Source of the DNA: Taibaiella sp. KBW10
GTDB taxonomy: Bacteria > Bacteroidota > Bacteroidia > Chitinophagales > Chitinophagaceae
Length of the DNA stretch: 64,000 bases
Direction of reading: 5' to 3'
NCBI RefSeq assembly: GCF_003852495.1
Contig: NZ_QAJI01000003.1
Location: forward strand, 594,687-658,686
Below, in pieces: positions 1 through 64,000 of this stretch; the stretch's first letter is position 1, and each line of letters opens with the position of its first letter. Both the position numbers and the translations under genes were made by a program. Below the pieces are notes generated by a model. It was not told where the DNA came from, ran no database searches, and worked only from the letters and a program-made list of their open reading frames with translations.

Positions 1-34
1 GCAGCCCTTCTTTTTATATAATGTGCTAGAAATA

Positions 35-466
35 TTAGAATGGTAAATCATCTCCAACATTAGGCTCAAAAGAAGTGCCTTGCTGTGGTGGTGCATTAAA
101 GTTTTGTTGCGGCTGTTGCGGCGCATTATACTGTTGTTGTGGTTGCTGATAGCCTCCTGCTTGCGGTTGTGCCATTGCAGCTTCTACTCTCCAGGCATTC
201 AGGTTGGTAATGTATTTTACCTGACCGTCACGCTCCCACTTGTTTCCTCTGATGTCGAAACTCACTTTCACCTCTTGACCTAATTGAAACTGATCGATTA
301 CAGAACAAGCGTTATTCACCAATTGAAAAGAAGCAAAATTGGTAAAGGTCATGCCGGTATTTGTTTGTTGTGAAATTTCTATCACAAACTCTCTCTTAGA
401 GAAATTTTCTTTTATTTGTTGGGTAGGTTGTATTACAATTAATTTACCCGTTACTTCTAAAGCCAT
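35..466 (-). CDS. DUF3127-type protein with SSB-like C-terminal tip
   Basis: A 143-residue protein. Residues 1-97 form a compact beta-rich domain beginning MALEVTGKL that I recognise as the DUF3127 type, a small Bacteroidota family of unknown function. Residues 98-135 are a low-complexity linker rich in Gln, Pro, Asn and Gly, and the protein ends in an acidic-hydrophobic tip, GDDLPF. This three-part layout (beta domain, disordered linker, DD-hydrophobic-PF tip) is that of single-stranded DNA-binding protein, whose tip recruits replication and repair enzymes. A role in ssDNA binding is inference. The start at 466 was chosen because the frame could extend to 538, but a full promoter lies between those points (TTTG at 525-522, TAAATTTG at 501-494 on the minus strand), so longer versions would start upstream of transcription. 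No signal peptide, so cytoplasmic. Confidence 0.8.
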   Translation of the reverse strand: MALEVTGKLIVIQPTQQIKENFSKREFVIEISQQTNTGMTFTNFASFQLVNNACSVIDQFQLGQEVKVSFDIRGNKWERDGQVKYITNLNAWRVEAAMAQPQAGGYQQPQQQYNAPQQPQQNFNAPPQQGTSFEPNVGDDLPF

Positions 467-493
467 AATATCTAATAATAATAAATTAAACCA

Positions 494-525
494 CAAATTT
501 ACAATTCTTTCATCGCAGAGCCAAA
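494..525 (-). promoter_or_regulatory. Bacteroidota-type promoter for the DUF3127-type gene
   Basis: On the minus strand TTTG (525-522), a 20-nt spacer and TAAATTTG (501-494) match the Bacteroidota sigma-A consensus TTTG-N19/21-TAnnTTTG. The -7 element lies 28 nt before the ATG at 466. The -33 box sits inside the T-run of the upstream gene's terminator. Confidence 0.7.
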
Positions 526-550
526 AAAAGTGCATCAAAATGATGCACCT
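523..550 (-). terminator. Rho-independent terminator of the secreted repeat protein gene
   Basis: Perfect 8-bp stem GTGCATCA/TGATGCAC (530-537 with 541-548) around a 3-nt loop. Read on the minus strand it is followed by a run of seven T, as expected downstream of the gene that ends at 577. Confidence 0.75.
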
Positions 551-576
551 TAATTATGTTATTGTAGATCAAAAGA

Positions 577-1122
577 TTACAATTCAGCATTGTACAAAGA
601 TTCATCAGAAACTCTGCGCACGCCAAAATATTGGAATGATTTTCTTTTATATCCTTTTTTAGTAAAAACGTCTGTATTTCCTTCTTCCGGAATAGTGATC
701 CAGTCACGGGACTTTGGATTGTACCAACGGTATACATCTACACGGTTTGGCATACGCGTGTTGGAAGCATAATATTGAAGTTTTTTCTCTTTATAACCCA
801 TTTTCAGCATCTGATCGTCTGTATACTCATCTTCAGTAACAGAGATCTGATCTTTTGTAGTAGGGTTTGTCCAAGAATACACGGCTGTTCTGTTTACGCC
901 CGGCTCACGGAACGCATAGAACAACAATGTTTTATCTTTATATTTCCAGTTCAACAGTTGACCTTCCTGATACTCATTTTCAGCAAGAGTAACATAAGTC
1001 TTATCCGTAGGATTGTACCAACGGTATACTGCAATCATTTCAGGATTTTGTTGTGCAAAAGCTGAACTTCCGAAAAACATACCTGCAGCTAAAGCAGATA
1101 GTAGTACAATTCTTTTTTTCAT
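577..1122 (-). CDS. Secreted protein with three tandem DUF5648-like repeats
   Basis: A 181-residue exported protein. The start at 1122 gives a clean Sec signal peptide (MKKRIVLL... SSAFAQ); the open frame extends to 1161 but would put 13 extra residues before it. The mature part is three repeats of about 45 residues, each opening with Y(R/S)W(Y/T)NP, followed by a Thr/Ser-rich strand with an acidic stretch, then GYK(E/R)K and a closing (F/Y)YA or YFG. This resembles the lectin-like DUF5648 repeat, found in secreted proteins of many bacteria; the family match is from memory and moderate. No T9SS sorting domain and no lipobox, so it is probably periplasmic or released. Function unknown. It has its own terminator just downstream. 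Confidence 0.75.
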   Translation of the reverse strand: MKKRIVLLSALAAGMFFGSSAFAQQNPEMIAVYRWYNPTDKTYVTLAENEYQEGQLLNWKYKDKTLLFYAFREPGVNRTAVYSWTNPTTKDQISVTEDEYTDDQMLKMGYKEKKLQYYASNTRMPNRVDVYRWYNPKSRDWITIPEEGNTDVFTKKGYKRKSFQYFGVRRVSDESLYNAEL

Positions 1123-1345
1123 AATTATTATTAAAATAAAAAAACTCGAAATTTCTGCCAAATTACTAAATTATTTTTCTTTAACAAACTTTTTCGGTTT
1201 TTTTTGCATCCCTGAAATGTAGAATGGGGCAATACTTCCGTTTTTACGGCAGCAAACCTAAAAATGGTGTTATTGTATCCTATATAATAGAGAATATTGC
1301 AGTTATTTATGTAATTTGGCCTCCATTTTGAAAAGAGGAATTTTT

Positions 1346-2473
1346 ATGCAAGAAGTATACATTAACAGACTGGCAAAGTATCTACCGAACGATCCCATAC
1401 CAAACGAAGCAATTGAAGATGTATTAGGCTATATTAACGGCAAACCCTCGCGTGCAAAAGCAATCGTGCTGCGTAATAACGGGATCAAAAGCAGGTATTA
1501 TGCATTAAAAGACGGTAAGTCGACGCATTCTAACGCTGAGCTCACGGCATTAGCGATAAAAGGCTTATTCCCGGAGGGAAAAGTGGATACCGATTTACTC
1601 ACTTGTGGTACTTCTTTTCCGGATCAAATCCTGCCCTCCCATGCAGCCATGACCCTTGGCCTGCTGAAAACCCATCCAACGGAAATATACAGCCCTTCAG
1701 GCGCCTGTTGCTCCAGTATTCAGGGTTTGAAGCATGCTTACTTATCTATTAAATCCGGCGATGCCCAAAACGCAGTGGCTACCGGTTCCGAAAAACTGTC
1801 CAATATGATGGACGCAACAAAATTTGACGGAGAAATTGAAAACCTGGAAGCCTTAAATCAAAACGGTTTTATCGCCTTTGAAAAGGATTTCCTACGCTAT
1901 ATGTTGTCTGATGGCGCCGCAGCCGCATACCTTTCTAACCAGCCGAATAAAGAGGATATTTCTTTAAGAATTGACTGGATCGACATGACTTCTTTTAGTA
2001 ATGAACTGGACACCTGTATGTACGCAGGTGCGGTTAAGGATGAATCGGGAGCTGTGGTCAGCTGGAAAGACATGGATGTTAAGGAATGGCGCAACCAAAG
2101 TGTGTTTGCCGTAAAACAGGATACGCGTTTACTGGGCCAGTATGTGGTGTCTAAAGGGGTAGATTTTTTGGTCGACATCATCGCGAAAAGAGGTTTAGAC
2201 CTATTTACTTACAATCACTTCTTACCCCATCTTTCCTCTAATTTTTTCAGAGAAGAGATCAAGAAAGGATTGGCATTGAGAGGCCTGGAAATTCCTGCGG
2301 ATGTATGGTTTACCAATCTGGATCGTGTCGGTAATGTAGGTGCCGCATCGCCCTTCTTAATGCTGGAAGAATTGTTTCATTCCGGCCGGCTGAACAAAGG
2401 AGAAAAAATACTGATGATGATCCCGGAAAGTGCCCGGTTCATCTATGCTTATATTCAAATCACTGTCGTATAA
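1346..2473 (+). CDS. darB: DarB-type beta-ketoacyl-ACP synthase III (dialkylresorcinol synthesis)
   Basis: A 375-residue thiolase-fold enzyme of the KAS III type. It opens MQEVYINRLAKYLPNDPIPN, the signature start of the DarB subfamily, and has the FabH-like catalytic set: Cys in the GACCSS motif near residue 121, His in NHFLPH and Asn in RVGNVG near the C terminus. DarB supplies a beta-ketoacyl intermediate that DarA condenses with a second acyl chain to form a cyclohexanedione, later aromatised to a 2,5-dialkylresorcinol, a component of flexirubin-type pigments. The ATG at 1346 was chosen over an upstream TTG at 1316 because the family begins here and a purine-rich AAGAGGAA lies just before it. 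The gene is 17 nt upstream of darA, so the two are surely co-transcribed. The usual aromatase darC and the aryl-polyene genes are not in this window. Confidence 0.9.
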   Translation: MQEVYINRLAKYLPNDPIPNEAIEDVLGYINGKPSRAKAIVLRNNGIKSRYYALKDGKSTHSNAELTALAIKGLFPEGKVDTDLLTCGTSFPDQILPSHAAMTLGLLKTHPTEIYSPSGACCSSIQGLKHAYLSIKSGDAQNAVATGSEKLSNMMDATKFDGEIENLEALNQNGFIAFEKDFLRYMLSDGAAAAYLSNQPNKEDISLRIDWIDMTSFSNELDTCMYAGAVKDESGAVVSWKDMDVKEWRNQSVFAVKQDTRLLGQYVVSKGVDFLVDIIAKRGLDLFTYNHFLPHLSSNFFREEIKKGLALRGLEIPADVWFTNLDRVGNVGAASPFLMLEELFHSGRLNKGEKILMMIPESARFIYAYIQITVV

Positions 2474-2490
2474 TTTAGCGCCCTCATTTT

Positions 2491-3423
2491 ATGAAGAAAA
2501 TACTTGTGGTCTATTTTACCCAAAGCGGCCAAATGAAAGATATTGTCCATGCTTTGTGTATGAATATTGAAGGGCAGGCAGAAATCGATTATGCACCGAT
2601 CACTTTAGCGCAGCCCTACCCTTTTCCCTGGGTAGCATACGATACTTTTTTTGATGCCATGCCGGAATCGGTTTTAGGGATTACGTTCCCCGTACAGCCT
2701 ATGCCGGAACTTCTGGAAAAAGATTATGATCTGGTGATCCTGGGTTACCAACCCTGGTACCTGTCTCCTTCTATTCCCTTCAACAGTTTTTTGCAGAGTG
2801 AATGGGCGAAGGTACTCAGTGGCAAGCCGGTAATCACCGTTATTGGTTGCCGCAATATGTGGTTGAACGCACAGGAAAAAGTAAAACAGCGCTTGATCGA
2901 ACTGAATGCCTCACTGGTAGGCAATATTGCTTTGGACGATAAGAATCCGAATATTACCTCTACCCTTACCATCGTAAGATGGATGCTTAAAGGCCAGAAG
3001 GAAGCTACCGAAAAAGCACCGGAAGCGGGTGTTGCTCAAAAAGACATTCAGGATACAGCACGGTTTGGACCAACGATCCTGGATTGGTTGCGCAAGGGCC
3101 AACAGGATGATTTGCAAACGCAGTTATTAGCACAAGGTGCGATTCAATTGCGTCCTAACCTTATTGTTATGGAAGGGAATGGCGCAAGGCTGTTTCCCAA
3201 CTGGGCCAATAATGCCCGGAAGCTGGGCTTACCCGGAGATCCGGCCCGTCAGAAAGTACTCAAGAAATTTAAGGTTACTTTGTTTATCTCTATATTCATC
3301 TTATCTCCATTGTCGGGTGGACTGGCAAAACTGAAAACATTATTACAAAAGAAAAAAATAACTGAAGACCTGGCTTATTTCAAACAAACGAAATACATCA
3401 AAGGGAAAATAGGGAAAGCCTGA
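2491..3423 (+). CDS. darA: DarA, dialkylresorcinol condensing enzyme
   Basis: A 310-residue protein with a flavodoxin-like N-terminal fold (MKKILVVYFTQSGQ) and family hallmarks including QPYPFPW, a PESVLGI segment, GYQPWYLSPSIPFNSFL, GCRNMW and NASLVGNIAL. A hydrophobic helix at about 261-280 followed by a basic tail suggests membrane association. DarA couples the DarB product with a second beta-ketoacyl chain and cyclises it. It is the last gene of a two-gene operon with darB and is followed by a strong terminator at 3490-3523. Identification is firm from the subfamily motifs; the specific acyl chains used cannot be read from the sequence. Confidence 0.9.
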   Translation: MKKILVVYFTQSGQMKDIVHALCMNIEGQAEIDYAPITLAQPYPFPWVAYDTFFDAMPESVLGITFPVQPMPELLEKDYDLVILGYQPWYLSPSIPFNSFLQSEWAKVLSGKPVITVIGCRNMWLNAQEKVKQRLIELNASLVGNIALDDKNPNITSTLTIVRWMLKGQKEATEKAPEAGVAQKDIQDTARFGPTILDWLRKGQQDDLQTQLLAQGAIQLRPNLIVMEGNGARLFPNWANNARKLGLPGDPARQKVLKKFKVTLFISIFILSPLSGGLAKLKTLLQKKKITEDLAYFKQTKYIKGKIGKA

Positions 3424-3489
3424 TCCTGATTGATTATGACGACTTAGCCAGGTATACACACTATTACAATACTTTTCACCTGATTTATA

Positions 3490-3523
3490 AAGCCCCTTCT
3501 CTTGCTTAGAGAAGGGGCTTTTT
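3490..3523 (+). terminator. Terminator of darB-darA
   Basis: Perfect 12-bp stem (3490-3501 with 3509-3520) with a 7-nt loop, followed by T. It lies 66 nt after the darA stop codon. Confidence 0.85.
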
Positions 3524-4237
3524 GCTGCTGCACATGATACCGTTTTTTTACAAAAAAAATGGCTGCCCTAGAAAGGGCAACCCTAAAAATGAAACTAAAT
3601 AAAGATTTCATATTATCTTTTCATTGTATGGTAAGTGTTTAAGCTATTTCCCCTGCGGTATCGTCATTTCATTTCTGCCGTGTACTATTTTTCAGCACCA
3701 ATATAATGCGGCGATACGTACTAGTATTGCCTTATGCCTGAGTAAACATTCATGTTGGTTCCGAACCTTGCAGGGGCAAACAGGACAAGGCCTTGCAGGC
3801 CTTATTTCCATTATATTAGGGGGGTAAATTTACTGGTGATTTTTTGTTCATTTTTTCATGTGTATGCTGCCCTCTAGTGTACATATAAAACTTCGTATGA
3901 GAAACATACAGGAGCTAATATGGGTAGTCATATTGGTTTAGAAGAGGATATTAAATAGTGATAATAAGATAAATAGGTTTACATCAGTTAATTAGGATAC
4001 AAGATTAAGGAAAATAGTATACTCAGTTTCTTACACAATCGTTATTAACGTCATATTAAATAAATGCCGTTTATTTTTTCGGTAAATTGTAATGGCATGG
4101 CTAAGGTAAATATGCCGGCAACACAAAAGTTTTTATATCGTTCTTCAGCACTTCTACGTTGTATTATTGCCTCTTATGCTGCAGGAAACAAACCTGTTTA
4201 GCTCCTTAAAGGCCCTGGCAAAATCTAACACATAAAA
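3524..4237. other. Gene-free stretch of about 700 bases
   Basis: No convincing gene. A 67-codon open frame at 3624-3827 has no family resemblance and poor composition. There is a small hairpin TGCCCT-agaa-AGGGCA at 3564-3579 and a short inverted repeat AAGGCC-ttgca-GGCCTT near 3787-3803. The DNA from 3830 to 4230 is very AT-rich. No tRNA, transposase remnant or phage attachment site was recognised. Confidence 0.5.
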
Positions 4238-5143
4238 ATGCTGATGCGTCATACCCTCTTGATGATTGTCATATTGTTACTCTTTTCCTGCAATGATGAG
4301 CGCGGAGAAACATTTCCTCATCTGCGGGACTGTTACCGTCTGCAGACCCTCTCTGCACCCATACACCCGATACGCGAAGGGGAATGGCGATCTCTACATA
4401 CTGAAGTTCCTGTTCCCTTAAAAATATATATGCGCAGCGCGCCGGCAAGGGCAGATCAAAAAAGAACAAAATTATATGTCATGAAAATCGGGGATTTCGA
4501 CGCCACCGGCAACCTTATTTTTGATCAGGCTAGCGCTTATCTGCAAGCTTATTATCAAATTCAAGTGGATACTGTAGCACCTCTGGACATCAAAAGTATT
4601 CCATTAAAATATACCCGGAAACGCAGCGAAGGCTTACAGCTTAATTCTTCTTACATCATCACCAATATATTGCCCGAACGGAAACCGGATAGTGCTTTTG
4701 CACTTATTGCCTTTTCGCTTTATGATCTCTACCCCGATGAGCAATGGAATTTTGTGTTCGGACAGGCCAGCCTGAATACAGGTGTAGGTGTATGGAGCCT
4801 GGCAAGGCTGGGCGATTACAAGGAAAGCCCGGAGCAGTACCGCATTTGTCTGGAACGTACTTTGAAAGTTGCGGCACATGAAACCGGTCATATGCTCGGT
4901 ATACAACATTGTGTAAAATATGAATGCAGTATGAATGGCAGTAATTCCTTGTTGGAAAGCGATCTGCAACCGGAATGGCTCTGCTGGGAATGTCTTGCAA
5001 AGCTTTGCTGGAACAGGAATACCACGCCACAAGCGCATTTGGCTGCACTGCTTCGTTTTCATGAAACAGTAACGCATAATAGGAAAAGCATACCGTACTA
5101 TCGAAAGGCATTAGGCCTGTTACCGGTACAAAAGACACAATAG
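4238..5143 (+). CDS. Archaemetzincin-like zinc metalloprotease, lipoprotein
   Basis: A 301-residue protein with a lipoprotein signal (lipobox LFSC, Cys18), so probably anchored to a periplasmic or outer-membrane face. Its zinc-protease motif HETGHMLGIQHC begins at residue 214, followed by four residues, Cys230, Met232 (in CSMNGSN), and CWEC at 249-252. This is the archaemetzincin signature HExxHxxGx3Cx4CxM...CxxC, in which three His ligands hold the catalytic zinc and four Cys hold a structural zinc; the gap between Met and the last CxxC is 16 residues here, against 17 as I recall for the family. The substrate is unknown. The stretch GVWSLARLGDY before the motif is also typical. It is followed after 35 nt by an outer membrane protein gene with its own promoter-like element. 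Confidence 0.88.
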   Translation: MLMRHTLLMIVILLLFSCNDERGETFPHLRDCYRLQTLSAPIHPIREGEWRSLHTEVPVPLKIYMRSAPARADQKRTKLYVMKIGDFDATGNLIFDQASAYLQAYYQIQVDTVAPLDIKSIPLKYTRKRSEGLQLNSSYIITNILPERKPDSAFALIAFSLYDLYPDEQWNFVFGQASLNTGVGVWSLARLGDYKESPEQYRICLERTLKVAAHETGHMLGIQHCVKYECSMNGSNSLLESDLQPEWLCWECLAKLCWNRNTTPQAHLAALLRFHETVTHNRKSIPYYRKALGLLPVQKTQ

Positions 5144-5145
5144 TT

Positions 5146-5153
5146 TATCTTTG
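5146..5153 (+). promoter_or_regulatory. TATCTTTG -7 promoter element
   Basis: Exact match to the Bacteroidota -7 box TAnnTTTG, 25 nt before the ATG at 5179 and just after the metalloprotease stop codon. No clear TTTG or TTG at the -33 distance, so the promoter is only partly supported. Confidence 0.45.
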
Positions 5154-5178
5154 CACGCAAACAAGGAACAGATATTGA

Positions 5179-5922
5179 ATGAAGATTAAATTTCAACAAG
5201 TCATTTTGCTTTTGCTGATCTTAGGAAACAAAGAAGGTCTTTATGCACAGTTTAATGACAGTACACATTATATGGCTGCAGTGCAATCTTCAGGCAGCTT
5301 TAATAAAACGAATGATGGCTTCAATGCACTATACAACAATAGTATTAAATACGGCATGAAGTTCAACAGTTTTATCATGAATGCAAATAGCAGTTGGGTC
5401 TATGGCAAAACGCCTGTAAAGCTGAGCAATAATGACTGGAATACTTCTTTAGATTTCAACTTGTATAAAACCTTACCGCATTTTTATTACTGGGGGTTGC
5501 TCAATCATGCTTCAAGTTATTCTTTAAAAATAAACAATCAGTTCCAAGGCGGACTGGGTATTGCTTACCGTTTCTTTGACCGGCCCAATATCCGATTAAG
5601 TGTGAGTAATGGCATTCTATATGAAACCAGCAGCATTATACAGGAACAAGGCCATAACCTCGATTATGAGACCTTTAGAAATTCTTTACGGGTACAATTT
5701 AATTACACCTTTAAAGAGTTGGTAAAATTAAGAACGGTAGGCTTCTATCAACCTTCTCTTACACTGAAAAATGACTTTATCATCAATGCGAATGCCAGTG
5801 TGCAGATCAAAGTATGGAAATGGGTACAATTCAGCACTACGGCTACTTATAATAAAGTAAGCCGCACCAATCGTGAAAATTTTATCCTGACTTACGGACT
5901 GGTTGCCGAACGCTTTTTTTAA
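5179..5922 (+). CDS. Outer membrane beta-barrel protein, DUF481-like
   Basis: A 247-residue protein with a Sec signal peptide ending LYAQ. The rest is alternating hydrophobic/polar strands with aromatic residues at strand ends and a C-terminal Phe-Phe, the outer-membrane barrel insertion signal. Segments such as YNNSIKYGMKF, GGLGIAYRFF, ETFRNSLRVQFNYTF and NASVQIKVWKWVQFSTTATY resemble DUF481 (YdiY-like) barrels; the family match is moderate. Function unknown. It sits just after the metalloprotease gene and may be co-transcribed with it, but has its own -7 element. The transcript ends in the 27-bp hairpin at 5930-5987. Confidence 0.7.
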   Translation: MKIKFQQVILLLLILGNKEGLYAQFNDSTHYMAAVQSSGSFNKTNDGFNALYNNSIKYGMKFNSFIMNANSSWVYGKTPVKLSNNDWNTSLDFNLYKTLPHFYYWGLLNHASSYSLKINNQFQGGLGIAYRFFDRPNIRLSVSNGILYETSSIIQEQGHNLDYETFRNSLRVQFNYTFKELVKLRTVGFYQPSLTLKNDFIINANASVQIKVWKWVQFSTTATYNKVSRTNRENFILTYGLVAERFF

Positions 5923-5929
5923 GTAAAAA

Positions 5930-5987
5930 ATCTTCTTTAAAAGATCGAGGGCGGCCCATTGGCCGCCCTCGATCTTTTAAAGAAGAT
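5930..5987. terminator. Bidirectional terminator, 27-bp perfect hairpin
   Basis: 5930-5956 is the exact reverse complement of 5961-5987, with a 4-nt loop CATT. The GC-rich core GAGGGCGGCC is flanked by A/T runs on both sides. It lies between convergent genes ending at 5922 (+) and 5996 (-). Confidence 0.92.
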
Positions 5988-5995
5988 ACTTCTGT

Positions 5996-6874
5996 TTATA
6001 ATTTTACCACTTTAAAGAATTGGCTTACCTCATTGCGGCTGATCTGTATAAAATAATTACCGGCATTTAAGGATTTCAGATTAAGTTGGCTCGTATTGTT
6101 AGTAGCATACTGTTCCATGATTACCCTGCCGGAAGCATCAATTACCTTAAGAAGGTCGCCACTTTGAACGCCTTCAACAGTCAGTATACTCGCCGTTACG
6201 GTAGGAAATACTTTGATCTCGCCTGCGCAGTTCAAGGCAAGGCTCAACACTTTGGAATAGGCATAGCTGTTATCATTATCCACCAGCTTTAGACGATAGA
6301 ATTGTTTTCCCTGGCCGGTACTGTGATCGGTAAATCCATATTGGCTCTGTGCCCCTTTAGCGGACACTTCCCGAATCGCTTTAAAGTCTGTTCCATTGCC
6401 GCTTTTCTCGACAATAAATTTTTTAAATTGATCTTCTGCACCACTCGTCCACAGCAATTGAACACCGCAATCTGCCTGTACACTAGCCTTAAAGGAAACG
6501 ATCGTTACCGGTAAAGGAAAGCTGTAGTTAAGTGTATATGTCGAAGGACTCTGATCTACACTACCTGCTGCATCTACTGCTGCATAGCCAAAACTCGAAG
6601 TAGTGGTTCCTCCCGCTGTGGTAGGCCCAGCTACAATACTCAGGGTAGCGGGATCGTAGGTTATGTTAGGATCAATAACGGTAATCGCTACGCCATTTAC
6701 TTTTAAGATAAAACCATTGGTGGGCAGACTGGTTATTTTTACGGCAGTCCAGTTTTGCTGTGTTCCGCTGTTTACTTCCGGATCACTTCCGCGCATAGGT
6801 GCCGTACTGATATTAACCGAAGTGCCGGGACTACCGTTTACAGTATTGGTTACCGGAAAGGTTTGGGGAAGCCT
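5996..6874 (-). repeat. Duplicated C-terminal module, copy 1
   Basis: Codes for the 292 C-terminal residues of the 629-aa protein, from RLPQTF to the end. It aligns with 8140-9030 at an offset of about 2145 bases; the nucleotide match is obvious over roughly 6001-6480, for example around GAACGCCTTCAACAGTCA. Confidence 0.8.
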
Positions 6875-7885
6875 ATTGATCCCAAAATCATTTCCGGCAA
6901 TGTTAGTATTCGTGATCGCATCGGCCACAGTCACGGCAATACCGCCATTTGCGCTACCATCGCTTTCTGAAACATTCACCCAACCGGTTGGCAAGGAGGC
7001 TGCAGGCGCGGCAGCACCTACGGTGCCCTGCACGGTACTTAGCCGTGCCGTAAAGGAGCCTGAAATACTTGCCGGAACAGAATAACTCCCATCTGCCTGT
7101 ACTGCCGCTGTACCTACTACATTGCCCGAACCATCAACCAGATTGACATACAACTGACCAGCCGAAGAACCGGAACCGCCTGTTGCGGTACCATTTACGC
7201 CACCGGTCGTACCATTGGCATCGTTAAAAATACTCCCCCGTATTAGTGCCGGACAAGCTTTAAAACTTACGCTCTGTACAGTATAATCATCGCCATGCCC
7301 ACCGGCATCTGCGACAAAGCGTAACTGCAGGTTTCCGTTATTAGGAATTGTAGTCGGCAGGGTAAGGCTAATAGTAGTCATAGTACCTGGAACAAAGGAT
7401 GCAGGGCTTACTGTGGCCGACGCCAGTGCTGTTACCGTAACATTGGTGGTGGTATTATTTGCCGTCCTTAGCCTTGCATACGTTACCCCATTATATAGGA
7501 CTTCAAAAGAGGCCGGTAATGAACCTGCAACCGGGTTACCATCACTGCCCGTCATCACCAAGGTAACAAGCGCACCGGAACCCGTAAGATTTGCATTAGT
7601 GACCGATCTGGTTACTGTTTGTGCCACATTATTATCGGTTACAAACTGTGTACCTGTAGATCCGGCGTATATTGTGCCTGTACCTCCTCCGGTCCAGCCT
7701 GTCGCGCCGGGAATAGCCGTTACCGCAATATTTCCATCCGCGGCGGCACCATTAAAGTCATAAAAATTTGTACTCGGTGTTACCTTCTCTACCTGCAAAG
7801 CAGGAACACATTGTGCCCCCGCATTATAGGTGCTTAGGAATAAAATACCGGTGCATAAACACGGAAAAAAGTTGAATTGTCTCAT
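5996..7885 (-). CDS. T9SS-secreted multidomain surface protein
   Basis: A 629-residue exported protein. It has a signal peptide (…STYNAGAQ), a beta-sandwich region of about 180 residues rich in Thr, Asn and Gly, then an SdrD/Cna-B-like domain near 215-335 (IRGSIFNDANG..., GSYSVPASISG). Residues 338-629 are a module shared with the next gene. The last 75 residues are a type A T9SS sorting domain: EIKVFPTVTASILTVEG, LLKVIDASGRVIMEQYA, LNLKSLNAGNYFIQI and a basic C terminus FKVVKL. The protein should be passed across the outer membrane by the type IX system and the tail removed. Function is probably structural or adhesive (inference). A TAATTTTG -7-like element lies at 7931-7924. Confidence 0.82.
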   Translation of the reverse strand: MRQFNFFPCLCTGILFLSTYNAGAQCVPALQVEKVTPSTNFYDFNGAAADGNIAVTAIPGATGWTGGGTGTIYAGSTGTQFVTDNNVAQTVTRSVTNANLTGSGALVTLVMTGSDGNPVAGSLPASFEVLYNGVTYARLRTANNTTTNVTVTALASATVSPASFVPGTMTTISLTLPTTIPNNGNLQLRFVADAGGHGDDYTVQSVSFKACPALIRGSIFNDANGTTGGVNGTATGGSGSSAGQLYVNLVDGSGNVVGTAAVQADGSYSVPASISGSFTARLSTVQGTVGAAAPAASLPTGWVNVSESDGSANGGIAVTVADAITNTNIAGNDFGINRLPQTFPVTNTVNGSPGTSVNISTAPMRGSDPEVNSGTQQNWTAVKITSLPTNGFILKVNGVAITVIDPNITYDPATLSIVAGPTTAGGTTTSSFGYAAVDAAGSVDQSPSTYTLNYSFPLPVTIVSFKASVQADCGVQLLWTSGAEDQFKKFIVEKSGNGTDFKAIREVSAKGAQSQYGFTDHSTGQGKQFYRLKLVDNDNSYAYSKVLSLALNCAGEIKVFPTVTASILTVEGVQSGDLLKVIDASGRVIMEQYATNNTSQLNLKSLNAGNYFIQISRNEVSQFFKVVKL

Positions 7886-8139
7886 CTATTTGGGGCTTTA
7901 TGTTACGAAATCTATATATAATACAAAATTAGATAATTATACCTAATATAAAAATAAAGTATCATTAATACAGCCATGCAATATTATGACAATCAATTAA
8001 AACAAATGGTTATACAATTATTTAGTAAATTTATTTATATATAAAAAATAAAAAATATGGAATGATAAATAGTATGGTTGACCTGTATAAAAAAGGGGCA
8101 ATCCACTTGGATTACCCCCTTTTTATGCTTCTTTACGCC
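7886..8139. other. Intergenic region with promoter-like box and terminator
   Basis: Very AT-rich. It holds TAATTTTG (7931-7924, minus) as a possible -7 box for the gene starting at 7885, and the terminator at 8089-8125 for the gene ending at 8140. No coding sequence seen. Confidence 0.5.
8089..8125 (-). terminator. Terminator of the 973-aa T9SS protein gene
   Basis: AAAAAGGGGCAATCCA pairs with TGGATTACCCCCTTTTT with one mismatch and one bulge, leaving A/T runs on both ends. It sits just past the stop codon at 8140 on the minus strand. Confidence 0.75.
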
Positions 8140-9030
8140 TTATAATTTCACCACTTTGAAAACCTGAGTCTCTTCATTATGGCTGATTGTTATAAAATAA
8201 TTACCGGCACTAAAGGATTTCAAATTAAGCTGACCGGTCTGGACGGTAGCATACTGCTCCATAATTACCCTACCGGAAGCATCGATCACCTTAAGAAGGT
8301 CGCCCCTTTGAACGCCTTCAACAGTCACCATACCGGCCGTGATCGTAGGATATACTTTGATCTCTGCGGCACAGTTCAGGACAAGGCTCAACACTTTAGA
8401 ATAGGCATAGCTGTTATCATTATCCACCAGTTTTAAACGGTAGAATTGTTTTCCCGAACCCGCACTGTGATCGGTAAATACATATTGGCTCTGAGCCCCT
8501 TGAGCGAACACTTCCTGAATTGCTTTAAAGTCACGACCAGTACTACTTCTTTCTATAATAAATTTGTTGAAGTTGTCTTCCACACCGGATGTCCAGCTTA
8601 GGGCAACAGTACAATCGCTCTTCGCCAGCGCATCAAAGGATAATAAATCTATAGGTAAAGGTTGTGTAAAGGCAATGCTATACGTAGCCGGACTTGGGTC
8701 TGCTTGTTTAGCGGCATCAATAGCGGCATATTTAAAATTGGTCTGCAAAGTACCTGCGGGTGTACCAGGACCCGGGGTTACGGTTAGCAAGGCCGGATTG
8801 TAATTAAAAACAGAATCTCCGGCAGTGACCACGACACCATTATACTTTAGGATAAAGCCATTGGTAGGTAATTCGGTGATGATTAAAGCCCTATTGTTCC
8901 AATCGCTTTTTATACTGTTATTATCTTCGGGATCGGAACCCTGTAAAGGCAGATCGCCCAGGTTCAGGGCAACACCCAATACGGGAGCACCCGTTATGTT
9001 TTTAGAACGGTCATAACTTTGCGGAAGCCG
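8140..9030 (-). repeat. Duplicated C-terminal module, copy 2
   Basis: Codes for the C-terminal portion from RLPQSY to the end of the 973-aa protein; homologous to 5996-6874. Shared landmarks include GSDPE, LPTNGFILK, GAQSQY, FYRLKLVDNDNSYAYSKVLS and LLKVIDASGRVIMEQYAT. Confidence 0.8.
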
Positions 9031-11061
9031 TTGAAAGCCAAAATTCACATTCGTGATATCACTCAGCAAATCTAGTGGGGACACGAGTAGTTTGGACAAT
9101 ATGCTGATGCCAAGGCCTTTCGCATTATTCATCCCAAGATTACTTCCGGTAAAGGACCAATCGCCTAGATTGGTTTCGCTATACACGGTGCCGTTCGTTA
9201 ATTCCTTTGTACTAACGGCTACATTATAGAGGGCATATTCGGGTGCAAATAAGGTATAAGTACCGTCTGCATTCACCATTGCTTTTCCCAAAATCCTGTT
9301 ATCTGCCGGATCTAATAAATAAGCATATAAAGCATCGGCAGTTAATTTACCGATGAGGGCACCATCTACTAAATTATTGGTGAGCCCATTGGCATCATTA
9401 TAGATTTTACCGGAAATTTTATAGGATGATTTCCGTACAAAGAAATTATCAAAATACGCGTCATTACCCGACTCATCTGAGGACGTAACGAGGTAATAAA
9501 TGGCATAATCACCATCAAATTTTGCCGTAAAATCGGTAAAGGCTTTATTCCATCCAAAGTTAATGCTATCCATGGCATCGCTACCGGTAGACTGTACGGC
9601 AATCGTCCCTAAAGCTGCAGTATCATTAGTTGATATTCTTTTTACGAAATATTTGATGGTAGTCGGTTTTGCATAGGCGGTGCCTTGCTGCCATTTGTTG
9701 GCCGATTTACCATAAAATCCCATAGAATAAGTATTCCCGGAAGTCAGCCTTACGGTATCTGCAAATAAAATTGCGTTCAGGCTACTATCAACAAGATTAC
9801 TCCCATTCACCGCCAGAAAACGATCGTTCCAAGCACCGGTTGTTGCGCCTGTTGTCACGCGCCATCCGAAATTCATGTTGTTCAAAATCCCTTTTAATCC
9901 CATATCGGTGCCGGCTGCCTCCAGGTAATTGGTGCCTAAAAAGTCGGTCACGACATACTTTCCCGCATCCCATAAAAAACCGTTGGTTCCGTAGTCCCCA
10001 TTTTGGTAAGTATAATTAGATCCGGTGCGGTAACCCGTAACATCTGAATATAGTTCGGGATGTGTTGCCGTTAAGGAAAAATATTTTGTATTGGGATGAT
10101 TTAATACATAAGCGTCTCCGGAAGCATCTGTGGTTCCAAAGGTTCCGTTATTCGCATTGGTCACCAGGTTTGGATTCAATATCCCGGCATCATACATGGT
10201 GGTAGTCGGGGGTAGAAATCCAAAGTTGATGACACCGGTTTGTGCATATTGCTCACTTTGAATATTGGAGAATATAAAATTTGCGTCTGCTGCCAACGAA
10301 GGAAAAGACAAGCCTGATTGCGGCATAGGCTCGGTTCTCGGCTGTAAATTACCCAATGGTTGTGCGGTTACCGAAAAGATTTCCAGGCCATCCAATACCG
10401 CCGCACCAAAGCTATAGCTGCCATTGAGGCCGGTGAGGGTGGTGGCAGCGGGCGTAGCAGCACTTAGCGATTTGATCCATACTTTTGCCCCGACAACTGC
10501 GGGTTCTGTCGATTCTTTACTATTGTTCAGGTTGTAGTCCTGAAACACGCTACCACTAATACTAAAATTGTCAAACAACTCTAGCTCCGCTATCCTCATA
10601 TTCCTGGAGGATGCCGTATTATTAATCCGATAGTACCGGTATGCGTTCGTATTGTTCAGCGCAAATAGTTTTCGGGAACCTTGTTTCTCCCAGACGGTTG
10701 CGGTACGGGTATCTAAAACCACAAATCCACTGGTCGCATTGTTTGATCCTTCGATAGTCCAGTTGGTCGGGTTATAGGTCGAATTAGTGGGATGGTTGGT
10801 TAAACTATATCCTTTAATCACTTTTGCTGTACCCAGATCAATACGACAATAGCTGCCATTATCGATAGTTGCATAAGTACTTTTTGTATTGTCGACAAGG
10901 TTGGCTCCGTTGGTTACGGAAGTAATACTTGTCGTCTCTGAGGTTACATCTTTTAAAGAAGTTTGTGCTGTGCTGCTGTAAAAGCCCAGTACAGCGGTAA
11001 GGCCCAGAATCCATTGTTTAGAGTTTCTGGTCTTGATAAATCTGGCAAAATCGAATCGCAT
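8140..11061 (-). CDS. T9SS-secreted protein with discoidin-like (F5/8 type C) domain
   Basis: A 973-residue exported protein. After an N-terminal signal (…GFYSSTAQ) comes a domain of about 130 residues with the F5/8 type C look: NGANLVDNTKSTYATID, YCRIDLGTAKVIKGYSL, NPTNWTIEGSNNA and NAYRYYRINNTAS...RIAELELFD; such domains bind carbohydrate or lipid headgroups. Two SdrD/Cna-B-like segments follow (ISGSVFQDYNLNNS near 170 and ISGKIYNDANGLTNN near 550) separated by a jelly-roll-like region. The last 300 residues repeat the module of the downstream gene and end in a type A T9SS sorting domain (EIKVYPTITAGMVTVEG, GNYFITI, FKVVKL). Likely a surface adhesin or glycan-binding protein (inference). 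It is divergent from the response regulator gene at 11593 across a 531-bp gap. Confidence 0.83.
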   Translation of the reverse strand: MRFDFARFIKTRNSKQWILGLTAVLGFYSSTAQTSLKDVTSETTSITSVTNGANLVDNTKSTYATIDNGSYCRIDLGTAKVIKGYSLTNHPTNSTYNPTNWTIEGSNNATSGFVVLDTRTATVWEKQGSRKLFALNNTNAYRYYRINNTASSRNMRIAELELFDNFSISGSVFQDYNLNNSKESTEPAVVGAKVWIKSLSAATPAATTLTGLNGSYSFGAAVLDGLEIFSVTAQPLGNLQPRTEPMPQSGLSFPSLAADANFIFSNIQSEQYAQTGVINFGFLPPTTTMYDAGILNPNLVTNANNGTFGTTDASGDAYVLNHPNTKYFSLTATHPELYSDVTGYRTGSNYTYQNGDYGTNGFLWDAGKYVVTDFLGTNYLEAAGTDMGLKGILNNMNFGWRVTTGATTGAWNDRFLAVNGSNLVDSSLNAILFADTVRLTSGNTYSMGFYGKSANKWQQGTAYAKPTTIKYFVKRISTNDTAALGTIAVQSTGSDAMDSINFGWNKAFTDFTAKFDGDYAIYYLVTSSDESGNDAYFDNFFVRKSSYKISGKIYNDANGLTNNLVDGALIGKLTADALYAYLLDPADNRILGKAMVNADGTYTLFAPEYALYNVAVSTKELTNGTVYSETNLGDWSFTGSNLGMNNAKGLGISILSKLLVSPLDLLSDITNVNFGFQRLPQSYDRSKNITGAPVLGVALNLGDLPLQGSDPEDNNSIKSDWNNRALIITELPTNGFILKYNGVVVTAGDSVFNYNPALLTVTPGPGTPAGTLQTNFKYAAIDAAKQADPSPATYSIAFTQPLPIDLLSFDALAKSDCTVALSWTSGVEDNFNKFIIERSSTGRDFKAIQEVFAQGAQSQYVFTDHSAGSGKQFYRLKLVDNDNSYAYSKVLSLVLNCAAEIKVYPTITAGMVTVEGVQRGDLLKVIDASGRVIMEQYATVQTGQLNLKSFSAGNYFITISHNEETQVFKVVKL

Positions 11062-11592
11062 GATTGGATGGATTGAAATGATTGAAAAGGGTTACATGAT
11101 TTTAAATCGCTTTGCGTGTGGGCAAAACAAAGTCACTACAAATCCTTGTGCAAAAAATTTACGGGTAGCGCAAATTCTTTTGAACAAAGCTTCGTTTAAG
11201 CCAGGCAGGTTTCATTTTTCAATCAAAACAGCATCGAAAGTCCAAACGTAATGTATATACGTTCAAAGGAGCAACGCAAGCGTCGTGTCAGGTGTACGGA
11301 GTATTATTAAGGCACATAAAACCAATGATTTTAGATTATGGTTTTATTTTTTTCGGTGGGTTATTTGAGGTGCAAAAGTAGCACTATTCTTTGACTAAAG
11401 AATGTAGTATTTCTTCTATATGTTTGTAGTAAAATTACTACAAATACGTGCCAGAAAATTTGCCCGTTCCCGTAAATACCTTCCAATAATATATTTTAAC
11501 AATTCCATATCTTATACTTATACATTTTTTAGTAATTATATGTATTCCTATGGAACTGAAAACAATATCTTCGCACTCTTACTACATATACT
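11062..11592. other. 531-bp divergent intergenic region
   Basis: Separates the minus-strand T9SS gene (start 11061) from the plus-strand response regulator (start 11593), so it should carry both promoters. A near-consensus -7 box TATCTTCG lies at 11566-11573, 20 nt before the regulator start, without a clear -33 partner. No gene, RNA or repeat was recognised. Confidence 0.45.
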
Positions 11593-12240
11593 ATGTCTCT
11601 AAAAATAATCATTGCTGACGATCATTCTGTGGTGCGTTACGGGATCAGTCAGATTGCAAAAAGCGTTTACCCTGATGCTGAAATTACGTTTGCAGTAGAC
11701 TTTGGTTCGATGTTGGAGGAGACGACTAAGGTGCAACCGGCACTCATCATTTGTGACATCAATATGCCCGGCTGCGACAGCTTTAACCTGGTCAAAAATA
11801 TTAAAGCGGAAAGTGACACTGCAAAGATCCTGGTGTTCTCGGCTTATTCGGAAGAGCTGTATGCCCCTCGTTTTTTATTGGAAGGGGCGGACGGGTACCT
11901 GCATAAAGATGCCGACCTTGCCACCATTCGGACAGCCCTTAGAGACATTATGGATAAAGGACGGTTTATTAGCCCGGCAATGACTGAATATTTCCTGGAT
12001 GCAAGCCTTTCTAAAAAAAGGGTGGGTGCAAATCCACTTAAGTTATTATCTAACCGGGAAATGGAGGTCGCTTCTTTACTCTCACAAGGTTTAGGATTAT
12101 TAGAAATTTCCAATACCCTTACGCTGCATTCCAGTACGGTAAGCACGTATAAGAACCGAGTATTTGAGAAACTGAATATTTCGAATATTCCGGAACTGCT
12201 CAATATTATCCGCACGTACCATAGCCTGGAGCTGCTGTAA
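11593..12240 (+). CDS. NarL/LuxR-family response regulator
   Basis: A 215-residue two-component regulator. The receiver domain (1-120) has the acidic pair Asp9-Asp10, the phosphoacceptor Asp55 in LIICDINMPG, the Ser/Thr position in VFSAYS and Lys in YLHKDA. The C-terminal LuxR-type helix-turn-helix (about 150-210) reads LSNREMEVASLLSQGL, then HSSTVSTYKNRVFEKLN. On phosphorylation such proteins bind DNA and activate transcription. Its stop codon is only 11 nt from that of the sensor kinase on the opposite strand, making the kinase the natural partner although they do not share a transcript. The target genes are unknown; the adjacent T9SS protein gene is one possibility. Confidence 0.9.
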   Translation: MSLKIIIADDHSVVRYGISQIAKSVYPDAEITFAVDFGSMLEETTKVQPALIICDINMPGCDSFNLVKNIKAESDTAKILVFSAYSEELYAPRFLLEGADGYLHKDADLATIRTALRDIMDKGRFISPAMTEYFLDASLSKKRVGANPLKLLSNREMEVASLLSQGLGLLEISNTLTLHSSTVSTYKNRVFEKLNISNIPELLNIIRTYHSLELL

Positions 12241-12251
12241 TGCTTTAGGGT

Positions 12252-15200
12252 TTATTGATGTAAGTATATATCGACTCTTAAGCCTTGTGGCCGCACCGAA
12301 CGCAACACAATCTGCAGGTGTAGCATTGATTGTACATCTTTCATAAACAGAAATCCAAACCCTACATAGCGATTGTTGATATTATCATTAGACTGGTCGC
12401 TAAAGAACGTATTGTAGTGGGCGATCTGTTCTTCGGAAAGTCCCCTCCCGGAATCTTCAATGATCAAAACGGCATGGCCATCAATATCCTCATTTCTGAT
12501 CTCAATGGTACCTTGTCTTGTATTTTTGATGGCATTGTCGATCAGGTTATGAATCAGTATTTCGAATAGTTCGGGATAGGTATCCAAATCATAGTTGGGG
12601 CATACTTTATTAGAAATCTGTACCTGCTTTTCTTTCGCGGCGAGCTCAAAGGTTTCCTTCTTCTGTTCTATCAGCGAATGAATATGTACGGGTTTTGCGT
12701 CTTGTCCGGCCATTGATTTGGCCTTCAGGTAATTGGTAAGACTATCGGTGTAGTTATAAATTCTTTCTGCAGACAGGTACAAGCCGGTGGTATCTTCTGC
12801 TTCCGGCATTTCGGATTTGCGTACTTTTTCAGATAAGTACTGAGCGGCAATGACGAGATACTTTAGCGGCGTACGTATATCATGCGCAATATTCTTACTT
12901 AATTGCTCCTGAAATTGTAATTGCTTATTAATCTTAATCTCGGAGCTTTGCAGGGCTTCTATGGTTTGCTTGAGATCAGCAGTCCGTTCCATCACGGCCT
13001 GCTCTAATTGTTTGTTTTTTCTTTTATGATAGGTGAGCCGCATGTAGAATAGGATACCGAGTATGGAAAGCGCACAGACAAGCACTGCCAGCTTAAACAG
13101 GAAGGTTTCGTAATAAGCCGGCGGCACATGAATAACCAGCCTGGTGCCATAGGTAAAGGTATTCCCAAAGCCTGACCGCTTACGGGTTTCTAAGGTATGG
13201 ATACCGGCGGAAAGTTGGTTAAACGTAATGATATCATTATCGACCGGTAGCCAGGAAGAGCTATCGATCTTATATTCGATAACAAGGTTATCTGCATTGC
13301 CAAAATAAGGAGTGGTTAAGTGTATGCTCATATTGGCAAACTGCCGGGCAATCTCTACCGTATCTTTTACCGCTATTGTTTCATTATCGAGGGTAATACA
13401 GTCAAGGATCATTGCCGCATCCGGCAATTCGGGTTTTATTGCTTCCGGCTTAAAAAATACGATTCCGTTTATAGAGGCAAAAGTGCTGAAGCCATTCCTA
13501 AGCTGTACGGCCATTTCTCTGCCACCACCATTAAATTCATTGCTGTTAAAACCCTCTCCTTGCTCATATTTCAAATAGAACACGTTCTTAAGTTTGCCAT
13601 CAGCGTAATCGTACAAATCCTGCTTCCAAACCTGAAAGATACCGCCATTGGTGCTGAGCCAGAAAAAACCATTCCGATCCGCAACAATGGCATGTACTGA
13701 ATTCAGGATTTTCTTTTGGTCTTTAGGAAAGGTTATGACTTCCTTATCCCGATACAGCAGCAGTCCATCCTCGTAGGTACACACCCACAGCCCACCCTGT
13801 TCCGCTGCGTAAATATTGCGTGTCACTTTTTTATGAAAACGGGGCACAATCTCTAACTGTTTACTGTCGGTATGGTAGCAGTATAAATCATTCTGGGTGC
13901 CGATCCAGACATTGTCTCCTTGTCTTAAGATGGCATATACATAAGAGCTTAGTGTAAGCTCCAGCATTACAGGATGCTGCTTTTCTTTAGGGTTCAGGGT
14001 GTATACATTACCCTCTCGGGTAGCCACCCATAGCGCTTCCGGACTAATCTGTGCTATGGCTGTAATGCGGCTCTTGAATTTCCAAGTGCCCAACTGTTTG
14101 GTTAAGGTTGCATTATAACAATTAAGAAATCCCGCCCCACCCTGCCAGATATTGTGGTCTTCGCCGCGGAATAAGACGGTGCCAAACTCGCTCATATTTT
14201 CGGTCTGATTGAGCAAAGCGGGGGTATAATACGCATTGGTACCTGAGCTAAAAACGATGCCCTTTCCGGTTAAAACGGAACTGTCGTTAAGGGGTATATG
14301 ATGGTAGTACACATTGCCGGAGACAGTGGTTGTACCATTACTTACCTTTGTATCAAAGTGCTTGCGGGATAATATATATAAGCCATTATAGGTACTTCCT
14401 AAAAAAATCCGCTCTTTTGCCTCATCATAATAAACAGCAGCAATCTGATTTTTTTGAAAATCAAATTGACTAAAAATAAGCTTGGTATCGAGATCTCCAT
14501 TGGCCAAACGAAATACCTGGTAGAGATGTGCACCACTTCGTATAAATACCTGCTTCATCGCTATATTGGCAATGAAGACCATATTTTCGTATTGCTTTTC
14601 TCTGGCGATATCGCCCGTAACCTTTACCCTGCCTGCCTCGGTGGCGCTGTAGCACATAACCTCCAGCGAATGGCTTCCACATATGGGTATGTATACATGA
14701 TGATCTATCGAGAATAAATAGCGAACATCTTCGATAGGAGGCATACCGTATTTTTTAACCGCCACATGATCTTTATACCAAGTACTCAGTTTTTTATTAT
14801 TATCAATAAAAATTGCATTTTCTCCATCAATACTGATTTTTAGTTCTTTTAGTCCAAATATGTCTTTAGCATTGGCGTGGATCCATGAAAGGGGAAGCGG
14901 GCTATAGTCTTCAGAGCTATTGCGAAGGGAGGGAAATAATTTCTCGACATTACCATATAAATCGCCTAATCTCGCTCTGAAAATCTCCAGAAAGGTGAAG
15001 TCTTCGGTAATCGCTTGCAATTTATTGTTATAAGGAGATCGGTCGAAACTGATCATCCGGCTGGAGGTCATGCCGGTATTATATTTATTAAACAGGGAAA
15101 ATTTCCTGCCATCATAACGCACCAATCCGGCCTCTGTGGCCAACCATAAAAAACCGAGTTCGTCTACAACAATGTCCTTTACACTGTTCTGCGCCAAACC

Positions 15201-15338
15201 ATTTTCTGTATTAAAATGTTGTATGGAGAAATCGCCGGTTCCTGTACCTGCATTGAGGGTACCGGACGGACAAAAAAACAAACTAAACACCAGTAAGCCC
15301 CGCAAAAGCAGGCGTCTGCACGCTGATACAATGATCAT
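12252..15338 (-). CDS. Propeller-type sensor histidine kinase
   Basis: A 1028-residue membrane kinase. A signal peptide (1-30) is followed by a periplasmic region with Reg_prop-like beta-propeller repeats: FLWLATEAGLVRYDG, ALWVATREGNVYTL, NVWIGTQNDLYCY, GLWVCTYEDGLLLY and FFWLSTNGGIFQVW. A Y_Y_Y-like domain (IEYKIDSSSWLPVDND, LSAGIHTLETR) comes before one transmembrane helix at about 746-766 and a short coiled coil. The cytoplasmic part has HisKA (His819 in NIAHDIRTPL) and an HATPase with N box LIDNAIKNT and G1 box IEDSGRGL. It ends without a fused receiver or AraC domain, unlike many Bacteroidota hybrid sensors, so it needs a separate regulator; the LuxR-type gene facing it is the obvious candidate. 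Ligand unknown. Confidence 0.88.
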   Translation of the reverse strand: MIIVSACRRLLLRGLLVFSLFFCPSGTLNAGTGTGDFSIQHFNTENGLAQNSVKDIVVDELGFLWLATEAGLVRYDGRKFSLFNKYNTGMTSSRMISFDRSPYNNKLQAITEDFTFLEIFRARLGDLYGNVEKLFPSLRNSSEDYSPLPLSWIHANAKDIFGLKELKISIDGENAIFIDNNKKLSTWYKDHVAVKKYGMPPIEDVRYLFSIDHHVYIPICGSHSLEVMCYSATEAGRVKVTGDIAREKQYENMVFIANIAMKQVFIRSGAHLYQVFRLANGDLDTKLIFSQFDFQKNQIAAVYYDEAKERIFLGSTYNGLYILSRKHFDTKVSNGTTTVSGNVYYHHIPLNDSSVLTGKGIVFSSGTNAYYTPALLNQTENMSEFGTVLFRGEDHNIWQGGAGFLNCYNATLTKQLGTWKFKSRITAIAQISPEALWVATREGNVYTLNPKEKQHPVMLELTLSSYVYAILRQGDNVWIGTQNDLYCYHTDSKQLEIVPRFHKKVTRNIYAAEQGGLWVCTYEDGLLLYRDKEVITFPKDQKKILNSVHAIVADRNGFFWLSTNGGIFQVWKQDLYDYADGKLKNVFYLKYEQGEGFNSNEFNGGGREMAVQLRNGFSTFASINGIVFFKPEAIKPELPDAAMILDCITLDNETIAVKDTVEIARQFANMSIHLTTPYFGNADNLVIEYKIDSSSWLPVDNDIITFNQLSAGIHTLETRKRSGFGNTFTYGTRLVIHVPPAYYETFLFKLAVLVCALSILGILFYMRLTYHKRKNKQLEQAVMERTADLKQTIEALQSSEIKINKQLQFQEQLSKNIAHDIRTPLKYLVIAAQYLSEKVRKSEMPEAEDTTGLYLSAERIYNYTDSLTNYLKAKSMAGQDAKPVHIHSLIEQKKETFELAAKEKQVQISNKVCPNYDLDTYPELFEILIHNLIDNAIKNTRQGTIEIRNEDIDGHAVLIIEDSGRGLSEEQIAHYNTFFSDQSNDNINNRYVGFGFLFMKDVQSMLHLQIVLRSVRPQGLRVDIYLHQ

Positions 15339-15667
15339 ATATGTATATAAAATTACCGGAGATAAGCTTATACTGTACTGGCAATATCGTCGGGTAACTG
15401 AGATTTAAAATTAAAAGGAAACAAAGGTATAAAATATCGGTTCAATTGCTCTTAAATCATGGCCAGCAGCATATAATACAATTATTATATAACTATCCGT
15501 ATTAGATAAACAACTATTGCGATTCGTTCTCGGTCCTTGTATAGGACAACAAGAGGAATAAAAGGGTATTTTCATCAAGACGATTCTTGCTACGCAATAC
15601 AATTTTTCGGCCTTAGGTATTTTCATTATCGGGTCCTAATGCGATGTGGGGAAAACGCAAAAGCAAT
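15339..15667. other. Intergenic region upstream of the sensor kinase
   Basis: Holds TACCTTTG (15429-15422, minus), a consensus -7 box 84 nt before the kinase start, without a clear -33 box at 20 nt. No gene seen; a 71-codon open frame at 15411-15626 shows no coding features. Confidence 0.4.
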
Positions 15668-15709
15668 AAAGTAAAAAGGTGCACCCGATTGGGTGCACCT
15701 TTTTACTTT
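15668..15709 (-). terminator. Terminator of the 592-aa T9SS protein gene
   Basis: Perfect 19-bp stem (15668-15686 with 15691-15709), loop GATT, with symmetrical A and T runs flanking the core GGTGCACCC. It lies 19 nt past the stop of the minus-strand gene. Confidence 0.9.
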
Positions 15710-15727
15710 AGGTGTAATGATTTACGC

Positions 15728-17506
15728 TTATTGTTTTACAAATTGTCTTGAGTTTTTGGTTCCATTAATGATTGTAGAAACCTGATAGATACCTGTTGGT
15801 AACTCAGCAATATCATTGCCCAGATCCAGTACATTATTACCTTTCGCTACCTGCATTAATTTTTTAACAAGCAACTTTCCGGTATAATTGTACAGCTCAA
15901 CAGTCGCCTCTGTATTATCTTCTGCCATTAAGTTCAGGTGCATCGATTTCAGCACCGGATTAGGATAAATCTCAAATGCCTGCGCCATTTGCTTACTGGA
16001 AACAGCAACTTTTACTATTTTACTGTGCTCATATTGTCCACTAAAATCCGTGGCTTTTATTCTGAAATATAATTGGCTGGCTTCAGCTGGAATATCAATC
16101 AGGGAAGTGTATTTTTTGATGGCTAAGTTTGCGCTCTTTGCTTTCTGCAAATCTGCCGCAGCAAAGCTTTTACCGTCAAGGCTCATCTCTACTTCAAAAG
16201 TGTTTACTTCTTTTTCTGTATACGTTTCCCAATTTACCTGAGCCTGATTATTAGCATTAATGCTCGCCGAGATATTACCAAAGGCAACAGGAAGCGGTGT
16301 ATTTACCGGCCAAACGTTGGTACCTAAATCGGTGTAACCTGATGCGGCATGTACTAAGGTCGCTCTGATGGTGGAGGTCAAGTTTGTTGTATTTCTCAAA
16401 TTGATTGTTGCCGGATCTAAATAATAGATACCATCTTGCACACCACTACCAGAACTATTATCTGTTGTGGACAGGTACATTCCGCCAAACTGGTCAAAAC
16501 AACATCCGTTTACGCTACCGCCAAAACTATTGCCGTTGCCATCCAGGATATCCCATTTTTTGGTCAATTTTGTATTGCTGCCATTCGGTTTACCAATAAA
16601 TATCTGGGTTGTACCGCCGTTATTTACCAATACAAACATGTTACCATCGCCATCGAAACAAAGGTCTCCGTTCTGGAAGGTACTTACGCTACCACCGATC
16701 AGATCTACATCATTATCGACCACTTCTACGGCACTATTGTTAATGGGTGATAAACCATTAGGGGTCGCTTTTACTAAATAAACACTGCTACTGCTTGCCG
16801 TAACAATCCAGGCGACACCATTCTTGTCTAAACCGAGACGTACATAACCTAAGGAGGAATTATTGCCACTTCCGTTCACATCATAGGAAGAGATAATGGT
16901 CTGGGCCGTACCTGATCCATCTCCTTTTTGTCCATACATGGTGAATACTCCGTTGTTGCTGCTCGTATTGGGCAACCAATAGAAAAAACCTTCCGGTACA
17001 GAGGGATAAGGACTGCGTCCTAAAGCCGCGAAAGCACCGTTTTGAACTTCGTATAATAATGCCGGTCCGTTCGCTTTAGTTCCGGACAGGATGTTGAAGG
17101 CATCGACGCGGTTCACGCCGTTGTTGCCGCTGTATGCAGCCCAAAAATTGGTCACTGCATCCATAATCGTAATTGTTGTGGAAACTGAAGTACCTCCTCT
17201 TGATACGGTAACGGTATAATTGCCGGTGGCATCTGAATTAAAGGTAAGGGTGTTGCTGGCGTTTTCGCTACCATATCCTAAATTGGTACTGGCAAGAGAA
17301 ACTCCGGTAGACGGGCTAACGGACCATGTATAATTTTGGAAAGCACCATTAAAGTCTCCATCGCTTCTTGTAACGGTAACGGTACGGCTACTATTCGGTT
17401 TTAGGATAAGGCCGTTGCTCGGTCTAAGGGACTGGGCATTCAATTCGTTTGTACAAAATAGTACAGCGAATGCGATAAACCACCGTGATAATGTAAAATT
17501 GCTCAT
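15728..17506 (-). CDS. T9SS-secreted protein with propeller-like core
   Basis: A 592-residue exported protein with a signal peptide ending LNAQ. Residues about 27-115 look like an Ig/PKD-type sandwich (NGLILKPNSSRTVTVTRSDG, NYTVTVSRGGTSVSTTITI). The middle third contains repeated propeller-like strands (GNMFVLVNNGGTTQIFIG, GGMYLSTTD, GIYYLDPATI). A fibronectin-III-like segment (VNWETYTEKEVNTFEVEMS) precedes the T9SS type A sorting domain: AFEIYPNPVLKSMHLNL, VELYNYTGKLLVKK, LPTGIYQVSTI and RQFVKQ. The cargo role is unknown. It is monocistronic, between its own terminator and the nuo-operon terminator. Confidence 0.82.
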   Translation of the reverse strand: MSNFTLSRWFIAFAVLFCTNELNAQSLRPSNGLILKPNSSRTVTVTRSDGDFNGAFQNYTWSVSPSTGVSLASTNLGYGSENASNTLTFNSDATGNYTVTVSRGGTSVSTTITIMDAVTNFWAAYSGNNGVNRVDAFNILSGTKANGPALLYEVQNGAFAALGRSPYPSVPEGFFYWLPNTSSNNGVFTMYGQKGDGSGTAQTIISSYDVNGSGNNSSLGYVRLGLDKNGVAWIVTASSSSVYLVKATPNGLSPINNSAVEVVDNDVDLIGGSVSTFQNGDLCFDGDGNMFVLVNNGGTTQIFIGKPNGSNTKLTKKWDILDGNGNSFGGSVNGCCFDQFGGMYLSTTDNSSGSGVQDGIYYLDPATINLRNTTNLTSTIRATLVHAASGYTDLGTNVWPVNTPLPVAFGNISASINANNQAQVNWETYTEKEVNTFEVEMSLDGKSFAAADLQKAKSANLAIKKYTSLIDIPAEASQLYFRIKATDFSGQYEHSKIVKVAVSSKQMAQAFEIYPNPVLKSMHLNLMAEDNTEATVELYNYTGKLLVKKLMQVAKGNNVLDLGNDIAELPTGIYQVSTIINGTKNSRQFVKQ

Positions 17507-17625
17507 GTCTTAAATTTTAGGGGGGGTATAATATTTTTAGTGAAGTTTGTATGTGCTATATCCGGATATATTGATACTTACTTTCAATTGCAAAAGAAAT
17601 ATAAAATGGTAGGGTATATAAACGC

Positions 17626-17656
17626 AAAAACACCCGATTAAAAATCAGGTGTTTTT
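17626..17656 (-). terminator. Terminator of the nuo operon
   Basis: 13-bp stem (17626-17638 with 17644-17656) with one G-T pair and a 5-nt loop; on the minus strand it ends in a T run. It is the first strong hairpin found downstream of the last operon gene, which ends at 17770. Confidence 0.75.
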
Positions 17657-17769
17657 ACGTGCTTGAAAACCAGCACTGGAGCAGTATTGACTTAATTAGC
17701 TGACATATAATTATTTATAAATTATACCCGGCTTTTCAGAAGTTATTTTCTATATAAATGAAGCAAAAA

Positions 17770-18555
17770 TTATCCTTTGATCGCAATCGTATAATACGCA
17801 CAGGTGGTAAAGAAATTACGGAACCAAGGGATGTTCGCGATGATCTTTGCTTGCTTTCTGCCCCTAAGGTTAAACTTATATTTATAGATCGGATTAATAA
17901 AGTACAGTAATCGGTTTTGGATTTGGTAGCCCGTTTCTGCGGTAATACGTTCAAATCTTTCTATCGAAATTCTGGTATCATATATTTCCAGGAATTCGGC
18001 CGGATCCATACCGCCCATTTTGATTAATTGCCGGTACAAAGGTTTTGGGAGCAAGTGTGTATATGGCACTTTGGATAATAGTTTGTGTTGCATTACCTGC
18101 TGATGTCCGCCAAAGGGCATTTGCCAGGGGGGAAACCCAAAAAAGATAACGCCTTCGGGTAACAACATCTCTTTCATCCGCTTGAATAATTTGGGCTGGT
18201 CGAAGATATGCTCAATAACATCTTTCAAGATGATGAGATCAAATTTTCCACCCAATTCTTCTGGACTGGTCAAATAAATATCTTTAGGGATGAAGAGGGC
18301 TTTTCCATCGGCTACCTCTTCGGCCATCCACTCATTTGCATTTTCTAAACGAATTTCGTCAAATTCTACCCCAACGGTGATACAACCTTTATCAATAAAA
18401 GGCTTTAAGACCCCACCTTCACCACAGCCAATTTCAAGTACCCGCATTCCGGGTTTCATTTTTTTGGTCTGCTCCAAAAAAGGCAAGACGTATGCTATGG
18501 TATTCTCTACCTGCATATCAAAATACCTTTTTCTATCTTTATGAAATTCAAACAT
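17770..18555 (-). CDS. Class I SAM-dependent methyltransferase
   Basis: A 261-residue protein with the SAM-binding motif I VLEIGCGEGG (39-48), an acidic residue at the end of strand 2 (VGVEFDE), motif II in FDLIILKDVIEHI and a post-II segment LLPEGVIFFGFPPW. This is the Methyltransf_11/23 type. Residues 125-260 carry an aromatic-rich extension (GGHQQVMQHKLLSKVPYTHLL) seen in relatives acting on glycans or lipids, but the substrate cannot be read. It is 30 nt downstream of nuoN with no terminator between, so it is the last gene of the nuo operon. Whether it has any role in complex I or quinone metabolism is unknown. Confidence 0.8.
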   Translation of the reverse strand: MFEFHKDRKRYFDMQVENTIAYVLPFLEQTKKMKPGMRVLEIGCGEGGVLKPFIDKGCITVGVEFDEIRLENANEWMAEEVADGKALFIPKDIYLTSPEELGGKFDLIILKDVIEHIFDQPKLFKRMKEMLLPEGVIFFGFPPWQMPFGGHQQVMQHKLLSKVPYTHLLPKPLYRQLIKMGGMDPAEFLEIYDTRISIERFERITAETGYQIQNRLLYFINPIYKYKFNLRGRKQAKIIANIPWFRNFFTTCAYYTIAIKG

Positions 18556-18585
18556 TTTTTTACATTAATTAAGCCAAGAACTATT

Positions 18586-19983
18586 TTATATCCAGGATAA
18601 AAGCATGTCTGGTGCAATCCCGAACACAATAATAGCACAAATAATAACGGTCATAACGACTTTGTCTAAGGTGGTGATTTCTGATACCAATTCCGGATCT
18701 CCCTGTTTAAAGTACATGGCCATAATCACTTTAAAATAATAGAACAGACTCACTGCTGCCATCACCAAAGCAAAGACCACTAACCAGAACGTATAGGCTT
18801 GTTCTAATGCGGCGGCAATCACAAACCATTTGGCGAAAAAGCCTGCGGTAAGTGGTATCCCGGCCAAGGACATGAGACAGATGGTGGCTACTAAGGCTAA
18901 GAAAGGATGTTTTTTGGCCAGGCCGTTAAAGCCATCGTAGGTATAATCTTTTAATTTCAACAGTACGCCAAAAATACCTAATGTGGCAATGGTGTAGGCT
19001 ACCGCATAAACAATCATGCCTTTCATCGCCATGGCATTACTACCAATCACGACAAACATCATAAAGCCTGCCTGCGCAATAGAGGAATAGGCCAGCATAC
19101 GCTTAACGCTTTGCTGGTATACTGCGGTGATATTTCCGATCAGTAAAGTAAGCCCTGTGATCACACCTAATAATAATACTTTCCAATAAGGATCGATATT
19201 GGCAAAGCCTTCCATAAACAAACGCATAAATGCAAAGAAAACGGAGACTTTTACAATCGTGGCCATAAAGGCGGTAAAGGGTGTAGGCGAACCATCGTAC
19301 ACATCGGGTGTCCAGAAATGCATAGGTGCTGCACTGACTTTAAAACCTAAAGCCACTAACATAAACATGACACCAACAATACCCATTACGCTTAATGTAC
19401 CTGTAGCATAGAAATTAAACCCGTGAATATCGAAGGTACCCATAGCACCATACAATAAAACGATACCCATTAAAAGTATACCGGTAGAAAAGGCTCCCAT
19501 AAGGAAGTACTTCAGTGCGGCTTCGCTACTTTTTAAATTACGTTTATCAGAACCGGCCAGGATATACTGTGGTATAGATAAGATCTCAATACCCAGGAAT
19601 AAGATCAATAGATTATTATAGGTAGATAATAAGAATACGCCGCAAAGAATAAAGAAGTGTAAAGAATAATATTCGCCTACATGCACGCCCACTTTCTCGA
19701 TACTCCGGCCGGTCAGCAGGATGTATAAGAAGGAACAAGCGGTCATGAGCACATTAAACCACAGGGCATAATTGTCGACACGCAACATTTTGGCAAATAA
19801 ATCGGGTGCCGCCTGCGCATTGGCCAGGAGATGATTATAATCTGCAAGCTCCCAAATATTAAGGCCTATTAAACCTAACATAAGGATCGCCGCAAAATTA
19901 GTCAGGCTCTTCTTTTCTTTTACAGTCAATGCTGCAAACATCATTAGTATTGCGAATACTGCGGTTGCTATTAATGGTTTCAT
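18586..19983 (-). CDS. nuoN: NADH-quinone oxidoreductase subunit N
   Basis: A 465-residue polytopic membrane protein of about 14 helices, one of the three antiporter-like proton channels in the membrane arm of complex I. The conserved acidic residue of helix 5 is seen in FLGIEILSIPQYIL. Other landmarks are KVSAAPMHFWTPDVYDGSPTPFTAFMA-type sequence around residue 220-240, followed by the conserved VKRMLAYSSIAQAGFM. Length and motifs are normal for the family. It is the last canonical nuo gene, 79 nt after nuoM. Confidence 0.95.
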   Translation of the reverse strand: MKPLIATAVFAILMMFAALTVKEKKSLTNFAAILMLGLIGLNIWELADYNHLLANAQAAPDLFAKMLRVDNYALWFNVLMTACSFLYILLTGRSIEKVGVHVGEYYSLHFFILCGVFLLSTYNNLLILFLGIEILSIPQYILAGSDKRNLKSSEAALKYFLMGAFSTGILLMGIVLLYGAMGTFDIHGFNFYATGTLSVMGIVGVMFMLVALGFKVSAAPMHFWTPDVYDGSPTPFTAFMATIVKVSVFFAFMRLFMEGFANIDPYWKVLLLGVITGLTLLIGNITAVYQQSVKRMLAYSSIAQAGFMMFVVIGSNAMAMKGMIVYAVAYTIATLGIFGVLLKLKDYTYDGFNGLAKKHPFLALVATICLMSLAGIPLTAGFFAKWFVIAAALEQAYTFWLVVFALVMAAVSLFYYFKVIMAMYFKQGDPELVSEITTLDKVVMTVIICAIIVFGIAPDMLLSWI

Positions 19984-20062
19984 TGTATATCTACTGATTA
20001 TTCATTCTTAAGAAGTCCTAACCAAATGCTTTATTTTAAAAAATACTTTATTCCAAAAGCGT

Positions 20063-21475
20063 TTATAATACTTGTAACAACAGATTAGGATAAACGCCCA
20101 ATACGACGATTACAATCAATATGATATAAATACTTATTTTTTCGTTTAGGCTCATATCGGCAATGACAAGGCTCTTTTGCTCGCCGTAGGCTACTTTCTG
20201 TACCATATTCAACATATATATGGCGCCAAGGATAATACCTAAACCGGCCAGTACCATGAAGGTAATATGGTTTGGATTGGTGCTTTCAAAAATACCCAGG
20301 AATAATAAAAACTCTCCGACAAATCCATTGGTTAAAGGCAAAGCGATACTGGAAAAAGTAATCACCACCAAAGCGATGGTCATTTTCGGTGCCGCACCGG
20401 CCAGACCTCCTAAAGATGCCAGGTCGCGGGTCTGATACCTGCGCTCGATCATATCTACCACCAACCATAAACCGGTGATCGTAATCCCGTGGTTGAACAT
20501 TTGTGTGATCACACCATTGGTTGCATTTTCGGTTTGGGCAAAGATCCCCATGATCATTAAGCCTACGTGGGCCAAAGAGGAATAAGCCACCAGGCGTTTG
20601 ATATCGGTTTGTACAATCGCCAATAGAGAGCCGTAAAGAATCCCGATCAGCGCTAAGATCATAATGATATTATAAAACTGCTCGTCTACATGAGGGAATA
20701 CCGGATATAACCATTTCATCACACCGAACAATCCCATTTTCACCATAAGAGCACTCAATACAATCGTAACCGGTGTAAGGGTCTGCTCATAAGCGGAAGC
20801 CTGCCAGGAATGTAAGGGGAAGATGGGCATTTTGATCCCAAAGGCAATAAAGAATAAGATAAACAGGGTTCCCTGACTGGCGATCGGTAAAGAAGCTCCT
20901 GTAGCCAGAATCGTATTATAGTCAAAAGAGCCATTGGGCGTCTGAATGTATAAATAGATCAGGCCGGCAAGCATCAATAAACTACCCAGAAAGGTATATA
21001 CAAAAAACTTGAACGATGTTTTGATGCGGTCTTTACCACCCCACTGTCCGGCTAAGAAATAAACCGGTATTAAAGCCAGCTCCCAGAAGAAGTAGAATAA
21101 TAATAAATCGTTGGCGAGGAACACGCCCATTAAACCACTTTGCGCCAAAAGCATTAAACCATAAAAACGGCTCGGCTGCTCTATATCTTTATTCCATTGT
21201 GCAATAAAGACCAGTGGAAATACAATAGCGGTCAGTAAGGTCATTAATAAAGCCATTACAGAACCTTGCAGGCTAAAGTTGGCCCCCAGGCTTGGCAACC
21301 AATTATAGTTGGCCTCAGGAATGCTTTCTTTAATACCACAAAAACTAAGTGCTGCCACAACAAGTGTAGCCAGTGCACCGATCAATGCCCATGTTTTTAC
21401 CGCCGGTGTCTTGCGAAAAGCAAAACTGGCCAGACCGGTAACCAAAGGAATAACTAAAAGTAAAATAAGTAACAT
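20063..21475 (-). CDS. nuoM: NADH-quinone oxidoreductase subunit M
   Basis: A 470-residue antiporter-like membrane subunit, about 14 helices. The key helix 5 Glu is in FFWELALIPVYFLAGQWG and helix 7/8 polar residues are in FGIKMPIFPLHSW. DIKRLVAYSSLAHVGLM is the conserved mid-protein motif. It sits between NuoL and NuoN in the membrane arm and carries one proton path. 63 nt after nuoL. Confidence 0.96.
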   Translation of the reverse strand: MLLILLLVIPLVTGLASFAFRKTPAVKTWALIGALATLVVAALSFCGIKESIPEANYNWLPSLGANFSLQGSVMALLMTLLTAIVFPLVFIAQWNKDIEQPSRFYGLMLLAQSGLMGVFLANDLLLFYFFWELALIPVYFLAGQWGGKDRIKTSFKFFVYTFLGSLLMLAGLIYLYIQTPNGSFDYNTILATGASLPIASQGTLFILFFIAFGIKMPIFPLHSWQASAYEQTLTPVTIVLSALMVKMGLFGVMKWLYPVFPHVDEQFYNIIMILALIGILYGSLLAIVQTDIKRLVAYSSLAHVGLMIMGIFAQTENATNGVITQMFNHGITITGLWLVVDMIERRYQTRDLASLGGLAGAAPKMTIALVVITFSSIALPLTNGFVGEFLLFLGIFESTNPNHITFMVLAGLGIILGAIYMLNMVQKVAYGEQKSLVIADMSLNEKISIYIILIVIVVLGVYPNLLLQVL

Positions 21476-21538
21476 TTGTATAATTTAAAATAACTGATCG
21501 CCTGAACTAATCAACAATAATGGTTTATAGTCGTCTAC

Positions 21539-23467
21539 TTAAGCATAGAATAATCCGAAAATACCTATCGCAAATATGATAATGATCCCGATGACCATAG
21601 CAAATAAATAAGATCCTACTTGTCCGCTTTGTAAATTTTTCAAACGGGTACTTCCCCATTGCACTAACTGGCCTACACCATTTACGCCGGCATCAATACC
21701 TTTAAGTTCTATAACATTATTTAATATTTTAGCGATCCATGCCATCGGCTTTACAATGAGGAAATCATACACTTCATCGATATACCATTTATTTTCCAGC
21801 ACTTTTGCCAAACCGGTCGCTTCTTTGAATTGTTCTTTTTTCGTTACTGCTTTCGCAATGATGATCATGATAACGATCAGGGCCGTGGCCACGGCCATTA
21901 AGGTCCATTCCGTACTGTGCGATAAATGATGCACATCGAAATTTTGAACCACAGGCGATAAATATTCATTTAGGAGGTGACCCACATTCAGGTGTTCCCC
22001 GATTACTTCAGGCAAACCTACATAGCCGCCGATCACGGATAATACCGCCAGAATAATAAGTGGAATGGTCATCGCCGCAGGGCTCTCATGCAGGTGATGC
22101 TTTTGTGCTTCTGTACCTCTAAAACTACCGGAGAAGGTATAGAAATAGGCTCTGAACATATAATAGGCAGTCATCAAAGCCCCTAATAAAGCAAAGTAGT
22201 AATACATAGGATTCTTGGCATATGCTGCTGCCAGGATCTCATCTTTGGAGAAGAATCCCGAAAAACCGGGTAAACCCGCAATAGCCAGGCATCCGATCAG
22301 GAAGGTAAATTTAGTGATCGGCATATGTTTGCCCAAACCACCCATTTTACGCATATCCTGTTCGCCACTCATGGCATGGATCACGGAACCACTGCCTAAG
22401 AACAACAAGGCTTTGAAGAATGCATGGGTCATGACGTGGAATAAACTTCCGACATATGCACCTACTCCTAAAGCCAGGAACATATAACCCAATTGACTCA
22501 CTGTAGAGTAAGCCAGTACTTTTTTAATATCATTTTGCTTGATGGCAATAGAGGCCGCTAATAATACGGTAGCTAAACCGATAATGGCAATCATATTTTG
22601 TGCCATCGGTGCCAGATTAAACAAAGCATTGCTACGGGCAATCATATAGATACCGGCGGTAACCATCGTAGCCGCATGGATCAATGCAGATACGGGCGTA
22701 GGACCGGCCATTGCATCGGGCAACCAGGTATATAAAGGAATCTGTGCACTTTTACCCATTGCTCCGATAAAGAAACAGATCGCAATCGCATTGGTCATTC
22801 CCGTTCCGATCATATAACCGGTGTCGGTCATCGTACCAATACCACCGCTTAATTGACCAAAGAATTCATGATAAGATGCCGTACCAAAATTATAGATCGT
22901 CAGCATCAAACCTACTAAGAAACCTAAGTCTCCTATACGGTTCATGATAAAGGCTTTTTTAGATGCGTTCGTGTATTCTTTGTTCTTATACCAGAACCCG
23001 ATGAGTAAATAAGAGGCTAAACCAACACCTTCCCATCCGATAAACATCACCACATAATTGGCTCCTAGAACCAATAGTAACATGAAGAACACAAACAGGT
23101 TCAGATAAGCGAAGTATTTGGTATACCCGGCATCATCGTGCATATAAGCTGTAGAATAGAGATGGATCAAGAAACCAATCCCTGTAATGATCAGCAGGAA
23201 CATAGCCGATAACTGATCGACCAGGAAGGCGAAAGGAACACTGAATTTCCCTACGCTGATAAAATTAAAAATGTGTACAATACCTTTATCCGGTACACCA
23301 CCGCTTTTCACTTCAAAAAAGATACCTAATGCTACACAGAAAGAAGCCAGAATTGCTACGCTACCGATGATACCGGCAAGTTTCTTTGGCATTGATTTCC
23401 AAAATAATCCATTTAACAGAAAACCGATCAATGGGAATAATGGTATTAAATAAACAAGTTGTGTCAT
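21539..23467 (-). CDS. nuoL: NADH-quinone oxidoreductase subunit L
   Basis: A 642-residue subunit at the distal end of the membrane arm. It has the antiporter-like core with FIGWEGVGLASYLLIGFWY (helix 5 Glu), GKSAQIPLYTWLPDAMAGPTP-type sequence near residue 240, and DIKKVLAYSTVSQLGYM. The C-terminal part (from about 540) carries the long lateral amphipathic helix region and a final transmembrane helix (LFAMVIGIIIIFAIGIFGLF) that pins it along NuoM and NuoN. Length and motifs are normal. Confidence 0.97.
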   Translation of the reverse strand: MTQLVYLIPLFPLIGFLLNGLFWKSMPKKLAGIIGSVAILASFCVALGIFFEVKSGGVPDKGIVHIFNFISVGKFSVPFAFLVDQLSAMFLLIITGIGFLIHLYSTAYMHDDAGYTKYFAYLNLFVFFMLLLVLGANYVVMFIGWEGVGLASYLLIGFWYKNKEYTNASKKAFIMNRIGDLGFLVGLMLTIYNFGTASYHEFFGQLSGGIGTMTDTGYMIGTGMTNAIAICFFIGAMGKSAQIPLYTWLPDAMAGPTPVSALIHAATMVTAGIYMIARSNALFNLAPMAQNMIAIIGLATVLLAASIAIKQNDIKKVLAYSTVSQLGYMFLALGVGAYVGSLFHVMTHAFFKALLFLGSGSVIHAMSGEQDMRKMGGLGKHMPITKFTFLIGCLAIAGLPGFSGFFSKDEILAAAYAKNPMYYYFALLGALMTAYYMFRAYFYTFSGSFRGTEAQKHHLHESPAAMTIPLIILAVLSVIGGYVGLPEVIGEHLNVGHLLNEYLSPVVQNFDVHHLSHSTEWTLMAVATALIVIMIIIAKAVTKKEQFKEATGLAKVLENKWYIDEVYDFLIVKPMAWIAKILNNVIELKGIDAGVNGVGQLVQWGSTRLKNLQSGQVGSYLFAMVIGIIIIFAIGIFGLFYA

Positions 23468-23515
23468 AAATTATATTGCTTAAGCCTTGCTATAAAATGC
23501 GGCGTTTGTATGCGT

Positions 23516-23815
23516 TTAGTTTTTCAGACGGTTCAAAATATTAATGTCTACCGAATTTACTTTCCGGAACATCATCACGATGATGGCGAGCCCTACAGCG
23601 ACCTCGGCTGCGGCGACCACCATAATAAAGAATACAAAAACCTGCGCTCCTGCATCTCCATGCAATTTGGAGAAAGCAACCAGCAAAAGGTTCACGGCAT
23701 TCAACATTAATTCGATACACATAAAAATAACGATGGCATTTCTACGCATCAACACCCCCATTACGCCAATGGCAAAAAGGCTAAAACTCAAAAATAAATA
23801 TGATTGTATAGGCAC
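23516..23815 (-). CDS. nuoK: NADH-quinone oxidoreductase subunit K
   Basis: A 99-residue subunit with three transmembrane helices. It has the conserved Glu residues within the membrane ([17 protein letters not shown] and AEVAVGLAI) that form part of the central proton axis. The start is GTG at 23815: no ATG fits the family N terminus ([21 protein letters not shown]), and no other start codon lies upstream in frame. Confidence 0.95.
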
Positions 23816-23836
23816 ACTATAAAATTTAAAATGTTC

Positions 23837-24355
23837 TTATTTAGTTTTTTCTTCTACAACTTCTTTTCTACCGATCACCATCGCACCCACCATAGCTGCT
23901 AAGAACAATACAGAACTTAACTCAAAAGGCAGTACATAATGTTCAAACAGGGTTTTACCCAATACTTTAATCAGGCCTATATCACCGGCATCGGTAATCG
24001 GTACCTGGGTAAGGTTTGCATAGCGGAAGGCCGATAAGATTACCAGCAATAAAGAACCGGCACTGATCAAGGCGGCAAAATGCACCAAACGGCTTTTCTG
24101 CGGCTCCGTATCGGTATTCAGGTTCATCAGCATGATCACGAATAGGAACAGTACCATGATGGCTCCTGCGTAAACAATAATGTTGACAATGGCCAAAAAC
24201 TGGGCATTCATGAGTATATAGTGCCCGCTAATCGCAAAAAAGGTTGCAATCAGGAACAATACACTGTTTACGGGGTTGCGGCTTACCACCACAAAGATGG
24301 CACAGACAATCGCCCATAAACTCAAAATCCAAAATATAATATCGTGTATATTCAT
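23837..24355 (-). CDS. nuoJ: NADH-quinone oxidoreductase subunit J
   Basis: A 172-residue membrane subunit with five helices. Landmarks are NPVNSVLFLI near the N terminus and the conserved helix-3 stretch VYAGAIMVLFLFVIMLMNL, which contains the pi-bulge region important for coupling. 9 nt after nuoI, so probably translationally linked. Confidence 0.95.
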   Translation of the reverse strand: MNIHDIIFWILSLWAIVCAIFVVVSRNPVNSVLFLIATFFAISGHYILMNAQFLAIVNIIVYAGAIMVLFLFVIMLMNLNTDTEPQKSRLVHFAALISAGSLLLVILSAFRYANLTQVPITDAGDIGLIKVLGKTLFEHYVLPFELSSVLFLAAMVGAMVIGRKEVVEEKTK

Positions 24356-24364
24356 ATTAGTCGA

Positions 24365-24892
24365 TTATCCTTTCTGTAGTTTTAAGCGTTTTTGTTTTAC
24401 CTGTTCATCGGTCAGCAGCATATCTTGTTTTTTGTACACAAAATAATCTCTGGTATAATTAGAAGGCATTACGGTCTCGGACATATAGATCGCATCTTTA
24501 GGACAGGCTTCTTCACAAAATCCGCAGAAGATACAGCGCAACATATTGATCTCGTATTTCGCCGCATATTTTTCTTCGCGATACAAATGCTCTTCACCCG
24601 GTAGCCGCTCTGCCGCTTCCATCGTAATGGCTTCTGCCGGGCAAGCCAGGGCGCACAGCCCGCAAGCAGTACATTTCTCTCTGCCTTCTTCATCTCTGTT
24701 CAATACATGTAACCCACGGAATACCGGGCTGAACGGACGGGTTTCTTCCGGATAATTAATCGTGGCTTTCTTCTTAAACACATGCCCAAGGGTAATGCTC
24801 AAGCCTTTCAGCAATGCAGGAATATAAATCTTCTCTGCAAAGGTCATGGGGCTGCGATCTACCGCCAGTGCTCTATTCGTTAATGATTCCAT
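24365..24892 (-). CDS. nuoI: NADH-quinone oxidoreductase subunit I (two 4Fe-4S clusters)
   Basis: A 175-residue ferredoxin-like subunit carrying clusters N6a and N6b, which pass electrons from NuoG to N2 in NuoB. The two Cys motifs are C74-x2-C77-x2-C80-x3-C84-P and C120-x2-C123-x2-C126-x3-C130-P. The N-terminal amphipathic segment (FAEKIYIPALLKGLSITLGHVF) packs on the membrane arm. Normal length. Confidence 0.97.
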   Translation of the reverse strand: MESLTNRALAVDRSPMTFAEKIYIPALLKGLSITLGHVFKKKATINYPEETRPFSPVFRGLHVLNRDEEGREKCTACGLCALACPAEAITMEAAERLPGEEHLYREEKYAAKYEINMLRCIFCGFCEEACPKDAIYMSETVMPSNYTRDYFVYKKQDMLLTDEQVKQKRLKLQKG

Positions 24893-24918
24893 TGCTATTT
24901 CTTTTGGGCAAAATGCCT

Positions 24919-25995
24919 TTACTTTTTATTTAATACAAATAAGATAACCGCTCCTGTTACCATCATATTGAACAATGCCAAAGGAATCAGTTTGGTCCAG
25001 CCTAAATTCAACAGCTGGTCAAAACGGAAACGTGGTAAAGTCCAACGGACAAACATAAAGAACAAGATAAATCCGATTACTTTGATCATTAACACCCCTA
25101 CACAGATCAGGGCAAAGATACCCGAAGGTACTGCTGCCTGCACGGCATCCATTCCCGGGAAATTATATCCGCCAAAGAATAGGGTGGCCAATACCGCAGA
25201 GGATATAAACATATTAATGTATTCTGCAAACAAGAACATCCCGAGTTTCATAGAGGAATATTCCTGATGATACCCCATGTTGAGCTCACTCTCACTCTCC
25301 GGCATATCAAAAGGGGCACGGTTCAGTTCCGCAAAGGAACAAACCAGGAAGATAATAAATCCTAAAGGTTGTTTGAATACATTCCAGGTAAAATAGCCTT
25401 CGTTCCAGAAGCCGTGTTGCTGTTCTACAATCGTTCTTAGACTTAAGGTACCGGTCAGCATCAATAAAGCAATAAGGCTCAAACCTAAAGCCAGTTCATA
25501 ACTGATGGCCTGAGAGGCGGCACGTATCGCACTCAATAAGGAGAATTTATTGTTGGAAGCCCATCCGCCCAGCATAATACCATATACACCAATACTCACC
25601 ACCCCAAATACATACAGAATACCAATATTAATATCGGCTACCTGTAAGGAAATGGTTCTGGCACCGTCTGCGGTATTGAATACAAAGTCGGGGCCCCAGG
25701 GAATAATGGCACTGGTCATTAAAGCCGTAAAGATGAACATGGCCGGTGCGAGCATGAACAGCCATTTAGTAGAATTATCGGGTATGATCTCTTCTTTAAA
25801 GAACAATTTACCACCATCTGCCAGGGGCTGCAGCAAGCCAAAAGGCCCTGCTCTTAAGGGACCGATACGATCTTGCATCACTGCGGCTACTTTACGTTCT
25901 GCCCAGGTAGAATAAGCGGCTATTCCCATAGAGGCTGCAATGATAATGACAACCAATACTAATTTTTCTAGGATCAAAAAAGTATCTATACTCAT
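24919..25995 (-). CDS. nuoH: NADH-quinone oxidoreductase subunit H
   Basis: A 358-residue membrane subunit with eight or nine helices that forms the quinone-chamber floor. Conserved loops are present: WAERKVAAVMQDRIGP near residue 31, FAELNRAPFDMPESESELNMG and EYSSMKLGMFLFAEY near 225-250, and RWTLPRFRFDQLLNLGW toward the C terminus. Acidic residues in the second group link quinone chemistry to the proton path. Confidence 0.97.
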   Translation of the reverse strand: MSIDTFLILEKLVLVVIIIAASMGIAAYSTWAERKVAAVMQDRIGPLRAGPFGLLQPLADGGKLFFKEEIIPDNSTKWLFMLAPAMFIFTALMTSAIIPWGPDFVFNTADGARTISLQVADINIGILYVFGVVSIGVYGIMLGGWASNNKFSLLSAIRAASQAISYELALGLSLIALLMLTGTLSLRTIVEQQHGFWNEGYFTWNVFKQPLGFIIFLVCSFAELNRAPFDMPESESELNMGYHQEYSSMKLGMFLFAEYINMFISSAVLATLFFGGYNFPGMDAVQAAVPSGIFALICVGVLMIKVIGFILFFMFVRWTLPRFRFDQLLNLGWTKLIPLALFNMMVTGAVILFVLNKK

Positions 25996-26044
25996 TTTTT
26001 TGTTTAAATTATTTCGTTTGACAGCCTAATCGTGCCGCGTTTGT

Positions 26045-27160
26045 TTACTGTTTAAAGTCGTCTGAATGTGCTGGTCCGGCAATACGGTCTAAATGCACAT
26101 TAGGTTGATTCACCTCACTTACCTGATGAATATCCAGGGTGTATAAAGGTTCTTTTCCGATTACTTTATCAATCAGTTTTTCTGATTTACCGGCAGACCC
26201 TACCGTACCGGCATAGTGCCCCTGTGCGATTACGGAATGACGGTTGATATTGCTCGGGCCTTCGATTACCCAGTCTTTGGTCTCTTTTTTCTCAAAACGG
26301 CATTCGTTACAAATCCATCCGGTAGTACCATTGCTTGCAGTAGCCACCTCTCCCCATTCATCTTTTCTTGCGGTCACACGGAATACTTCCGCCCCGCGCA
26401 TCCATAAACGCACTTCGCCACAACATTTAGGATTGCTACAGTTACGGTGTGCCTCCAATGGCTTAGTAAACCATACCCTGTTTTTAAAACGGAAGGTTTT
26501 ATCGGTCAGGGCGCCCACCGGACATACATCTATCACATTTCCGATAAACTCGTTGTCCAATGCATTTTGAATACAGGTACTAATGCGGGAGTGATCGCCG
26601 CGATCCAATACGCCATGTTCTCTTTTCTCCGTCAGTTGTTCTGCGGTGTATACACAACGATAACACAGAATACAACGATTCATGTGCAACTGAATGTACG
26701 GACCAATATCTTCGGGAGCAAAGGTACGGCGTGGAAATTCGGTACGGGTACCTTCTCTTCCATGCTCATAACCCAGATCCTGTAAATGACACTCCCCCGC
26801 CTGATCACATACCGGGCAATCCAGCGGATGATTCAACAGCAGGAATTCAGTAACGCCTGCGCGGGCATCGGGTACCTTTTCTGAAGTAATGTTTTTCACT
26901 TCCATACCATCCATAACCGTGGTACGACAACTCGCCACCAGCTTAGGCATCGGGCGTGGATCTTTTTCAGAACCCTTGCTTACCTCTACCAGGCAGGTAC
27001 GGCACTTACCACCGCTGCCTTCCAGTTTGCTGTAATAGCACATCGTAGGCGGCGCTACGGCACCACCAACTTTACGGGCCGCTTCCAGAATGGAGGTTCC
27101 GGGAGCCACTTCTATGGTGATATTATCTATCGTTACTTTAAATAATTGTTGTTCCGACAT
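26045..27160 (-). CDS. nuoG: NADH-quinone oxidoreductase subunit G, short form
   Basis: A 371-residue peripheral-arm subunit. A 2Fe-2S ferredoxin domain holds C41, C53, C56 and C78 (N1b). H111, C115, C118 and C124 hold N5. C163, C166, C169 and C213 hold N4. A further Cys set (C241, C246, C247, C284, C287) looks like the start of the molybdopterin-type Fe4S4 domain. The protein then ends after about 85 residues, whereas many NuoG proteins run to 700-900 residues with a molybdopterin-oxidoreductase body. The electron path from NuoF to NuoI (via N4 and N5) is complete, so the enzyme should work. Short NuoG forms occur in Bacteroidota as far as I recall. No frameshift or second fragment is seen downstream. 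Confidence 0.92.
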   Translation of the reverse strand: MSEQQLFKVTIDNITIEVAPGTSILEAARKVGGAVAPPTMCYYSKLEGSGGKCRTCLVEVSKGSEKDPRPMPKLVASCRTTVMDGMEVKNITSEKVPDARAGVTEFLLLNHPLDCPVCDQAGECHLQDLGYEHGREGTRTEFPRRTFAPEDIGPYIQLHMNRCILCYRCVYTAEQLTEKREHGVLDRGDHSRISTCIQNALDNEFIGNVIDVCPVGALTDKTFRFKNRVWFTKPLEAHRNCSNPKCCGEVRLWMRGAEVFRVTARKDEWGEVATASNGTTGWICNECRFEKKETKDWVIEGPSNINRHSVIAQGHYAGTVGSAGKSEKLIDKVIGKEPLYTLDIHQVSEVNQPNVHLDRIAGPAHSDDFKQ

Positions 27161-27262
27161 TGTTATATTGCTTCATCCCCTAAGGGATCGTTTTATATTT
27201 TATGATCAGCTTTGTTTTGCAACCGGTTCTTTAAGATTCGGTGCGCAACAGCGCGTAATCAA

Positions 27263-28111
27263 TTAATGTAAACTATACACCGCACCGATCATTCCATTTA
27301 CCTGTGCATATATAAAGTCCTGTTTTCCTCTTCCCTGAATCCCTTTTTTATGTAATATAATATCGGGCATATCAACGTATCCTGCTTTCGCTTCAAACCT
27401 GAAGGACAACTTTCTCAATACCGTAATCTGCACACCTGCTTTCAGGGTTGTGCCAAAACCCGATACATGAAATCGGTCATTACGCTCATAATCTAAAAGT
27501 GACGTGTTGGTCCGTGGTATCATCACTCCCAGCCCTAAACCATACAGGTAACCGATATGCAATTTCTGATCCCGTGTTTGGTATAGATCACCGAGCTTTT
27601 CCACTTCAATATTCAGATAGTTTAAACCATCTGTATGCTCAAAGGTCAAGAAATCGTCATAAATAACGGTATTCCCGTTATAAGTTCCCTGATACTTTCC
27701 CTCATGCTGAATGATCCCATCTACTTTTGCCGTCTGGTTCTGAACCATCACATACTTCATGTGATCAAAACCGGCAGTTATCGCCAGATCGTCTCGCAAA
27801 TAATAACCTACGCGCAGGTTTGTTTGCGGAATGGTGATCCTGTCGGCACGCAAATAATTATTCAGCCTTAAGGCACTGGGCCGGTCTGTCGCTTTCAATT
27901 TATGCAGGGTTAAATCATAATCCCCACCTTTAATTTTCAAAGTACTATTCGTGTACACTTCACGGTTCCAGCCCCAGTAGGCAAATACCGAGCCTTTCTT
28001 ATTCGCACTTGTTTTGCGTACGGGAGGGCTTTGAACAGCCTGTTCCTGCGCAAATAGTGTATTTGTTCCGGTAAGTAATAAAAAAAGAACTAAAATCTGT
28101 CTCGCTTTCAT
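27263..28111 (-). CDS. Outer membrane beta-barrel protein inside the nuo operon
   Basis: A 282-residue protein with a Sec signal peptide (…NTLFAQ) and a mature part of amphipathic strands with aromatic girdles (FAYWGWNREVYT, LRVGYYLRDDLAITAGFDHMKY, LHIGYLYGLGLGV, FGTTLKAGVQITV, LSFRFEAKAGYVDMPD). It ends VNGMIGAVYSLH, an OmpA/OmpW-like barrel finish. I do not recognise a named family. It sits between nuoF and nuoG on the same strand (47 nt after nuoF, 102 nt before nuoG) with no terminator seen, so it is probably transcribed with complex I. An outer membrane protein has no known place in that enzyme; its presence is unexplained. Confidence 0.7.
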   Translation of the reverse strand: MKARQILVLFLLLTGTNTLFAQEQAVQSPPVRKTSANKKGSVFAYWGWNREVYTNSTLKIKGGDYDLTLHKLKATDRPSALRLNNYLRADRITIPQTNLRVGYYLRDDLAITAGFDHMKYVMVQNQTAKVDGIIQHEGKYQGTYNGNTVIYDDFLTFEHTDGLNYLNIEVEKLGDLYQTRDQKLHIGYLYGLGLGVMIPRTNTSLLDYERNDRFHVSGFGTTLKAGVQITVLRKLSFRFEAKAGYVDMPDIILHKKGIQGRGKQDFIYAQVNGMIGAVYSLH

Positions 28112-28158
28112 GTTTCCTGATCTGTGTCTATCTGCTCTTTTGGTAAATATATTATTCT

Positions 28159-29502
28159 TTATACGACCGGGCTTAAGGCATCTGCATAATGCGCCAGACC
28201 GAAATTACGGGTCTGTGCTTCTTCCGGATGCAATACGTGCCACTCAAATTCATCTCTGAAATGCCTGATGGCTGCTGCTACCGGCCAGGCCGCTGCATCG
28301 CCCAAAGGACAAATCGTATTGCCTTCTATTCTTCTTTGAATATCCCAAAGCAGATCGATGTCTTCCATCTTTCCTTTTCCGTACTCAATATTTTTCAGGA
28401 TTTTATACATCCATCCCGTACCTTCTCTACAAGGAGAGCATTGTCCGCAGCTTTCATGATTATAGAATCGCGCCAAGCTCATGGTATGACGCACCACACA
28501 CTGGTCTTCATCCAGTACTATAAATCCGCCTGAACCCAACATGGTTCCGGTCTGGAAGCCCCCTTCTGAGAGACTTTCGTAATTCATCAGGCGTTTATTA
28601 CCATTGGATTCGTGCAATAATAAATTGGTAGGCACAATGGGTACAGAAGAACCGCCCGGAATACAGGCTTTCATCTTTTTACCATTGGGGATACCCCCAC
28701 AATATTCGTCGCTATAAATAAATTCTTCTACAGAAAGGTTGAAATCGATTTCGTAAACACCGGGTTTATTGATGTTACCACAAGCAGAGATCAGTTTGGT
28801 ACCGGTACTTCTGCCTACACCCAGTTTTGCATATTCTTCGCCACCCATAGTGATGATGGGGCCAATGGCTGCAATAGTTTCTACATTGTTCACTACTGTA
28901 GGGCGCATCCACAAACCTTGTACTGCGGGGAATGGTGGTTTAATCCGTGGATTTCCGCGTTTCCCTTCCAGCGATTCGATCAGGGCCGTCTCTTCACCGC
29001 AGATATAGGCACCGCCACCGCGTTGCACATAAATCTCACAGTCAAAACCGGTTCCTTTTATGTTTTTCCCAAGCCATCCGTTCTCTTTGGCCTCGGCAAT
29101 GGCCTTTTCCAAAATATCCGGAATCCAGGCATACTCCCCGCGAATGTAGATATAGGAGGTATTAGAGCCTAAAGCAAAGCTGGAAATGATCATCCCTTCG
29201 ATAAACAGATGAGGTAAAAATTCCATAAGGTACCGGTCTTTAAAAGTACCCGGCTCCGACTCATCGGCATTACACACCAAGTGACGCGGTACGCCTTCCG
29301 GCTTGGCCAGAAAGCTCCACTTCATCCCTGTAGGGAATCCGGCTCCGCCACGACCACGCAATCCACTCTTCTTCACCTCTTCTACAATGTCTTCGGGCGC
29401 CATTTTTAAGGCTTTTTCTACACTGCTGTAGCCACCGTTTTTACGATAGACTTCATAGTGATGAATCCCTTCTATATGTGCTTTTTCTAACAGTAATTTC
29501 AT
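28159..29502 (-). CDS. nuoF: NADH-quinone oxidoreductase subunit F (NADH/FMN site)
   Basis: A 447-residue subunit that oxidises NADH through FMN and passes electrons to cluster N3. The glycine-rich FMN/NADH-binding motif GRGGAGFPTGMKW, the GAGAYICGEETALIESLEG-like segment (here GGGAYICGEETALIESLEG) and the N3 ligands in ESCGQCSPCREGTGW and NTICPLGDAA are all present. The ATG at 29502 is preferred: the frame extends to 29523 but only to a TTG, and MKLLLEKAHIEGI matches the family start. Confidence 0.96.
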   Translation of the reverse strand: MKLLLEKAHIEGIHHYEVYRKNGGYSSVEKALKMAPEDIVEEVKKSGLRGRGGAGFPTGMKWSFLAKPEGVPRHLVCNADESEPGTFKDRYLMEFLPHLFIEGMIISSFALGSNTSYIYIRGEYAWIPDILEKAIAEAKENGWLGKNIKGTGFDCEIYVQRGGGAYICGEETALIESLEGKRGNPRIKPPFPAVQGLWMRPTVVNNVETIAAIGPIITMGGEEYAKLGVGRSTGTKLISACGNINKPGVYEIDFNLSVEEFIYSDEYCGGIPNGKKMKACIPGGSSVPIVPTNLLLHESNGNKRLMNYESLSEGGFQTGTMLGSGGFIVLDEDQCVVRHTMSLARFYNHESCGQCSPCREGTGWMYKILKNIEYGKGKMEDIDLLWDIQRRIEGNTICPLGDAAAWPVAAAIRHFRDEFEWHVLHPEEAQTRNFGLAHYADALSPVV

Positions 29503-29563
29503 CTTAATATATTCAAAATTCAAAATGCCGGAGGGATCGACCCTGTATCGGCTTTTCTATTTA

Positions 29564-30412
29564 TTATTCACTTATTTTTACTGCCTTCCGGCTCCACAGC
29601 TGCAGCGTACCGTCAGTCTGGCTTTGCCACATTTCCAGTACCGATAGTTTCATATCAAAAGGATACTTTTCGAACTGGCCTTTTACCTTTATAGTACGCC
29701 TTATACGTACAAAATTCTGCTCCAAGGCCTCCTCTTCTATGGTTTCCCAGCGAATCTCGCTATAACTTACCTTACCACTTTCCAGATCGGCAATCAATGC
29801 ATTTTTATCCTGTACCCATCCGTTGGAATGCTCAATACGCGCATCCGGATGTACCAATACTTTTAACCGATCCACATCTTTATCAAGCATCGCATTATCC
29901 AGCGAAGCAAAATAAGACATTGGAAAATGGGCCTCTTCCCCATTGGTCTTAATCGTCGCGGACACCATGGCCGCTAAAGTCTTCGTCTCCGCTTCAGAAA
30001 GCCCACCTGTAATCTGCACCTCACCACCTTCTATCTTGCCCTGTACTACTGGTGCGATCAGCAACCGCTTATTAGCCATGACCAGTATCCTTTTCCCTAC
30101 ACTTTCTGCCGTTGCCTTTGCAAAGACCTTAGTACCTTCCGGTGTCAGCTTTAGTGTTACTGTATGCAAGTTAAAGTTTTCATCCCTGCCAGCTGTTGCC
30201 GAAGCAATGTGCTTATTCGTTATAATTGCCTCTTCCGGATTATAATAAAGCCGGGTTCCGCTTTGGGTATCGATAACAGAAGCCGCTCCTTTGGGTAATA
30301 CTTTATAAAATGCAATCCGTACTCCGTTTTGTGCGGTAACGTCAGTTATACCTGTTCCAAAAAAGAGGACCGTTAACAGCCAACAATAAAGACTAATGCT
30401 CCTTTTGCTCAT
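29564..30412 (-). CDS. Secreted SecD-P1-head / NTF2-like fusion protein
   Basis: An exported protein of about 282 residues. A signal peptide (…ITDVTAQ) is followed by a domain with the signature of the SecD P1 head: VTLKLTPEGTKVFAKATAE, VGKRILVMANKRLLIAPVVQ, IEGGEVQITGGLSEAETKTLA. In SecD this domain caps the translocon on the periplasmic side; here there are no transmembrane helices, so it is a free periplasmic unit. Residues from about 165 form an NTF2/DUF4440-like cone (LDNAMLDKDVDRLKVLVHPD, NALIADLESGKVSYSEI, VEMWQSQTDGTLQLWSRKAV-like end). The ATG at 30412 (or 30418) was chosen because the open frame to 30448 reaches deep into the VOC gene; even so, it overlaps that gene by 20 nt, implying translational coupling. 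Function unknown. Confidence 0.72.
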   Translation of the reverse strand: MSKRSISLYCWLLTVLFFGTGITDVTAQNGVRIAFYKVLPKGAASVIDTQSGTRLYYNPEEAIITNKHIASATAGRDENFNLHTVTLKLTPEGTKVFAKATAESVGKRILVMANKRLLIAPVVQGKIEGGEVQITGGLSEAETKTLAAMVSATIKTNGEEAHFPMSYFASLDNAMLDKDVDRLKVLVHPDARIEHSNGWVQDKNALIADLESGKVSYSEIRWETIEEEALEQNFVRIRRTIKVKGQFEKYPFDMKLSVLEMWQSQTDGTLQLWSRKAVKISE

Positions 30413-30815
30413 AATCATGATTGAACATCCAGTTAATACCGAATGCATCAGTCAACATACCAAATTTAGCGCCCCAAAAAGTATCGGCCAAAGGCATGGT
30501 TACCTGAGATCCTTCACTCATCGCAGCAAATACGCGATCGATATCTTCTACCTTAGTAAAGTTCAAGGACAAACTCACATTGGTACCCGCTACCACCGGA
30601 AATTTATCATCTACAATATCAGAAGCCATCAGGGTCAGATCACCTGCTTTAAAAGTAGCGTGCATGATCTTATTGCGGTTCTCTTCGGTTACTTCCTGAG
30701 GACTCTCTCCGTAAGTTTGGGCAAATAAGATTTGGCCATCTAAGGCTTTAGCATAGAAGTCAAAGGCTTCTTTAGCATTTCCGGCAAAATTCAAATAAGG
30801 TACAATTGCTTCCAT
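30393..30815 (-). CDS. VOC-family protein, PhnB-like
   Basis: A 140-residue protein of the vicinal oxygen chelate fold, PhnB-like branch: VPYLNFAGNAKEAFDFYAKALDG, MHATFKAGDLTLMASD, GSQVTMPLADTFWGAKFGMLTDAFGINWMFNHD. Such proteins include glyoxalase/dioxygenase relatives and resistance proteins; many have no known activity. Its end overlaps the start of the SecD-head/NTF2 gene. It lies within the nuo operon, 24 nt after the NlpE-like gene. No signal peptide. Confidence 0.85.
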   Translation of the reverse strand: MEAIVPYLNFAGNAKEAFDFYAKALDGQILFAQTYGESPQEVTEENRNKIMHATFKAGDLTLMASDIVDDKFPVVAGTNVSLSLNFTKVEDIDRVFAAMSEGSQVTMPLADTFWGAKFGMLTDAFGINWMFNHDYEQKEH

Positions 30816-30839
30816 AACGGATGATATTTTCGTTTTTAT

Positions 30840-31283
30840 TTAATGTTGTTTTATAAAAATATAGTTAGACGTGTTGGCTGTATTGAGTACACTACCATCA
30901 TCGGCTAACTGTAACAAGGTATCTTTTCCCATTTTGTAAAACACGGACTCACCACCCTGGTCGGTCAATTCCAACACATTATGCTGAATTACAAAGTGTC
31001 CGCTGTCCACTAAAGGTAAAAGCAGCCCGGTATCATTTACCGCCTTCGTACTGATGGCATAGGTATTGTCTTCTCTTAAGATGATACTGGTCTGTATGGC
31101 TTCGCAGGTGGCACAAGGTGTTTGCCCTGTATAGGTTCCTACCAAAGAATTATCCAAGACCGGCTTTGAAGTGGTCATGACGTTCTTTTCAGCCTTATTA
31201 TGCTCAGGACTGTCCGCTGCCTCGTCTTTACACGAGGTTATGGTCAAGGCAGCCAGAGATAATAGCATAAAAAATCGTTTCAT
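30840..31283 (-). CDS. NlpE-like lipoprotein
   Basis: A 147-residue lipoprotein (lipobox TITSC, Cys18). The mature domain opens with LVGTYTGQTPCATCEAIQTSI, the N-terminal NlpE/copper-resistance motif with a CxxC pair (C57, C60), followed by a small barrel (LREDNTYAIST, SGHFVIQHNVLELTDQGG). NlpE in enteric bacteria is an outer-membrane lipoprotein that senses surface contact and copper or redox stress; whether this short version does so is inference. It lies 8 nt after nuoE within the operon. Confidence 0.82.
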   Translation of the reverse strand: MKRFFMLLSLAALTITSCKDEAADSPEHNKAEKNVMTTSKPVLDNSLVGTYTGQTPCATCEAIQTSIILREDNTYAISTKAVNDTGLLLPLVDSGHFVIQHNVLELTDQGGESVFYKMGKDTLLQLADDGSVLNTANTSNYIFIKQH

Positions 31284-31291
31284 GAATTGTT

Positions 31292-31786
31292 TTAGTTTTT
31301 AGCAGCTGCTTTAAGCTCTTCAATTAATTGATCTACTTTTTCTATCGTTAAGTTTTCTTTGTAGAATTTACCTAACTGTAACATGGGTGCATAGCCACAG
31401 GCGCCAAGGCATTCTGCAGGCTTCAGCGTAAATAAACCATCGGCAGTAGTCTCTCCTTCTTTAATCTCCAGTTTATTTTTTATATGATCAATAATCTGGT
31501 CGCTGCCGCGCAGCATGCAGGGGCCTGTATGACAAACCTCTAATACATACTTCCCCACCGGTTTCATGTTGAACATGGTGTAAAAGGTAGCGACTTCGTA
31601 CACTTCAATAGGATTGATCTGCAACAAAGAAGCCACATAATCCATTACTGGCACATCCAGCCATCCCCCAAACGTTTCCTGTGCCAAATGCAGCAAAGGA
31701 ATTAAAGCCCCTTTCTGCTTTCCTTCCGGATAGCGTGTCATGATCTCGTTTGCCTTATCTAGTTTTTCCTGAGAAAACTGTATCAT
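31292..31786 (-). CDS. nuoE: NADH-quinone oxidoreductase subunit E
   Basis: A 164-residue thioredoxin-fold subunit with the N1a 2Fe-2S cluster held by C85, C90, C126 and C130 (CHTGPC and CLGACGYAPM). The N-terminal helical part (YPEGKQKGALIPLLHLAQETFGG-type) is complete. Works with NuoF and NuoG in the NADH module. Confidence 0.96.
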   Translation of the reverse strand: MIQFSQEKLDKANEIMTRYPEGKQKGALIPLLHLAQETFGGWLDVPVMDYVASLLQINPIEVYEVATFYTMFNMKPVGKYVLEVCHTGPCMLRGSDQIIDHIKNKLEIKEGETTADGLFTLKPAECLGACGYAPMLQLGKFYKENLTIEKVDQLIEELKAAAKN

Positions 31787-31806
31787 TTCTCTAATTTTAT
31801 AGTCAA

Positions 31807-32244
31807 TTATTTTTTATAAAATACAACCGGTGCTTCTTCTGTTCCGGTCGTAAATCCATGATCCCAATCTATGGGTGCAACACCTGCATGCCCGATCAGT
31901 TGATCTATCCATTCTCTATACTGTATCACCTGGTTATTCAGTAATATTTTCCTGGAATCACTCCAGGTCAAAACGACATATTCCTCCGGGTATTCCCTGG
32001 CAAAGTCATCTGTCGAATAACCGGCGATTGCTGCAATATCTCCCTGCCGGTATGTTTTCGATGTCCAAAAAAAGCGCACCCTTATCTCATTCCCGACCAA
32101 TTTCAAAGTGCCTCTCTTCATCCGTACTGCCGGATCATGGCTTAAGACGATAATGCCAATCTGTTTATTTAACAAAGTGCGTGCATGCAACATCCATACG
32201 ATCCCCACAATAACAATCACCACAAGCAGTATGCTTATACCCAT
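31807..32244 (-). CDS. Small membrane-anchored protein of unknown function
   Basis: A 145-residue protein. One N-terminal transmembrane helix (MGISILLVVIVIVGIVWML) is followed by a cytoplasmic beta-rich domain resembling a PH-like fold (GTLKLVGNEIRVRFFW, YRQGDIAAIAGYS, YVVLTWSDSRKILLNNQ) and a C-terminal helix. I do not recognise a family. The start at ATG 32244 is preferred to the in-frame GTG at 32247. It lies 11 nt after nuoD and 20 nt before nuoE, so it is firmly inside the operon. A role in assembly or in anchoring complex I is possible but only suggested by position. Confidence 0.7.
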   Translation of the reverse strand: MGISILLVVIVIVGIVWMLHARTLLNKQIGIIVLSHDPAVRMKRGTLKLVGNEIRVRFFWTSKTYRQGDIAAIAGYSTDDFAREYPEEYVVLTWSDSRKILLNNQVIQYREWIDQLIGHAGVAPIDWDHGFTTGTEEAPVVFYKK

Positions 32245-32255
32245 CACTTACACTT

Positions 32256-33470
32256 TTATGCGTCCAGCTCTCCCGCGATCACGTTGATAGAACTTAAAGT
32301 CACTACCGCATCACTAAACAAACCGCCCGCAACCATCTCATTAAACGCCTGGTAATAAATAAAGCTTGGTCTTCTGAAATGCAAACGATAAGGCGTACGC
32401 CCACCATCGCTCACCAGATAGTATCCTACCTCTCCGTTACCACCTTCTACTGCATGATAAACCTCTCCTACCGGCAGGTCCACTTCTCCCATCACAATTT
32501 TGAAGTGATAAATCAGTGCTTCCATTTTGGTATATACGGCTGCTTTTTCCGGTAAATAGAACTCCGGCGCATCCGCATGGAAAATACTACTGTCCATCCC
32601 TTTCAGCTTTTCTAAAGCCTGCTGAATGATGCGGTAGCTTTCCCACATTTCCCCGTTTCTCACCAGGTAGCGATCGTATACATCACCAGCGCTGCCAACG
32701 GGAATCTTAAAATCAAATTCATTATATGAGCTGTAAGGGCTATGTACCCGCACATCATAATCGACCCCGCTTGCCCGAAGGTTAGGACCGGTCATGCTCC
32801 AGTTCAATGCCCGTTCGGCGCTAATCGGCCCTGCGCCGATACAACGATCCATAAAGATTCTGTTGCGCGTCAGCAATGCTTCAAACTCTTTCAATATTGC
32901 CGGAAAGCCGTCCATAAAATCATGGATTTTTTTCCAGGCATCATCTGTAAAATTGCGCTCAAAGCCCCCGATACGGCCAATATTGGTCGTGAGGCGGGAA
33001 CCACAAATGCATTCGTAAATTTCGTAAATTTTTTCGCGCCACTGGAACACATAGGTAAACGGCGTCAGGGCACCGGTATCCACCCCGATCACGGAATTAC
33101 ACACTAGGTGGTCTGCAATACGTGCCAGCTCCATAATCACCACACGCAGGTAATCTACGCGTTTGGGCACTTCAAGTCCTACCAATTTTTCGATAGTCAT
33201 GTGCCATCCGAAATTATTGATGGGCGCAGAACAATAGTTCAGGCGGTCGGTCAGTGGTGTCACCTGGTTATAAGGACGACGTTCTGCAATCTTCTCAAAT
33301 GCACGGTGGATATATCCCACTGTCATTTCGGTTTTGATTACACGCTCACCGTCAATCTCCATTACGTTCTGGAAAATACCATGCGTTGCCGGGTGCGTAG
33401 GCCCCAGGTTAATGGTGGTCGTTTCCTTTTCTACAGAGTTTTCTGCGAGTTGTATATGTTTTTCAACCAT
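32256..33470 (-). CDS. nuoD: NADH-quinone oxidoreductase subunit D
   Basis: A 404-residue subunit that forms the quinone-binding site with NuoB. Landmarks: NLGPTHPATHGI near residue 21, the loop GYIHRAFEKIAE, RLNYCSAPINNFGW, RIGGFERNF and GEVDLPVGEVYHAVEGGNGE. C and D are separate genes, not fused as in some bacteria. 89 nt after nuoC. Confidence 0.97.
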   Translation of the reverse strand: MVEKHIQLAENSVEKETTTINLGPTHPATHGIFQNVMEIDGERVIKTEMTVGYIHRAFEKIAERRPYNQVTPLTDRLNYCSAPINNFGWHMTIEKLVGLEVPKRVDYLRVVIMELARIADHLVCNSVIGVDTGALTPFTYVFQWREKIYEIYECICGSRLTTNIGRIGGFERNFTDDAWKKIHDFMDGFPAILKEFEALLTRNRIFMDRCIGAGPISAERALNWSMTGPNLRASGVDYDVRVHSPYSSYNEFDFKIPVGSAGDVYDRYLVRNGEMWESYRIIQQALEKLKGMDSSIFHADAPEFYLPEKAAVYTKMEALIYHFKIVMGEVDLPVGEVYHAVEGGNGEVGYYLVSDGGRTPYRLHFRRPSFIYYQAFNEMVAGGLFSDAVVTLSSINVIAGELDA

Positions 33471-33559
33471 AAAAGTTGAATTGATTTTAAAGTCAATATT
33501 AAAAGTAAAAAGGCAGCATGCCCGTTTTCAACCGTCACAAGCTGCATTTAACTTAATTT

Positions 33560-34051
33560 CTATCTGCCAAACATTTCATCATCCTTATCCATTCTTGTAG
33601 GATCTTCCATCTGGTATTCTTTTCGCATAGGGAAATAATCCATTTCGTCTACATTCAGAATACGCTTCAGGTTCGGATGGCCTACAAAATTGATTCCGTA
33701 AAAATCAAAGGTTTCCCGCTCCATCCAATCTGCTCCGGAAAACAGGCCGGTCAGAGAATGAATATCGGGTGTGGCCACAGGCACGAATGCCTTCATACGC
33801 AGCCTGAAATTATCTTTTAAATTATGCAGGTGCGTGATAATCCCCAGTTCTTTTCCGGTATTGTCCGGATAGTGAACACCCGTAAGATCCGTTAAAAACT
33901 GAAATCCCAGTTCCTGAAACAAAAACGTGGCAATAGCCAGGTTTTGATCTGCAGGGATGGTACATTCCAGCATTCCAAAACTCTCGTTCCACAGCAACGC
34001 TTCGTTGCCAAAGGCCGCTCCTACCCGCTCTTGTATAATTTCTTTTGTCAT
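33560..34051 (-). CDS. nuoC: NADH-quinone oxidoreductase subunit C
   Basis: A 163-residue peripheral subunit (30-kDa subunit family). Recognised by FLTDLTGVHYPD, LRMKAFVP, WMERETFDFYGINFVGHPNLKRIL and the ending with MRKEYQMEDPTRMDKD. It packs on NuoD and holds no cofactor. Confidence 0.95.
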   Translation of the reverse strand: MTKEIIQERVGAAFGNEALLWNESFGMLECTIPADQNLAIATFLFQELGFQFLTDLTGVHYPDNTGKELGIITHLHNLKDNFRLRMKAFVPVATPDIHSLTGLFSGADWMERETFDFYGINFVGHPNLKRILNVDEMDYFPMRKEYQMEDPTRMDKDDEMFGR

Positions 34052-34082
34052 GTTCTTTCGATATAAAGGAAATAAAAGACGC

Positions 34083-34649
34083 TTATTCGATTCCGTATCC
34101 GTTTAATAAGGCTTTGTACTGATCACTGTGTCTTCTCCTCAGGCTCTCGTTTTTAACGATCTCCTGCAGCTTCATGACACCATCCAGAATGCCTTCCGGT
34201 CTTGGCGGGCATCCGGGCACATATACATCCACCGGAATCACCTGATCAATGCCTTGTAAAACAGAATAAGAATCAAAAATACCACCGCTACTTGCACAGG
34301 CACCAATAGCGATTACCCAGCGGGGTTCTGCCATTTGTAAATATACCTGACGTAAGATAGGAGCCAGCTTCTTTGAAATGGTACCTGCAACCAACAGCAT
34401 ATCGCATTGGCGTGGGGTAAAAGCCATACGCTCCGAACCGAAACGGGCCAGATCGTAGTTGGCACCCATCGTTGCCATAAACTCAATACCACAACAAGAC
34501 GTCGCGAAAGGGAGGGGCCACATGGAATTTGCCCTTGCCGCACCAATGGCTTTATCGAACATTGTCGTCATAAAACCTTCTCCCCAGTATCCGTCCGGAA
34601 TCTCCGCTAAGCTTACTTTACTATTCTCGTTATATTTTACAGGTCTCAT
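34083..34649 (-). CDS. nuoB: NADH-quinone oxidoreductase subunit B (cluster N2)
   Basis: A 188-residue subunit that carries the terminal 4Fe-4S cluster N2. Ligands are the unusual adjacent pair C52-C53 (ATSCCGIE), C118 (IGACASSGG) and C147 (VPGCPPRPE). The start and length are normal; 31 nt upstream of nuoC. Confidence 0.97.
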   Translation of the reverse strand: MRPVKYNENSKVSLAEIPDGYWGEGFMTTMFDKAIGAARANSMWPLPFATSCCGIEFMATMGANYDLARFGSERMAFTPRQCDMLLVAGTISKKLAPILRQVYLQMAEPRWVIAIGACASSGGIFDSYSVLQGIDQVIPVDVYVPGCPPRPEGILDGVMKLQEIVKNESLRRRHSDQYKALLNGYGIE

Positions 34650-34714
34650 CCTATTTTAAATTTTGTGTGATCGACTCCCTAAAGATCCTGATCACTGACT
34701 TATGCAACACTCCT

Positions 34715-35107
34715 TTAGTCTTCCCACTTAAGGGCACCCTTTTTGATCACGTAGACAAAGCCACATACAAACAGGGCGACAAACATTAACACAGCTAAAA
34801 AGCCATCCGTACCTAATTCTCTGAAATTAACCGCGTAGGGATAAAAGAAAATAACTTCCACATCAAACAATACAAAGAGTATAGCGACAATGAAGTATTT
34901 AACCCCCATAGGTTTACGTGCATTTCCTATTTGCTCGATCCCACTTTCAAAGTTGACCAGCTTATCTTTCGTTTTGCGTTTAGGCCCTAAAAGATGGGTC
35001 AATAACATTAATAGGGTCACCACACCTCCTGCAGTCAGTAACTGCACGACAATCGGGACATAAGAACTGATACCCTGAGGCTCGGCAAGCCATAAAAAAT
35101 TACACAT
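34715..35107 (-). CDS. nuoA: NADH-quinone oxidoreductase subunit A
   Basis: A 130-residue membrane subunit with three helices. Recognised by the loop between helix 1 and 2, KLVNFESGIEQIGNARKPMGVKYF, and by the acidic helix 2 stretch AILFVLFDVEVIFFYPYAV. The start at 35107 (MCNFLWLAEPQG) is preferred to the open frame at 35146, which would add 13 residues without family support. First gene of the nuo operon. Confidence 0.94.
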   Translation of the reverse strand: MCNFLWLAEPQGISSYVPIVVQLLTAGGVVTLLMLLTHLLGPKRKTKDKLVNFESGIEQIGNARKPMGVKYFIVAILFVLFDVEVIFFYPYAVNFRELGTDGFLAVLMFVALFVCGFVYVIKKGALKWED

Positions 35108-35170
35108 ATATGACACTAATTTTACAGTAAAATGTTGTTCGTACAAACATTTCTACAACAAACTGACCTA

Positions 35171-35201
35171 CAAAAATAAGGTAAGCTCAAGGATTAAACA
35201 A
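35171..35201 (-). promoter_or_regulatory. Candidate promoter of the nuo operon
   Basis: Minus strand TTG (35201-35199), 20-nt spacer and TATTTTTG (35178-35171) fit the Bacteroidota consensus. The -7 box is 63 nt before the nuoA start, leaving a leader of roughly 55 nt. Confidence 0.55.
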
Positions 35202-35230
35202 GTTTTATTGGCATTATAATAAGGCTTTTC

Positions 35231-35269
35231 GCAAAAAAGGCGACAATACATAGATTGCCGCCTTTTTGC
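35231..35269 (-). terminator. Terminator of the pstS-like/TPR genes
   Basis: Imperfect stem (GCAAAAAAGGCGACAAT with ATTGCCGCCTTTTTGC, one bulge and one mismatch) with a T run on the minus strand, 24 nt after the TPR gene stop and just upstream of the nuo promoter. Confidence 0.75.
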
Positions 35270-35292
35270 CAAAATATTTGTTTGTTTACAGA

Positions 35293-36921
35293 CTATTTAA
35301 TGCCTTTTTTCGCAAAATAGTCTATAATTTGTTTTGAGGGTTTATTTTCAGGATCTAAAGCCTGTATTTTTTTAGAATAGTCTACAGCACCTCTACCATC
35401 GTTCTTGTTATAACTTACCAATGCAAGGTATTCATATGCAGTGATTTCATCTTCTTTTTTACGTGCTTCGCCTGCTTTCGGTGCTTTGTTTAACCATGCT
35501 TTAAATGGCTCAACAGCAGTTCCCGTTTTTGCCTCCGGATCCTGAGCGGCAGCAATACGCGCCAACCAGAAGTACCCTACATTTTCTTCAGGGTATTTGG
35601 CATTAAAGGTCTCCAATCCTGTTTTTGCTTTGGTCAGATCTTTAGCGAAATACGCATAATAACCTGCATTGAAATAATCCAAAGGAGAAGCTTCCGGATA
35701 TGCTTTTACCAGTTTGTCATACCATTCTGATACTTTAGCCCAGTTTTTGGTCTCTTTATATCCGTCTGCGATCTTACGATACAAAGCGGTTTTATCTTCG
35801 TCTGTATTTTTCGCTAATGCTTTTACATAATACTCCTCTGCCGTTGCCGTGTATTTAGCCGCATTAGCTTCATCAGACTTAGATAAGGCGTTATTTACAT
35901 AAGCGTAGTACAAATCATCCTCGTAAGTAAAATCCTTAGGATCTTTTACCAGGCTGCGGTATTTATCAAAGCTTACTAATGCCTCCGCATAGTTGTTATC
36001 CTGATATTGCGCATAGGCTAAACCTCTGTATAAAGTCGGCGTTTTTTCACCTTGACCTTGTGCAATTAACTCTTTGTATTTAGCAGTAGCTTCTTTATAG
36101 TTTTGCGTTAAATACAGGATATTACCGTATCTCAGCTGGTCTAAGGTTGTTTTATCAGACAATTTCAGGTATTCTTCAATGTTCTGTTTCGCCAACTCAT
36201 ATTTACCGCTTCTGTAGTACACTTCGGCCAAATCACCATAAGGCAAAGGATTTTCCTTATCAGCATCTTTCGCCTGGCTATAGCTTTCCAGAGCCTCTTT
36301 GTACTGACGGGCATTCAACCATAATAAACCTTTACGGGCATACGCCAGAGAGTTTGATCCACCTATTTTGATGGCTTCATCAAACACCTGAGTTGCTTCT
36401 CCGTTAGAAGCCCCGGTATTTTGTCTCATTAAGGCATCACCTAAACCGATCAGCAATTCTGCATTATCCGATTTTTTCTCTTTTGCCGTTTTGTACCAAG
36501 CTACCGCTTCGTCCAATTTTGTAGCTGTTTTGCTATAGGTAATAGCATCTGCGGCCACTTTATATTTTTCCCAGTCTTTCTTCTTTGCTCCGTCAACGAT
36601 TTCCTGTAACATTTTGAATGCTTCATCGCCTTTTCCTTCTGCAAATAATACACGGGCAGTACCTGCCTGGTTATAGAAATCTTTCGGGAATTTTGCAAAG
36701 CTCGCTTTCGCAGCATTAACATCTCCCTCTCCTAACTGTACTAAACCAAAGTAGTAATTCGCTTCGGGGCTGGAAGCGGATAAAGGCTGCAAAGCAGCGT
36801 GTGCACTACTGTATCGCTCGTAGCTTAAAAATTTCTTTCCTGTCTCTAATGATTGCGCATTAACGTCATACACTACTGCAGATGCAGCTGTAGCCGCCAA
36901 TACTGTGATGAATGTTCTCAT
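35293..36921 (-). CDS. Secreted TPR-repeat protein
   Basis: A 542-residue protein with an N-terminal signal (…AVVYDVNAQ). The rest is about a dozen tetratricopeptide repeats, visible as recurrent A-x-Y-x-K/R-x-G-L and A-L-x-x-Y/F helices (AYARKGLLWLNARQYKEALESYSQA, PYGDLAEVYYRSGKYELAKQNIEEY, YFNAGYYAYFAKDLTKAKTGLE). TPR proteins act as scaffolds; this one should be periplasmic. It lies 54 nt downstream of a PstS-like lipoprotein gene. In many Bacteroidota a PstS-like/TPR pair follows exbB-exbD-tonB, but no such genes are upstream here. Confidence 0.85.
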   Translation of the reverse strand: MRTFITVLAATAASAVVYDVNAQSLETGKKFLSYERYSSAHAALQPLSASSPEANYYFGLVQLGEGDVNAAKASFAKFPKDFYNQAGTARVLFAEGKGDEAFKMLQEIVDGAKKKDWEKYKVAADAITYSKTATKLDEAVAWYKTAKEKKSDNAELLIGLGDALMRQNTGASNGEATQVFDEAIKIGGSNSLAYARKGLLWLNARQYKEALESYSQAKDADKENPLPYGDLAEVYYRSGKYELAKQNIEEYLKLSDKTTLDQLRYGNILYLTQNYKEATAKYKELIAQGQGEKTPTLYRGLAYAQYQDNNYAEALVSFDKYRSLVKDPKDFTYEDDLYYAYVNNALSKSDEANAAKYTATAEEYYVKALAKNTDEDKTALYRKIADGYKETKNWAKVSEWYDKLVKAYPEASPLDYFNAGYYAYFAKDLTKAKTGLETFNAKYPEENVGYFWLARIAAAQDPEAKTGTAVEPFKAWLNKAPKAGEARKKEDEITAYEYLALVSYNKNDGRGAVDYSKKIQALDPENKPSKQIIDYFAKKGIK

Positions 36922-36975
36922 TTGTTTATTTTTCGTTTACTAATTTAATTGAATAATATAGATGCATTCCCTGCC

Positions 36976-37899
36976 TTAAGGTTTAATACCCACTTCGCGG
37001 ATAATAAGTTGTACTTGTAAAGGTTGCATCATCGCTTTGTTGATGACTAACTGCCCGACCTCACTGGTTAAAAAGTTGGCAAATCCCGCACCCAGTTCCG
37101 ATTCTTGTCTTACGGTAAAGTATAGTTTACGCACCAAAGGATAGTCTTTCAATGCGATACTCGCCTGATAAGGCTTGATGAATTGTAAGGTAGAATCGTT
37201 TTGCAAAGACACTACTTTAATATCGCTTCTAAAGGTACCATAACCGACATTACTTTTCGGATCAAAGGCATGTGACATTCCGATAAGCCCTACGGCATCA
37301 GGATTGGCCGCCACATATTTAATCACTTCTTCGTTTGTATTCGCCGCAAAGAGTTGCGCAGACAATTGCTGTCCCGGTATCAAAGAGTCTGTTATATAAC
37401 GTGCAATACTACCGTTTTTATTATCGACGACCACATTATACTTTCGGGCAAAAGTACCGGTAAGGATTGATTTAAGTTGACCAACAGTCATCAGAGAATC
37501 CTTAGCCGCGTTATTCACAATAACAACAATTGCGTCTTGTGCAATGGCTACCGACCTGGTATAGATGTTTTTGGATTCGCAGGCTTTTGTTTCCTGAGCA
37601 GATAAGGGCCTGGTCGTCAGAATCATTTTCACCTTGCCCTCAAACAGTTGGGCAAAACATTCGCTTTCGGGCAAATAGGCTGCATTGATCTTGGCATTGG
37701 GGTAAGAGGAATCAAACACATTAATTTCCTGTGTCACCACAGGTTTATAGCTTTCATCCACAGCAATGTTGATGCTGCCCGAAGTGCGTGTTTCTGCATT
37801 TTTGGTATCGGTTGCTGCCGGTGTACTATTACCGCCGCAGGAAGACCATATCAAAACGCTGCCTATCCCAAAAAGGGAGTATAAGATGTATTTTTTCAT
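36976..37899 (-). CDS. PstS-like phosphate-type substrate-binding lipoprotein
   Basis: A 307-residue lipoprotein (lipobox WSSC, Cys21). It is a PBP-like domain of the PstS type: GSINIAVDESYKPVVTQEINVFDSSYP, AYLPESECFAQLFEGKVKMILTTRPL, VNNAAKDSLMTVGQLKSILTG and VGYGTFRSDIKVVSL. The start at 37899 removes 14 residues that would spoil the signal peptide. No pstC/A/B transporter is adjacent, so uptake is not implied; lone forms may be sensors or partners of TonB systems. A TAATTTTG -7-like box lies at 37928-37921. Confidence 0.85.
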   Translation of the reverse strand: MKKYILYSLFGIGSVLIWSSCGGNSTPAATDTKNAETRTSGSINIAVDESYKPVVTQEINVFDSSYPNAKINAAYLPESECFAQLFEGKVKMILTTRPLSAQETKACESKNIYTRSVAIAQDAIVVIVNNAAKDSLMTVGQLKSILTGTFARKYNVVVDNKNGSIARYITDSLIPGQQLSAQLFAANTNEEVIKYVAANPDAVGLIGMSHAFDPKSNVGYGTFRSDIKVVSLQNDSTLQFIKPYQASIALKDYPLVRKLYFTVRQESELGAGFANFLTSEVGQLVINKAMMQPLQVQLIIREVGIKP

Positions 37900-37941
37900 T
37901 CTTTTGCTATGCAATAATAGCAAAATTAAATATTTAGCCAT

Positions 37942-38182
37942 TCTATTTTTTTTGCTTAATAACTATTATTTAACAGCTGAACCCGCTTATACAGCCCTCA
38001 AATGGAGACGTAGAAAGCATGAATTTCCACACATATTTATACCTTACATCTAAGCCGATCCTTTGCCCCAAGGGAGCCTACTCAGTGTGATACTTCGTTC
38101 TTTTATTATAAAAACAATCTTAGGGTACCCTACTATATGATTGTCCCTATAAAACTATCTTAAACTTTTTGAAAGCCGTATT
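37942..38182. other. Divergent intergenic region
   Basis: Lies between the minus-strand PstS-like gene and the plus-strand tpx gene. AT-rich, with no gene or RNA recognised; it presumably carries both promoters. Confidence 0.4.
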
Positions 38183-38209
38183 TTTGATTCCCTTGAAAAC
38201 GTATCTTTG
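38183..38209 (+). promoter_or_regulatory. Candidate tpx promoter
   Basis: An exact -7 box TATCTTTG at 38202-38209, 31 nt before the tpx ATG. A TTTG lies at 38183-38186 but with only 15 nt spacing, shorter than the usual 19-21, so the -33 assignment is weak. Confidence 0.45.
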
Positions 38210-38240
38210 GCTAATAATCATTAAAAAATAAATTTCAATT

Positions 38241-38738
38241 ATGGCTCAAATAGCATTTAAAGGCAATCCGGCGCATACGGTCGGAAACTTACCGGAAGTG
38301 GGTACCGAAGCACACGCATTCACTCTGACTACTGCAGGTTTAGAAAACAAGAGCCTGACTGACTATAAAGGGAAGAAAGTGGTCTTGAATATTTTCCCAA
38401 GCGTAGATACCGGTGTATGTGCTGCTTCTGTAAGAAAATTCAATGAGAAAGCCAGTTCTTTGGAGAATACGGTTGTGGTAAATATCTCTAAAGATTTACC
38501 TTTTGCCTTGAATCGTTTTTGTGCTGCTGAAGGTTTGGAAAATGTAGAAAATCTTTCTGATTTCAAAAGTACTTTCGGTGCTGATTATGGCGTAACGCTT
38601 ACGGATAGCCCTTTACAAGGATTGTTGAGCAGAGCGGTTGTCGTTATTAATGAAAACGGAACAGTAACTTATACAGAACAAGTACCGGATATTACCTCCG
38701 AACCCAATTATGAAGCAGCATTAAATGCGCTGAAATAA
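38241..38738 (+). CDS. tpx: Thiol peroxidase Tpx
   Basis: A 165-residue atypical 2-Cys peroxiredoxin that reduces hydroperoxides with thioredoxin. The peroxidatic Cys60 lies in PSVDTGVCAASVRKFNEKA and the resolving Cys94 in NRFCAAEGLENV, the same spacing as E. coli Tpx. FGADYGVTLTDSPLQGLLSRAVVVI is also typical. Cytoplasmic or periplasmic without a signal peptide, so cytoplasmic here. Monocistronic, followed by a strong terminator. Confidence 0.97.
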   Translation: MAQIAFKGNPAHTVGNLPEVGTEAHAFTLTTAGLENKSLTDYKGKKVVLNIFPSVDTGVCAASVRKFNEKASSLENTVVVNISKDLPFALNRFCAAEGLENVENLSDFKSTFGADYGVTLTDSPLQGLLSRAVVVINENGTVTYTEQVPDITSEPNYEAALNALK

Positions 38739-38754
38739 AAGATGATCTTTCTTT

Positions 38755-38797
38755 AAAGCAACAGGCTAAAAGTAGTTTACTTTTAGCCTGTTGCTTT
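38755..38797. terminator. Terminator of tpx, 20-bp perfect hairpin
   Basis: 38755-38774 pairs perfectly with 38778-38797 around a 3-nt loop, with A and T runs at the ends; 17 nt after the tpx stop codon. Confidence 0.9.
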
Positions 38798-38840
38798 TTA
38801 CAATTTACCGTACTCATAAATCCGAAACGTCCCACAGCAG

Positions 38841-39407
38841 ATGATCCAGCACTATCTTGAACAGTTTAATGTTTTTACTACGGAAGAAATTACAGAGATC
38901 CTGTCACTTTTTGAAATCCGTAAGGTGCAGAAGCATGATTTCTTTATCCGGGAGGGGGAACGATGCCGGGAGATCGCCTTTATCACATCTGGGCTTTTCC
39001 GGTCTTATTATGTGTCTGATACCGGTACGGAAACGACCTATTGTTTCCGCTTTGAACAGGAGTTCCTGGCGGCTTATTCTTCTTTTATCACCGGTAAGGG
39101 CAGCCTCGAAAATATGCAAGCACTCAGCGCGGCCTCTTTATACGTAATCCAAAAAAGTGCCATTGATACTTATCTTAGCGAGAAGCCTAACTGGATCCGG
39201 TTTTTGAAAATTATTGCTGAACAGCAATATATCGAACTGGAACAAAGGGTCTTTCAATTACAGAAAGACAGTGCCCTAAAACGTTATCGCGCGCTGCTGG
39301 ACCATCAGCCGGAATATATACGCGACATCCCTTTACAGCACCTTGCTTCTTACCTGGGCATTACCCAAAGACACCTCAGCAGAATACGAAAAGAAATTAT
39401 GTTTTAG
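38841..39407 (+). CDS. Crp/Fnr-family transcriptional regulator
   Basis: A 188-residue regulator with an N-terminal cyclic-nucleotide-binding-like beta roll (about 10-115: KVQKHDFFIREGERCREIAFITSGLFR and YCFRFEQEFLAAYSSFITG) and a short C-terminal helix-turn-helix (PLQHLASYLGITQRHLSRIRKEI). Small Crp-like proteins of this type are common in Bacteroidota. The usual cAMP-contact residues are not evident, so the ligand is unknown. The quinone-reductase-like gene follows after 67 nt and has its own -7 box; it may be the target. Confidence 0.88.
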   Translation: MIQHYLEQFNVFTTEEITEILSLFEIRKVQKHDFFIREGERCREIAFITSGLFRSYYVSDTGTETTYCFRFEQEFLAAYSSFITGKGSLENMQALSAASLYVIQKSAIDTYLSEKPNWIRFLKIIAEQQYIELEQRVFQLQKDSALKRYRALLDHQPEYIRDIPLQHLASYLGITQRHLSRIRKEIMF

Positions 39408-39441
39408 ACATTTGTCCTACCACATTGCCCCTCCCTCCCAC

Positions 39442-39449
39442 TACCTTTG
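39442..39449 (+). promoter_or_regulatory. TACCTTTG -7 promoter element
   Basis: Consensus -7 box 25 nt before the ATG at 39475. No TTG/TTTG at the right distance; nearest are TTG at 39425-39427 (14-nt spacing) and TTTG at 39411 (27-nt spacing). Confidence 0.45.
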
Positions 39450-39474
39450 CTTTGTATAAAACAACAGTAGTCAT

Positions 39475-40050
39475 ATGAATATCGTGATCATTAACGGGCA
39501 TCCAAACCCGGACGCTTTTAACTTCGGGATCGCCGCAGCATATCGCGAGGGAGCACTGGCATCCGGTGCAAACGTAGCAGAGATTATCATCGCAGATCTG
39601 GAATTTAATCCTAACCTGCAATACGGCTATCAGCAAAGAACCGAATGGGAACCTGATCTGGTGGCCGCATGGGAAAAGATACAATGGGCCGATCACCTGG
39701 TGTGGGTACATCCGGTTTGGTGGGGCGGCTTACCGGCCATCACGAAAGGATTTATTGACCGGGTATTCCTACCGGGCAAGGCCTTTCAGTACCGGGCAAA
39801 TTCGGTTTGGTGGGATAAACTACTTAAGGGTAAATCAGCGCACATCATCACCACTTTAGATCAGCCTTCCTGGTACTATCGTTTTTCTTTCGGAAGACCC
39901 AGCGTCAATCAACTTAAGCAATCAACCCTGGCCTTTTGTGGAATCAGCCCGGTAAAAGTCACCTATGTGGGTGTAATCAAAACCGCTGATGCCCCAAAGC
40001 GTGCAAAGTGGTTGCGTAAAATCCATGATCTGGGTATGCGCCGGAAATGA
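39475..40050 (+). CDS. NAD(P)H-dependent flavodoxin-fold oxidoreductase
   Basis: A 191-residue enzyme of the NQO1/MdaB/YwrO type. The FAD/FMN-binding loop MNIVIINGHPNPDAFN, the WADHLVWVHPVWWGGLPAITKGFIDRVFLPGKAF motif (W-x2-HPxWWxxxPAxxKGFxDRVF, given here in part) and GISPVKVTYVGVIK are characteristic. Such enzymes reduce quinones by two electrons and protect against electrophile or quinone stress. Placed just after a Crp-like regulator. The exact substrate is unknown. Confidence 0.9.
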   Translation: MNIVIINGHPNPDAFNFGIAAAYREGALASGANVAEIIIADLEFNPNLQYGYQQRTEWEPDLVAAWEKIQWADHLVWVHPVWWGGLPAITKGFIDRVFLPGKAFQYRANSVWWDKLLKGKSAHIITTLDQPSWYYRFSFGRPSVNQLKQSTLAFCGISPVKVTYVGVIKTADAPKRAKWLRKIHDLGMRRK

Positions 40051-40085
40051 ACATACTAAGCCAAAATCGGCTTTTGAAAACAAAA

Positions 40086-40141
40086 AAAGATCGTTTACGC
40101 GCTAAGGAATGCTATTATTCCTTAGCGTGTAAACGATCTTT
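40086..40141. terminator. Bidirectional terminator, 25-bp hairpin
   Basis: 40086-40110 pairs with 40117-40141 with a single G-T pair and a 6-nt loop; A/T runs on both sides. It separates convergent genes ending at 40050 (+) and 40168 (-). Confidence 0.9.
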
Positions 40142-40167
40142 AATATTGTCAAGATTACCGCAGCGTT

Positions 40168-40914
40168 TTAATAAACGTGCTGTCCCCCATTAATCGCATA
40201 ATTTGCGCCTGTAATAAAGGCTGTATCCCGCGCGGCCAGGAAAGAGACTAAATGCGCAATCTCACCGGTGCCACCCAAACGGCCTACCGGAATACCGGCG
40301 ATAATTTTATTACGCACTTCTTCCGGTACTGCCATCACCATATCGGTAGCCACATAACCGGGAGAAATAGTATTTACTGTAATGCCTTTATTGGCTACTT
40401 CGATCGCCAGGGTCTTTGTGATTCCATGCATTCCCGCTTTTGCGGCAGCGTAGTTCACCTGACCAAATTGTGCTCTTTGCCCGTTTACCGAAGATATATT
40501 CACAATACGGCCATAATTCTGGTCGATCATCTGATTGATCACATGACGGCAACAATTAAACACACTCGTCAGGTTTGTGGCAATAACATCCTGCCAGTTT
40601 TCCTTACTCATTTTCTTAAAAATACCGTCTTTGGTAATCCCTGCATTGTTGACCAAAATGTCTACCACACCATGATCTTGTTCGATGGCCTTAATCATTT
40701 GCTCGACGGCATCATAATCACAAACATCTGCTTTATACAAATAAAACTGGTACCCTTCTGCTTCCATTTTCTTTTTCCATTCCTGTGCTTTCTCTTCAGA
40801 GCGGTAATTGGCGCAGACGATATAGCCGTCTTCGCTCAGTCGTTTACAAATATGCGTCCCTAATCCTCCGGTAGCTCCTGTTACAAGTGCAATGTGTTGG
40901 TTTTCCGTATTCAT
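40168..40914 (-). CDS. phaB: Acetoacetyl-CoA reductase / FabG-type short-chain dehydrogenase
   Basis: A 248-residue short-chain dehydrogenase. NAD(P) site TGATGGLGTHIC, NNAGITKDGIFKKM, and a catalytic Ser-Tyr-Lys set in NISSVNGQ and NYAAAKAG. The stretch NISSVNGQRAQFGQVNYAAAKAGMHG and SPGYVATDM are close to PhaB (PhbB), which reduces acetoacetyl-CoA to 3-hydroxybutyryl-CoA for polyhydroxybutyrate; the end is FITGANYAINGGQHVY. The ATG at 40914 was chosen over 40950. No phaC or phaA is nearby, so a FabG-like or other role remains possible. Confidence 0.85.
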   Translation of the reverse strand: MNTENQHIALVTGATGGLGTHICKRLSEDGYIVCANYRSEEKAQEWKKKMEAEGYQFYLYKADVCDYDAVEQMIKAIEQDHGVVDILVNNAGITKDGIFKKMSKENWQDVIATNLTSVFNCCRHVINQMIDQNYGRIVNISSVNGQRAQFGQVNYAAAKAGMHGITKTLAIEVANKGITVNTISPGYVATDMVMAVPEEVRNKIIAGIPVGRLGGTGEIAHLVSFLAARDTAFITGANYAINGGQHVY

Positions 40915-40982
40915 ATTTTTTTCTTTAAAGTTAGGGTAACTTAATGACAATAAGGCATTATCGTTTTATGAAAAAAACAGTT

Positions 40983-41669
40983 TTATAAAGCGGGTAATTT
41001 CCGCGCTCCGCCCCAATCTAAGCGGCCACCCATGGTCCCTCTGATGGATTGCCAGCGGCTTTCTTTTTCGTTTAAAGGAACAAAAGGGGAAATGCGCATG
41101 TTGCCCGTATCAATAGTGGGATTGAGTTGTTCATAATTTTTCAAAGTATCCGCAATAAAAGGCAGGTGCACAATATCGGTTTCAAAACGCCTTGTGGTGA
41201 ATCGCTTCAACAAGATGCTTTGTACGGGATCTGTGCAAAGCACAATGGTCTTAAAACCTTGTTGCTGCGCAATTTTATAACTGTAGTAGATATTTTCAGT
41301 ACTATGTTGTGCTTGCGTTTCATAAAAGATATGCGCCTCGGGAATACCCAAAGCCAAAGCATAGAGGCCCATAATCCGGGCTTCTACATAAGGACTATGT
41401 ACTCCTCCTCCTGAAAAAATAATATTACGAACAATACCTAGTTCATATAAATGGTAAGCCCACAGCACCCTTGCCTTCATAAGCCGGTCCCAGGCCTTCC
41501 CATCAAAAGGATAACCGGGCACGATTGCGGCATCGAAGGTCTGCCCTTCACTTACTACCTGCCGGTACCGCTTCTGCGGCCGTTTTTGGGTGTAATAGCC
41601 GCAAGAAGACCACAAACCCACGCCCACAATCAAACCTGCCCATAACCCTGTACTCTTTATTTTCTTCAT
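40983..41669 (-). CDS. YdcF/SanA-family (DUF218) lipoprotein
   Basis: A 228-residue protein with a lipoprotein-type signal (MKKIKSTG…LWSSC) and a DUF218 domain: FDAAIVPGYPFDGKAWDRLMKARVLWAY, NIIFSGGGVHSPYVEARIMG, the catalytic-like HSTENIYYSYKIAQQQG and KTIVLCTDPVQSILLKRF. The family includes ElyC and SanA, which affect envelope and peptidoglycan-lipid carrier metabolism. The start at 41669 was chosen because it gives a clean lipoprotein signal; the frame runs on to 41780. It lies 68 nt upstream of phaB on the same strand and may share its transcript. Confidence 0.85.
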   Translation of the reverse strand: MKKIKSTGLWAGLIVGVGLWSSCGYYTQKRPQKRYRQVVSEGQTFDAAIVPGYPFDGKAWDRLMKARVLWAYHLYELGIVRNIIFSGGGVHSPYVEARIMGLYALALGIPEAHIFYETQAQHSTENIYYSYKIAQQQGFKTIVLCTDPVQSILLKRFTTRRFETDIVHLPFIADTLKNYEQLNPTIDTGNMRISPFVPLNEKESRWQSIRGTMGGRLDWGGARKLPAL

Positions 41670-41970
41670 GTGCTGTATTAAATGACCTATAACGAATATA
41701 AGAAACATACGCTTAATTGGTGTAAGCGGTTTGCGTGGTTTTTTATAGCGGTTATTTTCTTGCGCTTCCCTCTGCTGCAATCACAAGTATATGGGGCCAT
41801 ATATAAAAAATATTCTCCAATACTTTACACTTTAATTTAAAAAAATTACGAGAAAAATAAACAATTATATTACTCTATAAATTAACAGTTTATAAAATTA
41901 TTACATAGCTTTACTTATTGTTAATAGGATTTTTTTAACATTTAGAAAAACACATGATTAAAATTCAAAA

Positions 41971-43179
41971 ATGAACCAAATGAAACACATGTACACAACG
42001 CTTACCCGTGCAGGACTTGTAGCGGCATTATTATTTGCCGGTCAGACTGTAAAGGCACAGAACAATATCGGTATCGGTACCGGTAGCCCCAATGCCAGCG
42101 CCAAACTGGACATCAGCAGTACAACCCAGGGATTGCTGGCGCCCCGTATGACCCTCAGTCAAAGAGGTGCCATCAGTAGCCCCGCAACCGGCTTGCTGAT
42201 TTTTCAAACGGATAATACACCGGGATTCTATTATTATACCGGTAGTGCCTGGCAATATATGGACCCTTCGGGTGGTGGCGCCAGTGCCGCTGCTGACCTA
42301 TATGGTAATGGCGCAGAAGGTGTATTGACCATATCTGCAAATACTGATTGGACAAGCAGTCCTCCTGCCAATCTTAATCTTCAATATTCCAGCATTACCA
42401 TCAATTCCGGAGCTACCCTTACGGTACCCAGTGGTATCAAAATCAGATGTAGTGGCAATGTGACGATCAACGGTACGATTACGGTAGAGCCCAATTTAAA
42501 TACCCCTAAAGGTACAGGCGGGGAAAAAGGCATCGCCCGGAATAGTGCAGTTTATAACGACCCAACAGCCATTTCGATGGCTTGTCGCGCGGCAGTAGTA
42601 AACAGCTTGATCAATGTGCCTGAAGTTGGTGGGGGCAGTGGTGCCGGAGCGATTACCGGCAATACCAATGGCGGCGGCGGCGGCGGTTCTCTTGCGATCT
42701 ATGCTAAGGGTACCATTACCGTGGCGGCATCCGGTATCATTAATGCCAACGGCGCAAACGCAGTTAACCTCGATGCAGCAAACTCCCAGGGTTCCGGCGG
42801 TGGCGGTGGTGGCTTGGTCGTCTTGCTCTCTAAAGGCGCCATGAGTATAGCTGGTACGATTAATGCAAAAGGCGGCAACGGTAGTGACGGCATTTGGGTT
42901 TCCGGCTCTATGCGCTCTGGCGGCGGCGGTGGTGGCGGCGGTATCGTATGTCTGGTTTCTACAGCAACGCCTACTGTGGGTGGTAGCATTCAATTATCCG
43001 GCGGAACAGGAGGGGCAACCACGGCAAGTGGTACCGGAACCGGCAATTTAGGTGGCAACGGTGGTGCTTCTGGCGGTAATGGCGGCAGTGGTGGTGTGAC
43101 AGGAACATCAAGTGCTTCTGCAGGCTCTGTAGGTTTCTCCAAATACATTGTTACCTCTGCACCGGAAAATATATATTAA
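41971..43179 (+). CDS. Secreted glycine-rich protein with tail-fibre-like N-terminal head
   Basis: A 402-residue exported protein. Signal peptide ends VKAQ. Residues 31-98 (NNIGIGTGSPNASAKLDI, STTQGLLAPRMT, GLLIFQTDNTPGFYYY) form the head domain seen in many Bacteroidota proteins related to phage tail fibres. Then come beta-solenoid-like repeats (TISANTDW, SSITINSGATLTVPSG, GNVTINGTITV) and, from about 215, three poly-Gly tracts (GGGGGGS, GSGGGGGGL, GGGGGGGGI), each followed by a short strand pattern, ending in a GGxGG-rich tail. The glycine arrangement suggests a polyglycine-II or solenoid fibre. No T9SS sorting domain. First of a three-gene set. Confidence 0.75.
   Translation: MNQMKHMYTTLTRAGLVAALLFAGQTVKAQNNIGIGTGSPNASAKLDISSTTQGLLAPRMTLSQRGAISSPATGLLIFQTDNTPGFYYYTGSAWQYMDPSGGGASAAADLYGNGAEGVLTISANTDWTSSPPANLNLQYSSITINSGATLTVPSGIKIRCSGNVTINGTITVEPNLNTPKGTGGEKGIARNSAVYNDPTAISMACRAAVVNSLINVPEVGGGSGAGAITGNTNGGGGGGSLAIYAKGTITVAASGIINANGANAVNLDAANSQGSGGGGGGLVVLLSKGAMSIAGTINAKGGNGSDGIWVSGSMRSGGGGGGGGIVCLVSTATPTVGGSIQLSGGTGGATTASGTGTGNLGGNGGASGGNGGSGGVTGTSSASAGSVGFSKYIVTSAPENIY
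42055..42260 (+). repeat. Tail-fibre-like head module, copy 1
   Basis: Codes for the head domain after the signal peptide; closely similar to 43292-43490 in the next gene, with most residues identical (NNx[26 protein letters not shown]). Confidence 0.75.
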
Positions 43180-43216
43180 AACAAATCATTCTCTTCTCAA
43201 TTAAAAATAACTCAAG

Positions 43217-43873
43217 ATGAATATTTTACCAACTTCAATCAAACAGATCTTGGTGATCGCAGTACTTTTTTTAAGTAGCTACAGTTTAAACGCGCAAAAC
43301 AATGTGGGTATCGGAACGATAACCCCTAATGCCAGTGCCAAGCTGGAAATAAACAGTACGACACAAGGCGTCTTAGTACCCCGTATGACCGCTGCGCAGC
43401 GTATCGCGATCAGTAGCCCGGCTAATGGATTGCTGGTATACCAAACCGACGGTGCCGCAGGATTTTATTTCTACAACAGCAGCTGGATTTCTTTAAGTAC
43501 TTATAGTTTACCGGCACAGAGCGGCAATTCAGGTAAAGTATTGAAAACGGATGGCAGCAATGCTACCTGGCAGGATGCAGTAACAACCAGCCCTGTAAGA
43601 TACTATATCTGTGTCAATGGAATTTTTCCTTCATCAGATCATTTGGGCGGAGAATATATTTCTCTCGGACAGATTGTGATGAGCGCGATAACCAGTCCCG
43701 CATACGAGAATCCAACCGGAAGCTTCAGAGCCTGCAATGGTCAATTACTGCCTATTGCTCAAAACCAAGCGCTGTTTGCCCTTATAGGAACCAGTTATGG
43801 TGGTGACGGCATTAATACTTTTGCTCTACCCAATCTGAATAATCCTGCAAAAGTGCTTATTGGCCGTCCTTAA
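43217..43873 (+). CDS. Secreted phage-tail-collar domain protein
   Basis: A 218-residue exported protein. After a signal peptide (…SLNAQ) it repeats the head module of the previous gene ([30 protein letters not shown]). The C-terminal part, from about 150, is a Tail_Collar domain: [51 protein letters not shown]-type sequence near 173-200, and [19 protein letters not shown] at the end. Tail-collar proteins occur in phage tails and in bacterial microcystin-related (MdpB) surface proteins. There is no phage gene nearby and the signal peptide points to export, so this is a host-encoded surface protein. 37 nt after the glycine-rich gene. Confidence 0.82.
43292..43490 (+). repeat. Tail-fibre-like head module, copy 2
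   Basis: Partner of 42055-42260; likely a within-locus duplication. Confidence 0.75.
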
Positions 43874-43913
43874 GCGACACCTCTTTACCTCAAATTTTTA
43901 AATAATTATACAA

Positions 43914-45332
43914 ATGAATCCTAAATATATAAAAATACTGGGTCTCAGTTTGGCCGGGATAGCCCCTGCGCTGTCGGCCTCTGCACAACTCCTGTATAAC
44001 AATGGGACTACCTTGTATGTCAATACCAGTGGTACCATACAGGTCAACGGGGACATGACGAATGCAACCGGTAGCGATTTTAGCAATAATGGTACGGTTA
44101 CGGTAACCGGTACATTGACCAATAACCAGGTGATGGCTTCCGGAGCCAACGGGACACTAACCTTTAACGGTAGTGCTGCACAAACCCTGAATGGCAGTTC
44201 CGCATTTCTGGCCAAGGATGTAGTGATCAATAATGCCGCAGGGGTAACACTCAATACGCCTCTTAAAGTTTCCGGTAGTGTTACGTTTACGACAGGCGAT
44301 GTTGTGGCGGCAACAAGCGCGACACCCGTCATTTTCACGAGTACAGGAAACTACACTGGTGCCTCTAACAGCAGCCATGTGAACGGTTATGTGGTCAAAG
44401 AAGGCACGGGTGCATTCAGCTACCCTGTAGGTAATGGCACCAATCTGCAAAAAGTAGATGTAAACCTCTCTGCAAATGCAACAGGCATGCAGGTACGCTA
44501 TGTAGTAGGCAATGCCGGTTCGGGCACTTATGCCACTACCGGATCAGAATCCACTCCATTGGCGGTATACAATACCGGCGAATACTGGGATCTCAGTCCG
44601 CTGACGACAGCTACCGGAGCGGTTACCGTTTTCTGGGACAATGTCCATAACATTACAGTAAATAGCCTGCCCAGCTTACGTGTTGCCCATAAATCGGGAG
44701 CCAATTGGCTGAACGAAGGGGGCAACAGCATTACCGGTAATACCGGTGCCGGTAGCGTGACCAGTAACAGCATCAGTACCTGGAGTCCGTTTACCCTAGG
44801 GGCCACCTCTCCTACGGCACTTCCCGTACACTTATTGAGCTTTACCGCTAAGCATGCCGGTAGCAATAACCAGCTGGACTGGAATACGGCATCTGAAGAC
44901 GCACAGATTCATTATGATATCGAGCGCAGCAGCAATGCACAGCAATTCAGCACCATCGGTTCCGTTTCCGGTAAAGAAGGAACGGGCAACAGTTATCAGT
45001 TTTTAGATGCACAACCTTTAGCGGCCAATTATTACCGCCTGCGCATTTCCGAGCCGGGAAGTGCAGTAGCGTATAGTAATGTTGTACTGCTGCGTCAGGA
45101 AGGAAAAGGAAGCTTATCCGTAAGCCCGGTACCAGCACGTGATCAAATCACCGTAACGAATTCCAATCCGGAACTCAAGGGACAAAATGCCCGCGTTTGT
45201 GATCTGCAAGGACGTGTCGTAACGCAGTTTACCATACAGGAAAAAGTAAACCTGTCTACTGCCCAGTGGGCTGCCGGTATGTATCTATTACATCTTCCGG
45301 ATGGCAGTACTTTAAAAATAGTGAAAGACTAA
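43914..45332 (+). CDS. T9SS-secreted beta-solenoid-like protein
   Basis: A 472-residue exported protein. Signal peptide ends LSASAQ. Residues 22-180 are a solenoid-like run of short strands with NG and TG turns (NNGTTLYVNTSGTIQVNGDMTN, NNGTVTVTGTLTNN, AAGVTLNTPLKVSGSVTFTTGD). A second sandwich region (180-300) and a Fn3-like segment follow, ending in a T9SS type A sorting domain: SLSVSPVPARDQITVTNS, ARVCDLQGRVVTQFTI, AAGMYLLHLPDG and KIVKD. As the only member of the trio with this tail, it may anchor or co-deliver the other two. 40 nt after the tail-collar gene. Confidence 0.8.
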   Translation: MNPKYIKILGLSLAGIAPALSASAQLLYNNGTTLYVNTSGTIQVNGDMTNATGSDFSNNGTVTVTGTLTNNQVMASGANGTLTFNGSAAQTLNGSSAFLAKDVVINNAAGVTLNTPLKVSGSVTFTTGDVVAATSATPVIFTSTGNYTGASNSSHVNGYVVKEGTGAFSYPVGNGTNLQKVDVNLSANATGMQVRYVVGNAGSGTYATTGSESTPLAVYNTGEYWDLSPLTTATGAVTVFWDNVHNITVNSLPSLRVAHKSGANWLNEGGNSITGNTGAGSVTSNSISTWSPFTLGATSPTALPVHLLSFTAKHAGSNNQLDWNTASEDAQIHYDIERSSNAQQFSTIGSVSGKEGTGNSYQFLDAQPLAANYYRLRISEPGSAVAYSNVVLLRQEGKGSLSVSPVPARDQITVTNSNPELKGQNARVCDLQGRVVTQFTIQEKVNLSTAQWAAGMYLLHLPDGSTLKIVKD

Positions 45333-45359
45333 TACTGTAATCCTTTATAGTACTTCGTT

Positions 45360-45403
45360 TATATAAGAAAAGGCTGTTCGATGGAACAGCCTTTTCTTAT
45401 ATA
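45360..45403. terminator. Bidirectional terminator, 20-bp perfect hairpin
   Basis: 45360-45379 is the exact reverse complement of 45384-45403, loop GATG; core AAAAGGCTGTTC. Lies between convergent genes ending at 45332 (+) and 45415 (-). Confidence 0.92.
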
Positions 45404-45414
45404 AATTTCACAGA

Positions 45415-48400
45415 CTAACCTTGAATCAGTCCGGTCTTCTTAAGTAATCTCCGGTTTTTACGTTTATGCACCAAATTGTAGGCATAAGCATAAATAATCG
45501 GAAGAATCAACAGGGTAAGAACAGTAGAAGTGATTAAACCACCGATCACCACAATGGCCAAAGGTTTCTGGGTTTCAGATCCCACACCTGTACTGATGGC
45601 TGCGGGTATCAATCCTATAGCGGCCATCAAAGCGGTCATCACGACTGGCCTGATCCGGGAATCGACCCCTTGCTCAATGGCAATGTCCAAAGACATTTTA
45701 GCCTCGAGATTTTTACGGAATTCCGTAATTAAAATAACCCCATTCTGAATACAAACGCCGAATAAGGCAATAAAACCAATACCGGCCGAGATGCTAAAAT
45801 TCATACGTGTAATATGTAAGGCCAGAATACCACCGATCAGGGCAAAAGGCACATTCATGATCGTGAGTAATGCATCTTTGGTATTGCCAAAGGTGATAAA
45901 GAGGATCATAAAAATCCCGAGTAAACAAATGGGTACGACATTTGCCAGGGTCTTTCCGGCTCTTTGTGCATTTTCAAATTCTCCATTCCAGGTCATGGTA
46001 TAACCCTGTGGTAATTTCACATTTTTTTGAACCAGTGCCTGTGCCTCTTCAATCGTGCTGCCCAGATCTCTCCCCCTGATGGAAAATTTTACCGGAATGT
46101 AGCGGGAGTTATTGTCTCTGTATACAAAACTCGCACCAATCAAGGACTTTGTGCTGCTGATCTCGCTGATCGGAATTTTGGCACCATCCTGTGTCGGCAC
46201 CATCAGGCGGGCAATCTTATCATCCGCATCCCGGAATTCTTTTGCATAGCGAATCCGGATATCAAACTTACGTTCCCCTTCATATAATTGGGTCGCCGCT
46301 TTACCCCCGATGGCCATTTCGATCACAGAGTTGGCATCCTGGATATTGACCCCATACATGGCCATTTTCTGCTGATCAAGTTCTATCCGGTATTCCGGTT
46401 GTCCCAGGTTGCGCAAGACCCCCAGATCTTCTACACCTTGTACTTTTTTCAACTGATCCATTACTTTGTTGGATAATGAATCCAGGGTATTAAAATCCTG
46501 GCCGAATATCTTAACCGCCAGCGATGCCGGAACACCCGCTACGGCTTCATCTACATTGTCTCTGATGGGCTGGGAATAGTTATACAAGACACCGGGTATT
46601 TTACTCAGCTGACTATTCATACTATCTACCAGTTTATCGGTGGTCAAGCCTTTAGGCCATTTGTCTTTTTGTTTCAGATCTACCGCGATCTCCACATTGA
46701 AAAAGCCTTTGGGATCGGTGCCGTCTACCGTTCTGCCCACTTGCGCCAGGGTATGCCGCACTTCCGGAAATTTCTCGATAATATCCATCATCTTCCGGGC
46801 TACTTCATTGCTTTGATCCAGCGAAGAACTCATGGGTAATTGTGCCTTTACCCAAAGGGCACCTTCATCCAGCTCGGGCAGGAATTCTGAACCCAGGAAT
46901 TTGGAAGAGCCAAAGGATAAGATCATAAATATTACCGCTGTTAAGAAGCTTACTTTAGGATGTGCATACGTCCATCTAAAGGCACGGCCAATATACTTTT
47001 CAAAGAAATGAACCACCACATTGTGTTTTTCTTTTACGTTTTTACGTAAGAGCACACTGGACAAAGCAGGGACTAAGGTAAGGGTGTAGATCAGAGCACC
47101 TAATAAGGCAAAGCCCAGGGTATAAGCCAGCGGAGAGAACATTTTCCCTTCTACTTTCTGGAAGGCGAAGATGGGAATAAGACAGGTTATGATGATGATC
47201 TTGGAGAAAAAGATGGACTTGCCCATTTCCGTACCTACTTGTTTGAACAAGCCCAGTTTAGCCAGCTTATTGAACTTCTCCATACCGACTTCTCTTGACT
47301 TCTTATCTAAGGCGACAAATATCCCTTCGACCATCACAACCGCCCCATCGATAATGATCCCAAAATCGACCGCTCCCATCGATAGTAAGTTGGCAGACAT
47401 GCCTTTCATACGCATAAGCATAAAAGCAAACAACAGGGATAGGGGTACAATGATACCCACGATTAAAGTGGTGCGCCAGTCGGCCATAAAGATCAGCACG
47501 ATGAGCGTTACCAAAACGATCCCTTCCACGAGGTTGTGTAATACGGTATGGGTTGCATATTCCATCAGATCGGTACGGTCGTAAAAAGGCACGATCTTAA
47601 CATCTTTGGGCAAAACAGAACTGTTGAGTTCTTCTACTTTTGCGTGGATCAGATCTAATACTTCTTTGGCATTTTCACCTTTACGCATCACCACAATGCC
47701 TTCGACCACGTCATCATTTCCGTCTAAATGAACTTGTCCCAAACGTGGTTTTTCGGTTTCGACCACTTCTGCTACATTTTTGACCAGCACCGGCACCCCG
47801 TTCATTTTCTTTACGATGATGTTATTGATCTCATCAATATTATTTAAGAGGCCGATCCCTCTTACAATATAGCTCTGTCCGTTTTTTTCGATCACATCTC
47901 CCCCTACATTGATATTATTTTTAGATACGGCTTCATAAACATCGAGTGCCGATAATCCATAATTGATAATATTCTGCGGGTTTACCCTGATCTCATAAAT
48001 TTTCTCGCCACCGCTAAAGGTATTTACATCGGCCACGCCGGGAATAGATTTAAACTTACGGTCTAAAACCCATTCCTGTAGGGTATTGAGTTCCCTGATA
48101 TTTCTTGTTTTACTTTTAAGTACATAACGGTACACCTCACCTGTGGGGCCATAAGGCGGTTGTACATCGGGGCTGGCCCCTTCGGGCAGATCGGCACCTC
48201 CGATACGGCTCATGACTTGCTGCCGGGCAAATGCATCGTCGACATGGTCATCAAAAATGAGGCGGATATAACTTAAACCGAAGGAAGAGGTAGAGCGTAA
48301 ATTGATTTTGCTCTGTACCGAATTTAATTGTGTTTCCAGCGGTATGGTTATAAAACGTTCTACTTCTTCGGCGCTTCTCCCCTGCCATTGTGTAATGATA

Positions 48401-48552
48401 ATGATTTGCGTATTGGTTACATCGGGAAAGGTCTCGATGGGCGTTTTGGTATAACTTACATAACCGATAATAGCCAGGACAATGGTGAGGAAGAACACCA
48501 AATATCGATGTCTAAGGGAAAAGTGTATGATCCCTTTTATGATTTTATTCAT
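45415..48552 (-). CDS. czcA: Czc-type heavy-metal RND efflux pump
   Basis: A 1045-residue inner-membrane pump of the HME-RND family with 12 helices and two large periplasmic loops. The helix 4 motif DFGIIIDGAVVMVEG matches the Co/Zn/Cd (HME1-type) signature DFG..DGAVVMVE, with Gly in place of the usual final Asn; copper/silver pumps lack these acidic residues. It uses the proton gradient to move metal from periplasm or cytoplasm through the adaptor and outer-membrane channel encoded upstream. Order is czcC, czcB, czcA in transcription, all within 93 nt of each other. The exact metal cannot be settled from sequence. Confidence 0.93.
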   Translation of the reverse strand: MNKIIKGIIHFSLRHRYLVFFLTIVLAIIGYVSYTKTPIETFPDVTNTQIIIITQWQGRSAEEVERFITIPLETQLNSVQSKINLRSTSSFGLSYIRLIFDDHVDDAFARQQVMSRIGGADLPEGASPDVQPPYGPTGEVYRYVLKSKTRNIRELNTLQEWVLDRKFKSIPGVADVNTFSGGEKIYEIRVNPQNIINYGLSALDVYEAVSKNNINVGGDVIEKNGQSYIVRGIGLLNNIDEINNIIVKKMNGVPVLVKNVAEVVETEKPRLGQVHLDGNDDVVEGIVVMRKGENAKEVLDLIHAKVEELNSSVLPKDVKIVPFYDRTDLMEYATHTVLHNLVEGIVLVTLIVLIFMADWRTTLIVGIIVPLSLLFAFMLMRMKGMSANLLSMGAVDFGIIIDGAVVMVEGIFVALDKKSREVGMEKFNKLAKLGLFKQVGTEMGKSIFFSKIIIITCLIPIFAFQKVEGKMFSPLAYTLGFALLGALIYTLTLVPALSSVLLRKNVKEKHNVVVHFFEKYIGRAFRWTYAHPKVSFLTAVIFMILSFGSSKFLGSEFLPELDEGALWVKAQLPMSSSLDQSNEVARKMMDIIEKFPEVRHTLAQVGRTVDGTDPKGFFNVEIAVDLKQKDKWPKGLTTDKLVDSMNSQLSKIPGVLYNYSQPIRDNVDEAVAGVPASLAVKIFGQDFNTLDSLSNKVMDQLKKVQGVEDLGVLRNLGQPEYRIELDQQKMAMYGVNIQDANSVIEMAIGGKAATQLYEGERKFDIRIRYAKEFRDADDKIARLMVPTQDGAKIPISEISSTKSLIGASFVYRDNNSRYIPVKFSIRGRDLGSTIEEAQALVQKNVKLPQGYTMTWNGEFENAQRAGKTLANVVPICLLGIFMILFITFGNTKDALLTIMNVPFALIGGILALHITRMNFSISAGIGFIALFGVCIQNGVILITEFRKNLEAKMSLDIAIEQGVDSRIRPVVMTALMAAIGLIPAAISTGVGSETQKPLAIVVIGGLITSTVLTLLILPIIYAYAYNLVHKRKNRRLLKKTGLIQG

Positions 48553-48645
48553 GTGAATATATATTTTGAGTCGTTAAGCCAAGAGGCTCAACATTGGATA
48601 TAAAAATGTGTGTACACAAACCGGTAAAATCCTGATACCTGCTCC

Positions 48646-49746
48646 TTAATACTTTTGTAATTCTTCAAAAATCAGGGATTGATATTTGGTGACTACTTTT
48701 TGCCCTACTTTAAGATCTGCACTTTGTATAAAAACAAGGTCATTGCTTTTTTTGAGTACAGTAACCTCTGCAATTTTTACATCACTTTTACTATTAAAGA
48801 CGACCACATAATTTTTACTATCGATAGATACCAGGGAACTGGCCGGAATACAGGTAGCCATGCCGCCCTGTGTATTTTCCACGATCACTTTTACAAACAT
48901 TTCCGGCTTCAGCAACATGTCTTTATTGGCCAAGCTGATCCTTACGGACATGGCCTTATTTTCAGGATCCAATACATCACCTACTTTTTCTATTTTACCT
49001 TCAAACGTTTTGTCGGGATAAGACATCGGAATAATCTTTACGCTATAGCCTTGCTTTACTTTCGGAATGTCCGATTCATACACGTTGGCATTTACCCAAA
49101 CATTATTCAGGTTGGACACGGTAAAGATATTTTTACCGTCATCGGAACGGATAAAAGCACCTGTGGTCGCATTCTTAGCCACCACATAACCATCTATTGG
49201 CGCAGTAAGCGTATAGTTCCCACTTTGTGTGGCCCCGCTACCGCCATTAATACTGATCTCCGCTTTTATTTTGCTGGCTTGTGCCAGGGTCTTTTGGTAA
49301 TTCTGTTTGGCTTCTACATATTCTCTTTCGCTGCTGATCCCGTTTTTATACAAGCCTTCCGCACTTTCCATTTCCCTTTTGGCAATAGAAATATCCGCAT
49401 TGGCACTATTTAATTCGCTGTAACTGCCCGCGACTTCCGCGCTTCTGATTACTGCCAGCACCTGTCCTCTGCGTACATAATCGCCAAGAGACACATTGGT
49501 AGACACGATTTGCCCACTGCTTCGGGGAAAGATATTCACTACATTATTTTCATTAAAGCTTACGCTACCGGTCAGTACTAACTGGTCTACAACGGTACTC
49601 GTGCGTACCGAATCCAGTTGTATCATATTCATCATGGTATCGCTCAACACATATTTATCGCTTACTACGGGTGGCTGCTCTTTAGTGCCGCAAGCCGCTG
49701 CCAGCACAATCATTAATAAAACAGGGATGCTTATTTTAAAGTTCAT
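48646..49746 (-). CDS. czcB: Metal efflux periplasmic adaptor lipoprotein
   Basis: A 366-residue membrane-fusion protein. Lipobox LAAAC gives inner-membrane anchoring. It has a lipoyl/hairpin region (NVSLGDYVRRGQVLAVIRSAEV, a coiled-coil hairpin near 115-170, LTAPIDGYVVAKNATTGAFIRSDDG) and a beta-barrel segment (VWVNANVYESDIPKVKQGY). It connects CzcA and CzcC. No added metal-binding N-terminal domain is seen. Confidence 0.92.
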   Translation of the reverse strand: MNFKISIPVLLMIVLAAACGTKEQPPVVSDKYVLSDTMMNMIQLDSVRTSTVVDQLVLTGSVSFNENNVVNIFPRSSGQIVSTNVSLGDYVRRGQVLAVIRSAEVAGSYSELNSANADISIAKREMESAEGLYKNGISSEREYVEAKQNYQKTLAQASKIKAEISINGGSGATQSGNYTLTAPIDGYVVAKNATTGAFIRSDDGKNIFTVSNLNNVWVNANVYESDIPKVKQGYSVKIIPMSYPDKTFEGKIEKVGDVLDPENKAMSVRISLANKDMLLKPEMFVKVIVENTQGGMATCIPASSLVSIDSKNYVVVFNSKSDVKIAEVTVLKKSNDLVFIQSADLKVGQKVVTKYQSLIFEELQKY

Positions 49747-49773
49747 TTTACAATTTTTTAATTTTGGAAAAAA

Positions 49774-51054
49774 TTATTTTACAAGATCGGTACCGGACTG
49801 GAAATTGAGTTCTTCTTTGGCCAACTGTAATTGTAAGGCAAGGTTTGATTTTTGCCCCATAACGTCCAGGTAGGCCTGATGATAGTCGATAAACTCAACC
49901 AGACTCAATTGCCTTTGCTTATAGCTTTGCACGATATTGTCGTATAAAGCATCATAGTCCAGGTAGAACTTGTCCTGATTGCCGGCATTCATGCGTTGCA
50001 GGGCCAACAATTTATTATAGGCTGCCGCAACATCGTTTTGCAGGCTAATGCTTTTGTTGCCCAATACGGCTTCCTGTGCTTTGATCTGGTATCGAGCGGA
50101 CTTGATATTGCCCTGGTTGCGGTTAAACACCGGCAGGGGTATGCTAAGGCCTAAGCCCCAGTAATTGACGGCGAAATTACTATTCTGATCGTAGCTGGGT
50201 GAAATCGTCAGGTCCGGAATGGCCATGGCTTTTTGCAGCCCCAGGTTTTGCTGCTCTCCCTGCAAACGGTAATTTTCGATTTTATACTCGGGATTGTTGC
50301 GCAGTGCAGAATCTATGGCTTCCTGCAATTGTGGTACGGTTACTTTATTCGCCATTTTTTCCGAAGGAACATACACACTGGTCGGCGCCGCCTGCAACAG
50401 GGTTCTAAGACTGCTCTCCATATCCTCCATCTGCTGATCATTTTCTGATATTTTCTGATGTAAGGTCAGCTGCAAGGCCTGCAGGCGCAGTAAATCTTTA
50501 CGGGCAATATTTCCTGCCTGTAGCTGCGCGGACATGCCATTGATCAATTGTGTTAAGTGCTGATCTTCTTCCCGATACAATTGTGCCAGGTTGAAGGTCT
50601 GTATGAGGGTATAATAATTGCTTCTCAGCTGTAGTTTGAGGTTGCGCATTAAATCGTTGAACTGCCATTCGCTAATGGTGGCATTGGTACTGGCAATGGC
50701 TACGTTCTTAGCACGCTTGCCTCCCAATTGGATCAACTGTTCTACTTGAACAAATACCTGTCCTCTTGGACTACCGTCGGGATTGAAGCCATGTTGAAAA
50801 AAGCGCTTATTGGTATACACATTCTGATCGGTACTCAATACCGGATTATCCCATAGCCTGGCCTGGGCAATCAGTGCCTTATCTGCATCGACCTGATAAT
50901 GTTGTGCCAGCAATAATAAATTCTTTTCAAGAAAGGTCTTTTCGAGTTCCGCGCAGGTTACCTGTACAGTATCCCCTTGGGCATGACCGCTTATGCAGGT
51001 GCCCAAAATAAGGAGCAATGCGAACGCAAAGCTCATATATGATGATGGCTTCAT
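49774..51054 (-). CDS. czcC: TolC-family outer membrane channel of metal efflux
   Basis: A 426-residue outer-membrane efflux protein with a signal peptide (…ISGHAQ) and two long helical repeats typical of TolC (ELEKTFLEKNLLLLAQHYQVDADKALIAQARLWDNPVLS and EAIDSALRNNPEYKIENYRLQGEQQNLGLQKAMAIPDLTISPSYD, in part). The VGLSIPLPVFNRNQGNI-type motif (here LGLSIPLPVFNRNQGNIKSA) is characteristic of the CzcC branch. First gene of the pump set; 27 nt before czcB. Confidence 0.92.
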   Translation of the reverse strand: MKPSSYMSFAFALLLILGTCISGHAQGDTVQVTCAELEKTFLEKNLLLLAQHYQVDADKALIAQARLWDNPVLSTDQNVYTNKRFFQHGFNPDGSPRGQVFVQVEQLIQLGGKRAKNVAIASTNATISEWQFNDLMRNLKLQLRSNYYTLIQTFNLAQLYREEDQHLTQLINGMSAQLQAGNIARKDLLRLQALQLTLHQKISENDQQMEDMESSLRTLLQAAPTSVYVPSEKMANKVTVPQLQEAIDSALRNNPEYKIENYRLQGEQQNLGLQKAMAIPDLTISPSYDQNSNFAVNYWGLGLSIPLPVFNRNQGNIKSARYQIKAQEAVLGNKSISLQNDVAAAYNKLLALQRMNAGNQDKFYLDYDALYDNIVQSYKQRQLSLVEFIDYHQAYLDVMGQKSNLALQLQLAKEELNFQSGTDLVK

Positions 51055-51155
51055 TTAATTATAAGATTAAAATAAAAAGGATTGTATATGCATAAGCAAT
51101 ATACAAAATAATTAAAATATTAATACTCTCTGAAGGGAAATATTAATCTATCTAA

Positions 51156-51566
51156 TTAAACAAGTTTGGGGGGAGGTGGATTGATTTCTTTGAAGTAAAG
51201 AAAATTGTACTGATTGGAATATTCTGTATACCGGATATGGGCGTAATCGGGTACGGTATTGAGCTCAAATTTCTTGATCTCCTGTACGGTAACATCAAAA
51301 AATTTAGCTGTTTTTATAATATGTTTCAGGGGGTGATGTTGTTCGGTATGTTCCTTTCCTTCAGGAAAGGCATTCACTTGCTCAAAGGCGACCTCAACAA
51401 TATACTCCAATAAGGAATCGATCTGGTTAAACATCGTAACCTTCTGTCCTTTTTCATTGGTTGTTTTAAAATAATATCCTGCACTAAAGACGCTCATATT
51501 CATGATCTGTAGCGCCAGTAGAATTACGGTGACTTTAGTGCCTAATATTTTAAATCTATTGTTCAA
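51156..51566 (-). CDS. Small exported protein at the head of the metal efflux operon
   Basis: A 136-residue protein with an N-terminal hydrophobic segment (TKVTVILLALQIMNMSVFSAG), probably an uncleaved anchor or signal peptide. The mature part contains a His/Glu cluster EHTEQHHPLKHIIKTAKFF (near 71-89) that could bind metal and ends in EINPPPPKLV. I do not recognise a family. The start is TTG at 51566; no upstream ATG is in frame and the next Met is inside the hydrophobic segment. A TACCTTTG -7 box lies at 51592-51585. It is 101 nt upstream of czcC on the same strand, so a metal-sensing or metal-carrying role is suggested by context. Confidence 0.6.
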   Translation of the reverse strand: MNNRFKILGTKVTVILLALQIMNMSVFSAGYYFKTTNEKGQKVTMFNQIDSLLEYIVEVAFEQVNAFPEGKEHTEQHHPLKHIIKTAKFFDVTVQEIKKFELNTVPDYAHIRYTEYSNQYNFLYFKEINPPPPKLV

Positions 51567-51584
51567 GTAGGGTTGTTTCTACAG

Positions 51585-51592
51585 CAAAGGTA
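51585..51592 (-). promoter_or_regulatory. TACCTTTG -7 element of the metal efflux operon
   Basis: Consensus -7 box on the minus strand, 18 nt before the TTG start at 51566. No clear -33 box, which could mean activator-dependence. Confidence 0.4.
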
Positions 51593-51660
51593 AAAGAGAT
51601 CTTTTCACCGCTGCGTTAATACTGCGTTATGTTATATTTAAACCTAATACAAGCGGTCGC

Positions 51661-52017
51661 TTAACCGGCGTTCTTTTTCCCCTCTTCGTCCATTAATGCC
51701 TGATCGGCTTTTTTCTTAAACCCGCGGGCAAACTCCTTAAATTCTGTGCCCAGTTCTTCATTACGGGTTGCTCTTACGAAAGTATCGGCCATGGTCATCA
51801 TGGTCTGAAAAAAGAAATCGTTCATCTCATCGACCATCATGCGTTTGGTCCACAAGTCTATACGCATGGCTGTTTTCTCCTGACCATCCCACAAAGATAA
51901 AAGTACCGCCTTAGCCTGATTGGTTTCTGAACCGGCTCCGGATGCAGCCCAATCGATATGCTCGGGCATTTTATCATTGTCCAGGATTACGTTTATATTG
52001 ATGTTATGCTTATTCAT
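51661..52017 (-). CDS. gldC: Gliding motility protein GldC
   Basis: A 118-residue protein with the GldC signature: INVILDNDKMPEHIDWAASG, KAVLLSLWDGQEKTAMRIDLWTKRMMVDEMNDFFFQTMMTMADTFVRAT (in part). GldC belongs to the gliding machinery first defined in Flavobacterium johnsoniae, where its loss weakens motility; it is also found in non-gliding species. No signal peptide. It lies 50 nt downstream of batE on the same strand. Confidence 0.9.
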   Translation of the reverse strand: MNKHNININVILDNDKMPEHIDWAASGAGSETNQAKAVLLSLWDGQEKTAMRIDLWTKRMMVDEMNDFFFQTMMTMADTFVRATRNEELGTEFKEFARGFKKKADQALMDEEGKKNAG

Positions 52018-52067
52018 GTTCTCTTTTTATTTTTAGCCCTGCAAAGTTGCTGATTTTTTTTCAGAGT

Positions 52068-52817
52068 TTAAATAATTTCTATATCGGTTTTATCTATCCA
52101 GCCTTCACTGCCATTTGCCAGTGTTATATAGACGCGGGATTCTTTTTCTGCCCCGGATAAAATAAAGACGGTACCCTCTGGAATACTTCCTTTCACTACG
52201 GCCATATTATTTTTATCATATAAAAAGGCATTATTATGACATACGACCCCTTCTGAACGGTTTTGGTTATTTTGATATGCGGTAAAGGCAAAACTCATCA
52301 CCAGTAAGGTCAACACAAGGCTAAGACTCAACCAGCGGTAGCCAAAACGGATCTTTTTAACCCGTATGCGGTACACAAGCGCTGCTGTCGCGATAAAGCA
52401 AGTCAGTGCCACGATAGCCCAGGCATTGGCCGAAATCATACGGAGTACAGTATGGTATGCTTTTACAATAAACAACTCCTGCAGGGCGACGATTGCTTTG
52501 GGCGTTTTTTGGTGAATAAATGCAATATTCTCCCGAGCCATCTTATTCCCGGCATTTAAGCGTAAAGCACGTTTATAATTCAAAACGGCTTTTCCTGTTT
52601 GCTTATTACGATAATAGGCACTTCCAAGGTTATAATAAACGGCATCATCTGCTACAGAATCGGCAACAATCTTTTCATAATTATCGATGGCATGCTGGTA
52701 TTGTTGTGCTTCATAAGCGCGATTGGCTTCCTGCCAGTATTGTGCATAGGTATCCGGTGCCGCGTTTCCGAAACCGGCGTACAACATTACGATCATCCAT
52801 AACAATATACGTTTCAT
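52068..52817 (-). CDS. batE: BatE-like TPR and SH3 domain protein
   Basis: A 249-residue protein with a signal peptide (…GNAAPDT), two or three TPR repeats (AYEAQQYQHAIDNYEKI, VYYNLGSAYYRNKQTGKAVLNYKRALRLNAGN), two transmembrane helices at about 125-172 and a C-terminal bacterial SH3 domain (GSIPEGTVFILSGAE, ITLANGSEGWIDKTDIEII). This is the BatE arrangement of the Bacteroides aerotolerance cluster. It starts 2 nt after batD ends. BatA/BatB/BatC and the MoxR ATPase are not in this window. Confidence 0.85.
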   Translation of the reverse strand: MKRILLWMIVMLYAGFGNAAPDTYAQYWQEANRAYEAQQYQHAIDNYEKIVADSVADDAVYYNLGSAYYRNKQTGKAVLNYKRALRLNAGNKMARENIAFIHQKTPKAIVALQELFIVKAYHTVLRMISANAWAIVALTCFIATAALVYRIRVKKIRFGYRWLSLSLVLTLLVMSFAFTAYQNNQNRSEGVVCHNNAFLYDKNNMAVVKGSIPEGTVFILSGAEKESRVYITLANGSEGWIDKTDIEII

Positions 52818-52819
52818 GC

Positions 52820-54718
52820 TTATTTCTTTTTAAACTGATTTTCAAATATGCCAATTATCCGGACGGCTTCCTCCAAAGTCTGCTGCTTCTGCTGCTGACC
52901 GCCCACAGGGCTATACAAGGCCATTTCACATTCGGTAATTAAGGCCAGTGTTTGCTCAATCAGGTTTTCTTCAATCTGCTTAAATCGTAGTTTCTGTGCT
53001 ACATTCTCTTTACTCAACTCACTCAGGGAAATACCCAGTTTATCACTAAGGTATAACCAAACTGCTTTAGAGACTTCTTCATAAAATACCGTATGCTTGC
53101 TGTGTTGTATTGCATTTCGGGCAGTGGCCAAACGCTTCCAGGCTTCTTTATTGGCGGTCTTTTGTTTAAAGACATCGGCATGTTGCTCCTTGTAGCGCTT
53201 ACGATGCTGTCTCCATAACAGCAGCCCCAATACAAGTCCGGTAAGCAGGTATAGGCCCCAATAAAAGCCGCGCCGCCAAAGGGGTACAGAGCTTCCGTTA
53301 AAAGAGGGATTGGATGACATCAGTCCATGAATATCCTTCATCTGGTCGATGGCATCACCTTTCACTATTTTTGGTTTTGTGCCCTTGCTCACGGATACCT
53401 GAAAAGAATCGGTATGCAACACTTTATATTGATTGGTACTGATATCAAAATAGGAAAAGCGCATGGAAGGAATGGTATAGGTTCCGGCACTATCGGCGCT
53501 AATCTGGTAGATAAATTGTTTTGTGCCCAGCAGTTTGGGCATAATATCGACAATACTGTCTTTTACTTCCGGATCAATGACCGAAAGTCCGGTGGGTAAA
53601 GCCAGTTGCGGCGCACTGATTAATCCTATATTACCATTGCCTGCTACTGTAAGCACCAATTGAACGACATCGTCGGTAGAAAATTTCCGGTTGCTTAAAT
53701 TTGTTGCTATCGTAAATTCCCCCAGGCCTCCGGAGAAATCAGCCGGCTTATTGGGCGCGGGTAAAGGCTTTACGGTTATAGGAACAATAGGGCTCTCCAG
53801 TGAAACATCAACCCAGGTGGGCATATAACGGTTGGCTCCTATATATTCTGCCACTTCAACCTTGCCTTGTGCCTTGGCCTGATCAAGGGCTAAAGTGCCG
53901 GCCTCTTGCGGAAATAAAGCGGCTTTCTTCAGAACAAATACGTTGTAGCGTTTGCCATTGTAGTTTTCCTGAACGGGCGGACTATCGGGAGGCAGTTTAA
54001 TATCTTGCGTCCAAAATCCATTAAGCGCCGGGAATGCTGTAGGACTCATGGACATTTTTAAACGCGTATACAACTTGTATACTACATTTACCTGCTGGCC
54101 TACATAGGGATTCTTTTGATCTACTTCGGCACGTATGAATATATTTTCATCCAGATGCTCGGCCGTCAGGCCTTTTATATCGTCTATGGGTAAGGGTTGA
54201 GGCTCCTCCGGCTCTTCAAAAAGCTGTTGCAGCATCTGCTGTCTCCGGCGCATGGTTTCGGCCATTTGCTTATCAATATCATCTGTAAAGGCGTCATCTC
54301 TGTTGCCGCCCTGATTTTGTGCCGTTACCTTAATTTGGATCGGTTTGGTGCTCAATTGCTGACCACTTTGGGTACGGATACCCGCCGCTCCGATCACCAT
54401 TGTGCCTAATCTCCTGGGTTGTAGCACATAGCTGTAACTCACGGTCAATTGTTCCTCATTGCGTCCGTAAATACTGACAAAAGTGGTGCTGTTGGACTGG
54501 CGAGGCCCTTCGATGATCATAAAATCTTTGAGTAAGGGCTCCATGAAGTCCAGTGCTTCTGTAGGATTGGATATGGTAAAGGTGACCCGAAATTGTTCCC
54601 TTATTCCGACAGTACTGCCACTGACCTGGCTGGTGAAACTCATTTTCTGAGCAATGGCCATTACACTAAACAGGATCGATAAGGATAATAACAGTGTTAT
54701 TTTTCTATAAAAGGACAT
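52820..54718 (-). CDS. batD: BatD-family protein
   Basis: A 632-residue protein with a signal peptide (…MAIAQ), BatD-type repeat sandwich domains (GSTVGIREQFRVTFTISN, SGSTVGIREQF with a later KFSTDDVVQLVLTVAGNGNIGL and LDENIFIRAEVDQKNPYVGQQVNVVYKLYT), one transmembrane helix at about 484-503 and a cytoplasmic helical tail. BatD proteins are implicated in oxygen tolerance in Bacteroides, though the molecular role is unclear. A TACATTTG -7 box lies at 54754-54747. Confidence 0.9.
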   Translation of the reverse strand: MSFYRKITLLLSLSILFSVMAIAQKMSFTSQVSGSTVGIREQFRVTFTISNPTEALDFMEPLLKDFMIIEGPRQSNSTTFVSIYGRNEEQLTVSYSYVLQPRRLGTMVIGAAGIRTQSGQQLSTKPIQIKVTAQNQGGNRDDAFTDDIDKQMAETMRRRQQMLQQLFEEPEEPQPLPIDDIKGLTAEHLDENIFIRAEVDQKNPYVGQQVNVVYKLYTRLKMSMSPTAFPALNGFWTQDIKLPPDSPPVQENYNGKRYNVFVLKKAALFPQEAGTLALDQAKAQGKVEVAEYIGANRYMPTWVDVSLESPIVPITVKPLPAPNKPADFSGGLGEFTIATNLSNRKFSTDDVVQLVLTVAGNGNIGLISAPQLALPTGLSVIDPEVKDSIVDIMPKLLGTKQFIYQISADSAGTYTIPSMRFSYFDISTNQYKVLHTDSFQVSVSKGTKPKIVKGDAIDQMKDIHGLMSSNPSFNGSSVPLWRRGFYWGLYLLTGLVLGLLLWRQHRKRYKEQHADVFKQKTANKEAWKRLATARNAIQHSKHTVFYEEVSKAVWLYLSDKLGISLSELSKENVAQKLRFKQIEENLIEQTLALITECEMALYSPVGGQQQKQQTLEEAVRIIGIFENQFKKK

Positions 54719-54925
54719 TCTTAAGCAATCAATCTTTTTGGAATAGCAAATGTAAAATAATATGCACAGCTCAGGCGGTTAAATCGAGGTTAAAACACTT
54801 ATAAAACATCTTTTAAGTAAACCTGCAAATTTGTAAAATGTTCCTGAAAAAAGGAAGGTTGTTTGTATAAATATTTTTTTATGCTACATTCACGCCACAC
54901 ACGCTATTCATCTAACGGAATATTT

Positions 54926-56086
54926 ATGAAAATCGGGATAAAAGCAAGCTTAATTTGTGGGATCGTTTTATGTTCGCTGTCGAAGCGGGCCGATGCCCAA
55001 AGTATGGCCTTTTCCAGAAAAATTGTGGATACCCTCTGTTCCCCATATTTCTGGGGGCGCGGCTATACGCATTCAGGCATGCAAAAGGCTGCGGTCTACC
55101 TGGCTGATGTATTTAAACAACAGGGCTTAGTCCCTTTGAATGAGCAAGGCTATTTTCAGTATTTTTCCTATAGCACCAATACGTTCCCCGATAAGCTTTC
55201 TGTTACGCTCAATCATAAAAAACTGGTTCCGGGTAAAGATTTCCTGGTGATGGCCGAAAGCAGCGGCCTTAAAGGAACATTCTCCCTGAGCCCAAAAGAC
55301 AGTCTTAGTTTCGTTCACGCGAAAGATCCGCTGCTGATTGTAGAAAAGGTCAGGAAGCTGACCTGGAGCCCGTCGGAAAAAGTGCAGCCCTATACGCGGA
55401 TTCAGGTATTGGATACAAATGCCACACTGCTGCCAAAAAAAATAAGTATAAACATCCGGAACCATTGGATACCCGACTTCAAAGCGGCTAATGTGGCTGC
55501 AATGGTAAAAGGCACCTTGTATCCGGATAGCTTTTTGGTGATTACGGCTCATTACGATCATTTGGGTGGTATGGGTAAGGACGTGTATTTTCCGGGGGCT
55601 AATGATAATGCCAGCGGTGTCGCAATGATGCTTAATCTGGCGCAGTATTATGCCCGTCATCCACAAGCCTGTTCTATTGTCTTTATTGCCTTTGCCGGTG
55701 AGGAAATTGGCTTAAAGGGTTCTAAATATTTTACAGAGCAGCCTCTGATCCCGCTGGAGCGCATCAAATTCCTGCTCAATACGGATCTTGCCGGTACGGG
55801 TTCCGAGGGCATTACCGTGGTGAATGCAACGGAGTTTCCGCAGGCATTTGCCTTATTACAGGCTATTAATACAGAAAGTCATTTATTTTCTAAGGTTCAT
55901 TCCAGAGGAAAAGCGGCCAACAGCGACCATTATTTCTTTACCGAAAAAGGAGTTCCTGCATTCTTTATTTATACTCAGGGCGGAATTGCCGCCTATCACG
56001 ACATTTATGACCGTGCAGCCACCTTACCGCTGGATCATCAAGAACAATTATTTCAGCTTATTGTACGCTTTTTTAAAGCTTTGTAA
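54926..56086 (+). CDS. M28-family zinc peptidase, secreted
   Basis: A 386-residue exported peptidase. The start at 54926 gives a signal peptide (…KRADAQ); the frame extends 21 codons upstream without family support. The zinc-binding residues of M28 aminopeptidases are visible: His in TAHYDHLG, Asp in GANDNASGVAMM, Glu-Glu in AFAGEEIGLKGSKY, Asp in NTDLAGTG and His in YHDIYDRA near the end. It removes N-terminal residues from peptides outside the cytoplasm. Transcribed away from batD; terminated at 56104-56138. Confidence 0.92.
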   Translation: MKIGIKASLICGIVLCSLSKRADAQSMAFSRKIVDTLCSPYFWGRGYTHSGMQKAAVYLADVFKQQGLVPLNEQGYFQYFSYSTNTFPDKLSVTLNHKKLVPGKDFLVMAESSGLKGTFSLSPKDSLSFVHAKDPLLIVEKVRKLTWSPSEKVQPYTRIQVLDTNATLLPKKISINIRNHWIPDFKAANVAAMVKGTLYPDSFLVITAHYDHLGGMGKDVYFPGANDNASGVAMMLNLAQYYARHPQACSIVFIAFAGEEIGLKGSKYFTEQPLIPLERIKFLLNTDLAGTGSEGITVVNATEFPQAFALLQAINTESHLFSKVHSRGKAANSDHYFFTEKGVPAFFIYTQGGIAAYHDIYDRAATLPLDHQEQLFQLIVRFFKAL

Positions 56087-56103
56087 ACAATATGCATACT
56101 TCT

Positions 56104-56138
56104 AAAAAAGGCCATCCGTATTTAGGATGGCCTTTTTT
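56104..56138. terminator. Bidirectional terminator
   Basis: Perfect 14-bp stem (56104-56117 with 56125-56138), A-run and T-run at the ends, loop of 7. Between genes ending at 56086 (+) and 56161 (-). Confidence 0.88.
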
Positions 56139-56160
56139 AAGGAGGTAAACTAATAGATAA

Positions 56161-57981
56161 TTATCGTTTCGTAACCTGTTGTACTTTTAATATCCTGCCA
56201 CTTTTCGCTTCGATGACTTGTATAAAGTACAGCCCGCTGGCATAGCTGCCGAGCGACAAGCTGTTACCTTTTTCTATAGTTATGATACGACCTTTGGCAT
56301 CAATCAGGCGTAGCGTGATGGGTCTATCGGCTTGTACTTTTACTAAATCCTGTACCGGGTTAGGAAAGATATCGATACGCGCTGCGTTTTTTGTGTCCTC
56401 TATACTGGTTACCGATCCTACGTAATAAGCTGCGGAATCGGAACAGCCATTACCACCACCTACTTTTAAAGAATACCAGCCAGTACTGCTCACCGTCAGA
56501 CTAGGACCCGTAGCAGCGGCGATGATCTGCCCGCCTTTGTACCACTGATAACTGTTATACGTACCGAGGGTACTCAAAACCGGGGCATTATATTGTAATT
56601 GCAGGTTTGGTATATTATTGGTTCGCACTTTAAAGGTATCCGTTCTGGGCCCGCAAATGGTGTTGTAGCGCACCCAATAGGTTCCGCCATGGGTAACCGG
56701 CCTCGAGGTCCCGGTCGTGCCATTATCCCACATATAATTAGTGAATACGGGGTATGCATGAAGGTTAAATGCGGCAAAAGGTTCTGCGGCACAAAACAGC
56801 GTATCCAGTATAATCCTATTGGCCAGTGCGGGCTCCACCGAGCCGGCAGGCTTGGCCATCACCACTTCATTGGGTAAATTCAATTGCAGGCCTGTAGTAC
56901 CGGAGTTCGGAAAAAAGAGTGAAGGTACTCTCGATTCAAACTGGCATCCAAGACCGAAAACATTTGGCTTATTGATACAACCTAGGTAGCTGGTATCACT
57001 AGGTACACCCATAAAAGATCCGATCTCTGAAATGAAATATACTTTACCATTGACCCCCAATTTCACCTGAGTTATTGATTGCGCTTTACCCAATACAGTC
57101 CGGACGCGATCAATAAGATCATATTGAATAAAATTGCCCGAATCGGACATATCTGCATAATAAATTTTGTTGCCATCGGGAGAGAAGGCTACTCCGTAGC
57201 TCCTGGCATTACTATCCAGCACTTCAGATTGGTATATAATACCAGAGGTATGATCAAATTTAAATAACTCTAACGAAGAAGGATCGTTTGTGCTGCAGGT
57301 CACGATTTTGGTACCATCGGAGGAGGCCGCCATTTGTCCCTGATAATATGCAATTGAAGGTAAATAACCCGCGGTACTGATTACCGGAATGGTATCCAGC
57401 CCTGTCGTTTTCACCTGAAAAGAATAAAATTCAGGCTTTCTATCTGCACGGATCACGACCCATACATTATTATTACATCCCCTTATGGCCACCATTTTTT
57501 CGCCGAGCGTGTCATGACAAATAATGCCTTTTAAAGGATAAGTGGTCACCACGTCTCCCAAACCATTATTCAGGCTCATGTCTACCACATTCACATACAG
57601 GTACCTTTTCAAAGTGAATACATAATAGCGGTTTACATTGCCCGGATCGGGTACGATCAAAGCGCCTTGCGTCGTGGTATAATTACCAATACCGGTATTA
57701 TTTATATTCAAGCCATTGGGCATGATGTTGTGGAAGCGATTCCAAATGTTGGAACCATCGGTATAGAACCGTAAACTTCCGAAACTATCGCTTACCGCAG
57801 CAGTACATTCGGTTTCGGTTATCTGGGAACTCATAGGTACTGGTTGGGTACCATTAAAATCAAGGCCGGCATGTTTGCTCATTACCCACACCTTATTTTG
57901 GGGCAAGTTATATTGCGCATAGAGCATAACCGGAAGGCTTACTAGAAGCAACAATATCAGCTTGGGTATAATTTTTCTCAT
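56161..57981 (-). CDS. T9SS-secreted protein with beta-propeller
   Basis: A 606-residue exported protein with a signal peptide (…VMLYAQ). Residues about 35-390 look like a seven-bladed propeller (NRYYVFTLKRYLYVNVV, GEKMVAIRGCNNNVWVVIR, SYGVAFSPDGNKIYYADMSDSG, GVNGKVYFISEIG). Ig-like segments follow (YMWDNGTTGTSRPVTHGGTYWVRYN, NSYQWYKGGQIIAAATGPSLTVSSTGWYSLKV, in part) and a T9SS type A sorting domain ends it (RIDIFPNPVQDLVKVQA, LRLIDAKGRIITIE, ASGLYFIQVIEA). The ligand is unknown. Confidence 0.82.
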   Translation of the reverse strand: MRKIIPKLILLLLVSLPVMLYAQYNLPQNKVWVMSKHAGLDFNGTQPVPMSSQITETECTAAVSDSFGSLRFYTDGSNIWNRFHNIMPNGLNINNTGIGNYTTTQGALIVPDPGNVNRYYVFTLKRYLYVNVVDMSLNNGLGDVVTTYPLKGIICHDTLGEKMVAIRGCNNNVWVVIRADRKPEFYSFQVKTTGLDTIPVISTAGYLPSIAYYQGQMAASSDGTKIVTCSTNDPSSLELFKFDHTSGIIYQSEVLDSNARSYGVAFSPDGNKIYYADMSDSGNFIQYDLIDRVRTVLGKAQSITQVKLGVNGKVYFISEIGSFMGVPSDTSYLGCINKPNVFGLGCQFESRVPSLFFPNSGTTGLQLNLPNEVVMAKPAGSVEPALANRIILDTLFCAAEPFAAFNLHAYPVFTNYMWDNGTTGTSRPVTHGGTYWVRYNTICGPRTDTFKVRTNNIPNLQLQYNAPVLSTLGTYNSYQWYKGGQIIAAATGPSLTVSSTGWYSLKVGGGNGCSDSAAYYVGSVTSIEDTKNAARIDIFPNPVQDLVKVQADRPITLRLIDAKGRIITIEKGNSLSLGSYASGLYFIQVIEAKSGRILKVQQVTKR

Positions 57982-58028
57982 ATTAAAAGACTATATAATT
58001 GTATACATTTCAAGTAAAAAATGTATTT

Positions 58029-58059
58029 CAAATTTAATTATAAATATCGTGCAATCCAA
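58029..58059 (-). promoter_or_regulatory. Promoter of the propeller T9SS gene
   Basis: Minus strand TTG (58059-58057), a 20-nt spacer and TAAATTTG (58036-58029); 47 nt before the ATG at 57981. Confidence 0.6.
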
Positions 58060-58154
58060 TATTTTGTTTTGTCCTGATCAGAACGTGTACCCATACCACG
58101 GCATGTGGTGCAAGCAGCGGTACCGCTTATCTGCAACCATATTACAAAAAAAAG

Positions 58155-58174
58155 CCCGGTCCATATGGACCGGG
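58155..58174 (-). terminator. Terminator of the outer membrane protein gene
   Basis: A 20-bp perfect palindrome (CCCGGTCCATATGGACCGGG) followed on the minus strand by a long T run, 34 nt past the stop at 58209. Confidence 0.85.
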
Positions 58175-58208
58175 ACGCAAAGGTTTTTTTAATCTTTATT
58201 TTATGTGC

Positions 58209-58847
58209 TTACCACTTAGGTGCAAAGTTCCCGAAACGGTAGGTTACCCCAAGTTTAAACATTGCAGGCAACTTTACTTCAATAGCATAGCCGTTTGATT
58301 CATTGGCCGGTAAGTCTGCTTTTAATTCCACGCCTAAATTTCCGGGGCCCGCTGCAAATTCATATCCCAGCATAACGCCTAAGAACGGATGCTTAATGGT
58401 CCCTTCTTCGGCTTTAAAATTAGATTTATATACACCCGTATTGTAGTCGCCTACCGTTTGATTGTATTTAAACATTTTATAAGAAAATCCTAGTCCTATA
58501 TAAAAGCCATTGAAGGCATTTTCTCTTTCTTTACCAAAGAAACGCTTGATATTAAATTCCGGGCTAAAGGTGAAATACTTTAAGGTGGTAGTGGTTCCTT
58601 CTTCGGCCATTGAGTTATCATCTTTATAAAACAGTGGCGTAGGGGTTCTTTCTACAGAAGGCATTAATACATCGGCATTAATACCAATCCGGATAGTTCT
58701 TAAAAATCCGAATTCCAATCCAAGTCCCAGGTAAGGTTTTTTGTAGTACGCACCATGTGCATATCCTGCATTAAGTCCGGCCATAAACTGGGCGTAGGCG
58801 CCGCTCGTCAGTACGATGCACAAGAGCACGAGTAATCCTTTTTTCAT
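58209..58847 (-). CDS. Outer membrane beta-barrel protein
   Basis: A 212-residue protein with a signal peptide (…GAYAQF). Strands such as FMAGLNAGYAHG, LGLGLEFGFLRTIRIGINADVLM, FYIGLGFSYKMFKYNQT, FLGVMLGYEFAAG and the C-terminal LPAMFKLGVTYRF with a final aromatic/basic end are those of an OmpA/OmpW-type eight-stranded barrel. No named family. Monocistronic, just upstream of the smc terminator region. Confidence 0.75.
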   Translation of the reverse strand: MKKGLLVLLCIVLTSGAYAQFMAGLNAGYAHGAYYKKPYLGLGLEFGFLRTIRIGINADVLMPSVERTPTPLFYKDDNSMAEEGTTTTLKYFTFSPEFNIKRFFGKERENAFNGFYIGLGFSYKMFKYNQTVGDYNTGVYKSNFKAEEGTIKHPFLGVMLGYEFAAGPGNLGVELKADLPANESNGYAIEVKLPAMFKLGVTYRFGNFAPKW

Positions 58848-58919
58848 TGCTTTTTCAAATTTGCCGCTAAAAATATAATTTTATGTTAAGAAAAGCAAGA
58901 ATTTGACAGAAGAATAAAA

Positions 58920-58950
58920 AAAGCAGCCGCTCTAAATGAGCGGCTGCTTT
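58920..58950 (-). terminator. Terminator of smc
   Basis: Perfect 13-bp stem (58920-58932 with 58938-58950), loop of 5; on the minus strand it is followed by T runs. 20 nt past the smc stop. Confidence 0.8.
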
Positions 58951-58970
58951 GCCTAAGAAGGAATATATCG

Positions 58971-61900
58971 TTAATTTAAACTTCTGAAATCGACAGGAAC
59001 CAGTTTACTCACCCCTGCTTCCTGCATAGTAACCCCATAGATCACATCTACGGCAGACATGGTCTGCTTATTGTGGGTTACAATGATAAACTGTGAGTTA
59101 TCGCTGAACTTACGGATCATCTGTGTAAACTTGCCCACGTTGGCATCATCTAAAGGTGCATCGACCTCATCGAGGATACAGAAGGGCGCCGGTTTGATCA
59201 GGTAGATTGCAAATAAGAAGGCCGTTGAGGTTAAGGTCTTCTCTCCTCCGGAAAGCTGCGTCAGCGTACTGGGTCGCTTTCCTTTAGGTTGTGCGTAAAT
59301 CTCAATCCCGCTGTCGGCCAGGTTGTTTTCATCGGTCAGCCTCAGATCGGCATTATCCTCTTCAGTAAACAGGGCTTTGAATACGTGTACAAAGTTTTCC
59401 CGTACTTTATCGAATGTTTCTTTAAAACGTGCGTTGGCCGTGTTTTCCACCTCTTCAATTGTTGCCAGCAAGGTGTTTCTGGCTTCTTCCAGATCTCCTT
59501 TTTGGTCCATGATAAAATCATGGCGTACTTTCATTTCCTGGTAAGCCTCGATCGCCGTAGGATTTATTTCCCCGATGTTATCCAGGCGTTTTTTGAGTTT
59601 CTCTGCTTCGGCATTCAATTCCTCTACCGTCAATTCATTGGCACGGGCCTGCTCCAGCACTTCATCCAGGTCTACTTTAAATTCTACATGCAATCGCTCT
59701 TTCATTCCGGCGAGTTGCAGTTTCATTTCGTTTAATTTCTCTTTGATAGAAGACAAAAGCGTATCGGCATTATCCCGTTCTCTGCGTTGGCGGCTGATGC
59801 GGCTTTCATGTTCACTAATGCTGTTGCGTAAAGCATAATACAAACGGTCTTTCTCACTCAATGATTTCTCATCGGTCTCTTTTTGTTTTAAGAGATCATA
59901 CAGTTCATTGTCTCCAAAGTGCAGCTTACCGCTGGTATCGCTGATCTGTTGCGCGGTTTCTTTTAACTGGCCTCTATTATTGGTTACCTGTACCTCCAGG
60001 TCTTTTACCTGATTACTTTTAAAGTTATATTCCTGCCTCAGGTTTTCGATCTTGCTTTGCTGACGGGTATATTGCAGGTTTTGATTATTGTATTGTTGGG
60101 AAGCCATATTAAAGTCCGCTTCTACCATTTGAAAGTCGGTTTCCGCAACCTTAATCTGATCTAAGAGTTTTTGCAAGTGTTCGTTGATCTCATCTAATTC
60201 TTCTTGTTTATCACTTACATTTCCACGGGTATCGGCCAGCTGCTCTTCGATATCCTGAATACGGCTAATGCTGTTCTGATCCAGTTGTTCCAAATGTTCT
60301 GCCTTATTATTCAGGCTATAAACCTGGTTTTGCAGTTGGTTGATCGCAACTTTAGACTGATCAATTGCTTTATCGTTCAGGGTTTCATTGTATCCCGATA
60401 TTTCCAGTTTCTTCTGATCAATCGCCGCTTTCAGGGATTCTGTACTTTGCCTCAGCGTTTCAATCTCGTTTTCTAAGCGCTCCAGGTTTTTGGCACGGCC
60501 TATTTTATTACCTTCAAACTTTCCTACAGAACCACCCGATAAGGTATAGGTACCCTTGAGTATGTTTCCTTTTTTATTGATCAGCACAATGCCTTGCGGC
60601 ACCTCTATTGTAGCAATATCTACCGTTTCTTCTGCGACATATACATTACTTAATAAATGCGCTGCCAGTGCCTGGTAGGGTTTATCTACAGTCACTACCT
60701 CTAATGCTTTTACCAATCCTTCAGCAGCAAAGTCCAGCGGTTTTTCCACCACTTTTAATGCATCCAGGATAAAGAAGCTCGCCTTCCCTTTTTGGTGTTC
60801 GTCCAATAAGGAGATGGCTTTCTGAGCCTCGGCGACATCGGTCACGACGTAATAGTTCAAATAGCTGTCTAATACATTTTCCAATGCTAAGCGATAGGGT
60901 TCATTCACCAGAAACACATCTGATAAGATCGGTGCTTTGCTGCCCCAGGCTTTGTTTTTGTTCAGAAATTTAATGCTTTCGGGATATCCTTCCAGGCTAT
61001 TCACTAAAGATTGCAAAAGATCGTGTTCATTTCTTTTGGCATCCAGTTTCCTGTTTTCCGCTACGGATTGTACCCGCAATTGTTCCAGGGCTTCCTGGTT
61101 ATGCAGGATACGTTCTTTGACTTCTTCCTGTTTGGCAATCAACTCTTGCAAAGCCCCCTGCTGATCGATCAATTGTTCTTCCAGTTGTTTCTTTTCCGTC
61201 TGAATCGCCTGCAATTGGGTATGACGCTGTGTCTTATCGTCCATCAACTGTTGCAGGCTGCGCTGCAGGTTCACCACAGAGGTATCGGCAACGGCTACAA
61301 TCTTTTCCGCATCAAATTGTCTGCGTTGGTTTTGCTGAAAGGTATGCCGGTGGGCTTCTAATACTTTTTTCTTTTCGTCAAATGCATCGCGCTTATCATC
61401 TAATGAATCCCGGAGGGTTTCCAGCTGGTCTTTAAGATCCTCCAAGCCATCCTGTTCTTCCTGCAGATGGTTTTCGGTAAATTGTATGCTTTCTCTGAGT
61501 TGAGCCACCTGTGCATCTGCTCCGGATAAAAATTCGTTTAAGCTTTTTTCGCGGTCTTGCAGATGGTCTAAGCGCTGTGCTGCGAGTTTTTTATCGCCTT
61601 CTAACTGGCGTATCCCTGCAAGCAGGTCATTAAAACGTTTTTGCAGCCCATGCAATTCATGTTCCTGTTGGGTCAGTTTTACCTTATTGGCTTCGATCTC
61701 CGCCTCATCTCCTGCAAGCGATGCATCGATCTGTAGTTTACGGTCGCTTTCCTTTTCCAACTGATCATTTAAGGACTGGTATTGGCCGTTAAATGCTTCC
61801 AGAGAGGCTTTAGCCAACTCCACACTTACCTCTTTATATTCATTCTTAATCTGGTAATAACGTTCTGCTTTTTTCGCCTGGTTTTCCAGCGTACGCAGGT

Positions 61901-62501
61901 TATTGGTAATCTCAAACAGTAAATCTTCAATCCGGTCTACATCTAATTGTGTGGCTTCCAGCTTGGATTTTGCTTCTTTTTTTCTGGTTTTGTAGATAGA
62001 AATACCGGCGGCCTGCTCCAGCATTCTGCGGCGGCTGCCTTCTTTATCTTTTATGATATCGTCTACCATACCCAATTCGATAATGGCGTAGGAGTCATTG
62101 CTCACACCAGTGTCCAGGAAAAGGTTATGGATATCCTTGAGGCGGCAGGCAACATCATTCAGGCGGTATTCGCTCTCGCCGCTGCGGTAAAACTTACGGG
62201 TTATCGTAACGGTGGTAAACTCGGTGGGTAAAAGATTACGGGTATTCTCAAACGTTAAGGAAACCTCGGCCATACCGCTGGTTGCACGGCTACGCGAACC
62301 ATTAAAGATCAGGTCTTCCAGGTTATCGGAACGGAGGGCTTTAATCTTATGCTCTCCAATCACCCAGCGAATGGCATCAATAATATTGGATTTCCCGCAA
62401 CCATTAGGCCCTACAATGCCGGTAATGGGATTGTCCAATATAATCTGGGTTTTATCAGCAAATGATTTAAACCCTTTTATTTCCAGTGATTTTAACTTCA
62501 C
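58971..62501 (-). CDS. smc: Chromosome partition protein SMC
   Basis: A 1176-residue SMC ATPase, which with ScpA and ScpB compacts and segregates the chromosome. Walker A GPNGCGKSN is at 31-39, the hinge at about 510-670, and the signature LSGGEKTLTS and Walker B FCILDEVDAPLDDANV lie near the C terminus. Two long coiled coils (about 170-500 and 680-1010) link them. The start is GTG at 62501: the family begins M(K/R)LKSLEIKGFKSF exactly here and there is no in-frame ATG before it. The gene is monocistronic, with a promoter just upstream and its own terminator. scpA/scpB are not in the window. Confidence 0.98.
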   Translation of the reverse strand: MKLKSLEIKGFKSFADKTQIILDNPITGIVGPNGCGKSNIIDAIRWVIGEHKIKALRSDNLEDLIFNGSRSRATSGMAEVSLTFENTRNLLPTEFTTVTITRKFYRSGESEYRLNDVACRLKDIHNLFLDTGVSNDSYAIIELGMVDDIIKDKEGSRRRMLEQAAGISIYKTRKKEAKSKLEATQLDVDRIEDLLFEITNNLRTLENQAKKAERYYQIKNEYKEVSVELAKASLEAFNGQYQSLNDQLEKESDRKLQIDASLAGDEAEIEANKVKLTQQEHELHGLQKRFNDLLAGIRQLEGDKKLAAQRLDHLQDREKSLNEFLSGADAQVAQLRESIQFTENHLQEEQDGLEDLKDQLETLRDSLDDKRDAFDEKKKVLEAHRHTFQQNQRRQFDAEKIVAVADTSVVNLQRSLQQLMDDKTQRHTQLQAIQTEKKQLEEQLIDQQGALQELIAKQEEVKERILHNQEALEQLRVQSVAENRKLDAKRNEHDLLQSLVNSLEGYPESIKFLNKNKAWGSKAPILSDVFLVNEPYRLALENVLDSYLNYYVVTDVAEAQKAISLLDEHQKGKASFFILDALKVVEKPLDFAAEGLVKALEVVTVDKPYQALAAHLLSNVYVAEETVDIATIEVPQGIVLINKKGNILKGTYTLSGGSVGKFEGNKIGRAKNLERLENEIETLRQSTESLKAAIDQKKLEISGYNETLNDKAIDQSKVAINQLQNQVYSLNNKAEHLEQLDQNSISRIQDIEEQLADTRGNVSDKQEELDEINEHLQKLLDQIKVAETDFQMVEADFNMASQQYNNQNLQYTRQQSKIENLRQEYNFKSNQVKDLEVQVTNNRGQLKETAQQISDTSGKLHFGDNELYDLLKQKETDEKSLSEKDRLYYALRNSISEHESRISRQRRERDNADTLLSSIKEKLNEMKLQLAGMKERLHVEFKVDLDEVLEQARANELTVEELNAEAEKLKKRLDNIGEINPTAIEAYQEMKVRHDFIMDQKGDLEEARNTLLATIEEVENTANARFKETFDKVRENFVHVFKALFTEEDNADLRLTDENNLADSGIEIYAQPKGKRPSTLTQLSGGEKTLTSTAFLFAIYLIKPAPFCILDEVDAPLDDANVGKFTQMIRKFSDNSQFIIVTHNKQTMSAVDVIYGVTMQEAGVSKLVPVDFRSLN

Positions 62502-62531
62502 GAATATGAATTATTTATATAAAATGAATCG

Positions 62532-62562
62532 CAAATTTACAAAAATGAATCAGAACCATCAA
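62532..62562 (-). promoter_or_regulatory. Promoter of smc
   Basis: Minus strand TTG (62562-62560), 20-nt spacer and TAAATTTG (62539-62532); 30 nt before the GTG start. Confidence 0.6.
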
Positions 62563-62606
62563 TTCTGGGCTAAGCCGGTGTGTATACTGCTTTATGCCCC
62601 TCTGTA

Positions 62607-64000
62607 CTAAGCCTGCAAAATCGCCTGTAGTTCCGTAAAGGCGAGGGTACACACTTTATTGAGGTGTTTGATCAGGGTGGGCAGCACTTCCTGCTGGGCT
62701 TCTGCAGCAGCATGTTCGATCAGGTAGATATTACTGACTTCTTCTTTGATGCCCATATAACTCATCTGCGGTTTTAAAGAATGCGCCGCTATTTTCATAA
62801 CAGGATAATCTTTATGATCCAGCGCTTGATTGATCTGGTTAATGAGCTTCGGGCAATTATCCAAGAACATAGAGATGTATTTATTGCGCTTCTCCACATT
62901 ACCGCCCGTAAACTGTTTCAGAAACTGCATATCGGTTACCTGATCGGGTAAGTGCAGTTTTTTAGAAGCACTATTTTCGGACTCTTTCGGAGCCTGCGAT
63001 TCCTGTTGCGCCACCAATGCCCTGTTTTCCAACTGATGGCTCATCTTCAATAAAAGCTCCTCTGTCTGGAAGGGTTTAGAGATATAAGCATCCATGCCTT
63101 CCTTAAAATAGGTTTTTACATCTTCCTGCAATACATTGGCCGTCATCGCAATAATGCGGGTATGCTTTTTAGGTTCCGGCATTTCCTTACGAATATATCT
63201 TGTGGTGCTGATGCCGTCTCTTACGGGCATTTGTATATCCATCAGGATAAGGTCGTAATCTCTTTGCTGCAACTTTTCAATAGCGATATCACCATGCTCT
63301 GCAATATCGATCTTAATATCGGGCAGTAGCGATTTCAGCGTTTCTACTGCCACAATCCGGTTAAATTCATTGTCTTCTACCAATAGGATACGGGAACGGT
63401 TGAGCGCTGATTTCATTTCTTCCGTCACCAGATTTTCTTTTTTTACCGGGGTCTGTACGGCGGCAATCCCAAAGGGTAGATATACGGAAAAGACGGTACC
63501 ATGATCCAATTCGCTTTCCACTTCTATACGGCCTTTCATCATATCCACAAGCTGTTTGGAAATCGTCAGTCCTAAGCCCGTGCCGCCAAACTTACGGGCG
63601 GTATCGCTACCCGCTTGTGTAAAGCTTTCGAAAATACTATTGGTGTACTGTTTGGAAATCCCGATACCGGTATCGGATATGTCAAAGCGGATATGTATTT
63701 TATCATTTTTGACCGCCGATGTGGTCAGCTTGATTTGCACATCTCCTTTTTCGGTAAATTTAATCGCATTGCCGACAAGGTTTACCAGAATCTGGTTAAG
63801 CCGCGTCGGGTCGCCGACCAAACGGTCAGGGATATCTTCTGCAATCGTGACTTCAAATCCCAGGTGCTTTTCTTCGGCTTTTAAAGCCATCATCTCCCGG
63901 GTACTGTTCACGAGGTCTCTTACCGAGAAGTCGATATGTTCAATAATAATTTTATTGGCCTCTATTTTCGATAAATCCAGGATATCGTTGATAATCACCA
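62607..64000 (-). CDS. Hybrid histidine kinase, 3' part (receiver and HPt domains)
   Basis: At least 464 residues; the 5' end lies beyond the window. It starts inside the HisKA domain just after the phospho-His (IINDILDLSKIEANK), followed by an HATPase domain (LVNLVGNAIKFTEKG, FDISDTGIGIS, FGGTGLGLTISKQL), a receiver domain with phosphoacceptor Asp in DYDLILMDIQMPV and Lys in YISKPF, a Ser/Gln-rich linker and a C-terminal HPt domain with His in IAAHSLKPQMSYMG. This His-Asp-His phosphorelay kinase needs an output regulator elsewhere. The ending LQAILQA is complete. The sensor part cannot be judged. Confidence 0.92.
   Translation of the reverse strand, partial: VIINDILDLSKIEANKIIIEHIDFSVRDLVNSTREMMALKAEEKHLGFEVTIAEDIPDRLVGDPTRLNQILVNLVGNAIKFTEKGDVQIKLTTSAVKNDKIHIRFDISDTGIGISKQYTNSIFESFTQAGSDTARKFGGTGLGLTISKQLVDMMKGRIEVESELDHGTVFSVYLPFGIAAVQTPVKKENLVTEEMKSALNRSRILLVEDNEFNRIVAVETLKSLLPDIKIDIAEHGDIAIEKLQQRDYDLILMDIQMPVRDGISTTRYIRKEMPEPKKHTRIIAMTANVLQEDVKTYFKEGMDAYISKPFQTEELLLKMSHQLENRALVAQQESQAPKESENSASKKLHLPDQVTDMQFLKQFTGGNVEKRNKYISMFLDNCPKLINQINQALDHKDYPVMKIAAHSLKPQMSYMGIKEEVSNIYLIEHAAAEAQQEVLPTLIKHLNKVCTLAFTELQAILQA

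Follow-up and report, generated by a model that had tools for sequence, protein, structure and literature searches.

The fusion gene and its neighbours

The window, by which we mean the whole stretch of 64,000 nt analysed, comes from a soil-type bacterium and contains a gene encoding a 282-aa protein with a signal peptide, a SecD P1-head domain and a DUF4440 (NTF2-like) domain (Table 1). The gene order on this strand is nuoE, an NlpE-like gene, a VOC gene, the fusion gene and nuoF, where the nuo names are assigned by us from the sequences. The initial annotation had placed the gene between nuoE and nuoF; this is correct, the strict position within that interval being between VOC and nuoF. The ATG at 30412 yields the 282 aa, with the stop ending at 29564, and the previously noted 20-nt overlap with the VOC gene holds for this start. 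An alternative ATG lies upstream at 30448 and would give 294 aa. A scan for promoters and terminators was uninformative: it revealed no excess over shuffled sequences (24 versus 37.5 and 16 versus 13.4, respectively) and no minus-strand site in the spacer between the fusion gene and nuoF.

Table 1. Features of the locus and one related locus. Positions are those of the window unless a locus is named.
Feature	Position	Strand	Basis or remark
nuoE	31292..31786	minus	Name assigned from sequence; order conserved in relatives
NlpE-like lipoprotein gene	30840..31283	minus	Pfam
VOC/YjdN-like gene, directly upstream of the fusion gene	30393..30815	minus	Pfam
Fusion gene (signal peptide, SecD P1 head, DUF4440), 282 aa	29564..30412	minus	
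Signal peptide, residues 1-27	30332..30412	minus	Likely cut before Q28, site placed by eye
SecD P1-head domain, residues 52-152	29957..30259	minus	Pfam SecDF_P1_head (PF22599), E = 7.9e-20, 71.3 bits (curated cut-off 27 bits)
DUF4440 (NTF2-like) domain, residues 168-270	29603..29911	minus	Pfam DUF4440 (PF14534), E = 2.4e-10, 41.3 bits (curated cut-off 25.2 bits)
Approximate counterpart of the cassette exchanged between G031 and G125	29840..30400	minus	Mapped by residue number
nuoF	28159..29523	minus	Name assigned from sequence
SecD P1 copy near secDF	L041 8993-10207		

The nuoF-nuoG gap, seen in the window and at loci L034, L035, L036, L037 and L228, is also variable. In the window, positions 27263-28111 encode a 282-aa exported protein without a Pfam match, G031, G125 and G101 carry a 126-aa ORF resembling a four-helix bundle, and G001 and G174 carry yet another ORF, all of these labels being given by eye.

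The open reading frame and the three motifs quoted in the initial annotation were found in the translation, and both domains assigned there score above their curated Pfam cut-offs. In a single-sequence search of solved structures the protein matched SecDF 3aqo (E = 4.5e-9), and a profile of the eight known fusions matched 3aqo (E = 2.5e-18) and the NTF2-like 3fsd (E = 4.4e-6). The AF2 model has low confidence (mean pLDDT 51.8, pTM 0.43), because just two sequences could be used to build it. Its best Foldseek match among solved structures is the P1 domain of SecDF 3aqo (E = 2.3e-6), and its second half matches the NTF2-like 2r4i (E = 3.2e-4).

The peak of hydrophobicity over 19 residues corresponds to the N-terminal signal peptide (mean Kyte-Doolittle value 1.57 at residue 5), and by the same measure no strong transmembrane helix was found, the maximum past residue 45 being 1.14; on both points the earlier reading stands. 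The 282-aa protein lacks the P1 base and the RND-type transmembrane helices of a SecD translocon subunit, and the whole-protein SecD model gives it 52.6 of 244.4 bits, far under the cut-off. With so low a score, and with nothing strongly hydrophobic downstream of the signal peptide, the predicted protein is a SecD head without SecD. Its one cysteine (residue 10) is within the signal peptide, leaving the mature protein with none, and a thiol-based form of the redox role proposed earlier is thus unsupported. The core head residues GK, AP, GG and G, as well as the HSN motif of the DUF4440 part (residues 195-197), are invariant in all eight fusions.

Distribution and selection

Searching 394 Chitinophagaceae genomes with the eight-fusion profile gave full-length matches in eight: all five genomes of the window's genus and three of the four of a sister genus, g2. 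Within the family genomes surveyed the fusion is confined to these two genera. In a phylum sample of 395 genomes, only the window genome and G031 had full-length matches, and the remaining matches listed covered a single domain. One named record, with 72% identity, is that of Edaphocola flava HME-24, whose sequence is identical to G031, a genome placed in the window's genus, over 16.8 kb; Edaphocola is a member of the Chitinophagaceae. In each of the eight genomes the fusion is the sole strong hit of the DUF4440 profile; G240 has two more hits, both weak and partial. Viral contigs gave 44 pattern matches and no relative. Among the open-access papers listed, neither titles nor abstracts mention a free SecD head, a DUF4440 gene within a nuo operon, or this fusion.

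All eight fusions are located in the nuoE-nuoF interval, and this shared operon position argues that the architecture did not arise by chance. The fusion is absent from the fourth g2 genome, G174. There the nuoE-nuoF gap contains a 101-aa ORF (L229/L228), which resembles a RelE-type toxin by eye and occupies the fusion's site.

The dN/dS values of heads and DUF4440 domains in four pairs were 0.09-0.22, against 0.03 for nuoF; these Nei-Gojobori estimates are rough, as dS was often near or above 1. Together with the eight homologues, they rule out a spurious open reading frame. Between the window genome (G000) and G031, amino-acid identity is 64% for DUF4440, 78% for the head and 94% for nuoF. 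These comparisons indicate that the fusion protein is real and constrained, yet evolves faster than complex I.

Separate histories of the two halves

The window genome has two P1-head matches, SecDF and the fusion gene. The initial annotation had called a free exported head joined to such a domain unusual, but a free exported head is not unique: SecD heads outside SecDF were detected in several other Chitinophagaceae genomes, and another group of the phylum has three head-only exported proteins. Some are head-only exported proteins or lipoproteins (L038, L087, L091, L092), some have the head behind a DUF2059 region (L086 over the Pfam cut-off, L085 just under it; genomes G308 and G378), and others carry it inside longer proteins (L089, L093). 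There are also larger SecD-like copies (L040, L041, L094 and others), five of them within about 2 kb of secDF. The soluble or single-anchor P1 copies near secDF have frames of 360-428 aa and occur in G365, G215, G219, G091 and G214. None of the 17 loci of head proteins other than SecDF and the fusions, drawn from the Chitinophagaceae and one other group of the phylum, has nuo genes within the region covered, which reached up to about 10 kb on each side and was shorter at some loci.

A phylogeny of 46 heads places those of SecDF and five SecD-like P1 copies in one clade (99/91), which leaves out all eight fusion heads and all eight free heads. We therefore reject that the fusion head was copied directly and recently from the SecDF of the same cell. 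Six of the eight free heads group weakly with the fusion heads (83/82) and the other two fall elsewhere; the fusion heads share one origin in only 32% of the bootstrap trees, the alignment having 89 columns and the tree long branches. We consider with moderate confidence that the fusion head derives from the pool of free heads.

The DUF4440 half has a different distribution. For each of 99 genera besides the window's own, we took one genome and inspected the region preceding nuoF. A usable nuoF start was present in 91 of them (the exceptions being G014, G030, G037, G046, G054, G067, G075 and G095), and 82 of these also showed nuoE, nine regions being left out of the count because nuoE was not in view; the window's own genus is likewise omitted from the 82. 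An exported DUF4440 gene occupies the nuoE-nuoF gap in 31 of the 82 genera, 30 of them with a headless protein and one with the g2 fusion, which makes it the commonest occupant. The other contents, in classes that overlap, were VOC (10), NlpE-like (7), other genes (9) and a gap of less than 150 nt (29). In 23 of the 31 genera the DUF4440 gene lies 100 nt or less from nuoF. Altogether, the 106 regions contain 50 DUF4440 proteins in 45 regions, seven of them fusions, with tandem pairs in the gaps of G010, G019, G044, G068 and G073. An export signal fitting a simple signal-peptide pattern is present in 46 of the 50, and the remaining four have a hydrophobic N-terminus by eye. The fusion shares with this group both the nuoE-nuoF position and the export signal.

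A search with the window protein gave a similar picture, with 23 of the 24 best non-fusion DUF4440 loci adjoining nuoE and/or nuoF, a figure valid for the best matches fetched. Among the weaker matches, some are away from nuoF by their coordinates (e.g. G008, G016, G018, G080, G083 and a second G051 copy) and some beside it (e.g. G126, G073, G056). In a class sample of 149 genomes, 16 had matches to the DUF4440 profile, three of them in Chitinophagaceae and near nuoF; outside the family, none of the nine genomes having both showed a DUF4440 match beside nuoF. The linkage of DUF4440 to nuoF is thus a feature of the Chitinophagaceae. With exported DUF4440 genes in the gap of 31 genera out of 82, it is the DUF4440 half, not the head, that carries the link to complex I.

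Of the 52 rows in the DUF4440 tree, the eight from fusions make up a single clade (95/92; recovered in 94% of 200 bootstrap trees). This clade falls in a group that also includes 12 gap members (fork 91/95). The apparent nesting of the fused domains inside the gap family is only partly tested by this tree, which includes a single non-gap row and is rooted at its midpoint. Given the gap linkage of DUF4440, and free heads that are scattered and away from nuo genes, the probable course is that an older exported protein encoded in the nuo operon acquired a free head.

The initial annotation is therefore supported in part. Its domains and position stand, and the link to nuo genes that it expected from a genome survey is found in all eight fusions; for free heads no such link was seen at any of the 17 loci. 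It had missed that the operon link belongs to an older exported DUF4440 family, and that free exported heads make up a scattered group by themselves.

Proposed origin and function

Two papers that bear on the P1 head of SecD (PMC7793623, PMC11470409) describe it as a substrate-binding site that moves with proton flow, and also place it near the chaperone PpiD. The best explanation overall, to which we give a probability of roughly 0.45, is a chimera of single origin that is exported, has a peptide-binding head on an NTF2-like scaffold and is made with complex I. As the trees suggest, the chimera would have formed a single time, in the common ancestor of Edaphocola and the sister genus g2. The starting protein would have been an exported DUF4440 protein long resident in the nuoE-nuoF gap of the Chitinophagaceae, into which a P1-head module, coming from free exported heads and not from the cell's present SecDF, would have been inserted between signal peptide and DUF4440 domain. 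The product would leave the cytoplasm through Sec and lose its signal peptide to signal peptidase. Once in the periplasm, its DUF4440 domain may provide a pocket or a dimer scaffold, and the head may bind an extended polypeptide or a partner protein without a proton-driven motor. Because it would be translated together with complex I, the protein would probably serve envelope proteins whose load is linked to respiration, perhaps those portions of the complex I membrane arm that face the periplasm. From its domains and setting we infer a periplasmic binding or chaperone-like protein made with complex I.

The nuoE-nuoF position by itself is weak evidence for a role in complex I, since gap contents vary and the fusion is absent from G174. 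That the gene has stayed in the operon for so long speaks for a tie to complex I, and the mixed gap contents speak against it. Mere co-expression with complex I is a strong rival, because the gap also hosts unrelated genes: quite possibly the gap is a tolerant site in which small genes for envelope and stress functions settle and gain strong and steady expression, and the chimera works in the envelope independently of complex I. The recurrence there of VOC, NlpE-like and other unrelated families fits this, as do the likewise variable nuoF-nuoG gap and the loss or replacement of the fusion in G174. It accounts less well for DUF4440 being the commonest occupant, and for 23 of the 24 best relatives fetched having remained beside nuoE or nuoF although free to move.

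That the protein belongs to complex I itself, as an accessory or assembly factor on the periplasmic side whose DUF4440 domain docks on the outer face of the membrane arm, seems unlikely to us. Operon retention across the Chitinophagaceae, the export signals and the short distance to nuoF are all consistent with such a factor, but 51 of the 82 genera have no DUF4440 gene in the gap, and both domains evolve much faster than nuoF.

A further observation concerns the head. G031 and G125 represent two close species; over the 19.5 kb that surround the fusion gene their identity is about 97%, except in one segment of about 560 nt with sharp edges (L034 9354 to 9917), in which nucleotide identity drops to about 55%. 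This segment runs from the fusion-gene start to just before the HSN motif, thus covering signal peptide and head, and the other low-identity windows of the alignment are at its ends only. Synonymous sites in it are saturated (pS 0.84 versus 0.12 in nuoF), which indicates that it is an exchanged allele and not a product of fast change in place. Silent head cassettes were rejected as donor, as G000, G031 and G125 each have just two head matches. As background for the same pair, 176 of 188 ORFs could be compared over 219.5 kb (median identity 95.8%), and three of the 176 were mosaic by the same criterion: the fusion gene and two others that look exported by eye. The sharp replacement and the rarity of mosaic genes would fit an envelope protein that acts as a decoy or in an immunity-like way, its head being selected for diversity, but this is very improbable, as a single event was seen, exported genes may simply recombine more, the G000 and G031 heads are as alike as the operon average, and the core residues are conserved with low dN/dS.

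Returning to the single-origin chimera, a bolder version of it would be that complex I of the Chitinophagaceae has an exported NTF2-like accessory or assembly factor, which in Edaphocola and the sister genus carries a SecD head as a motor-free periplasmic peptide clamp with exchangeable alleles; we regard this as improbable. The data show that the substrate-binding head of SecD persists as an exported module outside the translocon, and offer a small soluble system for studying what this head binds. Moreover, a large bacterial family retains an exported protein family in its complex I operon, which makes the question of periplasmic accessory proteins of complex I testable.

Among known systems, the fusion shares profile and core motif, and in a low-confidence model also the predicted fold, with the P1 head of SecD/SecDF (PF22599; 3aqo, 3aqp, 5xan), but lacks the P1 base, the transmembrane helices and the SecF part, and is joined to DUF4440. 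With the gap DUF4440 proteins of the Chitinophagaceae it has position, export signal and HSN motif in common, and its domain groups with theirs in the tree with a single non-gap row, whereas those other than the fusions have no SecD head. CHU_1428 (2r4i) and 3fsd have the same DUF4440-type NTF2-like fold by profile, although the matched chains carry no head and, as aligned, 2r4i does not have the HSN residues. The free exported heads (DUF2059-head proteins in G308 and G378; head-only L087, L038 and L227) likewise combine an export signal and a head without the SecD membrane part; unlike the fusion, they have other partner domains or none and lie outside nuo operons.
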